NCBI GenBank assembly: GCA_905182855.1 | Contig: CAJJDA010000003.1 | Span: 1-52,595, forward strand | Source: a gamma proteobacterium HTCC2207 | GTDB taxonomy: Bacteria > Pseudomonadota > Gammaproteobacteria > Pseudomonadales > Porticoccaceae | DNA: 52,595 bases | Direction of reading: 5' to 3' | In this document: positions 1 through 52,595 of the stretch, one piece after another | Layout: every line of letters starts with the position of its first letter | Position numbering within the stretch: position 1 is the stretch's first letter | The notes under the pieces: model-generated | The model's database searches: none | What the model saw: the letters and a program-made list of their open reading frames with translations, nothing else | Told to the model about the DNA's origin: nothing | Position numbers and translations under genes: made by a program

Positions 1-47
1 GGTTTCACTAACTCGGTTATATTAATAATAAAAAAAGTTGATATTCA

Positions 48-209
48 ATGAAAGAGAAAATTTTAGACCTTGGTTACTTCATCGGTGTTTGTTCGATGAT
101 AACAGTGGTTGCTTTCGTGCTTATCCTATTTACAGTCAATGGACTGCATATCGATCTCAATGAGATTGAGATAGCTGCAAATGCTGAAGCGCTGTTCGCC
201 AGGCGCTAA
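48..209 (+). CDS. Possible small single-pass membrane protein (53 aa)
   Basis: An ATG-started frame of 53 codons ends in TAA at 207-209. The peptide starts with a short charged stretch (MKEKILDLGYF). A hydrophobic helix follows at about residues 10-31, rich in Val, Ile, Leu and Phe, and the tail is acidic and then basic (ends FARR). This is the layout of a single-pass inner-membrane micro-protein. There is no strong Shine-Dalgarno sequence before the ATG, only an A-rich stretch, and the gene sits alone at the window edge. I do not recognise a family. It could be a chance frame; the hydrophobic-core-plus-charged-ends pattern is the only argument for it. Confidence 0.35.
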   Translation: MKEKILDLGYFIGVCSMITVVAFVLILFTVNGLHIDLNEIEIAANAEALFARR

Positions 210-682
210 TCATGCGCTCTTGCGCGAGCAAATTATTTAGCCGCATAGACCAAAGACTTAAGGGGTCACGCTTAGCATAAAAGCCCTAATAGGGTCCTAT
301 TATCAAAGTCGATCACCAGCCCCCTCTGCGGTCAATCGCTACACACCATCAGAAATAGTAGGGAGCCTATGGAAATGAAAGGCTCTTCAGTGGTTTTATT
401 GCCTGTAGTTACATTGAAAACTGACTTAAGCTGCGGCTCAACTGGCACTTGCAGTGATTGGATCACCCTGAATTTAATCTATCAGTAACATCCATTAATG
501 ATGCAAGCATGCCAATTACTAAATAAAATCCACGCGGAAGGATGATCTCTAACATGGGGACTGTCGCAACATGACCTGCGCATTAAACCTTTAGGAGTTT
601 GGCCACGACGGCCATTATAGAGGGATCTGTGCTAATGGGTTACCCGATGCAAACTGACATGCATGATCTGCAGTTGGGTGAA
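210..682. other. Non-coding interval, no gene recognised
   Basis: About 470 bases between the small membrane ORF and tRNA-Cys. I see no credible coding frame with a ribosome binding site and no second tRNA of the kind that often accompanies tRNA-Cys downstream of pgsA. A short self-complementary CCCTAATAGGG lies near 284. Nothing else stands out. Confidence 0.5.
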
Positions 683-756
<74 letters not shown>

Positions 757-832
757 GTTATTTCACTTTACTCATGTTCAAGCACAGATGTGCAAGAGGC
801 CGCTATTCTAGGGGATGTTGGCAATAAATCAA

Positions 833-1393
833 CTACTTATCAGCTTCGGCACTCAATTGCGGCCAGGCCTGTTTAAGATACAGTAGCATTGACCAAAGCG
901 TCAGCAGCGCAGCCACATAAATAGCGCAAAATCCCACCGTAATAAGCCATTCACGCTCTGGCGTTGCCAGCAGTAATAACGCCACAGCTATCATTTGTGC
1001 CCAGGTCTTTACTTTGCCTATTACAGAGACCGCTACGCTGTCGCGATAGCCCAGGCCCGCCATCCATTCTCGTAGCGCCGAAATCACCAGCTCACGCCCG
1101 ATAATCACGATTACTGGCAGTGCGAACCAGGGCGTAGAATAGACTTCGAGGAGCAATAACAGCGCCGCAGCAACAATTAACTTGTCTGCCACAGGGTCAA
1201 GAAACGCGCCAAATGCGGTGACCTGATTAAACCGGCGAGCCAGATATCCATCAACCCAGTCAGTGAGTGCCGCTGCACCAAAGATAGCCGCTGAGGCAAT
1301 ATGGTGCCATTCCCACGGCAGGTAATAGACCACTATAAAAACTGGAATTAATAGGATACGCAGCAGCGTTAAGATATTCGGGAGGTTCCACAT
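833..1393 (-). CDS. pgsA: CDP-diacylglycerol--glycerol-3-phosphate 3-phosphatidyltransferase
   Basis: PgsA joins CDP-diacylglycerol to glycerol-3-phosphate to give phosphatidylglycerophosphate, the committed step to phosphatidylglycerol and cardiolipin in the inner membrane. The 186-residue length is typical. The CDP-alcohol phosphotransferase signature is complete: D45, then D48-G49, A52-R53, G62, D66 and D70, the metal- and substrate-binding acidic residues. Several hydrophobic helices flank it (about 7-25, 30-44, 70-85, 145-175). It lies 49 nt downstream of uvrC on the same strand and upstream of tRNA-Cys, the usual gammaproteobacterial order, so it is probably co-transcribed with uvrC. 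Confidence 0.97.
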   Translation of the reverse strand: MWNLPNILTLLRILLIPVFIVVYYLPWEWHHIASAAIFGAAALTDWVDGYLARRFNQVTAFGAFLDPVADKLIVAAALLLLLEVYSTPWFALPVIVIIGRELVISALREWMAGLGYRDSVAVSVIGKVKTWAQMIAVALLLLATPEREWLITVGFCAIYVAALLTLWSMLLYLKQAWPQLSAEADK

Positions 1394-1442
1394 AGGCGAC
1401 TTAAAACTTTCTGTAATTAGGACTGGTTAAAACGAGACTAAC

Positions 1443-3293
1443 TTACTCATTGTACAGGGCGCTGTAAATAGCGTCTGCAACCTTTTTGTTTATATTTTCC
1501 ACCTTCATTAAATCAGCCACACTGGCCTTCTTGACCTCTACAATACCACCAAAGTGTTTTAACAGGTCGCGGCGACGCGTGGGGCCTACGCCTGGAATGC
1601 CCTCTAGAGCAGACGTACGACGTTTTTTATCTCGCCGCTGTTTATGGCCGGTAATAGCGAAACGGTGAGCTTCATCACGAATTTGCTGAATAAGATGAAG
1701 CGCGGCCTCCTGAGGCCGTCCGATAACACGATTTTCCTGCTCCGCCAAGATCAAAGTTTCCATACCCGGTTTACGTGTGGTCCCCTTGGCCACCCCCAGT
1801 ATCATCACTCCGACCACGCCCAAATCACTCAACACCTCTTTGGCAATACCAATCTGCCCTTTGCCTCCATCAATCAGCAGAATATCAGGAAGTTTGCCCT
1901 CACCCTTTATCAGTCGCGTATAGCGACGACGAATAGCTTGCTCCATGGCCGCATAGTCATCTCCAGCCGTGATACCTTCGATGTTAAAGCGCCGATAATC
2001 ACTTTTAACCGCGCCGTTGGCATCGAATACGACACAGGATGCCACTACGGCCTCACCGCTACTGTGACTAATATCAAAGCACTCTAGGCGTTCTGGGGTC
2101 ACGTCTAAGCCAACAGTTTCGCGCAGCGATTCGAATCGCTGTAGTAATGTCTTTTTGGAGGCTAGCTTGCCAGCCAAGTTTTGTTCCGCGGTGCGCTGGG
2201 CAAGTTCAATCCATTTAGCGCGAAAGCCACGGACGGAGTCTCGAATCTCAATATTGCGCCCTACCCTCAATTTTAAAGCATCTATGAGGGGCTGACCGTT
2301 TTCAAGTGGCGCATTAACAACGATCTCTTTCGGTAAATCCGGTCGTCCACCACCATTTAAATATAACTGCGGCAAGAAATCCTCGAGAAGCTCTGAGACC
2401 TTTTCTGCCAGCGGTGCTTTGGGGTAGTAGCTGCGGCTACCCAGTATTCTACCCTGCCGTATGTAAAGCATATGAACACAGGCTTGCCCATTAGTAACCG
2501 CTCCAGCCACCACATCCACCGTCCCTTTACCCTTCTCAATCATTTGCTGAGCCTGAATTTGGCGCAGCGCAGCGATCTGATCACGGCTTTCAGCGGCCTT
2601 TTCAAAGGCCAGATCAGCCGCCGCCTTCTCCATGTCGCGCTCTAACTGTTTGAGTATCTTATCCCCTTTCCCATCCAGATAGAGGCGGGTCAAATCTACA
2701 TCTGCGCTATAGTCATTGGGTGTAACGAACTCTACGCAGGGAGCAGTACAGCGCTTAATCTGATACTGCAAACAGGGTCTGGATCGATTTTTAAAAAAGA
2801 CATCTTCACATTGGCGGACTTTAAACGTCTTCTGCAAAAATGACATGCTCTCTCGCACAGCATTAACACTGGGAAAGGGTCCAAAATAGGACCCTTTAGC
2901 TTTTTTGGGACCGCGGTGAAAGGACAGCCGTGGCCATTTGTCTTTGTCCGACAGGAAAATATAGGGGTAGCTTTTATCATCCCGCAGCAAAATATTGTAC
3001 GGCGGTTGATACTGCTTGATCAGATTATGCTCGAGAATCAGTGCCTCAGTTTCTGTTTCCGTGACCGTGACATCAATTTGGGCAATACGCTTAACCAGAG
3101 CAGCAATTCTTGGAGCAAGCCCCGATTTACGAAAATAACTGCTTACTCGATTCTTAAGATTCTTGGCCTTACCCACATAGAGTATATCGCCCTGAGCATC
3201 AAACATCTGATAGATGCCAGGACGCTGGGTCAAGGACTGAAGGAAGGTAGGGGGATCAAAAGCCATTGCATATTGTAGCGGGTTTTGCTCCAC
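1443..3293 (-). CDS. uvrC: UvrABC excinuclease subunit C
   Basis: UvrC makes the 3' and 5' incisions around bulky DNA lesions once UvrAB has located them. The 616 residues carry the expected parts in order. An N-terminal GIY-YIG nuclease comes first (GIY at 26-28, then YVGKAKNL near 40). A UVR helical-hairpin segment for UvrB contact lies near 205-240. The RNase-H-like endonuclease domain follows in the middle (ECFDISHSSGEAVVAS, LIDGGKGQI). A C-terminal helix-hairpin-helix (IPGVGPTRRRDLLKHFGG) closes the protein. The long frame begins with GTG at 3293; an ATG at residue 10 (3266) is an alternative. Neither has a clear Shine-Dalgarno sequence. The phosphatase gene upstream ends 8 nt away, so the pair is likely co-transcribed. 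The usual uvrY/gacA response regulator gene is not upstream here. Confidence 0.97.
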   Translation of the reverse strand: MEQNPLQYAMAFDPPTFLQSLTQRPGIYQMFDAQGDILYVGKAKNLKNRVSSYFRKSGLAPRIAALVKRIAQIDVTVTETETEALILEHNLIKQYQPPYNILLRDDKSYPYIFLSDKDKWPRLSFHRGPKKAKGSYFGPFPSVNAVRESMSFLQKTFKVRQCEDVFFKNRSRPCLQYQIKRCTAPCVEFVTPNDYSADVDLTRLYLDGKGDKILKQLERDMEKAAADLAFEKAAESRDQIAALRQIQAQQMIEKGKGTVDVVAGAVTNGQACVHMLYIRQGRILGSRSYYPKAPLAEKVSELLEDFLPQLYLNGGGRPDLPKEIVVNAPLENGQPLIDALKLRVGRNIEIRDSVRGFRAKWIELAQRTAEQNLAGKLASKKTLLQRFESLRETVGLDVTPERLECFDISHSSGEAVVASCVVFDANGAVKSDYRRFNIEGITAGDDYAAMEQAIRRRYTRLIKGEGKLPDILLIDGGKGQIGIAKEVLSDLGVVGVMILGVAKGTTRKPGMETLILAEQENRVIGRPQEAALHLIQQIRDEAHRFAITGHKQRRDKKRRTSALEGIPGVGPTRRRDLLKHFGGIVEVKKASVADLMKVENINKKVADAIYSALYNE

Positions 3294-3301
3294 AATAGAT
3301 A

Positions 3302-5143
3302 TTACGAAAAGCGCTTATTGCCGACCTTGCAGTGCTGTTTCCGAGCAGTCTTGGTGATGAACTGCCGATCCAATATAGTATCAACGAAGTGCCACTGATT
3401 GGTCATCGCCTGCGAAGTCAATACCAACTCAGACCAGCCACGATGGGCGGTATCTACGGCGAAGAGTTCTGCACTGGCTTCGACCATTGCGTTGCCCAGC
3501 ACAATGGGGTCAGTGGGCAGGTAGGTCTCTAGCCCCGGGCTACTAACACTCGGCGTGCCGATTTCAACGCCTACAGCCTCGCCCATATTATTGGCCAAAT
3601 TAAATGCCCAGGCATTGTGCGTATCACCCGCCAGTACCACGGGGTTGACGCCATGCTCAGCTAAACTGGCATAGACTCGATCACGACAGACGGCATACCC
3701 ATCCCAGGCATCAAGGTTAAACGGCAATTGTTCCGGGGCGAGAAGTTGCATCATTTTTAGTATTTCACGATATTCCGGTATAGCCTCGTCAAGCTTAAGC
3801 TGCTGATCCGTTAATACTGGCAACTTTAACTTGCCCATCAACACCTGCTGACCCAAAAGCTGCCACTTCGCACCGCGCTGTTTACTCGCCTGCAATTCAG
3901 TGTCTAGCCATTGTTCCTGATCTGCCCCTAGCATTGCTCTTGCCGGATCCATCAACATCTGGTCTTTAAAGCTCTGAGAGTCTGGCAAATAATACCAATT
4001 TTCCGGAAGCGTCTCCGCGGTCAGATCTTTGATCAGGCCATAATCTGTAATCGCTATGGGCTCGCCTGTGGAGAAGTCAAAGGGCAACTTAACCGACCTG
4101 CGCTGATGCGCGGGCGCCACGGCAGCGTCCGCTGAAGAAACCATAGTGCCTTGTCCAGTCTTTGACACGTCGTAGGCCAGGGTGCGCAGGGGCAGGTCTA
4201 CCGCATAATCCAAGCCTCGGTCACGGCCATGCAGTCGAGTATCTAACATAATCAAGTCCGCCAACCCGCCCACTTTAAAGCTGCGGAAAATTGGCCCCTG
4301 ATCACCCGAGATAGCAGTTCGAATGGGCAGCCACTCGTGGTATGCCTGACGGGCCGCTGTCATACGCGCCTGAAAATCACCCTCCCCTTGATTGTGATTT
4401 TCGGCTCCGTCTTTCCAGCTATCGTTGGCCAATTCATGATCATCCCAGACGCAGATAAAGGGGTGGCGCGCATGAACGGCCTGTAAATCCGGATCCGTTC
4501 GATAGAGGCCATAGCGCATACGATAATCTTCTACCGTTAGAATTTCCGTAGCCGGCTCTACCTGTCGACCAAGCTCTTCAGTCGCCACCGCATTAGCGTA
4601 GACACCCTCAGCATATTCATAGATGTAATCGCCCAGATGAAGCACAAGATCCAGATCGCTATCGGCCATATGCCTGTAGACATTAAAATAGCCCTGAGGG
4701 TAGTTTGAGCATGAGGCCACACCAATACGAAATGACTCAACAGCCCCCTCGGGTAAAGTACGAGTCTGGCCCACAGGGCTAATAATACCTTCACTGAGAA
4801 ATCGATAAAAATAGGCGCTACCCGGCTCTAGGCCTTGGGCATCAACCTTTAGCGTGTAATCACGCTTTGCCGAAGTTGAGACCACCCCAGAATTGACTAA
4901 CTGCATAAACTGAGGATCTGATGCCACCTCCCATCGGCAATCCACGGCCCGATGTTCACCACTACCGGGAATTAAACGCGTCCATAAAATTACCCGATCG
5001 GATAACGGGTCTCCAGAGGCAACCCCGTGGGTGAAATAAAGCGGTGATACCGCATGCACTTCAAACCCGCGCAGGGCCAAGACACCCAAACTAGCGCTCA
5101 CCCCTTTAAGTAACTGACGACGATTTAAGGCAGGCTTGTCCAT
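3302..5143 (-). CDS. phoD: PhoD-like alkaline phosphatase, Tat-exported
   Basis: Predicted periplasmic phosphodiesterase/phosphomonoesterase that releases phosphate from organic phosphorus. The 613-residue protein opens with a twin-arginine signal (NRRQLLKG near 8-15, then a hydrophobic stretch). A PhoD N-terminal domain follows (THGVASGDPLSDRVILWTR). The metallophosphoesterase domain carries the expected metal-site motifs: ASCSNYPQGYFN, LHLGDYIYEY, VWDDHELANDSW and, late, VLAGDTHNAWAF. PhoD enzymes use Fe/Ca and are commonly induced by phosphate starvation; I did not identify a Pho box upstream. It ends 8 nt before uvrC, so the two probably share a transcript, which is an unusual partner for uvrC. 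Confidence 0.93.
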   Translation of the reverse strand: MDKPALNRRQLLKGVSASLGVLALRGFEVHAVSPLYFTHGVASGDPLSDRVILWTRLIPGSGEHRAVDCRWEVASDPQFMQLVNSGVVSTSAKRDYTLKVDAQGLEPGSAYFYRFLSEGIISPVGQTRTLPEGAVESFRIGVASCSNYPQGYFNVYRHMADSDLDLVLHLGDYIYEYAEGVYANAVATEELGRQVEPATEILTVEDYRMRYGLYRTDPDLQAVHARHPFICVWDDHELANDSWKDGAENHNQGEGDFQARMTAARQAYHEWLPIRTAISGDQGPIFRSFKVGGLADLIMLDTRLHGRDRGLDYAVDLPLRTLAYDVSKTGQGTMVSSADAAVAPAHQRRSVKLPFDFSTGEPIAITDYGLIKDLTAETLPENWYYLPDSQSFKDQMLMDPARAMLGADQEQWLDTELQASKQRGAKWQLLGQQVLMGKLKLPVLTDQQLKLDEAIPEYREILKMMQLLAPEQLPFNLDAWDGYAVCRDRVYASLAEHGVNPVVLAGDTHNAWAFNLANNMGEAVGVEIGTPSVSSPGLETYLPTDPIVLGNAMVEASAELFAVDTAHRGWSELVLTSQAMTNQWHFVDTILDRQFITKTARKQHCKVGNKRFS

Positions 5144-5223
5144 GTAATTTAGCTCTTATCATGACATTGATTGAGCACCTAGCATAACCCACAATGGCTT
5201 CAACGCTAAGCCAGCATATTAGT

Positions 5224-6330
5224 TTAAAAACACTTAATTAAGGCACCTATTTGATCCTCATTATTACAGGTATGGGGAGACAGGCGCATGCCTTTAACGC
5301 GACAATCAAAATGAACGTTGAGATTTATCAGACGGCGCATGACTGCGTCCTGCCGCCGGCCAAAATCTAGTACCAGCGTCCCACCTCGCAGATCTTCTTG
5401 CACGGGTGAAATAAGTGCCTCAGAGGGGACCGCTTGAATAATCTGGTCGCTCAGCTCGAGATTATTCTGCCGAATATTATTCACGCCGATTGCGTTAATG
5501 GCCTGCACGCTATTGGCGGCCACCGCAAAGGGATACACCGTTGGTGTGCCGCCCCAAAATCGTAGCGCATCATCGGCATACCTAAAATGATGTATATCAA
5601 ATTCAAAGGGATCTTGGTGGGAAAACCACCCAACACTTTGAGGCTGACAGTGCTCAATCATGGGTGAATCAACCCACAAAAATGCGGCTCCCGGCCCACC
5701 GCCTATCCATTTAACACAGGAGCCTACCACAAAATCTGCTTGCCACTGAGCCAGATTAATGGGCAGTATTCCGACAGACTGCGCGACATCCACTAACGAT
5801 AAAATCTGTCGGCTGCGAGCTAGATCAGTAATCTGCTGCACTGGCAGCTGCCGTCCGTTATTGGATTGCACATGAGTAACCAGTACCAAGCCCACGTCTT
5901 CGGTCATCTGACTACGCCAGATAGTCATGTCTGAGGTATCTGCACCGGCGTCGATAAACTTTAACGTATAACCCGAACTGACGCCCTTTTGCAGGGCAAA
6001 GGCAATCGAGGGAAAGTCTTCCTCGCTTAATAAAATCACCTTTTTATCGGCCGCAAGGTCAAGGGAATAAATGACTTTTCCTACTGCACTCGAGAGACTG
6101 CTCTGGGGGCAAATATTTCCTATGTTTGAATTAAGCAGAAGAGCCAGCTCCGCACGAAAGGCCTCAATGGTACCCAGCCAATGCTGCCAAATATCGCCGT
6201 TTCCCGTTTCCCATGGTGTCCAGAATGCTTTCGCTGCTGCCCGCTCGGCGTTAGGCAGGGGAAGACCGACCGAATGACTGAGAAGATAGATCCCCTGACG
6301 CTCTGTGAGGCCATTCACGGTCTCGCTCAC
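5224..6330 (-). CDS. Kynureninase-like PLP enzyme (class V aminotransferase fold)
   Basis: A fold-type I PLP enzyme of 368 aa. The closest pattern is kynureninase, which cleaves kynurenine to anthranilate and alanine. K207, in the segment CVKWIGGGPGAAFLWV, matches the Schiff-base lysine and the GGPG turn of kynureninases. D181 (SLVDVAQSVG) matches the aspartate that pairs with the PLP ring nitrogen. The segment is usually D-L-A-H-S-x-G, but here the histidine is Gln184, and the protein is shorter than the usual ~415 aa, so the substrate may differ. The start overlaps the stop of the PrnB-like gene by 4 nt, which indicates translational coupling and a shared pathway. The assignment as strict kynurenine hydrolase is uncertain. 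Confidence 0.8.
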   Translation of the reverse strand: MSETVNGLTERQGIYLLSHSVGLPLPNAERAAAKAFWTPWETGNGDIWQHWLGTIEAFRAELALLLNSNIGNICPQSSLSSAVGKVIYSLDLAADKKVILLSEEDFPSIAFALQKGVSSGYTLKFIDAGADTSDMTIWRSQMTEDVGLVLVTHVQSNNGRQLPVQQITDLARSRQILSLVDVAQSVGILPINLAQWQADFVVGSCVKWIGGGPGAAFLWVDSPMIEHCQPQSVGWFSHQDPFEFDIHHFRYADDALRFWGGTPTVYPFAVAANSVQAINAIGVNNIRQNNLELSDQIIQAVPSEALISPVQEDLRGGTLVLDFGRRQDAVMRRLINLNVHFDCRVKGMRLSPHTCNNEDQIGALIKCF

Positions 6331-7503
6331 GACAGACAGCCTCTTAGCATTTCGACATCATGATAACGAGTTCTAAACGCGCCCTGAACATCAGCGGCTC
6401 TGCGCATGTCGCAGAGTTTGCGCAGGCTTTTTAACAATACGGGCAATGGTGGGCCACTGGCAGTCAATCCCTCAGTATTGCTAAGCGCAGCATCATCTGC
6501 TGGCTTCTCGATAAACTTATTCACCAACTGCTCATGGTGCTGCAGAGCGGTCTGACCATGGGCATGGCAGACCTGTAGAAACATATCGAGGTTTCTTTGG
6601 AACCAGGGCTCGTGGCTATGGGCAGCCGCCTCAGCTACAAAGCTGTCCATCAAACTGGTCCGCCGCATGCAGTCACGCAACACCAGCTGATCTTCTGGAC
6701 GCATAAACAGAAACTTATCCACTAGCAGTTGCGAATAGTATGGATCGTCCGCTTGACACAGACCCAGCAACAAATCGATCACATTAATACCCGCAAAGTC
6801 ACCTGCATTGGCACCTCGGTATTCATGCAAGCCAACTCGATGCGGGCGATAATACGGTCTTACACAATAGAAGAAACGGTCTATATCCAGCTTTTCAAAC
6901 AGTGTCTGATTATAGCTGAGTACGGCTTCAAGAGCCGCTTTAGCCGATAACAGTAAATCATATGTGACTGAATGAGACACACCCAGCGGCAAACATTGCC
7001 GCAATGCTTCAGACGCTCGGATAAAGGCGAAGACGCTGCGAGTATTGTAATCAAGGAATATTCGTTCGTCTTCAAGACCGGTAAAGGTTTTATAAACCCC
7101 GTTCACCGCCTGATTATGCGTTTCAAGATGACATGAGGCAAACCGTGGCACCACCCCAAGGGATGCACCTAACTGCATGGCTAAGGCCGACGCTTCATGC
7201 AGTGGTGACCGAGTTTCTCGAGAGGGTTCAGTGATCTCATGGCGTCGACAGGCGGCCATATAAAAGCCCACATTGCCCAGCAGTTCAAAGCCGCTATCAA
7301 AGCCTTCGTCGGTATTTCCCTCGGTTAAGAAGGCCCGCTATCAACGCTGTTCCTTGCTCCACCAACTGCTGCTTAAGTGCCGCACCAACGCTGCCCAAAG
7401 GAGTCCCTTCGGGACTAGAGAAATAAAGCTCTTCGAGCTTGCTATTAATATCTTTGAATTCATTACGAATCCACGTATCCATGGCCCTAGATCTTACAGT
7501 CAT
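6327..7503 (-). CDS. PrnB/indoleamine-2,3-dioxygenase superfamily haem protein, frameshifted
   Basis: The gene is split in two frames. The first part starts at ATG 7503 with AGGGG 9 nt upstream and reads as far as IAGLLN. The rest continues in the +1 frame as EGNTDEGFD...LLGNVGFYM. Removing one base near 7323-7324 gives 391 aa. The whole resembles PrnB (monodechloroaminopyrrolnitrin synthase, ~360 aa), a relative of tryptophan/indoleamine dioxygenases. Key segments are VRPYYRPHRVGLHEYRG, GANAGDFAGINVIDLLLG and, late, LQHHEQLVNKFIEKPA. The last lines up with the proximal-histidine helix of IDO (YHLQIVTKYI in IDO1), so the second His, about residue 323 of the restored protein, is the likely haem ligand. 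With the kynureninase-like gene downstream, the likely role is oxidative opening of an indole ring. The frame break may be an indel error or a real mutation. Confidence 0.78.
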
Positions 7504-7567
7504 CTATTTTTACCCCTGATTTACTACCTAACCAAGGACAAATAATACCAAAAATACTGTAGCAGTT

Positions 7568-7638
7568 TCAGTCAATTAATAGTCATAAATAGATTTATAT
7601 TGTATAATTACACTCCTTTTCGCAATTATATTGACTGA
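7568..7638 (+). promoter_or_regulatory. Divergent regulatory region with paired inverted sites and an Lrp-gene promoter
   Basis: Between the PrnB-like gene and the Lrp gene there is a 9-bp inverted repeat, TCAGTCAAT at 7568-7576 and ATTGACTGA at 7630-7638, about 62 bp apart. TATAAT sits at 7603-7608 with TAGTCA 17 bp upstream, a reasonable sigma-70 promoter for the Lrp gene. Widely spaced inverted sites suit the multimeric wrapping of Lrp/AsnC proteins. Operator function is inferred. Confidence 0.4.
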
Positions 7639-7640
7639 TT

Positions 7641-8153
7641 ATGCCAACTTTTATTAATAGACCGCAAAAAAAAGATAAAGACATCTCAGTGGTCGACAGT
7701 ACTGACGTTAAAATACTTAATGCATTGCAGGCCAATGCACGCATCAGTAATGCCGAGCTGGCTGAGTTAGTGAATCTGTCGCAGACACCCTGCCTGCGGC
7801 GATTGCGCAAACTGGAGAAAAGCGGCCTTATTCAGCATTATACGACGTGCCTAGACCACAGCATGCTGGGCATAAATGTCTCCGCCTTTGTCTTTATTAA
7901 GCTCAACAAGAACACCTCTGCTAAAGCAGCAGAATTTGAAGCCGCGATTAATCAATTTCCTGAAATTCTAGAGTGCTGCGTGCTGGCTGGAGTCCATGAT
8001 TATGCGCTGCGAATCGTCACCAAAAACCTACAGACGTTCGAGTCGTTCTTAAAGGATAAACTGGCCAATGTCGAGCAGGTCGAGAATATCGAATCCACCA
8101 TCATCCTCAATCAAACCATAGCGCGACATTCGCCCCAGCTCAGTCAAAACTGA
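7641..8153 (+). CDS. Lrp/AsnC family transcriptional regulator
   Basis: 170 aa. A winged helix-turn-helix lies at about residues 22-80 (DVKILNALQANARISNAELA, then LSQTPCLRRLRKLEKSGLI, a classic AsnC-type HTH). A C-terminal ligand-binding RAM/ACT-like domain follows (about 85-160, with LECCVLAGVHDYALRIVT). These proteins form dimers to octamers and respond to amino acids. It is transcribed away from the PrnB-like/kynureninase-like pair, so it probably senses an amino acid such as tryptophan or a catabolite and controls that pair as well as itself. The extra ~20 N-terminal residues, lysine-rich, are slightly longer than usual. Ligand and direction of control are not visible. Confidence 0.92.
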   Translation: MPTFINRPQKKDKDISVVDSTDVKILNALQANARISNAELAELVNLSQTPCLRRLRKLEKSGLIQHYTTCLDHSMLGINVSAFVFIKLNKNTSAKAAEFEAAINQFPEILECCVLAGVHDYALRIVTKNLQTFESFLKDKLANVEQVENIESTIILNQTIARHSPQLSQN

Positions 8154-8254
8154 CTTAATGGACGTGTCTCACTAATCAGTTAAGACAGCATCATCGCAGC
8201 AGGAAAAACTGCCCTGACGCTTAGCCTTATAAAAATTTAAAAAGAGTATTTAGC

Positions 8255-9514
8255 TTAAATACGATTTACATCCGTTTTCCGATAAAAATCTCTCCAAATA
8301 AACCAAAAAATTCGGCTTTTAAGAGTTTCTACACGAGCCATTTGACCTGCATTACTACTGCCAAATATATCTATCTGAGTAATCGATTGGTCACTATCAT
8401 TATAAAATGCGACCAACGAATCATAGCGTGCTGCGTAATAAAGGATGATTTTTCGCCCGCCAATATCGACATTTAATAAACCACCCTGATCAATCACAAA
8501 GTCTTTGGTATAAGCCACATAGTCATCCCCAACATTGATGCCATAAACCATCTTTTTTACAGGCAAGCGGTCATCAAATTCTTTGATCGTGGGGAATGCA
8601 GGCTCGTCGGATTGCCACTGTAAGGTTTTTACTGCTAGCAACATCATTCCATCGCGAACCACCGTATCGAACATCCGAACTAGCGCGTTATCACTTTGCT
8701 GTTCGATATTGTTGATAAACACCTGGCCATCGGGATAAAGCTGCTTAAACGCGCTAAATGGCATTCTCAGGGTTGGCCATTCTGTCATGCTCACGCCCTG
8801 CTCTCCGTCCGTCTCGGCGGCACCCCAGAACTGCTGTATCGGCTCGCCGCTATTCATGTCCCACATCACCAGATTGTTGCGCAGCTGCGTCATCACCTTC
8901 AACTCAAGTGGCTGGCCCTTAAGCTCTGGGGTATAGGCTATACCCATATTAGTCAAACCACAGTAGGTCATTACTACGGGCTTACCGCCAATCTCCCCAC
9001 CATCAACAATGTGTGGCTGCAGGAGATAATAATCCGCGTAAGCACGGGCACCGTTATCGTTTTCGAGCACTAACATTTCAATTTCATCAACCGAGTCAAA
9101 CTCCGGCTTTTCATAAGCTGCGTGTTTCATCTGTTGGAGGAATTTTGGTGCCTCATCAACCGATACAAACATAGCTTGACCCTCAAACTGCTGAGGTCGA
9201 AACATCAAGAGCGTGTTAAGCATTCCGGAGTACCAATTAAACAGGCAAAACAGGACTAACGCGATCAACAGACCGCGGGGCACAATATTTCGATTATTAA
9301 ACCAAATCAAAATACTGCCGAATAATGCGACTAGTGTTGAAATTGCTATCAGCCAGCGGTTGTACCAAATAAACATAGTGAACTCTCGGCTCGACTGAAC
9401 CAGCCATTGACTGATATCAGCTAAATCCTTAAACAGGAAAAATCCGCCTACTTGGGCTGCGATCATGAGCAGCCAAAAGGACAGTTTTGTGATTTTCAAT
9501 GCTGATCGAGCCAT
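8255..9514 (-). CDS. DUF3179 domain-containing membrane protein
   Basis: 419 aa. Three hydrophobic helices fill the N-terminal ~120 residues (about 10-30, 50-72, 78-98). A soluble domain with the DUF3179 pattern follows: MTYCGLTNMGIAYTPELKG, a cysteine-centred motif near 190, then further beta-rich sequence. DUF3179 proteins occur widely in marine bacteria; I know of no established reaction for them. The soluble domain probably faces the periplasm. The gene stands alone: the Lrp gene converges on it from one side and a long promoter-bearing gap lies on the other. Confidence 0.82.
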   Translation of the reverse strand: MARSALKITKLSFWLLMIAAQVGGFFLFKDLADISQWLVQSSREFTMFIWYNRWLIAISTLVALFGSILIWFNNRNIVPRGLLIALVLFCLFNWYSGMLNTLLMFRPQQFEGQAMFVSVDEAPKFLQQMKHAAYEKPEFDSVDEIEMLVLENDNGARAYADYYLLQPHIVDGGEIGGKPVVMTYCGLTNMGIAYTPELKGQPLELKVMTQLRNNLVMWDMNSGEPIQQFWGAAETDGEQGVSMTEWPTLRMPFSAFKQLYPDGQVFINNIEQQSDNALVRMFDTVVRDGMMLLAVKTLQWQSDEPAFPTIKEFDDRLPVKKMVYGINVGDDYVAYTKDFVIDQGGLLNVDIGGRKIILYYAARYDSLVAFYNDSDQSITQIDIFGSSNAGQMARVETLKSRIFWFIWRDFYRKTDVNRI

Positions 9515-9954
9515 AGGAGTACATCCGCTATTTACACACCAGATCTTGGGTCTAACTGGTATATTATCGAGTTGATTTAACGTTTACGGTAGGTTAAGAA
9601 GCAATGAGCTTAGTAGCTATGCTTTTACTGCACTTACTATTCAGTTACTGCGGCTTTATTGCGCAGAATGGGTGTCCTTTCTATAGCCCTGTTTTACTAG
9701 ACCACTACATCTAGTTTGCGCATTTAACCGGTCATTTAACACCCAATTGGCCTGTTCTTTTCTGTATAGTTCACGTTTTCGGCACACCCAGCTATTTATG
9801 AGTGTTTACTGTACCTCAGTAAAGGGAGTGTTGACGCGCAGGAAAGAGCAATGTACAACCATTTCTCGGCACAGTCAGAAAAAGTTGTTAGTTAAAGAAA
9901 AGTGGTTAATTGTTATAAATCAGGGGCTTACGCGATGATTGGAAAAGAACGAAA
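9515..9954. other. Intergenic region between the DUF3179 gene and dusA
   Basis: 440 bases holding the outward promoters of the two divergent genes. I could not settle on a convincing -35/-10 pair. A 36-codon ATG frame at 9604-9714 is hydrophobic (MSLVAMLLLHLLF...) with a weak AAGAAG upstream; it is too short and too poorly supported to call. Confidence 0.4.
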
Positions 9955-10956
9955 ATGACACGAAATAACGCCAAGCCTTTGAAAATTAACCGAAAATTCT
10001 GTGTTGCGCCCATGCTCGACTGGACTGATCGCCACTGCCGGTATTTTCTCCGTCTTATCAGTCAGCATGCCATGCTATATACCGAGATGCTGACAACCGG
10101 TGCGATTATTCATGGTGACTCTGACTATCATCTGCAAATGGACGCGTTCGAGCATCCAGTTGCTCTTCAGCTTGGTGGCAGTAACCCACAGGATTTAGCC
10201 ACTGCTGCCAAGATGGCTGCACAATATTCCTATGCGGAGATTAACTTAAATTGTGGTTGCCCGAGTGATCGAGTACAAAATGGTATGTTTGGTGCGGTTA
10301 TGATGAAAGACGCACAGATTACCGCTAACTGTGTCGCCGCGATGCGCGATGCGGTTGATGTGCCGATCACTGTTAAGCACCGTATTGGTGTGGACGATTA
10401 TGATTCCTACGAATTTCTGCGGGACTTTGTCGGTACTGTGGCGCAAAGTGGCTGCGAGGTATTTTTGGTGCATGCGCGCAAAGCCTGGCTTAAGGGGCTT
10501 AGCCCAAAACAGAATCGCGAAATACCTGAACTAAATTATGCTAGCGTCTACCAACTAAAAAAGGATTTTCCCCAACTCGACATTATTATCAATGGTGGCG
10601 TCACCACCATTGAACAATCTTTGGCACATCTACAGCATCTTGATGGTGTCATGGTCGGCCGTGAGGCCTATACTAATCCGTACTTACTTGCCACGGTAGA
10701 TCAGGCTATTTATGGCACTACTGGCCCGATAAAAACTCGAGAGACAATTGCCGAAGAATTTTTAGATTATGTGGACAATGAACTCAGTAAAGGCACTAAA
10801 CTAAACGCCATGACCCGACATATCTTGGGGTTATTTCATGGCATGCATGGCGCCCGTCTCTTTAGGCGTCATATTAGCGAAAATGCCTTTAAACCGGCTG
10901 CGGGTATTGAGGTGTTAACCGCGGCATTACAAAAAACAGCTGGAGCGGTAAATTAA
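9955..10956 (+). CDS. dusA: tRNA-dihydrouridine(20/20a) synthase
   Basis: DusA uses FMN and NADPH to reduce uridines 20 and 20a in the D-loop of tRNA. The 333-aa length is typical. The TIM barrel opens with [19 protein letters not shown] and [15 protein letters not shown], both characteristic of the DusA subgroup. C102 in [18 protein letters not shown] is the catalytic proton donor. Further FMN/RNA-binding segments are [12 protein letters not shown] and [10 protein letters not shown]. Its stop codon shares one base with the start of tal (TAATG), so it heads a three-gene operon, dusA-tal-terB. Confidence 0.97.
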
Positions 10957-11918
10957 TGAGCAGCCAAAGTAAACTGGCACAATTAAAAGAAATGACCACC
11001 GTTGTCGCCGATACTGGCGACTTTGATGCCATAGCCCAGTATTCCCCTGAGGATGCCACCACCAACCCGTCGCTTTTGCTGAAGGCAGCGCAGATGCCTG
11101 CATATCGTGATCTCGTTAACCGCGTGGTTTCCAAAACCATGGCCGGACGACTCTCGAGTAATGAGCAGATTGCAACCTGCATGGATGGACTGGCGGTCAG
11201 CTTCGGCGAAAAAATTCTCGAACAGATTCCCGGTCGAGTCTCTACAGAGGTCGATGCTCGGCTATCTTTTGATACCGCAGCTTCGATTGCTAAAGCGCGC
11301 CAACTTATTGCCCTTTATGATCAGGTAGGCGTCGGTAAAGAGCGCGTGCTGATTAAAATGGCGTCCACCTGGGAAGGCATACGTGCCTCAGAGCAGCTCG
11401 AAAAAGAAGGTATCAACTGCAACCTAACATTGCTGTTTAACTTTACTCAGGCTGTCGCCGCAGCCGATGCCGGTGCTTTCTTAATCTCGCCATTTGTCGG
11501 CAGAATACTCGACTGGTACAAAGCATCGACGGGCCTAACGGAGTATGCGCCTTCCGACGACCCAGGAGTTCAATCTGTCACCCGCATCTACAACTACTAC
11601 AAGCAATGTGGTTACAATACGGTTGTTATGGGTGCGAGCTTTAGAAATACTGAAGAAATTACTGAGTTGGCAGGTTGCGACCGTTTAACTATCAGCCCCG
11701 ACTTGTTGCAGGCACTAGATAGTGATTTTGGCCGTCTGGAGCGCAAACTCGACCCCTCACATACTGGTGACACGATTCACTATGACCTTGGTGACGAGAG
11801 TAGCTTTCGCTATGAGCTGAATGATGACCCAATGGCCACTGAGAAACTTTCCCATGGCATTCGAAGTTTTGTTGCCGATCAAATTAAACTTGAAACCTGG
11901 TTAAAAGATTTAAACTGA
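10956..11918 (+). CDS. tal: Transaldolase
   Basis: Transfers a dihydroxyacetone unit between sedoheptulose-7-phosphate and glyceraldehyde-3-phosphate in the non-oxidative pentose phosphate pathway, in the cytosol. The 320 aa match the class of E. coli TalB. The catalytic Schiff-base lysine is K134 in [15 protein letters not shown]. The N-terminal [11 protein letters not shown] and [13 protein letters not shown] carry the acidic/polar active-site strands. It overlaps dusA by one base and terB by one base (TGATG), so translation of the three is coupled. The link between transaldolase and a tRNA-modifying enzyme is probably positional only. Confidence 0.97.
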
Positions 11919-12376
11919 TGATTGATAAAATAAAAGCGTTTTTTAGCAGCAATATTATTGAAGCCGATGATAATGCCATTAGTACTGAGCAGCTGGCTAC
12001 CGCCGCCCTACTGATTGAGGTGATGGTAATTGATGGCAATCTTGATGAGCACGAACTGCAGTCAATCAGCACCACATTGTGTCAGATGCTCGAGCTAAGT
12101 CGCGAGAAAATTGATGAGCTGATTGCGCTATCGCGCGATGAGGTGACTGAAGCCACCTCTTTGTATCAGTTTACACGCGAAATCAACGAACATTATGATC
12201 ATGATAAGAAAATGGCACTGATGACAGCAATGTGGCGCGTTGCCTTTGCCGATGGGGTGCTAGACAAGCACGAAGAGGGAATTATTCGCAGGGTCGCCGA
12301 TCTACTGCATCTCCTGCACAGCGATTACATTCGCTGTAAGTTGGCGGCAAAAGCGCAAAGTGACTTAGCGACCTGA
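11918..12376 (+). CDS. TerB-domain protein
   Basis: 152 aa, almost wholly helical, matching the TerB/DjlA N-terminal fold. Two acidic segments are diagnostic: EVMVIDGNLDEHELQSI and WRVAFADGVLDKHEEGII, where the aspartates are thought to bind a metal. TerB-like proteins are linked to membrane-associated stress responses and tellurite resistance, but stand-alone short forms such as this have no firm function. There is no DnaJ domain, so it is not DjlA. It ends the dusA operon and its last 12 nt overlap the 3' end of the convergent STAS gene. Confidence 0.83.
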   Translation: MIDKIKAFFSSNIIEADDNAISTEQLATAALLIEVMVIDGNLDEHELQSISTTLCQMLELSREKIDELIALSRDEVTEATSLYQFTREINEHYDHDKKMALMTAMWRVAFADGVLDKHEEGIIRRVADLLHLLHSDYIRCKLAAKAQSDLAT

Positions 12377-12850
12377 TTCCAATGCGCTGATTAGGTCAGT
12401 AAATTCTTTGCAGTTATCGGGGTTTAGTTGCATTAAAAGCTTGTGCGCCTCCAACACCTGCTCTCTGGTTTCATCTACCGGGGTTACCACGGCACCGATA
12501 TCCTGCAGATCGGCAGTAATCACTGGGATCTCTTGGCAGATATCAAATATTTCCTCGAAGCCCATACAGTCCAATGTTCGCAAAATGCTCGGGTTTTGGC
12601 AGAAAACCTGCATATTGATACCGTATTCCTTGCGACAATAGAGGCCTAACTTGGCCATCAGCCCGAGGGTAGTACTGTCGAGACATTCAGCTTCCAACAT
12701 GTCAACTACCACCTGTGTCACCAGTTGGCTGCCAAATATCATTTCCATGTGCCGATTTAATGAGCCGCAGAGAGTCACTCGCACATCGCCACTAAACTTA
12801 AGAAGATAGTGTCCATCGTCGTCTGAAACTAAAATTCTGCCAACAGTCAT
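12365..12850 (-). CDS. STAS-domain anti-sigma-factor antagonist (HsbA-like)
   Basis: 161 aa with an N-terminal STAS domain (about 1-110). The phospho-acceptor region reads ECLDSTTLGLMAKL, with S59 (or T60) at the serine/threonine that a partner-switch kinase phosphorylates. The ~50-residue C-terminal extension is helical and acidic. Its start overlaps the PP2C-type phosphatase gene by 4 nt, and that enzyme is the obvious candidate to dephosphorylate it. The closest known pair is HsbA/HsbR of Pseudomonas, which links to flagellar anti-sigma FlgM and c-di-GMP control. Neither the kinase nor the anti-sigma partner is in this window. Confidence 0.85.
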   Translation of the reverse strand: MTVGRILVSDDDGHYLLKFSGDVRVTLCGSLNRHMEMIFGSQLVTQVVVDMLEAECLDSTTLGLMAKLGLYCRKEYGINMQVFCQNPSILRTLDCMGFEEIFDICQEIPVITADLQDIGAVVTPVDETREQVLEAHKLLMQLNPDNCKEFTDLISALESGR

Positions 12851-14037
12851 TTCTGAACACCGCCAGTCAGGAGCAACAACGAAATGTCGTCTTGCGGATC
12901 TTCAATACCGTCTATCAATAATGCTGCTGTTAGCTGTTCAATATCACCAGAGCTGCTAGTTACGTAATCGAGTAACGTCTGCTCTTTATCTACAATTTCC
13001 TTGTCCGGAAGCAGATCGAATACCCCATCAGACAGGAGCACTAGGGCGAATTTTTCAGGTAATATAATCTCTTCCACCGCCCATGTGGCGTCTTCGAATA
13101 TTCCTGCAGGTTTACCCTTGCCAGGTAAATATTCAGCACGACCGCTGCTGACTAGTATAGGGCTTGGCTGCTGTGCGCCAACTACATATCTTAACTTGCG
13201 GGTCTCGGTGTCCAATGACCCGGCGACTATGGTCAGATGCTTACCCAAGCCAGAGGCTAACAACTGGTTATTGACATGCTCGACTAATCCGTCGGGTGCC
13301 TGAGCCAGTGCTGCATAGTCTTTTTCAAGTTCATGGCGGCGTATTACGCGGCCGATCATAAAGCGCAGCAGCACGGTAACAAAGGCAGATGAGGCACCAT
13401 GACCAGATACATCTGCAAAGTAAAACAGGAGGTAACGGCCCAAGATAAAGTTATAGCCCACAAAATCGCCACTCAAATAGAGTGACGGAGTAATCGAATG
13501 GGATATTTCGTAGTCGCCAAATTTTAAGGGGCTCTCTGGCATCAGACTTTTTTGAACTTCGCGCCCAGCAATCTGATCCAGTTTCAGTAACCTTAAACTT
13601 TCCTGTAACCCATGATTAGCTTTTTCAAGTTCCTCACCATCAGATATCGTGCGCTGACGGACTTCAGCTAGCTGATCGACACGAATTATGGTGGCTGCAA
13701 CAGCGTCTTTTGTAACATCTGACAGGATCACATCGGCTGCGCCAAGTCTAAAGAAGTCCACTGCCAGCTCAGAAGAGCAGGTCTCCAGAGCAACAATGAT
13801 CAGATATTTCTGACAGAGTCGACGGAACTCTTCAAGTTCCGAGGCATTTGAGAGGGCGATATGTTTAGAAAATAGGATAACGGCTTGGGTAAGCGGTTGA
13901 GTACACAGAGCATCAATCTCGCCAATATCTGAAGCCACCGCCAGCTCCCTACCCTCTGATTGGAAGTTAGCCCTTAGTATCTGTAGCCTACCTTCGTCAG
14001 TTCCGACGAGGATAACGAGGCCTTGTGTTTTACCCAT
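12847..14037 (-). CDS. Receiver-like/PP2C (SpoIIE-type) serine phosphatase, HsbR-like
   Basis: 396 aa. Residues 1-125 look like a response-regulator receiver, a short coiled-coil linker spans about 130-160, and a PPM/SpoIIE phosphatase domain fills 165-395. The phosphatase metal site is intact: D191 (LSGDFVG), D209 (FADVSGHG), D337 (LLSDGVFD) and D383/D384 (PQDDISLLLL). In the receiver, the strand that should end in the phospho-acceptor Asp reads AVILFS, so Ser57 stands where Asp is expected. The receiver is therefore probably not controlled by ordinary phosphorylation. The downstream STAS gene overlaps by 4 nt and should encode the substrate. Confidence 0.87.
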   Translation of the reverse strand: MGKTQGLVILVGTDEGRLQILRANFQSEGRELAVASDIGEIDALCTQPLTQAVILFSKHIALSNASELEEFRRLCQKYLIIVALETCSSELAVDFFRLGAADVILSDVTKDAVAATIIRVDQLAEVRQRTISDGEELEKANHGLQESLRLLKLDQIAGREVQKSLMPESPLKFGDYEISHSITPSLYLSGDFVGYNFILGRYLLFYFADVSGHGASSAFVTVLLRFMIGRVIRRHELEKDYAALAQAPDGLVEHVNNQLLASGLGKHLTIVAGSLDTETRKLRYVVGAQQPSPILVSSGRAEYLPGKGKPAGIFEDATWAVEEIILPEKFALVLLSDGVFDLLPDKEIVDKEQTLLDYVTSSSGDIEQLTAALLIDGIEDPQDDISLLLLTGGVQK

Positions 14038-14139
14038 TCTATTTCGGCTTTAGCGATTACTATCTTGGCTTATAGAGACTGACGTCTACCCATCCTGCAT
14101 CGTACCTCAGATTTCGTTAAAGTAACAATCAACCGTCGA

Positions 14140-14850
14140 TTAATACTCGTCCAGATCACCGAAGTCATCTTCAATCATTCCGTCGGCCTCGAGGTACTCT
14201 CTGCGCTGTAAATATATATCGCGCATAAATAGATACTTATCCCCAGATATTACCGCATCGAGGGCCAGCAAATCCGCCCTAAAAGTCACAAGATCCGCCC
14301 CTATTAGCGAATTTCGCGTAGAGACATGATCAATGGCAGACACAGGGTCCACTAGACTATCGAAGAACCTAGACGGGGCATCCCTTAATGACGATGGACC
14401 CATAAACGGCAACATCAAAAACGGGCCATCTTCAACACCCCAGGCAGCGAGAGTCTGACCAAAATCTTCGTCATCATGCGCCTCTAGGCCAGCCCTTTGA
14501 GCCACATCGAATAACCCAATGACACCGAACGAGCTATTGATTAGAAATCGCGCACTGCTATATCCTGCCTCACCTATCTTGCCCTGCAGAGTATTGTTGA
14601 CCACATTACCGATTTCGCCCAGGTTACTAAACATATTTCGGATGCCCTGCTCTAGGGGATCAGGAGCTATAGCCTTATAGCCTTTGGCGATTGGGCGAAC
14701 AATATAGTCGTCCAACGCGGTATTGAACGCATAAGTTTTGCGATTAAGGCCCTCTAAAGGGTCAACATTTTGGTTGTCGTCCGCATAGCTTGGCCCAGCA
14801 TACAGAGCAACAATAAGGATCAATGGCAGTGTAAACAGATATATTTTCAT
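14140..14850 (-). CDS. mlaA: MlaA/VacJ family outer-membrane lipid-asymmetry protein
   Basis: MlaA sits in the outer membrane and passes mislocalised phospholipids to MlaC for return to the inner membrane. The family signature is clear: DPLEGLNRKTYAFN, DDYIVRPIAKGY, VNNTLQGK, RFLINSSFGVIGLFDVA, EDFGQTLAAWGV and GPFLMLPFMGPSSLRD. I chose the ATG at 14850 (MKIYLFTLPLILIV) because it begins a proper signal peptide; an upstream in-frame start at 14877 falls inside a palindrome. The signal ends AGPSYA-DDN and contains no cysteine, so the lipobox typical of E. coli MlaA is missing and cleavage by signal peptidase I is expected. The rest of the mla operon is not in this window. Confidence 0.92.
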   Translation of the reverse strand: MKIYLFTLPLILIVALYAGPSYADDNQNVDPLEGLNRKTYAFNTALDDYIVRPIAKGYKAIAPDPLEQGIRNMFSNLGEIGNVVNNTLQGKIGEAGYSSARFLINSSFGVIGLFDVAQRAGLEAHDDEDFGQTLAAWGVEDGPFLMLPFMGPSSLRDAPSRFFDSLVDPVSAIDHVSTRNSLIGADLVTFRADLLALDAVISGDKYLFMRDIYLQRREYLEADGMIEDDFGDLDEY

Positions 14851-14871
14851 GGTTTCTTGCTCGAAAACTAT

Positions 14872-14888
14872 TTGCATCTAAGATGCAA
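14872..14888. promoter_or_regulatory. 17-bp perfect palindrome upstream of mlaA
   Basis: TTGCATCT-A-AGATGCAA lies 22-38 nt upstream of the chosen mlaA start. It could be a dimeric regulator operator or a small hairpin in the leader. The regulator is unknown. Confidence 0.4.
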
Positions 14889-14947
14889 TTCTAATGTGAA
14901 TATTACATTCTACTGCGACATGGTCTACCCGCACAAAGCATTTTTAT

Positions 14948-15703
14948 TTAATTTGCCCGAAAACCATAAATTACATCTTTACCTGCTAGTGAATAAAGCA
15001 CCTCGGCTCCAAACGCTAGCAAGCTTTTCAAGTCAGAATGCTGTATTTCCGTTGCGAGCTTTAATATTGCTGCTCTACCAGACAATGCGTCCGATTCGAT
15101 GATGTCAAGCAGCCGAAACGTCACGGCATTGGATTCTATGAATCCCACCTTTAAATCGCGATTTCGATAGACAATCAAAAATGTTAACGGATCAGTATCT
15201 TTAAGCTCTTGCTCTACATAACCAGGGCCCATTTTGTGCACTGGGTACCGGTAGGAAAGACGCCACGCCAGTGGTGATATCAGAGCCATATCATCCAAAA
15301 CATGGGCTTCATGAGGCGGGTGACTGGGGATATCTTGCTGCGACACATCTAGGGCCAGTTCAACCCACTCATAATGTGCCAACTCCAACATGAACGAAGG
15401 GTATTGCTCGCTATTCAGCTCTAAATATTTAATAAATTCTTCACTGATTTTTAAAAAATAGGGTGTTTGACATTCGTGTAGAGAAATAAAATCTCTCACC
15501 ATCTGAGACCATTTTTCCCCATTAATAATCGATTTAAGGATAGGAAACGCGGAGCCCAGAAATGACTCAATATTGTTAAACACCAGGTTGCGGTAAATAG
15601 CCAGACGCCGATCTTCTATCGCTGCTGGAGCAGCGTTAATGTCAGGATCACGCATATGCGCGCAAAATTCACGCTGAGTGACCTGAAAAAGAGGCTCAGT
15701 CAT
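14948..15703 (-). CDS. hvfC: HvfC/BufC family RiPP-modification partner (DUF2063)
   Basis: Partner of the DUF692 iron oxidase in modifying the neighbouring cysteine-rich peptide. Starting at ATG 15703 ([19 protein letters not shown]) gives ~251 aa and an 8-nt overlap with the end of hvfB. The longer frame to 15841 runs back through hvfB and is unlikely. The N-terminal DUF2063 domain shows the usual [18 protein letters not shown] and SAFPILKSI pattern. The middle segment [18 protein letters not shown] and the acidic [15 protein letters not shown] are also typical. The protein is cytosolic, without signal peptide or membrane helix. It probably binds precursor and enzyme; that role is known from related clusters, not from this sequence. 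Confidence 0.85.
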
Positions 15704-16538
15704 TCGCCGAAGTCCGACTATTGGCCCGCTGAATAGTCGAAATACGTCCCACTTCAAGCAGTAATTTATCCACTGGGGGGATGTTAAAGTCTCTCTCCAA
15801 CAGAGTAGGAAATACACCAAATTGTTTATACGCCAGATCAAGAAGATCCCATACTGGGTCGATTACGTCGGCGCCATGGGTATCAACTCTAAGATCTTCT
15901 GCCTCGTTATAGTGCCCTGCGATGTGGCCATAAACCACGCGATGTCCCGGTAGCGAGGCCATAAATTCGCGCGCATCATACTGGTGATTGATACTGTTAA
16001 CGTAAATATTGTTTACATCAAGCAGTAGGCCGCAGTCCGCTTTTTCCAACACCGCGGCGGTGAACTCAATTTCCGACATATCTTGGCCTGGGGCGGCGTA
16101 ATAGGACGCATTTTCCAAAGCGATACGCTGACCCAAAAAGTCTTGAATCTGACTGATACGATCAGCTACATAATCAACCGCTTCGAGCGTGAATGGAATG
16201 GGCATCAGGTCATAGAGGTGACCGCTGTCACTGCAGTAACTGAGATGTTCCGTATAGCTAAGGATGGAGTGCTCAGACATAAAAGCCTTTATCTGTCGCA
16301 GCAGATCCCAATCTAGTGGCGCTGGGGAGCCTATGGACAGTGAAAGGCCATGGAGCACAAACGGAAACCTTTCGGTATATTCGCGAAAGGCTTTGCCATA
16401 CCGGCCTCCCACATTAATCCAGTTCTCGGGCGCGACCTCCATAAATTGGACATCAGCGGTGGTAGCCGACGCAAGCGGACCCAAAAGAGCCCGCCTAAGT
16501 CCAAGCCCTGCGCCATTAACAGGGTATAGATCACCCAT
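15696..16538 (-). CDS. hvfB: DUF692 multinuclear non-haem iron oxidase (HvfB/BufB)
   Basis: MNIO enzymes use two or three iron ions in a TIM barrel to oxidise peptide cysteines; in the Hvf and bufferin systems they turn EGxCG cysteines into copper-binding heterocycles. The 280 aa match the family. Likely metal and active-site residues are visible: E34 (FMEVAPENW), H63 (HGLSLSIGS), E97/H98 (YTEHLSYC), E142-N143 (LENASYY), D174/N176/N177 (DVNNIYVNS), H205/H209 (GHIAGHYN), D219/H221 ([12 protein letters not shown]) and E249 (LLERDF). It lies between the precursor gene (56 nt upstream) and hvfC (overlapping), all on one transcript. The iron dependence is family knowledge. Confidence 0.93.
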
Positions 16539-16594
16539 ATCGCCACATTCTAACGACTGTCATAAATACAATTCCGAACCCCGCTTGTCTGGGA

Positions 16595-16918
16595 TTACTC
16601 GGCTTCTCCGCACTTACCTTCGGCTTCAGCTTTTACTCCTCCACAGGTGCCTTCACTTTCAGCCTTTTCCCCTCCGCAGGAACCCTCCGCCTCTGCTTTT
16701 TCAGAGCCGCATTTACCTTCCCCTTCAGCTTTTTCATCACCGCATTTACCTTCGCCACATTTTCCTTCTCCGTGATGACCCGCGAGGCTGTATCCTGATG
16801 AAAGTTCATCTGCTTGGAATGGATTCTGCCCTGCAAATACAGCAGGGGCTGCAGCCACTGAGGCCATAAAAGCCAAACCACATGCCGCTGCCAAAGGTTT
16901 AATTGTTTGTTTTGCCAT
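16595..16918 (-). CDS. hvfA: HvfA/bufferin-like copper-peptide precursor with six EGxCG motifs
   Basis: 107-aa RiPP precursor. The start is ATG 16918 (MAKQTIKPL), because AGGAG lies 8 nt before it; the upstream in-frame GTG at 16927 touches that AGGAG. A Sec signal peptide (about 1-29, cleavage after AVFA) is followed by a linker and a cysteine-rich core. EGKCG occurs at 51-55, 56-60, 67-71 and 100-104, EGSCG at 78-82 and EGTCG at 89-93. From 56 on, the motif repeats every 11 residues in an E/K/A-rich frame. The adjacent DUF692 and DUF2063 genes are the known modification pair for such peptides. The product is expected to be exported and to bind copper. One extra Cys (13) lies in the signal. 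Confidence 0.92.
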   Translation of the reverse strand: MAKQTIKPLAAACGLAFMASVAAAPAVFAGQNPFQADELSSGYSLAGHHGEGKCGEGKCGDEKAEGEGKCGSEKAEAEGSCGGEKAESEGTCGGVKAEAEGKCGEAE

Positions 16919-16949
16919 TAGAAACACTCCTTCTTAGTATAGGTTTTTT

Positions 16950-16977
16950 CGTATATCAAGAACCAATATAGTTTCAA
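16950..16977 (-). promoter_or_regulatory. Predicted sigma-70-type promoter of hvfABC
   Basis: On the minus strand TTGAAA (16977-16972) and TATACG (16955-16950) are separated by 16 bp, placing transcription start about 25 nt before the hvfA ATG. Related clusters are often under ECF sigma control, which I cannot exclude here. Confidence 0.4.
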
Positions 16978-17044
16978 GATACTCTTTAGACAACCTAAGT
17001 ATAGGCATGATTTTCGCCTTGGTGTATTTTTATTTTTGGGCCTG

Positions 17045-20000
17045 CTATGCCCCATCAATTGAATAGCGCCTCAGACTGTCATGTATCTCCAACCAGCGCT
17101 TTTTTAAGCGCTTTTCAGATACTGGCACACGGGTCTTGAGCTGCTGGGCAAATAATGACACACGATATTCCTCCAATAACCATTGAAAGTCCCAAATCGC
17201 CTGTTCTAGTTCATAGGTAAGTCGTTGCCCCTCAATACTTTTCAACGGCTCATAAAAATCCATAAGCTGGCCTATACAGTCGCGATCTCTAGCAATTTGC
17301 GAAACTAGCTTTTCCAGTCGGACCTGAATACCCTGAACCAATCTGGGGTACTGTCGAAGATTCTCACTACCTGCTGTAGACAAGGTCTTCACTGAAAAAA
17401 GCCAATTCACCTGTTGGTCAATGTCATCTTTAGCGTAGATCGCTTTGAGGCCCAACGAGCGCAGCTCCTTTTGGTGGTGATGTAATTGCGGTAAAACAGA
17501 CGCGACAATCATCGCCTGTTGCTGCGCGATATCAACTACGTTACCAATACCCGCTTGATAAGCGACATCAAAATCTCGTTGTCGTCGGATAACTTCGGTA
17601 TTTTTAAAGATCGCCTCATGAAAGCTGCTCAGGATTAAGGCATCAACCAGCTCTTCCCTACGCCCTATTGCAGCCGCCTTTAAGGCCAGTTCAGAGCCCT
17701 GCAGGAGGTTTTTAGTCAAGTACTTGACCTGTTCACGACCTTTTAACATCGCAAGCCGCAGCTGTCCCTCGCGGGTTACTTTGGCAGCCGCTAACGGATT
17801 ATCCAACACCTCAATTGCGACAGATTTCCCACAATCTCTCAAAGCCGGCCAAGCTTTTATTGTGATTTTGCCACGCTTAAGTTGCACTTCTTGAGGCAAC
17901 TCATCAAAATCCCAAGTCAAGATACCCTGACGCGAAATGGAATCGTCGGAGGCCTGCTGTTCCAGTCCGGCGCTGATCTGCTGCTTAAAGTCCCGCTGCA
18001 ACTGTTCTAACGTGCGTGCCATAGCAATGGTCTTACCCTCGTCATCTTGCAGCACAAAGTTCATGCAGTACCAGGGATCCAGTTTTTCCGCCTTCCAGTC
18101 CTCGGGACTAACGGAAATGCCGGTCTGTCGTTTTAGCTGCTCCGCAAGCACCTCGGTAATCGCTCGATCCTGGGCTCCCACATGCAACAGGATCTTGTCG
18201 ACATAGTCCGGCACCGGCACAAAGTGCCTTCTCGTCTGTTTGGGCAACGTTTTGATCAGGGCGATACATTTGTCCCGCAACATGCCTGGCACTAGCCATT
18301 CATAAAAATAACGCGGCAGCTGATGCAGCAAGGCCAGTGGAATGATTGCACTGACGCCGTCTTCCGCATGTCCCGGTTGAAAATGGTATCTCAACTCATA
18401 CTCAATGCCATCCCAGGTAATGCTTTCTGGAAACTGAGCCTCTTCGCCTTCGGCTAAGCCACGCAAGACCAAGGCATCTTTATTGATGCACAATAACTTG
18501 CTATTTTCCTGCTCCGCACTTTTTCGCCACTGTTCAAAACTCGTTAAATTGTATATACCCTCGGGGACACGCTCATCGTAAAAACTATAAATGACCTTTT
18601 GTTCGGCGAGCAGATCGCGCCGCCGAAAACGGTCCTCTAGTGCCTGCAGCTCCTCAACCAGCTTTTGGTTTTTTCGTCTTGGAGTTGCCCTTACCCCGAT
18701 AGCCCTCTTCCACCAGCGCCTGCTGTATGAAAACGGCTCGCGCTTCCACCGGTGCCACCTGTCCATAGACGGTGTTTTTACTCTCGACGATGGTCAGCCC
18801 AAATAACGTCTGACGTTCTTTGGCCATGACCTGACCAGCCTTTTGATGGTAAAAAGGCTCACTGTAGGTTCTTTTAACCAGATGACCCGCCAGCGATTCG
18901 AGCCAGTCCGAATCGATCTTGGCAACGTTTAATGCGTACTGTTTAGCCGTTTCCATCAATGAGCCCGCCATGATCCACTTCGGCGGTTTTTTACTCAGCC
19001 CTGAGCTGGGAAATATAAAGAATTTGCGATTTCTGGTACCTAAAAATTCCCATTTATCTTCTCTTATACCGACCTGCCCCAATAACCCAGATAGTATGGC
19101 TTGATGAATCCCTGCATACTCAGCCGGTTTATCATTGCTGGACAGTTTCAGTGATCGACAGACCGTATGCAGCTGATGGTGTAAATCACGCCATTCCTTC
19201 ATACGCAGAAATGATACATAGTTAGCGCGGCAGTACTTGCTGTACTGGTTGCCCGACAGAGCCTGCCTTCGCTCTTCAAAATGATGCCAGACATTCAACA
19301 GTGACATAAAGTCCGAATTTTCATCCTGCCATTGCTTATGGCACTGATCCGCAGCCTGTTGTTTGTCCGCAGGGCGCTCTCTGGGGTCCTGAATACTCAG
19401 CCCCGAGGTTATGATCATCACTTCTGCGAGTGAACCTGTTTTCGCGGCCTGAAGTATCATGCGTGAAAATCTTGGGTCCAATGGCAAAGCTACAAGCTTT
19501 CTGCCCAGCGCCGTTAACTTTCCCTTTGCCGTCACCGCCTGAAGCTCTTCGAGTAACTTAAAACCATCGTTGATCATCCGATTGTCTGGTGGATCGACAA
19601 AAGGGAATTCGCGTATATCACCCATATTAAGATCTAGCATCTTTAATATGACAGCGGCGAGGTTGGTACGTACAATTTCCGGATCGGTAAATTCTGGCCG
19701 GTTACTGTAATCATCTTCGGTATAGAGCCGGTAACAAACACCATTTCTAACGCGTCCACAGCGACCAGCACGCTGATTGGCACTGGCTTGAGAAATTGAT
19801 TCAATAGGGAGGCGCTGTACCTTGGTGCGGAAACTGTAGCGCGACAGCCGCGCACGTCCCGTGTCAATCACATAGCCGATACCTGGCACTGTTAACGACG
19901 TTTCTGCGACATTGGTGCTTAGAATAATCCTACATCCGCGGTGAGGTCTAAATATCTTAGCCTGTTCAGCAAGACTGAGTCTTGCATAGAGGGGTACGAC

Positions 20001-21035
20001 TTCAGTATGCGGCAACTGAGCTCGCTTGATGGCTAAATTAGCCTCTCGAATCTCCCTTTCACCACTCAGAAACACCAACACGTCACCAGCGGGTTGGTTG
20101 GCCTGAATATGTCTCAGGCATTCAATAATATTTTGATTTCGGTCCATGTCGAAATAATCTTCATTGCTATAGACGATTTCAACGGGAAATGTCCGACCAG
20201 ACACTTCGACTACAGGGGCATTATTAAAATGGCGGGAAAATTTTTCAACATCTATCGTGGCAGAGGTAATGATGACTTTCAGTTCAGGACGCTGGTCCAG
20301 AAGATTTTTAAGATAGCCCAGCAGAAAATCAATATTTAGGCTGCGTTCATGGGCCTCGTCGATAATCAAAGTATCGTATTTACTGAGGAAACGATCATGC
20401 TGAATTTCAGCCAACAAAATACCATCGGTCATCAATTTGATCAGGCTGTTGGGCGAACTCTTGTCGGAGAAGCGCACCTGATATCCCACCGTCTCCCCCA
20501 AGGGGGTTTTAAGCTCCTCGGCAATACGCGTGGCAACGGTGCGTGCCGCTAGCCTGCGTGGCTGAGTGTGACCAATAAGCCCCCTGACTCCGCGCCCCGC
20601 CTGCAAGCAGATTTTCGGTATCTGAGTTGTCTTTCCTGAACCCGTTTCACCCGCAATCACCACGACCTGATTATTCAGTATCAACTCGAGAATTTCTTCG
20701 GACCGGTTACTAACAGGGAGATCTGGGAAGTTAATTTGTGGGAGGCTCGCCCGACGTGTCGCAACCAAGTCCAGCGATCGCTGAACGGCCGAGGACCATT
20801 TTGGCCAGTCTTTTGATAGATCTTTGTCAGATGCGACTCGTCGCCTGAAATCCGTTAACTGGCGGCTCAGACGAAATAAATCTCGGCAGCTAACTGATTT
20901 AAAGAGCCAATCTTCCAACAGACCAAAATCTGTTGTTTTATTGGGGACTCTGCTGAGTAACTCCGACTCTGCGTTGGTGTTTGACGGCGACGACAACGGA
21001 CTATTCCCCGGTTTTTCGCCAGATACATTCACCAC
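17045..21035 (-). CDS. hrpA: ATP-dependent DEAH-box RNA helicase HrpA, frameshifted
   Basis: HrpA is a DEAH-box helicase involved in mRNA processing and ribosome rescue. The N-terminal 780 residues carry Walker A AGETGSGKTTQIP, IIDEAHERSLNIDFLL, the SAT motif (ITSATID) and the C-terminal QRAGRCGR motif. They read from GTG 21035 to a stop at 18654. The C-terminal HrpA-specific domain (DUF3418, about 550 aa) reads in another frame from KNQKLVEELQALEDRF on. The two frames meet at a run of six A (plus-strand T at 18669-18674). Five A would give SKTKNQKLVEEL and one 1329-aa protein, close to E. coli HrpA (1300 aa). Its first codons overlap dnaQ by 35 nt. An indel error or a real break are both possible. 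Confidence 0.9.
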
Positions 21036-21723
21036 TGGATGCCGTTATCGCATCCAGCTTTTTGTGGTGCTCTTCCAACTCCAATTCGCTAGCAGCGATC
21101 ACTCGCAACGCTGGACGAGACATCGGCAGACGACGGATAGTCGAGACATTGTTTACTTCTCCACTGTCTGAGTCGGATGACTCGCTCATATTCAAGCTAA
21201 CTTGGCCGCCAGTCATTAGCAAGTAGACATCCGCCAGAATCTCAGCATCCAGCAAAGCGCCATGCAGGTCACGCTGAGAGTTATCTACGCCGTAGCGTTT
21301 GCACAAGGCATCAAGGTTATTCTTTTGCCCGGGGTGCTTTTGTCGTGCCAAAGCCAAAGTATCGATAATACGACAACCACTTTCGATCGGCGCGACCTTA
21401 GGTTTGAGCTTTGAGGTTTCGTGATTGATAAAGCCAATGTCAAACGGTGCGTTGTGAATAATCAGGTCGGCGCCATTGATAAACGCAAAAAAACCTGGCG
21501 ATATGGCTTCAAATAGCGGCTTGTCTTCAAGGTATTGATCGGTAATACCATGAACCTCTAGGGCGCCCTCATCCACTTTTCGCTGAGGGTTGACGTACTG
21601 ATGATAATGCCGGCCGGTGAGTTTTCGATTGATCATTTCCACGCAACCAATTTCGATAATTCGATGGTCTTGGGAGGTTTCTAGCCCGGTGGTTTCTGTG
21701 TCAAGAACAATCTGTCGCATCAT
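21001..21723 (-). CDS. dnaQ: DNA polymerase III epsilon subunit (3'-5' proofreading exonuclease)
   Basis: 240 aa. The DEDDh exonuclease site is complete: D8 and E10 in VLDTETTGLE, the aspartate in IIHNAPFDIGFINHE, and the His/Asp pair in DLHGALLDAEILADVYL. The C-terminal ~60 residues beyond the nuclease would contact the polymerase alpha subunit; a serine/aspartate-rich linker (SESSDSDSGE) separates the two. It follows rnhA by 30 nt on the same strand, as in Pseudomonas, whereas in E. coli rnhA and dnaQ diverge. It proofreads replication errors in the Pol III core. Confidence 0.96.
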   Translation of the reverse strand: MMRQIVLDTETTGLETSQDHRIIEIGCVEMINRKLTGRHYHQYVNPQRKVDEGALEVHGITDQYLEDKPLFEAISPGFFAFINGADLIIHNAPFDIGFINHETSKLKPKVAPIESGCRIIDTLALARQKHPGQKNNLDALCKRYGVDNSQRDLHGALLDAEILADVYLLMTGGQVSLNMSESSDSDSGEVNNVSTIRRLPMSRPALRVIAASELELEEHHKKLDAITASSGECIWRKTGE

Positions 21724-21753
21724 TTCTACTTTTATAAAGAATTAGGCATGGGC

Positions 21754-22185
21754 TTAAAGTTCATCAATGCCGCGATTGGCCAACTGATCTGCAATGTCGT
21801 TTTCACGGTGGCCGCTGTGACCCTTAACCCAACACCAGTCTATCTTATGTTCGCCGATAACGGCATCGAGTTTTTGCCAAAGATCGACATTTTTAACTGG
21901 CTGTTTGGATGCGGTCTTCCAGCCCCTCTTCTTCCAATTGGGCATCCACTCCTGAACACCCTTAAGGACATAGGTCGAGTCTGATGTAAGCTGAACCTCA
22001 CAGGGCCTTTTTAACGCCATGAGGCCTTCAATCACCGCGGTCAGCTCCATACGATTATTGGTGGTCTCAGGCTCTCCACCACAGAGCGATTTTTCTTCGC
22101 CAGCTGAGCGCATCAATACGCCCCAGCCGCCAGGCCCAGGATTACCGCGGCAAGCGCCGTCGGTGAAGATTTCAACGGATGTCAT
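21754..22185 (-). CDS. rnhA: Ribonuclease HI
   Basis: Cleaves the RNA strand of RNA/DNA hybrids, removing primers and R-loops. The 143 aa match bacterial RNase HI. The catalytic acids are D9 ([16 protein letters not shown]), E47 (NNRMELTAV), D69 (LTSDSTYV) and D130, with H123 in [12 protein letters not shown] assisting release. The basic handle region near [19 protein letters not shown] is present. The gene starts 4 nt after the methyltransferase stop, so they are likely one transcript together with dnaQ. Confidence 0.97.
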
Positions 22186-22189
22186 ATAA

Positions 22190-23014
22190 TTACCTGTGGG
22201 GGTTTTTATCGGTATTGTCGCGTATTTGGGTGAGCCACTTTTTTGAACCTAAAATAGGATTTCCACGCGCTGCTGGCCGCCAAGAAGGCTCTGAACTGAT
22301 ACCTCGCGCTACGCGCTTTACTGCATGAATCATGTAAAAATTGCCGAAAGGAAAGCGAATCCTTCGAGCCAATCGCTCCCACCCTGAATCTTTTTCAATC
22401 CACTGCGGTCTATTGATGGGCAAATTATAGGCGCCATAGTCAATCTCAAGGACTTGGAAATTTAACAGCGACAGCCAATCTATCACCCGACCCTTGCGCA
22501 AATTGTGAAAGCTATACTGGGGCTCAGTTGAAAACAATTGCATGGGGAACTTTATCATGCCCATCGGACCATATGGATTAAAAAGACAGAGTAATAGATG
22601 TCCGCCTGGCGCCACCACACGACTCACCTCAGCCAATACAGCCTTGGGCGACACAGAAAACTCAACAGCATGCTGCAAAAGAGCGACATCAATAGTATCT
22701 GAAGGCAATGGTAGTTGCGCGTAATGACTGACTGCTGACGCCTCGGCATGGGGTACAGTATTAAACGAAAATCGGTGTATATGGCTAAAACAGTCAAGCG
22801 CTTGTGGATCTGGCGACAGGCCTGCATGCATCAGACGATAGCCGGGCAGTTGCCCATACTTTTCAGTCAACAACCGACGCTCTTGATGGCGGAGATAACG
22901 TCCAAAATCAGTCTCAAGCCAACTCTGTAGATCTGCAGACACCCGACCTAATTCCACTACTTTTAGGCGGTCTAGGACATTGGTACTGCGATCGCGAAGG
23001 AACTGTAATGACAT
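22190..23014 (-). CDS. Class I SAM-dependent methyltransferase
   Basis: 274 aa with a methyltransferase-11-type core. The post-I/II region reads [20 protein letters not shown], and the later [20 protein letters not shown] is the typical motif III strand and loop. The glycine-rich SAM motif I is weak: the region around [12 protein letters not shown] stands in its place. The same family is found upstream of rnhA in many gammaproteobacteria (E. coli YafS neighbourhood), so this is a conserved neighbour. Substrate unknown. Confidence 0.85.
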
Positions 23015-23177
23015 AGTAGGTTGCTGTCGGTTGTTTTGGCTCTGTTATTTGGACACCATTATGAAGTACTTCAGGATAATTTTAAATCTGAAAACTATTT
23101 GTGCCTGCTTCATTGTCTAATACCCCCCTGATCGCTACAATCTGCGCGAGAAATTAAACCATCAAGAGTCCGACTGC

Positions 23178-24701
23178 GTGCCATCTAAATACAACACCCT
23201 TACTCCTCGTCTAACGATCCTTATAATCAGCCTATTAACGGCAAGTTGTCAGCTAGCACCTATTGGCTCAGAGGCTATTGTCAGCGAAGGTATTCAGGCC
23301 GGCGGCGGTCCATCCATAGAGGGCACGCTAGTCAGCGATGCTGAAATGCTAGCAGCGCAAGATGATCTCTGGCAGCGGATTCGTCAGGGGACTACCTTAA
23401 CGCCAGAAACCCAGCACGCCAACGTCTTGAAACAGCGCGACTGGTATCTGCGTAACCCAAATTATTTAGCGGTAGTGTTCGAACGCGCCAAACCGTTTAT
23501 CTTTCATGTCACGAATGAACTAGACAAAGCTTCACTGCCACTGACATTAGCCCTGCTACCCATCGTCGAGAGTACCTATGACCCTTTGGCCTACAGCCGC
23601 AGTCATGCCGTTGGCCTATGGCAATTTATACCTTCGACAGGCAAAGCCTTTGGACTTAAGCGAGACCGTTGGTATGACGGACGCCGCGATGTTACTGCCT
23701 CAACCCAGGCGGCGATTAAGTATCTGCAATACCTGCACAAGCGCTTTGACAATGACTGGCTGTTAGCTTTGGCGGCCTATAATTCCGGCGAAGGCAATGT
23801 TAGAAAATCAATCAATGCGAATAAAAAGCGTGGTGAAACAGCTGATTTTTGGTCCATCAAACTGCCTAGGGAGACGCGGAATTATGTCCCCCAGCTATTG
23901 GCTCTGGCTATGTTGATTGAGAACCCACAGGACTACGACATTGTGCTGCCCGCTATACCTAATCAGCCCTATTTCGAAGCCGTGGAGATTAAATCGCAGA
24001 TTGACCTGAATAAGGTAATCGCTGTCACGGGTGCCAAGGCGGCCACCTTTACTCAGTTAAATCCAGCATATCGACGCTCTATTACCCCGCCGCAGGGTAA
24101 ATTCAGCCTGCTTTTCCCGGTCGGCACTGCGGAGCCTCTGCGCCAGATGCTGGCTACAACAGATCCAAAAACATGGATACCTCATACCGAGCACATGGTT
24201 GTCAATGGCGACACCCTGTCTGAGATCGCTCAGCGTTTTCGCATACCCCTGCAGTGGCTCATGGATAGCAATAGTCTTCATTCGGATCGACTTAAATTGG
24301 GTCAGGTACTACTGATACCCCATTCCGGCGATGATGGTGCCTTTGCCAGTGTCAATGAGACCCGACAGAGCCTATATAAAGTGAAAAGTGGTGACTCTCT
24401 CTCAAAGATAGCGTCACGTTATAAGACGTCTGTAACGGGCTTAAAGCGTGCTAACGGGCTAAACACCGATGTGCTGCAACTGGGCCAGACATTGACTATC
24501 AGGCACAACGCTGCATTGCCTACTCCAGAGAATTTGCGCAAACTGTCTTATAAAGTGAGGCGTGGCGACTCCCTGTATCTGATTGCTGAGAAATTTGATT
24601 TACGTATCCGTGACATTACTCGCTGGAACAAAATTAGTCCTCATGCTTATTTGCAGCCGGGCCAAAGGCTAACTCTGTTTATTAATGCCTTACGCATCTA
24701 A
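23178..24701 (+). CDS. mltD: Membrane-bound lytic murein transglycosylase D, lipoprotein with three LysM domains
   Basis: 507 aa from a GTG start. A lipoprotein signal ends in LLTAS-C24, so it is probably anchored in a membrane by lipid. The lytic transglycosylase domain spans about 115-260. E131 in PIVESTYDP is the catalytic acid, followed by SHAVGLWQFIPSTGKAFGL and LALAAYNSGEGNVRKSI. Three LysM repeats for peptidoglycan binding lie at about 338-382, 399-441 and 458-504, each with the GD(T/S)L core. It cleaves the MurNAc-GlcNAc bond to 1,6-anhydro-muropeptides. A perfect hairpin terminator follows 45 nt after the stop. Confidence 0.96.
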   Translation: MPSKYNTLTPRLTILIISLLTASCQLAPIGSEAIVSEGIQAGGGPSIEGTLVSDAEMLAAQDDLWQRIRQGTTLTPETQHANVLKQRDWYLRNPNYLAVVFERAKPFIFHVTNELDKASLPLTLALLPIVESTYDPLAYSRSHAVGLWQFIPSTGKAFGLKRDRWYDGRRDVTASTQAAIKYLQYLHKRFDNDWLLALAAYNSGEGNVRKSINANKKRGETADFWSIKLPRETRNYVPQLLALAMLIENPQDYDIVLPAIPNQPYFEAVEIKSQIDLNKVIAVTGAKAATFTQLNPAYRRSITPPQGKFSLLFPVGTAEPLRQMLATTDPKTWIPHTEHMVVNGDTLSEIAQRFRIPLQWLMDSNSLHSDRLKLGQVLLIPHSGDDGAFASVNETRQSLYKVKSGDSLSKIASRYKTSVTGLKRANGLNTDVLQLGQTLTIRHNAALPTPENLRKLSYKVRRGDSLYLIAEKFDLRIRDITRWNKISPHAYLQPGQRLTLFINALRI

Positions 24702-24746
24702 ATAATCCAACACCGACAGCGCAGCTGCAAAGATAACAGACAAAAA

Positions 24747-24768
24747 AAAGACGGGCATGCCCGTCTTT
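24747..24768. terminator. Bidirectional rho-independent terminator between mltD and ppiD
   Basis: A 22-bp perfect palindrome (11-bp arms around AAAGACGGGCA/TGCCCGTCTTT) lies between the convergent 3' ends of mltD and ppiD. The A-run on its left serves as the U-tract for the minus-strand transcript, while TTTGT follows on the plus strand. Confidence 0.85.
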
Positions 24769-24785
24769 GTAATAGTTTGGATTTA

Positions 24786-26639
24786 CTACTGCACCACCTC
24801 GGCGTCAGTAAACAATGCAACCTGGTAGGCTTCGACTTCACGACCACTCACCATCGCTCCAGAGCCGTAGACCAGACTCGCTTTCTGCTGAGCACTCATC
24901 TTAGTCACATCGCCCTGCACAACCTGGTGCAGAGATCCGACGACATAGTCCCCATTGCGCATATAGAACCCTTTTGTTACTGGACTTTGTACGGGAGCTG
25001 GTAGCTGAAACATCGCATTTAATATCTCGACATCAACCTGCCCGCTACTTCGTTTAGCTCCGAGAGCCACCTGCCAATCCAAATCATTGCTCTTGGCAAT
25101 AGACTCGACGCTAGCGCCCTCTTCAACCTGAGCTAACAGCGCAGCCCCCTGCGATGCTATGGCTTGCTGAGCCGCGGAAAGCACAAGTGCAGATGTCACG
25201 CTATCCGACACCTCACTCAGCTCTTTCTGACGGGCCTCAAGGTATTGATTGAGTTTGATCACTACATAGCGATCATCGCCAAGAGCAATCACCTCGCTGG
25301 TATACTTATCTTTCAGAACATCGTCACTGAACGCGGCTTTGATCACTGCCGGATAACTGGTTATACCCACACCTCCGGTGTCAGAAAACCCATCGGAAAC
25401 CTGGACCGTCAGATCCAAATCTGCGGCGACTTCGGCAAGAGACTCGGCGTTAAAGCTCATCTCTTTAAGTAATTCTAACTTTTCGACCATGGCACTCCCG
25501 GCCATTTCCTGTTTCAGATCTTCGGCTATTCGCGACGACTCTGCCACCAGTTCAAACGTGGGCGTTTGAACATCCAACAGTTTGATAAAATGGGTTCCCG
25601 CATCTGTTTCAACTGCACCAGAAACCTGTCCTACCTCAAGTAGGGCCAAAGCGACTTCAAACGCTTCGGGAAATGTAGCGCCGCTGGTATAACCCAGATC
25701 CCCCCCACCATCCGCGGAACCGATATCCTCAGAGTATTGCTTGGCTAAGTCGGCAAAGTCTTTTCCAGCATCAAGATCAGCCTGGATCTGAGCTAAGGCA
25801 TCCTCATCGGGTGACTCTAAAAGAATGTGCGCGGCATGCCGAGACACGCCTAAATTAGCGGACTCAGCCTCCTCATCAAAACGCGCTTGGATCTGCGCGG
25901 AGGAAACTGTCACATCATCGCTCAAAAGTGCAGCATTGAGCTCTATATAATCTACCACGACCTGAGCATCTGTCAGGTACTGCGTTTTATTGCTCTCGTA
26001 GTATGCACTGATATCCTCGGCATTAAGTTGGACGGCATCCATAATGGGCGCAACCGGCAAAGTCAGGTAATAGTAATCTCGAGCCTGCTCTGTAAAACCC
26101 GCAAGGGTTGAAATTTCTAAAGCGGTCACAAAACTAGATTGACTCAGCCCCTGAACGAACTGCTGAATCACGAGATCTTCTTTAACGTCCTCAATAAAGG
26201 TTGCTGTGGTATATCCCAAATTACGAATGGCATACTGAAACTGATCTTGATCAAACTTACCGTCCGTCTGAAACGCAGCCGTTTCAACTAAGAGTTCACT
26301 GACGGCCTTTGAAGAGATAGCCATACCCTGCCCTTGGGCTGTCTGAGCGATCACTTTGCGGTCTATCAGATCTTTTATCACCTGCGGTCGAAGCAACTCA
26401 TCGTCTAGTACAGCGGGATCGAGACCCTCATTAGCCTGAAGAATTCGATTCCTTTGCTGTCTGGTAGCCTGCTGAACAACCAGCGCACTCACCTTTTCTC
26501 CGTTGACTACAAGCGCGGTATCTGCGCCGACACCCGAAACAAATAATGATCCAGTCCCTGTAAACGCGAATATTCCGCCAATAAAGACGACAATAACCGT
26601 AGCAATCCCACGCATATTATTTCTGAAGCTATCCAACAT
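24786..26639 (-). CDS. ppiD: Peptidyl-prolyl cis-trans isomerase PpiD (SurA N-terminal/parvulin)
   Basis: Inner-membrane-anchored periplasmic chaperone at the Sec translocon exit. I start it at ATG 26639 (MLDSFRNNMRG), giving 617 aa. The longer frame to 26675 would begin inside the hupB terminator hairpin and add a non-homologous leader. One transmembrane helix (about 8-32) is followed by a SurA-like N-terminal chaperone region. A parvulin PPIase domain comes next near 265-365 (HAAHILLESPDEDALAQI, YSEDIGSADGGGDLGY), then a C-terminal helical part. It is the last gene of the tig-clpP-clpX-lon-hupB-ppiD cluster. Confidence 0.95.
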   Translation of the reverse strand: MLDSFRNNMRGIATVIVVFIGGIFAFTGTGSLFVSGVGADTALVVNGEKVSALVVQQATRQQRNRILQANEGLDPAVLDDELLRPQVIKDLIDRKVIAQTAQGQGMAISSKAVSELLVETAAFQTDGKFDQDQFQYAIRNLGYTTATFIEDVKEDLVIQQFVQGLSQSSFVTALEISTLAGFTEQARDYYYLTLPVAPIMDAVQLNAEDISAYYESNKTQYLTDAQVVVDYIELNAALLSDDVTVSSAQIQARFDEEAESANLGVSRHAAHILLESPDEDALAQIQADLDAGKDFADLAKQYSEDIGSADGGGDLGYTSGATFPEAFEVALALLEVGQVSGAVETDAGTHFIKLLDVQTPTFELVAESSRIAEDLKQEMAGSAMVEKLELLKEMSFNAESLAEVAADLDLTVQVSDGFSDTGGVGITSYPAVIKAAFSDDVLKDKYTSEVIALGDDRYVVIKLNQYLEARQKELSEVSDSVTSALVLSAAQQAIASQGAALLAQVEEGASVESIAKSNDLDWQVALGAKRSSGQVDVEILNAMFQLPAPVQSPVTKGFYMRNGDYVVGSLHQVVQGDVTKMSAQQKASLVYGSGAMVSGREVEAYQVALFTDAEVVQ

Positions 26640-26660
26640 TTTTATTACACCTATTATGCA

Positions 26661-26689
26661 AGAAAGGCGCATCAAAGATGCGCCTTTCT
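26661..26689 (-). terminator. Rho-independent terminator after hupB
   Basis: A perfect 13-bp stem (AGAAAGGCGCATC, loop AAA, GATGCGCCTTTCT) stands between hupB and ppiD, ending in a short U-rich stretch on the minus strand. A second, smaller hairpin (CCTCCGC-ATTAA-GCGGAGG, 26700-26718) precedes it. Together they should limit read-through from the abundant hupB transcript into ppiD. Confidence 0.75.
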
Positions 26690-26730
26690 AAGCTAGACCC
26701 CTCCGCATTAAGCGGAGGTCCATTTTGTTC

Positions 26731-27003
26731 TTAGTTTACAGCGTCTTTCAGAGCTTTACCCGCTTTAAAGCTAGGCACATTGGCCGCTTTAATTTGGATT
26801 TCAGCACCGGTCTGAGGGTTGCGACCAGCGCGAGCTGCGCGATGCTTGACAGAGTAAGTACCAAAGCCAACTAGCGACACTTGATCACCATTTTTTAATG
26901 CACCAGTAACCGCATCCAGAGCAGAATCTAGTGCACGGCCAGCAGAAGCTTTAGAGATGTCTGCACCAGCAGCAATTGCGTCAATTAATTCAGATTTATT
27001 CAC
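26731..27003 (-). CDS. hupB: DNA-binding protein HU-beta
   Basis: 90 aa, the exact family size. [20 protein letters not shown] forms the dimerisation helices. [25 protein letters not shown] contains the HU signature and the DNA-intercalating beta arm (RNP). It bends DNA and compacts the nucleoid. It lies just downstream of lon, as in E. coli and Pseudomonas. A strong sigma-70 promoter and a GGGG-type Shine-Dalgarno region (AAAAAGGGGAACACCGTG) lie upstream. Confidence 0.98.
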
Positions 27004-27128
27004 GGTGTTCCCCTTTTTGGAGTTAGTTGGTTCTAATAATTCTAATGATTCTAAATTCGCATAAAGTAGAAGTTCATGTTAACAGTAACATCGCCTGAAG
27101 TCCTGAGTTACTGCACTCCTTAGACAAC

Positions 27129-27157
27129 TTTATACCAATAGGCTTTAGTTGGGTCAA
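27129..27157 (-). promoter_or_regulatory. Strong sigma-70 promoter of hupB
   Basis: On the minus strand TTGACC (27157-27152) and TATAAA (27134-27129) have the optimal 17-bp spacing. The predicted start leaves about 120 nt of untranslated leader before hupB. Confidence 0.65.
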
Positions 27158-27205
27158 GCTTACTTTGCAAATTTACTAAAATAGTACTGTAACCACACTT
27201 TTGTC

Positions 27206-29620
27206 TCAGTGCGTGCTTTGCATTGCGCTACTGCTATCAGTTTTATCAGTAGCACTACTTTGGTTAAATTCTTCTTCACTCATTGGCTTGGGATGATCCT
27301 GAAGTGCTACGGCCAGAACGTCCTCGATCCCTTTAACTGGCCGTATATCGAGATCAGCCTTGATATTCTCAGGTATCTCCTTTAAATCGCTCGCATTGTC
27401 GTAGGGAATAACCACGATACGGATACCACCCCGATGAGCCGCCAGTAACTTCTCTTTGAGTCCACCAATTTTCAAGACCTGCCCACGCAGGGTTATTTCT
27501 CCCGTCATGGCAACGTCGGCCCTAACCGGAATACCTGTTAAGGCCGACACTAGCGCAGTACACATTCCCACACCAGCCGACGGCCCGTCCTTAGGCGTTG
27601 CTCCCTCTGGCACGTGAATATGCAGATCACTTTTCTGGTAAAAGTCTTTGCGTATCCCAAGCGCCATAGCACGGCTTCTGACCACGGTTAGAGCGGCCTG
27701 AATAGATTCTTGCATAACGTCGCCCAGTGACCCAGTTTTTATCACATTGCCTTTACCCGGAATCACCGATGTTTCTATACTCAGTAGTTCACCGCCCACC
27801 TGAGTCCAGGCTAAACCGGTTACCTGGCCAATCTGGTTAGTCGCTTCAGCGCGACCATAATCAAAGCGCCTGACTCCCAGAACACCCTCAAGTTCAATTG
27901 CGCCTACAACATCCTCAGAGCTCTTATTGTCGCGCACATGTTTGACCACTGTTTTACGACAGATCTTGGCGATATCACGCTCTAGGCCCCTTACACCGGC
28001 CTCTCTGGTGTAATAACGGATAGTATCTTTCAACGCATCTTCCGTAATCGCTAATTCAGCCTCTTTTAGGCCATTCGCCTTGCGCTGCTTTGGAACCAGG
28101 TATTTCTCCGCAATCTTGACTTTCTCGTCCTCGGTGTAACCTGGAATACGGATAACTTCCATACGATCCAAAAGAGGCCCCGGAATATTCATCGAGTTCG
28201 CAGTGCAGATGAACATCACTTCAGACAGGTCAAAATCAACCTCAAGATAATGGTCATTAAAGGTATGGTTTTGCTCGGGATCTAGCACTTCAAGTAGCGC
28301 CGATGCCGGGTCACCACGGCTATCCATACCCATCTTATCAATTTCGTCAAGCAGGAATAATGGGTTTTTCGCACCGATTTTGGACAGCTTCTGGATCAAT
28401 TTACCCGGGAGCGAGCCAATATAGGTTCGGCGATGACCGCGTATTTCGGCTTCATCACGCACACCGCCAAGACTCATGCGCACGAACTTACGCCCTGTGG
28501 CTCTCGCTATGGACTCACCGAGCGAGGTTTTTCCTACGCCTGGAGGCCCTACCAAACATAGCACGGGACCTTTTAGCTTTTTAACGCGCTGTTGCACCGC
28601 CAGAAATTCGAGTATGCGTTCTTTAACCTCTTCCAGACCATGGTGGTCTTCATTCAGTGTACTCTCCGCATTGTCCAAATTATGCTTCACCTTGGTTCGC
28701 GTCTTCCAAGGTACCCCGATCATCACGTCAATATAGGTTCGCAGCACTGACGCCTCTGCAGACATCGGTGACATCATTTTCAATTTAGCTATTTCGGACT
28801 GCGCTTTTTCCAGTGCAGCCTTAGGCATACCGGCATCGGCTATTTTCTTTTCCAACTGGTCAAGTTCAGAGATCCCCTCATCCATGTCCCCGAGCTCTTT
28901 TTGAATAGCCTTCATCTGCTCATTTAAATAGTATTCTCTCTGACTTTTCTCCATCTGCTTCTTAACACGGCCACGAATACGCTGCTCTATTTGAGACAGT
29001 TCGATCTCTGCATCCATAAGGCCCATAAGGTGTTCAAAGCGCTCAGTCAGATCTGCTATTTCAAGCACATCCTGTTTTTGATCAAGATTTAAGGACATAT
29101 GCGAGGCGATGGTATCGGCGAGCCGATTAGCATCATCGATACCACTGACGGTTGCGATCACTTCGGAAGGAATCTTTTTACTGAGGTCAACGTACTGCTC
29201 AAAGAGAGCTATCACTGAACGAGTTAGTCCATCGGCCTCTGCTTGATCTAACTCGCCAGTAGCCACCTGCTCTATCGCGCTTTCCATAAAGGAGTCGCCT
29301 TCATAGGGTTGCGCTAGATTAACTCGATGAAGGCCCTCAACCAGGACCTTTAAAGTGCCGTCAGGGAGTTTTAGCATTTGTAACACAGTCGCCAGTGTAC
29401 CTACGCGGTGAATATCATCGACCGAAGGATTGTCTTCAGAGGCTTCTTTTTGCGCCACCAGAATGATTTTCTTGCCCGCTTCCATTGCATTTTCAAGAGC
29501 GATAATGGATTTTTCTCTGCCGACAAAGAGCGGCACAACCATATGGGGGAATACCACCACATCCCTCAGAGGTAGCAGCGGATAAATCGTTGTACTTACA
29601 TCAGTTTCTGTGGAACCCAT
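27206..29620 (-). CDS. lon: ATP-dependent protease La (Lon)
   Basis: Degrades misfolded and regulatory proteins in the cytosol. The 804 aa carry the LonA layout. An N-terminal substrate-binding domain starts at YPLLPLRDVVVFPHMVVPLF, with coiled coil around 185-250. The AAA+ module holds Walker A GPPGVGKTSLGES, Walker B FLLDEIDKM and sensor motifs. The C-terminal serine protease carries the catalytic Ser in PKDGPSAGVGM (about 680) and a Lys about 43 residues later. The C-terminal tail is serine/threonine-rich. Its own promoter should lie in the 170 nt after clpX; a sigma-32 element was not clearly recognised. Confidence 0.98.
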   Translation of the reverse strand: MGSTETDVSTTIYPLLPLRDVVVFPHMVVPLFVGREKSIIALENAMEAGKKIILVAQKEASEDNPSVDDIHRVGTLATVLQMLKLPDGTLKVLVEGLHRVNLAQPYEGDSFMESAIEQVATGELDQAEADGLTRSVIALFEQYVDLSKKIPSEVIATVSGIDDANRLADTIASHMSLNLDQKQDVLEIADLTERFEHLMGLMDAEIELSQIEQRIRGRVKKQMEKSQREYYLNEQMKAIQKELGDMDEGISELDQLEKKIADAGMPKAALEKAQSEIAKLKMMSPMSAEASVLRTYIDVMIGVPWKTRTKVKHNLDNAESTLNEDHHGLEEVKERILEFLAVQQRVKKLKGPVLCLVGPPGVGKTSLGESIARATGRKFVRMSLGGVRDEAEIRGHRRTYIGSLPGKLIQKLSKIGAKNPLFLLDEIDKMGMDSRGDPASALLEVLDPEQNHTFNDHYLEVDFDLSEVMFICTANSMNIPGPLLDRMEVIRIPGYTEDEKVKIAEKYLVPKQRKANGLKEAELAITEDALKDTIRYYTREAGVRGLERDIAKICRKTVVKHVRDNKSSEDVVGAIELEGVLGVRRFDYGRAEATNQIGQVTGLAWTQVGGELLSIETSVIPGKGNVIKTGSLGDVMQESIQAALTVVRSRAMALGIRKDFYQKSDLHIHVPEGATPKDGPSAGVGMCTALVSALTGIPVRADVAMTGEITLRGQVLKIGGLKEKLLAAHRGGIRIVVIPYDNASDLKEIPENIKADLDIRPVKGIEDVLAVALQDHPKPMSEEEFNQSSATDKTDSSSAMQSTH

Positions 29621-29763
29621 ATTTACCTCTAAGTCTATAATAGCAGCGCGAACTCGCCATAAATGACTGCTCCGAATGTCTTTTATATTGGGCCTGGCCG
29701 GTTAAAAACAACCGTCCCCGTCAACAATTTTAGCCTCAGGCGCTGTGTTTTTACCGTAGATAC

Positions 29764-29788
29764 AAAAAAGGCGGCTTGCGCCGCCCTT
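29764..29788 (-). terminator. Rho-independent terminator upstream of clpX 3' end (convergence not involved)
   Basis: On the minus strand, just after clpX, GGCGGC-GCAA-GCCGCC is followed by six T (29769-29764): a classic terminator with a stable GNRA-type tetraloop. It separates clpX from lon. Confidence 0.85.
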
Positions 29789-29790
29789 TA

Positions 29791-31080
29791 CTAGACTTCG
29801 TCCGACGCTAACTTTTTCTCTTGCTGCTCGTAAACGAGCAGTGGTTCGTTATCACCATTGATTACAGACCCGTCCACAACCACCTTAACCACATTGGGCT
29901 CTGAGGGTATCTTGTACATAGTATCCAAAAGCACTGTCTCGAGAATTGAGCGCAACCCACGAGCACCGGTCTTGCGATCAATAGCTTTATCCGCAATCGC
30001 ATCAAGTGCGTCATGCCTTAGGTCGAGCTCAACGCCTTCCATGTTAAACAGCGCCTGATATTGCTTAAATAATGCGTTTTTGGGCTCGGTCAAGATATTG
30101 ACCAGCGCATCGCGATCCAGCTCTTGCAAAGTCGCCACGACGGGCAATCGACCGATGAACTCTGGAATCAGGCCATAGCCAATCAAATCGCTGGGCTCAA
30201 CATCTAACAACGTTTCGCCTATCGACTTTTGGCTATCCTTACTGGTTACTTCGGCGCTAAAACCAATCCCACCCTTCTCAGAACGATCCCGGATCACTTT
30301 CTCCAGACCCGAGAATGCACCGCCACAAACAAATAAAATATTAGAGGTGTCTACTTGCAGGAACTCCTGTTGAGGGTGCTTTCTGCCGCCTTGAGGTGGA
30401 ACCGAAGCAACCGTGCCCTCAATGAGCTTTAAAAGCGCCTGCTGAACGCCTTCACCCGACACATCTCGGGTAATAGAGGGGTTGTCCGACTTGCGCGAGA
30501 TTTTATCAATCTCATCAATATACACAATACCACGCTGAGCCTTGTCAACATCGTAGTCGCATTTTTGCAGTAGTTTTTGAATGATGTTTTCAACGTCTTC
30601 ACCGACATAGCCCGCTTCGGTCAATGTCGTCGCATCAGCAATCGTGAACGGCACATCGAGCAAGCGCGCTAAGGTCTCAGCCAGAAGTGTTTTACCGCTA
30701 CCTGTTGGACCGATTAGGAGAATGTTACTCTTTCCCAGTTCAACATCAAGCTTGTCTGCACCGGTATTTTCACTCACCTGCAGTCGCTTGTAGTGATTGT
30801 AGACAGCCACGGACAAAATCCGTTTGGCCCGCTCTTGCCCCACCACGTACTCGTCGAGGATACTCTTAATCTCTGTGGGCACGGGGAGGCTTTCTGCGTT
30901 GCCATCTACCTCGACCGCCTGAGTCTCCTCAGAAATAATATCATTACACAGGTCAACGCATTCGTCGCAGATATAGACGGATGGCCCGGCAATTAAACGC
31001 CGAACTTCGTTTTGATTTTTCCCGCAAAAGGAGCAAAAAAGAAGCTTTCCGCCATCCCCGAGGGTGTCACTATCACTCAT
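29791..31080 (-). CDS. clpX: ClpX, ATP-dependent unfoldase subunit of ClpXP
   Basis: 429 aa. The N-terminal zinc-binding domain has C16, C19, C38 and C41 (FCSFCGKN ... [10 protein letters not shown]). The AAA+ domain follows with Walker [16 protein letters not shown], Walker [13 protein letters not shown] and pore loop GYVGEDVEN. The ClpP-contact loop is recognisable as IGFSAEV (IGF motif). It feeds unfolded substrates to ClpP, whose gene lies 87 nt upstream on the same strand. A terminator follows immediately. Confidence 0.98.
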
Positions 31081-31167
31081 TTTCTTCTCCTGCTAAAATC
31101 ACAAAAGCTATTCAAAACAGCGAGTTATGTTTATTATCTAACGTATCAACTCAGAAGACTAACGATT

Positions 31168-31803
31168 CTAGCCTCGTTTGTCTAGTACCTCATCTACAAG
31201 CCCATAGTCCTTTGACTCTTCAGCGCTCATAAAATTATCGCGCTCAGTGTCAGCAGTGACCTGATCAAGTGACTGACCCGTGTGCTTGGCCATAAGTGTA
31301 TTGAGCCTAAGTTTAATCTTAAGAATCTCTTGCGATTGAATATGGATGTCGGTCGCCTGACCCTGAGCACCACCACTCGGCTGGTGAATCATTGATCGAG
31401 AATTAGGCAGACAGTAGCGCTTGCCCTCTGCCCCTGCAGCTAACAAAAACGCACCCATAGAGGCTGCCTGGCCAATACACATGGTGCTAATGTCAGGTTT
31501 GATAAACTGCATGGTGTCATAGATTGCCATACCCGCCGTGACCGAGCCACCGGGAGAATTAATGTAGAGGTGAATATCTTTGTCAGGATTTTCAGATTCT
31601 AGGAACAGCATCTGGGCGACAATCAGGTTAGCCATATGATCTTCGACCTGCCCCACTAGAAAGATCACTCTTTCCTTGAGAAGCCTAGAATATATATCAT
31701 AGGCTCTTTCGCCTCTTGAACTCTGCTCAACAACCATGGGTACGAGCCCGCTGCCTGTCACCACAGACCGATCATTAAAGCTAGATGGGTTTTGGGAATT
31801 CAT
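31168..31803 (-). CDS. clpP: ClpP, ATP-dependent Clp protease proteolytic subunit
   Basis: 211 aa including a short N-terminal propeptide, expected to be removed autocatalytically. The catalytic triad is S115 ([11 protein letters not shown]), H140 ([11 protein letters not shown]) and D189 ([10 protein letters not shown]). The handle helix and the [19 protein letters not shown] oxyanion region are intact. It assembles as two heptameric rings with ClpX from the next gene. Confidence 0.98.
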
Positions 31804-31940
31804 TGCATCCTCACTAGTTAGAAGTTTTTAATACAGGGAACTGCAGCGTGCCACAATTTCTTTTGCAAAGTTAGCCAACTGAGCAGTTCTTGATACGCAG
31901 AGAACCCTTAGGTCGGATTAGACTCGACCTCACACTTATC

Positions 31941-33260
31941 TCAGCCTTCACTACCTGGCTCAGGATCAGGCTTTACTGCGTCCTCATAGGATAAGACTTC
32001 TTCCTTAACCTTGGCTTTGGCAAGCACTAATTCAGTCACCTGATCTTCGAGCACCACGGCTTCCACTGAACTCAGTAGCTCAGGCTTACTGTAGTAGTAG
32101 TCAACAACTTCTTTTGGCTGCTCATAGGTAGATGCAATTTCATCAATACGCGCGCGCACTTGGACTTCATCTGGGGTGATCTCTTCTACCTTAACCAACT
32201 CAGACACGATAACGCCCAATGCTGCACGACGTTCCGCTTTCTCTTTAAACATGTCGTCAGGAAGCATGCTCAGATCAATCTCCTGACCGCCGCCGAACTG
32301 CTGCACCATTTGCTGCTTCAAGTTAGTAATTTCATTGGTAACCAGTGCCGCCGGCAGCTCAACTTTATTGAGCTCAAACAGTTGGTTCATAATTCGATTC
32401 TTAACCTTAGTGCGGATTGCATTGCGCAGTTCTCGCTCCATATTGGCTTGAATATCTTCACGAAACTTAGCTTCACCACCCTCTTCAACACCGTAAAGCT
32501 TAAAAAACTCATCGTTCAACTCAGGTAACTCTTTGTTGGCAACTGTATTGACCTTTACCGAGAAAACGACTGCTTTGCCTTTTAAATCGTCAGACTGATA
32601 GTCTTTGGGGAACTTCAGCTTGAGGACAGTCTCATCGCCCGCTTTCACCCCTATAAGCCCTGCTTCAAAACCAGGAATCATTTGATCGGACCCTAACACC
32701 AAATCCTGTGCATCGGCACTACCTCCGGCAAATTCTTCACCCTTAGCCGTACCAACAAAATCGATATTCAGCTGGTCACCGTCTTCAGCCGCTTTGTCAG
32801 CCACTTCAAACTTAGCCTGCTGATTACGCAGCACCTCTATCATCGTCTCAACGTCAGTTTCAACCAATTCTGACGCGGGGCGAGAGATCTTTACCTTGGT
32901 GAGCGCTGCAAGCTCTACCTCAGGATAAACTTCAAAGATAGCCATAAACTCTAAATCTTTACCTTCGACATCATTCAAATCATCAATGCGAGGCTGACCG
33001 ACAGGACGCAGGTCTTCTTGCTGAATCGCTTTATAGAAGCTGGAATTTACCACTTCGCCAATCACCTCCTGGCGAACCCCTTTACCATAATGCTGTTTGA
33101 CAACACGCAGCGGCACCTTACCCTTGCGAAAACCTTTAATCGAAACAGTCTTAGTCGCCTTTTGTAATCGCGCAGTTACCTCTTGCTCAATCGTGTCGGC
33201 AGGCACACCAATCTTTAGCTGTCGCTCCAAACCTGTACTCGACTCAATAGAAACCTGCAT
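31941..33260 (-). CDS. tig: Trigger factor
   Basis: Ribosome-bound chaperone with prolyl isomerase activity, the first to meet nascent chains. Starting at ATG 33260 (MQVSIESSTGLERQLKIGVP) gives 439 aa; the longer frame runs into the tRNA-Leu gene. The ribosome-binding signature is KGFRKGKVPLRVVKQHYG (about 43-60). The FKBP-type PPIase domain lies near 150-235 (AEDGDQLNIDFVGTAKGEEF, IPGFEAGLIGVKAGDE). The C-terminal helical arms carry the substrate cradle. It heads tig-clpP-clpX and lies 28 nt downstream of tRNA-Leu, with which it may share a promoter. Confidence 0.97.
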   Translation of the reverse strand: MQVSIESSTGLERQLKIGVPADTIEQEVTARLQKATKTVSIKGFRKGKVPLRVVKQHYGKGVRQEVIGEVVNSSFYKAIQQEDLRPVGQPRIDDLNDVEGKDLEFMAIFEVYPEVELAALTKVKISRPASELVETDVETMIEVLRNQQAKFEVADKAAEDGDQLNIDFVGTAKGEEFAGGSADAQDLVLGSDQMIPGFEAGLIGVKAGDETVLKLKFPKDYQSDDLKGKAVVFSVKVNTVANKELPELNDEFFKLYGVEEGGEAKFREDIQANMERELRNAIRTKVKNRIMNQLFELNKVELPAALVTNEITNLKQQMVQQFGGGQEIDLSMLPDDMFKEKAERRAALGVIVSELVKVEEITPDEVQVRARIDEIASTYEQPKEVVDYYYSKPELLSSVEAVVLEDQVTELVLAKAKVKEEVLSYEDAVKPDPEPGSEG

Positions 33261-33287
33261 TTGCTGCCCTCTTTGATAACATTTTAA

Positions 33288-33372
<85 letters not shown>

Positions 33373-33713
33373 ATAAACCTTTGCTTTTTGGCCCTAAATA
33401 TAGGCTGTTGGTAAGGTGACTACTATACCGTAATCATGCCCAGCCAAAAAGGGCGTGAAGTTTGCCACAGCACCTGGTAATCGGCAACTAATTCGGAGGG
33501 TTTCACCACTAAAAATGGTAAAAACACTGAAGATTAATTTTTACTGCCGTTTAAGAGCTGACAATGTTAGCTGGAAAGCGCCCTGAGGCAATAGATAAGC
33601 CGTCTACAATCACATCGTGCTACCCCTATAAACCCGATTAACATCTCAGCCCTCACCAAAGGTGGTCTATGATTAGGATTGATTCACCAAATAAACCGCT
33701 TGAAAGGAGTTAC
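33373..33713. other. Intergenic region between tRNA-Leu and the lipoprotein gene
   Basis: About 340 bases between divergent units. It must hold the promoter of tRNA-Leu/tig (a TATATT lies ~30 nt upstream of the tRNA with no good -35) and that of the lipoprotein. I see no further gene or conserved motif. Confidence 0.4.
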
Positions 33714-34178
33714 ATGATGAAAACACATTATTTTATGGCCATCTATGCTTTGGTACTATTTGGTATCAGCGCCTGCGATAAACCCTTACCTAGCAGCCCA
33801 GAGTCCAACCCACCTGCTGCTGACTCATTACTAGTCGACCCCTCTGCAGAGTCTGCCTTGCAAGCCATGCGCGATGAGACATCTAATGCGATGACCAATA
33901 TGGCTGATGCGGCTGCCGACAAAGTTGAGGATGTCATAGAGAACATTCAGGACGATGCAATGGACGGCGCGAGCGACAAAGCCAATGGCGCCATGCAAGA
34001 CTTAATGGATGCAACTGCGGGCAACGATGGTGAAACAACTGATGGCGCAGCGCAAAATATGGTGAACGGGACAATGAAAAAGGCTACTGATGCCGGCAAA
34101 GCTGCGATGGAAGGTCTAATAAAAGATCGCGCCGAGGCCTCTGATGACGGCGTCATACAGGGTATGATGGAACAATAA
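33714..34178 (+). CDS. Small lipoprotein, acidic and alanine/methionine-rich, function unknown
   Basis: 154 aa from ATG 33714 (MMKTHYFMAIYALVLFG), chosen because AAAGGAG stands 7 nt upstream; the frame begins earlier at 33669 without such a signal. The lipobox is ISA-C21, so a lipid anchor is expected. The residue after the cysteine is Asp, which by the E. coli Lol rule would retain it in the inner membrane. The mature part starts with a Pro/Ser linker. It continues with low-complexity acidic helical segments rich in Ala, Met, Asp and Asn, repeating patterns like DAMDGASDKANGAMQDLMDA. This suggests long amphipathic helices. No family recognised. It is a single-gene unit. Confidence 0.75.
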   Translation: MMKTHYFMAIYALVLFGISACDKPLPSSPESNPPAADSLLVDPSAESALQAMRDETSNAMTNMADAAADKVEDVIENIQDDAMDGASDKANGAMQDLMDATAGNDGETTDGAAQNMVNGTMKKATDAGKAAMEGLIKDRAEASDDGVIQGMMEQ

Positions 34179-34381
34179 CCTTTAGCGACAACATCCCCCT
34201 CCCGGCACTCTTCACAGGAGGGATTCTATCCCACAAGCCAGCGCTCACAGCTAATAAATCGGGCACTAGCCCCATTCATATCCGCATCCGGAGCCTTTGC
34301 GATAAAGAAACTGCGATAGCGTATATAGCCGGCTGACAAACTGGTATTTTTGGGCCGCATAAGACAAAGATACTAGGTATT

Positions 34382-34417
34382 AAAAAGCCCAGACAGCTTC
34401 GACTGTCTGGGCTTTTT
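34382..34417. terminator. Strong bidirectional terminator downstream of ilvD
   Basis: A perfect 15-bp stem (AAAAAGCCCAGACAG and its complement) encloses a 6-nt loop containing TTCG. The A and T ends give U-tracts on both strands, so it can stop ilvD (minus strand) and any read-through from the lipoprotein gene (plus strand). Confidence 0.9.
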
Positions 34418-34436
34418 ATTTACTGACGAGTCCTTT

Positions 34437-36143
34437 TTAGTAGTCGTCAAGCACGGCGCCCTTACTTGCGCTGGAAGCGTTAAAGGCAAACTTTGCTTGT
34501 ACCCCACGGTTATAACGCGGAGGCGGCGCTTGCCAGTCTTTTTTCCGCTCTGCCAATTCATCATCACTAATATTGAGCTGCAACAATAGCTGTTTGGCAT
34601 CAATAGTGATTGAGTCGTCTTCATTAATAAAAGCAATGTTGCCCCCAGCAGCTGCCTCAGGCGCGACATGCCCCACCACCATGCCCCAAGTACCGCCAGA
34701 AAAACGGCCATCTGTGATCAAGCCAACGCTATCGCCCAAACCTGCACCTATTAATGCGCCTGTTGGCGCCAGCATTTCGGGCATCCCCGGGCCCCCTTTG
34801 GGTCCCAGATAGCGCAGTACCATAACGTCGCCAGCTTTAATCTTGCCATCCAAAATGGCGGCTAGAGCTGACTGCTCGTCGTTAAACACGCGGGCTGGAC
34901 CAGTCATTACCAATGTTTTCAGGCCAGTAATTTTGGCCACACAACCTTCTGGTGACAGATTACCTTTGAGAATAGCTAGGTGACCCTGTTGGTAAATAGG
35001 ATCGCTAATAGGCAGGATGACTCCCTGATCTGCACGCGGCTCATCAGGCACATCTTCGAGTACCTCGGCAATTGTCTCACCCGTGATGGTTAAACAGTCA
35101 CCATGCAGCAAGCCCGCTACCAAGAGTATTTTCATCACCTGCGGGATACCGCCCGCCTGGTGTAGGTCAACGGCTAGGTATTGACCGCTGGGCTTTAGGT
35201 TGCATAGTACAGGAGTCTTCTGACGAACCCGCTCAAAGTCGTCAATCGTCCACTCCACTCCCGCCGCATGCGCAATGGCTAAAAAGTGCAGCACGGCGTT
35301 AGTTGAACCGCCCGTGGCCATAATTACCGCCACCGCATTTTCAATCGACTTCTTAGTGATAATGTCACGCGGCTTTAAGTTCATGCGAATAGCTTCAATC
35401 AACACCTTTGCCGATTCTTTTGCGGAGTTCATCTTCTCGTCATGAGGGTTGGCCATGGTCGACGAATAGGGCAAAGAAATACCCAAGGCCTCAAATGAGC
35501 TTGACATAGTGTTAGCGGTATACATGCCACCACAACTCCCAGTGCCAGGCACCGCACGACGTTCAATTTGTATCAGGTCCTCGTCACTCATGCGGCCCGC
35601 GGCATGCTCACCTACAGCCTCAAAGACACTGACAATATTTAGATCCTGGCCCTTATACCGACCAGGTAAAATAGTGCCTCCATACACATAGATCGATGGC
35701 ACGTTGGCCCGCAGCATACCCATTAGGCCGCCAGGCATGTTTTTGTCACAACCACCCAGCACTAACACCCCGTCCATCCACTGGCCTTGCACGCAGGTTT
35801 CAATGCAATCAGCGATCACTTCACGGCTAATCAAAGAGTATTTCATGCCCTCGGTGCCCATCGCCATGCCATCGGAAATAGTAGGTGTACCAAACACTTG
35901 TGCGTTGCCGCCGGCCTCTTGAATTCCAGCGATAGCGGCATCAGCCAACCTTTGCAAACCACTGTTGCACGGAGTGATGGTACTGTGTCCGTTAGCCACA
36001 CCCACCATTGGCTTCTTAAAATCTTCAGACTCGTAACCCATAGCGTAATACATCGAGCGATTAGGCGCCCGTGCAGTGCCCTCAGTAATATTTTTACTGC
36101 GGCGATTGATCTGGTCATCGGTTTTGCTGGAGTCTTGTGTCAT
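34437..36143 (-). CDS. ilvD: Dihydroxy-acid dehydratase
   Basis: Third step of valine and isoleucine synthesis: dehydrates 2,3-dihydroxy-3-methylbutanoate (or pentanoate) to the 2-oxo acid, using an Fe-S cluster and Mg. Starting at ATG 36143 ([16 protein letters not shown]) gives 568 aa; the longer frame to 36218 has no homologous leader. The three cluster cysteines are visible in [18 protein letters not shown] and [12 protein letters not shown], a set typical of the [2Fe-2S]-type enzymes. C-terminal motifs [20 protein letters not shown] and MPEMLAPTG are intact. It stands alone, with a strong terminator behind and a long palindrome in the promoter region. Confidence 0.97.
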
Positions 36144-36554
36144 GTAATTCTCGTAAGGGTGGGCGCTAAAAAAGCAGACAATACGCTTGAGAGTAGGTAT
36201 TAACGATATGATAGTCATGCTGTATTAATATGTACAGCATGTCAGTATCCATCTATAGAGTTAAACAGCTAACACCTTTTCTTGACAGCCTTAGAAACAT
36301 TTTATTTCAGACCAGTAGGATAGCGATGACTGCGGACATAGGCCGAAGGAAAAATTTACTCATCCTCGAGCATTTGAATTAAGGAGGCGTTGGGTTTTAT
36401 GTTCACCGGTTTGGCTGGTTCGACCAGGGCTAACAATCCATCAATGCTGTCATTAACCTGCTACAGGGGGCCCCTTTCTAGTGATTGCACCCCGCACTGG
36501 AGATAGTGCACTAAAACGTTACACTACCGAGAGACCGCAAGGCCAAAGAACCAA
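36144..36554. other. ilvD upstream region
   Basis: 411 bases between ilvD and the 3' end of the tetR gene. It holds the ilvD promoter and the palindrome listed separately. I see no credible ORF. Short hairpin potential exists around 36492-36512 (GCACT/AGTGC), near the tetR stop side, without a U-tract. Confidence 0.4.
36216..36241. promoter_or_regulatory. 26-bp interrupted palindrome upstream of ilvD
   Basis: Perfect 9-bp arms CATGCTGTA and TACAGCATG are separated by 8 bp, 73-98 bp upstream of the ilvD start. Size, symmetry and place suit an operator for a dimeric regulator. It contains CTGT/ACAG half-sites, but with 10 bp between them rather than the 8 bp of a LexA box. Confidence 0.5.
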
Positions 36555-37175
36555 TCAATCCGCTGCTGACGCAAAAACCTCAACGGCACAGAGAGATAAC
36601 TCTTCGATTTTCTCGGGATCAGTGTAGATACCATCAATCCACAGCTTGGCAATCCCGTGCTGCGCACCCCAAATCACCTGGGAGGTACGCAAAGCGTCAG
36701 TACCGGCAATCAGACCACAGTCCTGCCAACTGCGAATCATATCAACTGTCTCTTGAAAAAATGGATAGGCAGCGTCACGTACCTCTTGAGTGCTGTTACT
36801 CTGTCGCCATATGCTACGACCAAACATGAGTTCATACCTATCAGGATTATCCACAGCAAATCGGATATAGCGATATATATGCTGCTCGAACTTTTCACGC
36901 TGGGTTTTCGAGGTATCAGCAAATAATTCCTTTGCTGCCTCATGGCGAGATTTAAAGTCCACTGCCGCAATCGCGCACAGCAAATCATTTTTATCACTGA
37001 AGTGATGGTAAGGCGCCGTGCGCGAAACGCCTACGCGTTCGGCAAGCCTACGCAAGGACAAATTATCTATACCAACGTCCGCAATCAAATCTAGGGCGCC
37101 CTTTAAAAGCGCCTGACGAAGATCGCCATGATGATAGCTGGGGCGCGCAACTTCTGTGCTATTGGGAAGGCTCAT
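36555..37175 (-). CDS. TetR family regulator (probable repressor of the fatty-acid pair)
   Basis: 206 aa from ATG 37175 (MSLPNSTEVARPSYHHGDLR). A longer start at 37196 would leave no room for a ribosome binding site, whereas AAGG precedes the chosen ATG closely. The HTH is at about 20-65 (ALDLIADVGIDNLSLRRLAE, then VGVSRTAPYHHFSDKNDLLC). The C-terminal WHG-like ligand domain has RYELMFGRSIW and a final helical pair. It is divergent from the dienoyl-CoA isomerase/fadH genes with a palindromic TTGAC/GTCAA array between. It probably responds to an acyl-CoA or fatty acid. Confidence 0.9.
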   Translation of the reverse strand: MSLPNSTEVARPSYHHGDLRQALLKGALDLIADVGIDNLSLRRLAERVGVSRTAPYHHFSDKNDLLCAIAAVDFKSRHEAAKELFADTSKTQREKFEQHIYRYIRFAVDNPDRYELMFGRSIWRQSNSTQEVRDAAYPFFQETVDMIRSWQDCGLIAGTDALRTSQVIWGAQHGIAKLWIDGIYTDPEKIEELSLCAVEVFASAAD

Positions 37176-37197
37176 GACCTTAAGGTAGCATTCCATC

Positions 37198-37217
37198 TTG
37201 ACAGTGTCAAAATTGAC
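37198..37217. promoter_or_regulatory. Candidate TetR operator: three TTGAC/GTCAA half-sites
   Basis: TTGAC-AGT-GTCAA-AA-TTGAC places three alternating half-sites in 20 bp. The first two form a perfect 13-bp palindrome TTGACAGTGTCAA. It lies between the divergent TetR and isomerase genes and overlaps the -35 element of the isomerase promoter, so binding should block transcription. That this TetR binds here is inferred. Confidence 0.55.
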
Positions 37218-37242
37218 GGCTAGTCTAAGGGCTAAATATATT
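37213..37242 (+). promoter_or_regulatory. Predicted sigma-70 promoter of the dienoyl-CoA isomerase/fadH unit
   Basis: TTGACG (37213-37218), 18 bp, TATATT (37237-37242), about 55 nt before the isomerase ATG. The -35 box is the third half-site of the candidate operator. Confidence 0.5.
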
Positions 37243-37296
37243 CTTACGCGCCAAAACGAACGTCGTAAGACCTAGACGCAAAAAAATGAGTAACCC

Positions 37297-40216
<2,920 letters not shown>

Positions 40217-40232
40217 AACTGATCGCAGCCCC

Positions 40233-40275
40233 TATCTGCTGCTTTGGCTTGGTCATCAAGCTAAAGTAGTAGATA
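40233..40275 (+). terminator. Long hairpin after fadH, possible terminator or RNA structure
   Basis: Arms 40233-40250 and 40258-40275 pair over 18 bp in the plus-strand RNA if three G-U pairs are allowed, around a 7-nt loop GGTCATC. A run of seven T follows at 40285-40291, about 10 nt after the stem, farther than in a standard terminator. All three imperfections are wobble pairs on the plus strand only, which points to RNA structure. Confidence 0.5.
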
Positions 40276-40367
40276 AATCGTGCGTTTTTTTGACCACAGA
40301 CCTTGCATGCCAAGGGTAATGAATCCATCATTGCGGCCCATTCAAAAGAACTGTAAAAAAAGAATTT

Positions 40368-40847
40368 ATGACTGTAAGAGACTTTAATACCAACGACTTA
40401 CGTAATGCACTGGGTAGTTTCGCCACAGGCGTCACAGTGATCACAGCGCTGGGCAAGAATGGCCAGAAAGTTGGCATGACCGCCAACAGCTTTAATTCGG
40501 TATCACTTGATCCGGCACTCGTGCTTTGGAGCATTGGCCGTGACTCAAACTGCTTTGAGGACTTTATTGCGGCTGAGGCCTATGCCATCCATATTCTGAG
40601 CGAGGACCAACAAGAACTATCCAATCTCTTTGCCCAAACTGGCTCCGATAGGTTTGCTGGGCTGGAAACTACCGAAGGGCTTTCTGGTGTACCCCTCCTT
40701 TCCAACTACAGCACATGCTTTCAGTGCCGCATTGAGCACCAATACGAGGGTGGCGATCATGTGATTCTGGTGGGTAAAGTACTAGAGTTTAGCGACAACG
40801 GCAGCAAGCCTCTGATTTTCCATCGCGGCGGTTACGGCGCTATTTGA
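40368..40847 (+). CDS. Flavin reductase family protein (HpaC-like)
   Basis: 159 aa with the flavin-reductase fold: FATGVTVITALGKNGQKVGMTA, SFNSVSLDPALVLWSIGRDSN and, C-terminal, EHQYEGGDHVILVGKVLEF with LIFHRGGYGAI. Such proteins reduce free FMN or FAD with NAD(P)H and pass it to a partner monooxygenase. A possible partner is the HpaB-family flavoenzyme at 43672-45201, on the opposite strand 2.8 kb away. It may be co-transcribed with fadH if the hairpin between them does not stop transcription. Partner unproven. Confidence 0.85.
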   Translation: MTVRDFNTNDLRNALGSFATGVTVITALGKNGQKVGMTANSFNSVSLDPALVLWSIGRDSNCFEDFIAAEAYAIHILSEDQQELSNLFAQTGSDRFAGLETTEGLSGVPLLSNYSTCFQCRIEHQYEGGDHVILVGKVLEFSDNGSKPLIFHRGGYGAI

Positions 40848-40865
40848 TCCATGTTTTTTGCGACT

Positions 40866-41453
40866 CTATAAACTAGTAACGATCTCTGCAACAGACATAA
40901 CATCTGCGTACTTAGCGTTTAAATCGAATAAATTGGCCTCATGCGCAGCCGGGTTTCTATCGCCCACAGCCTCTTTTGCAACCACCACCTGATAATTATT
41001 CTGTAGCCCATCCACGGCAGATGCCCGCACGCATCCGCTAGTAGTCAGCCCAGTGACCACTAATGAATCGACACCAAGCGCTCTGAGCTGCGCATCTAAG
41101 TCGGTCTTGTGAAAGGCGCTGGGCCAATGCTTCTCTATTAACGGCTCAGTCTCTAATCGATTCATGGCTGGATCTAAATCTACCCAACGAGAACCTCGCT
41201 GGAGAACATTTAGCGCGGGTACTTTATGACGGAATACCGTTGCCTGTTGATCATTATCATAGACTACAGTAGTAAAAAATATAGGTAGCCCGTTCTCGCG
41301 GAAGGCCAACAAAAGCTCAACATTAGCGGCAACCACCTCAGGACAATCGGTACCCAACGGACAGACTGAATCTGTAAAACCATTGATCATATCCACAACT
41401 AGCAACGCAGAATTTTCGGTTAGCCCAAGAGATTCGTTTTCGAGATTAGGCAT
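40866..41453 (-). CDS. Isochorismatase-family amidohydrolase (N-carbamoylsarcosine amidase-like)
   Basis: 195 aa from ATG 41453 (MPNLENESLGLTENSALL); the longer frame to 41513 adds an unlikely leader. The cysteine-hydrolase triad is D21 (LLVVDMINGFTD), K108 (IEKHWPSAF) and C141 (VTGLTTSGCVRASA). The spacing Lys-33-Cys equals that of N-carbamoylsarcosine amidohydrolase (K144/C177). Other members are nicotinamidase and maleamate amidase. With the hydantoinase genes at 48-52 kb, an N-carbamoyl or amide substrate is a fair guess but not proven. It converges on the flavin reductase gene, 18 nt away. Confidence 0.85.
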   Translation of the reverse strand: MPNLENESLGLTENSALLVVDMINGFTDSVCPLGTDCPEVVAANVELLLAFRENGLPIFFTTVVYDNDQQATVFRHKVPALNVLQRGSRWVDLDPAMNRLETEPLIEKHWPSAFHKTDLDAQLRALGVDSLVVTGLTTSGCVRASAVDGLQNNYQVVVAKEAVGDRNPAAHEANLFDLNAKYADVMSVAEIVTSL

Positions 41454-41605
41454 AATTTTATCCGCTTTTTTTAACATTAAAAAATAGCTTTTACTCAGAA
41501 TAAGAAAGAGCAATTTCCGTCATGACTGTCAGCCGTGTTACCAATACCTATTGAGAGATAACGTCAACGCTCAGGTGCCACTGAAATTAAGTATAATCTT
41601 GAGTT

Positions 41606-42463
41606 TTAAAAGGGCACCGATCTATCATTAGGAGGTAAAATAGTTGTTCGGTACATCAGCCTTTCGTACCCTCCGTCAAATGGCTCTCGCCTGTGCATAG
41701 TGCAAGCATTATCCCAAAGAAGTCCATCTCCAACGTTCCATTTATGTTTATAGACAAACTCTTTTTTGAGAGTCCAGTCAAACAATTGCTCTAGCAAGTC
41801 AGCGCTCTCAGTCTCGTCTATGCCAGCAATCGCAATAGTCATTCCGGGGCATAGATACAGAGCCTTTCGGCCCGTAACCGGATGCGTCCTAACGAGAGGC
41901 TGCGCGATGTTAGGCGTAAGATTAGTCTGCTTGCCACTGGTCTTAGTAGAGTACATGCTATTGAAATTATCATATGACTGAATAGCTTGGTGTCCGTCCA
42001 CCATATCTTTAAGCGCACGTGGCAGTCGCTCATAGGCTGACGTCATATCAGCAAAGAAAGTGCTACCTCCGTCTGGAGGAATTTTCACCGAATACAGCAA
42101 AGAACCCAGTGCCGGACGTGGAAGATATATCTGATCATAGTGCCACCCTACCTCTCCATCGGCCAACGCCCCAACAGGTTTACCATCTACATTAATATTT
42201 GATATCTGCAGAATTTCAGGATGAGTTTCGTTTAACCATTCTGATCTAACATGTGTTTCTAAGGATCCCAGTAATCGACTGAAGCCTACGAGTTCGTCTT
42301 TTCCAATATCTTGCTCACGGAATAGTAATATTCCATACCTATTCCAGAGCGCCTTAATTTGAGCTAGATCCTCGCTAGCCATCTCTCCAGAGAGCTTAAT
42401 ATCATAGATCTCTGCACCGAATGTATCTGATAGCGGACGAATTTTGAAACTCTTATTTAACAT
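41606..42463 (-). CDS. TauD/TfdA family 2-oxoglutarate-dependent dioxygenase
   Basis: 285 aa. The Fe(II) triad is H108-x-D110 (GWHYDQIY) and H257 (NACTMHRREPF). R268, 11 residues after H257, fits the 2-oxoglutarate carboxylate ligand. R272, 4 further on (YERLMYRTTI), is at the place of TauD Arg270, which binds the taurine sulfonate, so an anionic substrate is plausible. GGSTFFADMTSAYE matches the 2-oxoglutarate threonine region. These enzymes oxidise substrates such as taurine, 2,4-D, betaines or acyl-amino acids. Here it is probably the oxygenating step of the catabolic neighbourhood. Exact substrate unknown. Confidence 0.88.
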   Translation of the reverse strand: MLNKSFKIRPLSDTFGAEIYDIKLSGEMASEDLAQIKALWNRYGILLFREQDIGKDELVGFSRLLGSLETHVRSEWLNETHPEILQISNINVDGKPVGALADGEVGWHYDQIYLPRPALGSLLYSVKIPPDGGSTFFADMTSAYERLPRALKDMVDGHQAIQSYDNFNSMYSTKTSGKQTNLTPNIAQPLVRTHPVTGRKALYLCPGMTIAIAGIDETESADLLEQLFDWTLKKEFVYKHKWNVGDGLLWDNACTMHRREPFDGGYERLMYRTTILPPNDRSVPF

Positions 42464-42699
42464 ATAATCTAACCCTCGATAGTGATCGCCTGATAGTACG
42501 GACCAATGATAGCACCATTGATGGCTTATTCACAACTTGACACGCATCCGGTTCCCAGTAATAGACTCTATACGCAATCTTTAGTCATAATAAACGAAAA
42601 AATACTTAGGCTCACCCAGCAGAAATTAATGATGGACTCCTTAAATTACAAGAAAAATCCAATAATTAAACAACGAGAGATTATTTAGATTAGCAGTTT

Positions 42700-43613
42700 T
42701 TAAAATACAAGCACTACTAATGACAGGCTAATTAAACAGGCTCCAAGCAGCTCTAGTCGATGTACCTTTTCTTTAAAAAAAAGAACACTAAACAGTAAAC
42801 TAAATACAACTTCTATTTGACCCAACATGCGAACCTGAGCTACCCCCATAATACTAAATGCGATAAACCACAAAACAGTCGTAACCGCCGCTATAGCCCC
42901 TGCAACCGATGAGAGACGCCAGCTACGCAGACAGGCGACAAGTTCCGTGGGGCGCCATATCCTAAGGGCGATACCCATAATAATGGTCTGAATTAGTACC
43001 GCAACACTTGCCGTTAACATAGCCCCCTCAATAATATTGAGCCCAATCAAAGCCTCCATCGCAATCCTGATAGAAGACTGAACACGAGCCTAAACATAGT
43101 CCAGCTAATAAACCGAGTGACACCGAGGCTCCACTAAAACGACGACGACCAATGTCGCCGAAGGGTACTGACTGGCCAATGAAAAAAATTGCGCAAAAGC
43201 CGATAGTTATAGCAATTACAAGATTTAGATCAGGTACAAATGAGAGTAGCAAGATCTCAAAAAATGCAGCCTGGACAGCGTCCGTTTTCGAAAGGGCGAT
43301 AGACGTCATGAAGTTACGGCTCTCGAATGCCAAACCTAAAAAAATGGTAAAAAGTATTTGTACACAACTAGCGAGTACAACCCAAAAAACAAATACCGAA
43401 TGAATCTCGACAGTTAATAGCTTGGACCAGCCGACAACAAAAAGGAGTAGTAGGAACGAGATAGGAAGCCCATAGAGGAAACGAACAAAAGCGCTACCAT
43501 AAACGCCTAGATCAACTGCGGGCGTTTTTTTGAATAAGAGAGCGCAATGACTGCCCAAGGGCAGCTAAGACAGTGACCAAAACCCATAGATATGGTCCTA
43601 GTAAATCTGTCAT
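42700..43613 (-). CDS. EamA/DMT-family transporter, broken by two frameshifts
   Basis: Three reading frames together make one ten-helix drug/metabolite transporter. The N-terminus starts at ATG 43613 (MTDLLGPYLWVLVTVLAALG). It changes frame at an A7 run (plus-strand T at 43525-43531), continues as KTPAVDLGVYGSAFVRFLYG, and changes again near CC 43066-43067 (SVFYQ to IAMEALIGLNIIEGAM). Deleting one base at each gives a continuous 303-aa protein, the normal EamA size. The end has the typical AQVRMLGQIEVVFSLLFSVL and FFKEKVHRLELLGACLI segments. It is a likely importer or exporter for the catabolic genes around it. Whether the gene is dead or the sequence wrong cannot be decided here. Confidence 0.82.
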
Positions 43614-43671
43614 CGCGCCAGCAAGACATGATTAACCATTCGCAAAAGCGCCAGCACCCTAATCTCAGGCT

Positions 43672-45201
43672 CTAAGTGTCTTTGCCTGAGACTAAGCCGT
43701 CACCCTGACAGCCTTTAGCGCAACAACGTCCGGGCTGACGGTCTACTTTTATCCCCTTGCCCATTTCCAATGCGCCCCGGTCAAACAGAGCTTGAACCAG
43801 ATCGGAACGAGCTTCAATATCATAATTTCTTAGAATCTCTAGCTTCATAGCTTCTGGAGAGCCACCGCCATGGAGGCTAATAACTGAGTACCAACCACCA
43901 GTCTCAGAGGCTGTAAGATCCTCAATAAATCGCGAGACATTGGCGCGATGCTCATAGGGCACGTCTGGATGCCCCCGCAGTACATCGCTTAGAATGGCAG
44001 ATGTAACAGGATTATGGTCCTCCTCAGGACCGGGTAATGCTACGACTAGACCGCCAGACACATCATGAGCCAACCGATGCATATCATAAATTTGATTAGC
44101 TAAAAGTAATTTACCGATATTAGCATAAATTTGATCTGGCCTAAAATTACCGGCGGCATCATGAACTCCCATAGTCGAGGACGCGATACCGCAAGCATAA
44201 AATCCTTCAGTTATCTTAATCAACTCCACCATTTTTTCTCTTAGATGAGGCACTTTCAAATAGTCGAGCCCATTAGCTTGCGCCATCATTGCCCCTGCAC
44301 CGATCAACAAGTCACCGAAACCCGCACGCGCTCCAATACAACTATGGCGATGATGCGTAGCATAATTTGTAGTCATCAGATGTGCTTCTTCGGTTTCCCC
44401 GTCGATGAAAACACGATCATAGGGTACAAATACATTATCGAAATGGGCAACGGCCACCGCCTGAGCAAATTTGGCACTAAATTTTGCGGCTGGATTGCCA
44501 GGTCGACCAGCCGGTCTGGACACTATTGTGATGCCGGCAGCATCGATGGGAACGGCACAAGCTACCGCGAAGTCTTTCTCATGCTTATCCATTCGCCTGC
44601 AAGGCATGACCAACAACTCATGCATATATGGGCCACCCGTAATGATGGCCTTAACACCCGAAATAACAATTCCATCAGAACGGCGCTCGATGACATGCAC
44701 ATAACTGTCTGGTTGATCTTGCTCCGAAGGCCGTTTTGACCGGTCACCCTTGCCATCAGTCATGGCGATGCCAATGGAGAGATCATTGGTCTGAGCGTAC
44801 TGAATGTAGTCTAGTAGCCGTGCATGGTTCTCACCACCATAAGTTTCATTTATCAGCCACGTCGCTTCAAAGAGTGCGTTAAACGCATCATGAGTGAGAT
44901 AACGTTGCGCACAACCAGCAACTTTGCAGGTCAAACGCACAGCTTCCAGCTTATCTTGTAAATCTGCGCGACTACGATTGATGGCTAAAAATCTATTGGT
45001 CGGCTTACCATCCAAACCTGACGTTGTCATGGTCGATTTTAAATCATCTACAAGAGCAAAATCGTATGTAATACCAGTGGCATTGATACCTGGTTCAAAC
45101 CGCGGCTCATCCGCGACAGACTCAATTAAACTCCCACCCAAGTAGATACGAGGCTTCAACGCCCGCAAAGACTCTCGGTATTCTTCTGCTGACTTCATCA
45201 T
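43672..45201 (-). CDS. 4-hydroxyphenylacetate 3-hydroxylase (HpaB) family flavoprotein
   Basis: 509 aa from ATG 45201 (MMKSAEEYRESLRALKPRIY), chosen for AAGGAT 7 nt upstream. HpaB-type N- and C-terminal domains (acyl-CoA-dehydrogenase-like fold) are seen: LTHDAFNALFEATW, MTDGKGDRSKRPSEQ, VISGVKAIITGGPYMHELLV, GFGDLLIGAGAMMAQ and VPHLREKMVELIKITEGFYA. The family includes FADH2-dependent phenol hydroxylases and the Fe-S 4-hydroxybutyryl-CoA dehydratase. The dehydratase needs a Cys-x3-Cys pair in the region of C97; here C97 is present but the second position is Tyr101. The tail has an unusual RCCAKGC cluster (C493, C494, C498). A flavin-dependent oxygenation is therefore somewhat more likely. 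Confidence 0.8.
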   Translation of the reverse strand: MMKSAEEYRESLRALKPRIYLGGSLIESVADEPRFEPGINATGITYDFALVDDLKSTMTTSGLDGKPTNRFLAINRSRADLQDKLEAVRLTCKVAGCAQRYLTHDAFNALFEATWLINETYGGENHARLLDYIQYAQTNDLSIGIAMTDGKGDRSKRPSEQDQPDSYVHVIERRSDGIVISGVKAIITGGPYMHELLVMPCRRMDKHEKDFAVACAVPIDAAGITIVSRPAGRPGNPAAKFSAKFAQAVAVAHFDNVFVPYDRVFIDGETEEAHLMTTNYATHHRHSCIGARAGFGDLLIGAGAMMAQANGLDYLKVPHLREKMVELIKITEGFYACGIASSTMGVHDAAGNFRPDQIYANIGKLLLANQIYDMHRLAHDVSGGLVVALPGPEEDHNPVTSAILSDVLRGHPDVPYEHRANVSRFIEDLTASETGGWYSVISLHGGGSPEAMKLEILRNYDIEARSDLVQALFDRGALEMGKGIKVDRQPGRCCAKGCQGDGLVSGKDT

Positions 45202-45282
45202 TAAATAATCCTTTAATTTTTCCCTAGGATATAGCATGATTAATCAAATATCCATCGTTAGTCCGTACTTAAGGAGCTTTAA

Positions 45283-46470
45283 ATGTCCACCGAAAAAAAA
45301 TCATCGTCCCCCCGAATACCAACATCTGCATTAGCGAATCTCAAGGTATTAGATCTAGCTACTTTTATTGCCGGTCCATACTGTGCAACATTTCTTGCAG
45401 AATTTGGCGCCGATGTTGTAAAAGTTGAGCTGCCTGGCACCGGAGATCCAGTGAGGAAGTTTGGCACAATGACTGACTGTGGTGATACCTTGGTCTGGTT
45501 GAGTGAAGGCCGCAATAAGCGCTCTATTGAACTAGACCTCAGATCAAAAGAAGGTAGCGATACTCTCAAAAAGCTAGTAGCAGAAGCCGATGTACTCTGC
45601 GAAAATTTTCAGGTAGGGACTCTCGAAAAATGGGGGCTGGGAGCCGATGTTCTTACAGGCTATCAACCCAAATCTAATTATTGCTAGGGTAACGGCCTAT
45701 GGGCAGACTGGCCCATATAAGGATCGACCTGGATTTGGTCGCATTGCCAATGCGTTTAGCGGGATATCGTATCTGTGCGGAGAATCGGAATCAGCACCCG
45801 CGTCGCCGGGAACAGCAACACTCTCAGACTACATGTCTGGCCTGTATGCGGCACTAGGGGTGTTAGTAGCCTCTACGCTAGGCCGCAAATCGGACGCGGC
45901 CAAGTTATTGATATAGGTCTCTATGAAAGTGTTTTTCGTATTCTCGACGAACTGGCGCCTGCGTTTGCAAAAAGCGGCTTCGTACGCGAGCGCATGGGTG
46001 CAGGCACCGTCAATGCAGTACCGCACAGCCATTATCCGACACAGGATGGGCTCTGGGTCGCAATCGCCTGCACCAACGACAAAATTTTTGAACGTCTAGC
46101 CAAGGTGATGGATCGCGAAGATGTCTCTGGCGATGGCCCCTACGGCACTATCCAAAAGCGAGAAGCTAGTAGAGGTGCTGTAGATGCTTTTGTTACCAAC
46201 TGGACAACAGGACATACTCGCGAAGCTATACTGCTCCATTGTGCGGCGGGTGAGGTCCCCTGTGGCCCAGTTTATAGCATCGATGAAATTTTCGAAGACC
46301 CACAGTACCAGGCACGCGAGAATCTGGTCACGCTTAACGACAGCCGCGCTGGCCCAATAACTATGCCCAACGTATGTCCGCGTCTTTCGGATACCCCCGG
46401 AACTGTTAAGTGGGCAGGTAGAGCTCTAGGAGCCGACACTGCCGAGGTGCTCAAAGACTGGCTGGGTTAA
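45283..46470 (+). CDS. CaiB/BaiF family CoA-transferase (class III), broken by two frameshifts
   Basis: Three frames combine into one class III CoA-transferase. The first starts at ATG 45283 with AAGGAG upstream ([49 protein letters not shown]). After TT 45650-45651 it continues as [20 protein letters not shown], and carries the catalytic Asp in [12 protein letters not shown]. After CC 45870-45871 it continues as [20 protein letters not shown] to the end. One base removed at the first site and one added at the second gives 395 aa, the family norm. It would move CoA between carboxylic acids, activating the pathway intermediate. Its stop is 1 nt from the convergent CitE-like gene. Confidence 0.88.
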
Positions 46471-46471
46471 G

Positions 46472-47383
46472 CTAGGCCTCCTGCAACCGGGCCTCTGCGA
46501 CTACCGCATAGGCCTTTTCGACAATCGGATAGTCAACAAAATAGCCGTTTACCTGTATCGATGCCGATCCATCACGCTCTGCCGCCTCAAAAGCGGCAAT
46601 CACTGCTTTTGCCTTTGCTATTTCAGCAGCGCTTGGCATAAATGATTGATTAGCGAGCGCAACTTGCTTTGGGTGTATTAATAATTTACCTTGAAAGCCA
46701 AACTTAACTCCAGTCGCTACTGACTCTGCATAGCTATCGGTATCATCGAGCTGAATATGCACGGTATCAATCGGCGGCTGCAAGTCATGAGCCCGCGCTT
46801 TGAGGATCATACGACCACGGACGTAGCCAAGCTCAGTTTCATCAGCACTCCATTTAATACCAACATCGCGAGTAAAGTCCCCCGCACCAAACGAGAAGCG
46901 CTTCATTCGCCCTGGTTTTGCACAAAGCCTTTCTAAGTTATTCATACCATAGCCAGTTTCGATAATTGGCATCAAATCAATGGCTCCAACCTCAAGGCCC
47001 CGCTCACGTTCATACTCACTAAGAGCCCAGTCGATCGCATATAATTCTTCGGGACGCTCCAACTTAGGCAAGACTATGCCATCGAGCCAAGGACCAACAA
47101 TAGCCTCGAGATCACGAAAACAGAAGCCAGTATCGATGGCATTGATGCGCACATAACCAAGCCCTTCGTGATCCTTTTTGAGCGCTTCCACTACCGTTTT
47201 TCTGGCCGCGACTTTATCTCGATCAGCACAAGCGTCCTCTAAATCTAAAATCACAGCATCTGCGCCATAGCCAAATACTTTATTAATTTTTTCTATATGA
47301 TTACCTGGCACAAATAGGAAGGTACGTAGACGGCGCATACCACTCGCGACTTTTTTTTCCTGAGAGTTACTCACTCTTATCAT
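46472..47383 (-). CDS. HpcH/HpaI (CitE-like) CoA-ester lyase
   Basis: 303 aa. TIM-barrel lyase of the citrate lyase beta/malyl-CoA lyase family: RTFLFVPGNHIEKI, ADAVILDLEDAC, GIVLPKLERPEEL, PIIETGYGM and FSFGAGDFTRDVG. E142 and D169 are the expected Mg ligands. Such stand-alone members cleave or form C-C bonds in CoA esters such as malyl-, citramalyl- or methylmalyl-CoA. With the convergent CaiB-type gene it suggests that an acid is activated as a CoA ester and then split. The ATG at 47383 overlaps the gntR stop by 4 nt, but GGAG directly touches it; GTG at 47374 is better spaced and may be the true start. Confidence 0.9.
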   Translation of the reverse strand: MIRVSNSQEKKVASGMRRLRTFLFVPGNHIEKINKVFGYGADAVILDLEDACADRDKVAARKTVVEALKKDHEGLGYVRINAIDTGFCFRDLEAIVGPWLDGIVLPKLERPEELYAIDWALSEYERERGLEVGAIDLMPIIETGYGMNNLERLCAKPGRMKRFSFGAGDFTRDVGIKWSADETELGYVRGRMILKARAHDLQPPIDTVHIQLDDTDSYAESVATGVKFGFQGKLLIHPKQVALANQSFMPSAAEIAKAKAVIAAFEAAERDGSASIQVNGYFVDYPIVEKAYAVVAEARLQEA

Positions 47384-48111
47384 CTCCTATAACTTAAGTT
47401 AAATGAATAGCTAAAACGACTGGCAGGATGTTCACTCACAGATACTTCTAATAATAGACCCTGTTCATCTCGATAACGCCTGACCATTATTAAAGAGGGG
47501 CTCTTAGACTCAACGCCCAGTAAATCCGCGCGCTCATTACTTAAACTGCCTGCTAGAACTTCAGCATGGATCTCCAGAGCTCTAACATCAAAATGGTCCT
47601 CGAGAAGCTTAAACGCCGGCTTATTACTCTTGCCAATTAGGTTCCGTATATTTTTATAGATTCTAGGGACATAAATTTCAGTTAAGCATAGGGGGACTTT
47701 CTTACTTGTGTTACGGATAGTCTCAATCTTTGTCCATTCGCTTCCTACATCACATTGTAAAAAAGACGCTAACGACACATCCGCAACAATATTACTGCTT
47801 TTAATGACTTCTAGCTTAGTGTTCTCAGGGTATTGAAAGAGCTCCTCAACAGACTGTATTTCTTGAACTATCAACTCCACAGGCTTTCGCGCGATTACGA
47901 TAGTGCCGAAGCGCCTCCTTCGAGAAATCATGCCACGCTTCTGTAAGTCATCTAAGGCTGAGCGAACGGTAAAGCGGCTGACCCCATATTCTTCAGCGAG
48001 CGCCTGCTCAGACGGGAGCTGATCACCCACATTCCAGACGCCACTGGAGATTGTCGCCATCATATTTTCAGAAATTTGTTGGTGTCGCGCAATAAAAGGT
48101 TTTTTTTCCAT
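47380..48111 (-). CDS. GntR/HutC family transcriptional regulator (UTRA domain)
   Basis: 243 aa. The N-terminal winged HTH (about 8-75) reads SGVWNVGDQLPSEQALAEEY then GVSRFTVRSALDDLQKRGMI. The C-terminal UTRA ligand domain (about 95-240) has the family's CLTEIYVPRIY, AEVLAGSLSNERADLLGV and SLIMVRRYRDEQGLLLEVSV. HutC-type regulators sense small-molecule substrates or intermediates of the pathway they control. It overlaps the CitE-like gene and is divergent from hyuAB, so it likely governs both directions. Ligand unknown. Confidence 0.92.
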   Translation of the reverse strand: MEKKPFIARHQQISENMMATISSGVWNVGDQLPSEQALAEEYGVSRFTVRSALDDLQKRGMISRRRRFGTIVIARKPVELIVQEIQSVEELFQYPENTKLEVIKSSNIVADVSLASFLQCDVGSEWTKIETIRNTSKKVPLCLTEIYVPRIYKNIRNLIGKSNKPAFKLLEDHFDVRALEIHAEVLAGSLSNERADLLGVESKSPSLIMVRRYRDEQGLLLEVSVSEHPASRFSYSFNLSYRR

Positions 48112-48164
48112 TAGTAAATTAAATCTCCCTTGATTTATTAGTCCAGATCATTGAGTATATTACA

Positions 48165-48205
48165 TTAGATCTAAAACAATAAGTAAAATTGTTCGTCATT
48201 ATAAT
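48165..48205. promoter_or_regulatory. gntR-hyuA divergent control region
   Basis: Contains palindrome TTAGATCTAA (48165-48174), inverted repeat AACAAT-N7-ATTGTT (48175-48180 and 48188-48193), and TATAAT at 48200-48205 as the hyuA -10 element. The inverted repeat covers the place of the -35 box, consistent with repression by the divergent GntR protein. The true operator is not proven. Confidence 0.4.
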
Positions 48206-48229
48206 CTTTGCCCTAAAAGAGGAATTGAT

Positions 48230-50302
48230 ATGTTTAAAGTTGGTGTTGATGTGGGTGGTACCTTCACGGATGTGCTGTTGGTCGATACAGAAAATTCTAA
48301 GTTTTTCACGTCGAAAGTCCCATCTACTCCAGAAGATAGTTCCATAGGAGTTCTAGCAGGTATTCTCAAAGCCTGCCAAGCAGCTAATGTCAGTATTAGT
48401 GATATTGAAGCTGTCACACATGGTACTACGGTCGCGACTAATGCAGTTCTCACAGAGAGAGGCGCAAAAGTCGGGCTTATAACCACCAAGGGATACAGGC
48501 AGGTATTGCAAATTGCCCGCTCGTATGTTCCCGGAGGATTGGGCGGCTGGCTCTACTACCAGAAGAAAGCTCCGCTCGCGCCACTTAACTGCACGATTGA
48601 AATAGAGGAGCGAACTGGCGGCGATGGCACAATTGTCAGGGAACTCGACGAAGATCAACTGAGAACCGCTTTAAAGTCTCTGCAGGGCAAAGGAATCGAG
48701 GCTATCACTGTCTGCCTTATTAACAGTTTTGCCAATGATCAGCACGAACAAAGAACAAGAGAAATTGTCGCCGAGGTAATGCCAGGCTTACCAATATCGA
48801 TTTCTAGTGAAGTGATTCCGGAACTTCAGGAATATGAAAGAGCTATTACAACCGTAGCTAATTCTTATGTCCGACCTGAGGTGGAGAAATATATTTCTAA
48901 CCTCCAAACTGAATTTGATAAGCAGATGAATGGCGCCAGCCTTTCGATCCTGCGCTCCGACGGTGGTTTAGCTACAGCCAATGCAGCAATGAACTTTCCT
49001 GTTTACCTATTGATGAGCGGTCCTGCGGGCGGTGTGTCAGGTGCGATATGGGTCGGAAAGCAGGCCGGCATCAACAATATCATTACCTTTGACATGGGTG
49101 GGACGTCCACCGATGTTGCATTGATTGAAAATGGCGAGGCTCTGGTGCGCAGAGAAACCACAGTTGGTGATATCACGGTTCGAGCTAGCGCACTGGATGT
49201 GCGGTCAATTGGAGCTGGAGGAGGATCAATTGCCCATGTGCCAGAACTGACTAGAGCCTTAAGAGTGGGCCCTGAATCAGCTGGTGCGCAGCCAGGTCCC
49301 GCGGCTTATGATAAGGGGGGTTCTGAACCAACGGTGACTGACGCTAATGTCGTCCTGGGGTACCTTCCGCAGCACCAAAAACTCGGCGGAGATATGAATA
49401 TTCGCAGGGATCTTGCGGAACAGGCAGTTCAAAAGGTTGCCGATGCAATGGGTCTCGGACTCCATCAGGCCGCGGAAGGCATCGTAAAGATTATTAATGA
49501 ACGTATGTTTGGTGCGGTGCGGCTAGTTTCGGTGGAGAAAGGCTATGATCCCCGTGATTTTTCACTAATGGCTTTTGGTGGCGCAGGTCCACTCCATGCG
49601 AACGCTTTAGGGCAATTAACCCAAGCCTGGCCCGTAATAATACCACCTGGACCAGGAATTCTCTGTGCCTATGGTGATGCCACAACAAGGCTAAGAAATG
49701 AAGCCTCCAAAACATTAATCGTTACTATGAAAAATGCCGACAGCTCAAAAATAGCTGCTGAGCTTGATCTGTTAGAAGAAGCCGCAGCAAACGGTTTACT
49801 AGCCTCCGGTGCCAATGAGACTATTGGCTTGAACAAAGCCGCCCTCGAATGCTCACATGAAATTGATGTTCGTTATTCCGGACAAGGTCTGGTGTTAAGT
49901 ATTCCCGTTTCGCTGGAACACATAAAGGCTGGAAACTACAGTTCAATCTCCAATGACTTCGATGAGCTGCATGAGAAATTATTTACATTCCGAATCGATG
50001 CGGATAAAGAGTTTGTGAATTTACGCTCTATCGCTTTAGGGCCGCCATCGGATATAGAGCTAGTAGAATCGACGGTAAGCTCTAATGGCACTGTTGAGGA
50101 CGCATTAGTTACTGACCATGAAATTTTCTATGACGGTACCATGCATGCAGCCAAAGTCTACGACCGTGCGAAACTTGAGCCCGGTCATATAGTCTTTGGG
50201 CCCGCAGTGATTACCGAAATGGATTCAACTTCTGTTGTATTCCCTGGCTATCAAGCTGATGTTGATAGTAAAAGAAATCTGTTGCTGTCGCCGACACACT
50301 AA
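48230..50302 (+). CDS. hyuA: Hydantoinase/oxoprolinase subunit A (HyuA)
   Basis: 690 aa. ATP-binding ASKHA-type subunit: VGVDVGGTFTDVLLVDTENS at the N-terminus, EAVTHGTTVATNAVLTERGA, the second nucleotide motif TFDMGGTSTDVALI near 288, and GAGGGSIAHV. Together with HyuB it hydrolyses a cyclic amide or carboxylates a substrate at the cost of ATP; relatives are N-methylhydantoinase, 5-oxoprolinase, caprolactamase and acetone/acetophenone carboxylase. AGAGGA precedes the ATG. hyuB follows after 15 nt. It is divergent from gntR. Which reaction applies cannot be told by sequence alone. Confidence 0.93.
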   Translation: MFKVGVDVGGTFTDVLLVDTENSKFFTSKVPSTPEDSSIGVLAGILKACQAANVSISDIEAVTHGTTVATNAVLTERGAKVGLITTKGYRQVLQIARSYVPGGLGGWLYYQKKAPLAPLNCTIEIEERTGGDGTIVRELDEDQLRTALKSLQGKGIEAITVCLINSFANDQHEQRTREIVAEVMPGLPISISSEVIPELQEYERAITTVANSYVRPEVEKYISNLQTEFDKQMNGASLSILRSDGGLATANAAMNFPVYLLMSGPAGGVSGAIWVGKQAGINNIITFDMGGTSTDVALIENGEALVRRETTVGDITVRASALDVRSIGAGGGSIAHVPELTRALRVGPESAGAQPGPAAYDKGGSEPTVTDANVVLGYLPQHQKLGGDMNIRRDLAEQAVQKVADAMGLGLHQAAEGIVKIINERMFGAVRLVSVEKGYDPRDFSLMAFGGAGPLHANALGQLTQAWPVIIPPGPGILCAYGDATTRLRNEASKTLIVTMKNADSSKIAAELDLLEEAAANGLLASGANETIGLNKAALECSHEIDVRYSGQGLVLSIPVSLEHIKAGNYSSISNDFDELHEKLFTFRIDADKEFVNLRSIALGPPSDIELVESTVSSNGTVEDALVTDHEIFYDGTMHAAKVYDRAKLEPGHIVFGPAVITEMDSTSVVFPGYQADVDSKRNLLLSPTH

Positions 50303-50317
50303 TATTTGGAGTTAAAA

Positions 50318-52198
50318 ATGCACTCGAAAATTATTCAGACAAATAATACCCCTTTTAATCGTGTCAGTGTCGATCCGATAATCTTGGACATCATTGAAAA
50401 TTCACTCAGAAATGCTCGTGAGCAAATGGATGCTACTCTTTTTAGAACCGCTATGTCCCCGGGTATTCGTGAGCAGGGTGATGCGTTTCCTATGATTGCT
50501 AATGTTGATGGAAAAATGGTAGTGGGACAATTCGGTTCCTTCATCCATGGCTTTTTAGAGGGCTTTGACGGGGAACTTGAAGAGGGTGATATGATCTTCA
50601 CCAATGATCCATATAGCTGTGGAGGCGCTATTAGCCACCTCAATGACTATTTGGTGATTAAACCAATCTTCAAGGATGGTCGACATATGGCATGGGCGGC
50701 TCACTTTGGTCATATGACCGATGTCGGTGGTCGTGCTCCAGGATCGATGCCCAATGAGGCACGTGAGATCTTTGAGGAGGGAGTTGCTTTTCCACCGGTC
50801 AAAATATACCGCAAAGGTGAGTTGCAAGACGACATCATCAAAATTGCTATCAGAAACTCGCGTATGCCTCACTGGAATCAAGGTGACTTTAAGGGCGTGA
50901 TCGCAGCATGTAACGTCGCCGAGCGTCAGTGTATTGAAATGGCGGATCGATTTGGCGACGATGTACTTTTCTCAGCATTAGACGAACTTCTAGACCGCAA
51001 CTGTCGCGCGATGCGACAACTTATAATGGATACGATACCTGAAGAAAAGCAAACATTTGAGGACTACATCTGCGATGACGCGTTGGGAGGAGGGCCATAT
51101 AAAATCAGATGCTCAATGTGGCGTGAAGGAGAAGTTGTTATCTTTGATTTTGATGGAACAGATCCACAGAGTCCAGGATCGATAAACTTTCTCATGAATG
51201 AAGAAATGTTCAAAATGTTTTGTGGCACATTTATGATTTCTGCTTTTGATCCACAAATATTATTTAATGACGGTTTCTATGATTATATAGATGTTCGAAT
51301 ACCAGACGGCTGCTTACTCAAGCCCAATAGGCCTGCGGCACTGTCTTGCCGAACGCACGCTCTCGGGCGTATTTTTGATGTCCTAAGCGGCCTTCTCGGC
51401 CAAGGTAATCCTGACTTTCTTTGTGGTGCTGGATTTTCGGATAGCCCCCACTTTATGTATTCGGGTCATGATAAAAATGGAGAATGGTACCAACTTTATC
51501 AGATTGGCTTCGGTGGCATACCCGCTCGACCAATGGGCGATGGACCCGATGGTCACTCTCTATGGCCTGGCTTCAAAAATGTACCCAATGAATTTCTTGA
51601 GGCCTATTTCCCACTGCGCATCGAGACGTTTGAAAGCATCACTGACTCGGGTGGTGCCGGATACCATCGTGGAGGAAATGGTATCAGAATGGCTTATCAT
51701 TTCTTGGAGGATGGTGAGATCTCAATACATGACGATCGCTGGCTAACCTATCCTTGGGGCGTCAATGGCGCCTTACCGGGTCAGCGAAGTACAAAAGAAA
51801 TTACTCGCGCTGATGGTAGCACTGAATTTTTACCCTCGAAATGTGATCGCGTAGCAGTACAAAACGGCGATATTCTTTACTTTAATACCTGGGGTGGTGG
51901 AGGCGTTGGCGAACCCTTAACCAGAGAGCCTGCTCGCGTTCTAGAGGATGTACTTGCCGGATTAGTTAGCTTAGAGGCGGCGAATAAAAACTATGGGGTT
52001 GTGATTACCAACGACATCGTTGATGAAATCCAAACGACTAGATTACGCAAAGAGCAAATGGATGGGAAGCCAATAACCGACAAATTATTTAACTTCGGCG
52101 GTGATGTAGAAGAGATTAGAGCACGATGTTTAGCAGAAACCGGAATTGAGCCGCCCAAAGCACCTGACTTCTCAAAAGTTAAGCGTGCGGCTCGATAA
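50318..52198 (+). CDS. hyuB: Hydantoinase/oxoprolinase subunit B (HyuB)
   Basis: 626 aa from ATG 50318 (MHSKIIQTNN), 8 nt after GGAG; the frame's earlier TTG overlaps that GGAG. Family segments: DPIILDIIENSLRNAREQMD, MSPGIREQGDAFPMI, GDMIFTNDPYSCGGAISHLN, WAAHFGHMTDVGGRAPGSMP, and the C-terminal DSGGAGYHRGGNG and DILYFNTWGGGGVGEPLTRE. These carry the metal/substrate site of the HyuB chain. It pairs with HyuA. In related enzymes small extra subunits may be needed; none is seen before the window ends. Confidence 0.93.
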   Translation: MHSKIIQTNNTPFNRVSVDPIILDIIENSLRNAREQMDATLFRTAMSPGIREQGDAFPMIANVDGKMVVGQFGSFIHGFLEGFDGELEEGDMIFTNDPYSCGGAISHLNDYLVIKPIFKDGRHMAWAAHFGHMTDVGGRAPGSMPNEAREIFEEGVAFPPVKIYRKGELQDDIIKIAIRNSRMPHWNQGDFKGVIAACNVAERQCIEMADRFGDDVLFSALDELLDRNCRAMRQLIMDTIPEEKQTFEDYICDDALGGGPYKIRCSMWREGEVVIFDFDGTDPQSPGSINFLMNEEMFKMFCGTFMISAFDPQILFNDGFYDYIDVRIPDGCLLKPNRPAALSCRTHALGRIFDVLSGLLGQGNPDFLCGAGFSDSPHFMYSGHDKNGEWYQLYQIGFGGIPARPMGDGPDGHSLWPGFKNVPNEFLEAYFPLRIETFESITDSGGAGYHRGGNGIRMAYHFLEDGEISIHDDRWLTYPWGVNGALPGQRSTKEITRADGSTEFLPSKCDRVAVQNGDILYFNTWGGGGVGEPLTREPARVLEDVLAGLVSLEAANKNYGVVITNDIVDEIQTTRLRKEQMDGKPITDKLFNFGGDVEEIRARCLAETGIEPPKAPDFSKVKRAAR

Positions 52199-52265
52199 TT
52201 GATAATAATCATGTCTGCGGTCGCCCCTTGAGGATAAGACATAGCAGTAATATTGGGAGTAACTC

Positions 52266-52595
52266 ATGAGCGTTTTAAATATAAAAGGTGATGCGCAAGA
52301 GGCGTTTAATGTACTAAAAAACGGTGGTACATGTATCTTACCAATGGATGTTGGTTATGCGTTTCTTGGCGAGTCATTTGATTCTGTGATGCATATTTTT
52401 AATACTAAAAAGCGAGCAGACACTAAATATAATGCTGTAATTGGTAATATGAATCACCATAAGGCACTACATGTAGTTGGCACTCGCGGCGCTGAGATAG
52501 TTGAAGCCATAGTTGATGATTATGATTTGCCTCTTGGAATTATCGCCCCATGCAACCCAAAACACCCGTTATTTAATAGCATCAGTCAAGAGCTT
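52266..52595 (+). CDS. YrdC/Sua5-like protein, 3' end cut by the window edge
   Basis: 110 codons are present and the frame is open at the window end. ATG 52266 has TGGGAG 6 nt upstream. The sequence (EAFNVLKNGGTCILPMDVGY, then MHIFNTKKRADTKYN and PLGIIAPCN) follows the Sua5/YciO/YrdC plan: a helix and gain-of-phosphate-like turn, the KKR segment that contacts the nucleotide, and a later strand. The usual PTDTVYGLG is replaced by PMDVGYAFLG, so it is divergent and probably not the housekeeping threonylcarbamoyl-AMP synthase. It lies 67 nt after hyuB and is probably in the same operon. YrdC domains handle carbamoyl-adenylates, which would suit N-carbamoyl chemistry; this is inference. Confidence 0.65.
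   Translation, partial: MSVLNIKGDAQEAFNVLKNGGTCILPMDVGYAFLGESFDSVMHIFNTKKRADTKYNAVIGNMNHHKALHVVGTRGAEIVEAIVDDYDLPLGIIAPCNPKHPLFNSISQEL

Follow-up and report, generated by a model that had tools for sequence, protein, structure and literature searches.

The genes at one end of this contig probably break down a nitrogen-containing ring compound, and much of the set that they form is found again, as a real neighbourhood, in bacteria of distant lineages. One member, which a first-pass annotation had called an HpaB-family flavoenzyme, belongs to a clearly separate and apparently unstudied branch of its flavin enzyme family, judged by its sequence. The window analysed here is the entire contig C3, 52,595 bases of a 1.64-Mb genome that is 76% complete. 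Profile searches with Pfam and NCBIfam bore out the families previously named between 40866 and 52198, although the EamA and CaiB genes proved to be frameshifted and the YrdC-like gene incomplete. On the reverse strand lie an isochorismatase-family amidase (40866–41513), a TauD-type 2-oxoglutarate dioxygenase in which H108-Y-D and H257 are present (41606–42463), an EamA transporter (42700–43558) and the HpaB/AbfD-superfamily flavoprotein (43672–45237). These are followed by a CaiB-type CoA-transferase of family III on the forward strand (45283–46470), and by a CitE/malyl-CoA-lyase-like C–C lyase (46472–47383) and a HutC-type GntR regulator with GntR and UTRA domains (47380–48111), both on the reverse strand. 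HyuA, the ATP-dependent hydantoinase/oxoprolinase subunit (48230–50302), HyuB, the metal-site subunit (50306–52198), and a YrdC-like gene cut by the contig end (52266–52595) complete the set on the forward strand. A flavin reductase matching PF01613, a gene of the genus and a possible electron donor, lies just beyond the range 40866–52595 of the first-pass annotation (40368–40847, forward strand).

Much of the set recurs well outside the window. A scan of genome contigs placed the HpaB-like gene at 36 loci, and at 20 of these (L002–L019, L036 and L037) it is accompanied by parts of the set. The loci come from Porticoccaceae, Cellvibrionales, PS1-clade and other alphaproteobacteria, sphingomonads and one Flavobacteriaceae bin (L004). 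CitE and CaiB are each found at 18 of the 20 and the HutC-type GntR gene at 16; EamA is also among the members that recur beside the HpaB-like gene. TauD or a luciferase-like monooxygenase is present at 19, a count in which L013 is scored from a contig-edge piece and L017 from its extension, and L003 ends too early. HyuA, at 51–82% identity, was found in all 12 genomes searched out of the 20, once in two pieces of 58% and 42% (G491), and in 10 of the 12 it shares a contig with HpaB. The exceptions are L016 and L019; in L019 HpaB and HyuA are on different contigs, and the flank examined there gave no CaiB or GntR match. YrdC-like and MmgE/PrpD genes come after HyuAB at six of the 20 loci (L002, L005, L007, L009, L011 and L036) and were not seen there in the sphingomonad flanks examined, and at 1e-8 nothing in the relatives' 36 loci matches the window's flavin reductase. 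Because it recurs across classes, the neighbourhood is more than chance. The recurrence at 20 of 36 loci supports the original proposal of a single catabolic neighbourhood for a nitrogenous compound, and the co-occurrence seen in other genomes disposes of the concern that these genes might never be found together elsewhere.

The remaining 16 loci of the branch lie outside the set, in other or unassigned contexts. A TetR gene adjoins the branch gene in L021, L022, L029 and L033, an FAA hydrolase and a PLP decarboxylase accompany it in L026–L028 and L030, pyrophosphatases are near it in L023–L025 and a multicopper oxidase in L032 and L034. The surroundings in L020, L031 and L035 have no assigned type, and in L020 a single neighbour, DsbA-like, is shared with the sphingomonad set. 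The branch also stands beside a divergent TetR gene in L089–L095, with an AidB-type acyl-CoA dehydrogenase adjacent in L021, L089 and L094. The loci L026–L028 and L030 are from gammaproteobacterial bins and also encode a 381-aa protein without a Pfam match at 1e-8.

The broken reading frames are likely to be assembly errors. EamA consists of two open reading frames in different frames (42700–43059 and 43028–43558), and CaiB is broken by two frameshifts (45283–45687 and 45775–46470), through which a tblastn frameshift check passed without flagging any break. Relatives, L002 and L005 among them, have both genes intact. An assembly error is the likely cause since other genes of this genome are disrupted as well: the OYE gene (38193–40216) is frameshifted relative to congeners, a distant hrpA-like RNA helicase gene (17051–20744) is frameshifted relative to three congener regions, and a second CaiB gene, on contig C4, is also split. 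We set aside decay of the locus in view of the breaks in hrpA and in the second CaiB gene. The OYE is of the BaiCD/mycofactocin type, and its pieces are 82–94% identical to counterparts in seven congener regions. Split genes occur in relatives too, namely EamA in L036 (11604–12505), the TonB gene beside L037 (L071:15303–17859) and HyuA in the L014 genome (G491, contig C267).

From the gene families, the conservation of the set and the motif positions described below, we infer a substrate class, an order of steps and a mode of regulation. We give evenly balanced credence to the reading that these genes form a regulon for the catabolism of a cyclic ureide or imide, that is, a hydantoin-like compound, with a carboxylic side chain. 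The compound would be taken up by a TonB receptor, present in relatives, and by EamA, and oxidized by TauD, or by the luciferase-like monooxygenase in other lineages, perhaps at a C–N or C–S bond. HyuAB would open the ring with ATP, and the amidase would take off the N-carbamoyl or amide nitrogen. CaiB would then form a CoA ester, which the HpaB/AbfD-like flavoprotein may alter by radical dehydration or isomerization, or by oxygenation, and CitE would cleave the product to acetyl- or propionyl-CoA and a 2-oxo acid. The HutC-type GntR protein would govern the promoters of TauD, CaiB/HpaB and HyuAB. In the part of the literature that our search covered, no described pathway contains the whole set, as had been stated from the outset.

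HyuAB, the amidase and a racemase of the sphingomonad cluster point to ureide or imide hydrolysis, going by their nearest relatives. N-methylhydantoinase is the nearest solved relative of both HyuA (1.1e-132) and HyuB (1.8e-74). According to the consulted part of PMC8453981, A subunits of hydantoinases/oxoprolinases carry the ATP motifs DxGGT, DxGGT and GxxPGP and B subunits the metal residues D-H-D-H. HyuA has the three motifs from residues 7, 288 and 352 (DVGGT, DMGGT and GxxPGP), and all four Asp-His-Asp-His residues of HyuB align to D41, H99, D102 and H124 of 6yra_B, with the numbering counted on the alignment. Both features are shared with caprolactamase CapAB, as far as that part of the paper describes it, but the window proteins score 521 of 1000 bits for CapA and 220 of 1000 for CapB and have other neighbours. 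The amidase has its Asp-Lys-Cys triad, and the numbering given earlier, D21-K108-C141, is correct if the protein starts at the 21st codon, an internal Met. Its nearest solved relative is N-carbamoylsarcosine amidohydrolase (1.5e-38), followed by 3ot4/3uao, labelled putative isochorismatase. The six matches listed for the racemase are hydantoin, allantoin and aspartate racemases.

CaiB and CitE, by the same kind of comparison, point to cleavage of a CoA-bound dicarboxylate. The best NCBIfam profile for the intact L002 CaiB is succinate–glutarate CoA-transferase, and the nearest solved relative of CitE is malyl-CoA lyase; CitE is assigned at family level only, as it scores 201 of 443 for citE and 141 of 375 for RipC. 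HyuA, HyuB, CaiB and the amidase likewise score under the NCBIfam equivalog cut-offs. The comparison already drawn with the N-methylhydantoin/N-carbamoylsarcosine route is backed by the nearest solved relatives of HyuAB and the amidase, but here these enzymes are found with CaiB, CitE, TauD, HpaB-like and YrdC-like genes. The creatinine route as such was set aside, the likeness being at enzyme level only. The Rut pyrimidine pathway resembles the set in its isochorismatase amidase, flavin reductase and, for some relatives, luciferase-like monooxygenase, but the scores are weak: 44.8 of 378 bits for RutB, 75.9 of 255 for RutF and, for an L009 protein, 53.7 of 498 for RutA.

The HpaB-like protein matches HpaB Pfam domains, but its nearest solved relatives are 1U8V (1.4e-94) and 6VJR (1.9e-90), followed by a monooxygenase at 9.9e-35; solved dehydratases thus come ahead of solved HpaBs by about 59 orders of magnitude in E-value. 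Its predicted model gives a TM-score of 0.71 by query length against 1U8V with a large rmsd (17.7), and has a pLDDT of 75.3, with residues 399–423, 431–459 and 488–521, including a CCxxGC tail, below 50. The label of a strict HpaB monooxygenase is not supported; by sequence and model the protein is closer to 4-hydroxybutyryl-CoA dehydratase. AbfD (1U8V) is its best match in sequence and fold, and equivalents of AbfD C99 and H292 are retained, but C103 is replaced by Tyr, C299 by Ala and E455 by Ile, and the protein has its own C104, C300 and CCxxGC tail. We take C99, C103, H292 and C299 to be the cluster ligands of AbfD, residues and numbers that agree with the aligned 1U8V row; two of these four positions are kept in the window protein, and the C103 and C299 positions are Tyr and Ala in all 29 aligned rows of the branch. 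C104, C109, Y113, H296, C300 and A303 are invariant in the same 29 rows, and all 27 rows that extend to the tail have it as G[RKQ]CCxxGC; five further branch members agree with this pattern. AbfD-type controls keep the C99/C103/H292/C299-type residues in eight of eight, and C104, C300 and the tail in none.

The branch is also rare and sharply bounded in the genomes sampled. A search of 398 genomes of the phylum, that of the window included, at a cut-off of 1e-50 found it in eight, at 891–971 bits, with the next listed match at 210. Among 199 genomes of one sphingomonad family it occurs only in the centre genome, and the next match scores 382.

The Pfam matches would suit an ordinary two-component flavin monooxygenase with the reductase at 40368 as its partner, a gene that lies five genes from the HpaB-like gene and is the sole PF01613 match found in the 76%-complete genome. 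We nevertheless consider this somewhat unlikely. The reductase is a genus gene, present in 31 of 33 congeners searched, whereas a close HpaB match was found in none of 49 (one short match at 3.5e-4), which lowers any reading that depends on the reductase. The wide E-value advantage of the dehydratases also speaks against it, as does the position of the HpaB active-site His, presumably H142 of the Thermus HpaB enzyme, which is Ile here.

A common near-palindrome argues for one regulon, strongly in a sphingomonad and moderately in the window. The operator-like sites, to which no strand is assigned, lie upstream of TauD (42493–42506), between CaiB and the HpaB-like gene (45258–45271) and between GntR and HyuA (48138–48151). 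L010 carries one and the same 14-mer, TTGGTCCAGACCAA, at two places, ahead of GntR and in the CaiB–HpaB gap. L037 has three sites with at most two mismatches against 0.03 expected, a number that none of 100 shuffles reached, and one of the three falls within the 5' end of the amidase match. L009 has six matches to the strict consensus against 1.81 expected (4 of 100 shuffles), and L002 has five to a degenerate pattern against 0.94. The window sites come from the consensus scan; the only intergenic site that an initial palindrome scan gave there lies ahead of the flavin reductase. The best window sites score 13/14 before TauD, 13/14 between CaiB and HpaB and 12/14 between GntR and HyuA, which 1.0%, 0.3% and 0.7% of 300 random stretches reach, and only the first and last are independent, the degenerate letters having been chosen from sphingomonad, L005 and window CaiB–HpaB sites. 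Neither the window (3 matches against 4.04 expected) nor L011 (3 against 1.95) has an excess of the strict sphingomonad consensus. With the degenerate pattern the window has 7 matches against 2.90 expected (1 of 100 shuffles), palindromes being counted on both strands and the pattern being derived partly from the window's own CaiB–HpaB site. PS1-type loci (L005, L006, L011 and L036) score 11/14 at CaiB–HpaB and GntR–HyuA, as do 4–12% of random stretches. At the level of sequence, the presence of the motif in both halves of the set would argue against the suspicion, raised at first, that the two are under unrelated control. A second palindrome, of the TTGTATAC type, lies between CaiB2 and an FCD regulator in L005 (13450–18270), and more weakly between TauD and TonB; perhaps it marks a second regulon.

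The two ends of the set may differ in origin. We compared seven congener regions, picked among the best flavin-reductase matches and with genes named by tblastn. In four, the flavin reductase is followed by the amidase, TonB, HyuB, HyuA, HMGL and CaiB2, and HpaB is missing; in the remaining three, neither amidase nor HyuAB stands beside the reductase. A HyuAB module that lacks HpaB indicates that the parts can act apart. The window amidase is 70–81% identical to the amidases of these four modules, while its HyuA is 55–56% identical to theirs compared with 82% to that of L002. The window thus seems to combine a native amidase end with an HpaB–HyuAB module of the L002 type, and this module may have been transferred into the lineage.

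Two separate pathways could accordingly lie side by side: an amidase/flavin-reductase/OYE set native to the genus, and an acquired module for dicarboxylate/CoA chemistry that includes HyuAB. The close resemblance of the amidase to those of HpaB-less congener modules, and the lack of a close HpaB match in all 49 congeners, fit such a division. We regard it as unlikely, however, as the relatives that do bear HpaB have HyuAB and isochorismatase amidases too, and the motif spans both halves. Very improbable, in our view, is the breakdown of a substituted maleimide or bilin-type compound, in which HyuAB would open the imide and the amidase act on the maleamate, followed by an isomerase, a hydratase (MmgE/PrpD), CaiB, and CitE or HMG-lyase; the second-best amidase match, 3ot4/3uao, which we take to be maleamate amidase, and the MmgE/PrpD, HMGL, second CaiB and TonB genes in relatives' clusters would favour it, but the six matches listed for the racemase include no maleate isomerase. 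Nothing was found that points to a betaine, one of the substrates first suggested, and an ergothioneine-type hydantoin-propionate route gained no support from the literature search.

The YrdC-like gene raises a further possibility for the ureide or imide pathway. It runs off the contig with 110 codons remaining, and this piece by itself has no Pfam or NCBIfam match and is absent from the genome's PF01300 matches; the genome has two full PF01300 genes besides it, located on contigs C5 and C9. Matches of the full-length relatives to Sua5/YrdC are weak: the one in L005 scores 29.2 bits against a Pfam cut-off of 25.1, but 26.2 of 123.2 for TIGR00057. At a cut-off of 1e-20 a relative is found in two of the 398 phylum genomes, that of the window included, and the predicted model, built from six rows, has a pLDDT of 39.8, too low for a fold comparison. 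Another relative (38%) lies in a different family of the class, at L048:9114–9767, with an isochorismatase about 9 kb off; no HyuAB was found near it in that genome (G294) at 1e-8, and 3 of the 10 open reading frames scanned there have Pfam matches, the others being possibly in wrong frames. The YrdC family uses bicarbonate. Caprolactamase CapAB requires it as well, according to the consulted part of PMC8453981, which makes a link between the YrdC-like protein and HyuAB worth considering. A bolder combined proposal, which we hold to be improbable, is that the HpaB-like branch is a new Fe–S or other metal flavoenzyme whose cluster has two of its ligands shifted to adjacent positions (C104/C300 for C103/C299), with the CCxxGC tail taking part as well, and that it performs radical chemistry on a CoA ester in an undescribed cyclic-ureide pathway. 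In this proposal the YrdC-like protein would not be a tRNA enzyme but would assist a bicarbonate-using HyuAB by activating carboxy or carbamoyl groups.

If the pathway proposed here is correct, Porticoccaceae-related gammaproteobacteria, PS1-clade alphaproteobacteria and sphingomonads would share an unrecognized route for nitrogen-containing ring compounds, and a branch annotated as 'HpaB' would offer a new flavin or metal chemistry open to test. The conservation of the set also narrows the substrate classes to try on hosts such as Novosphingobium to a short list.
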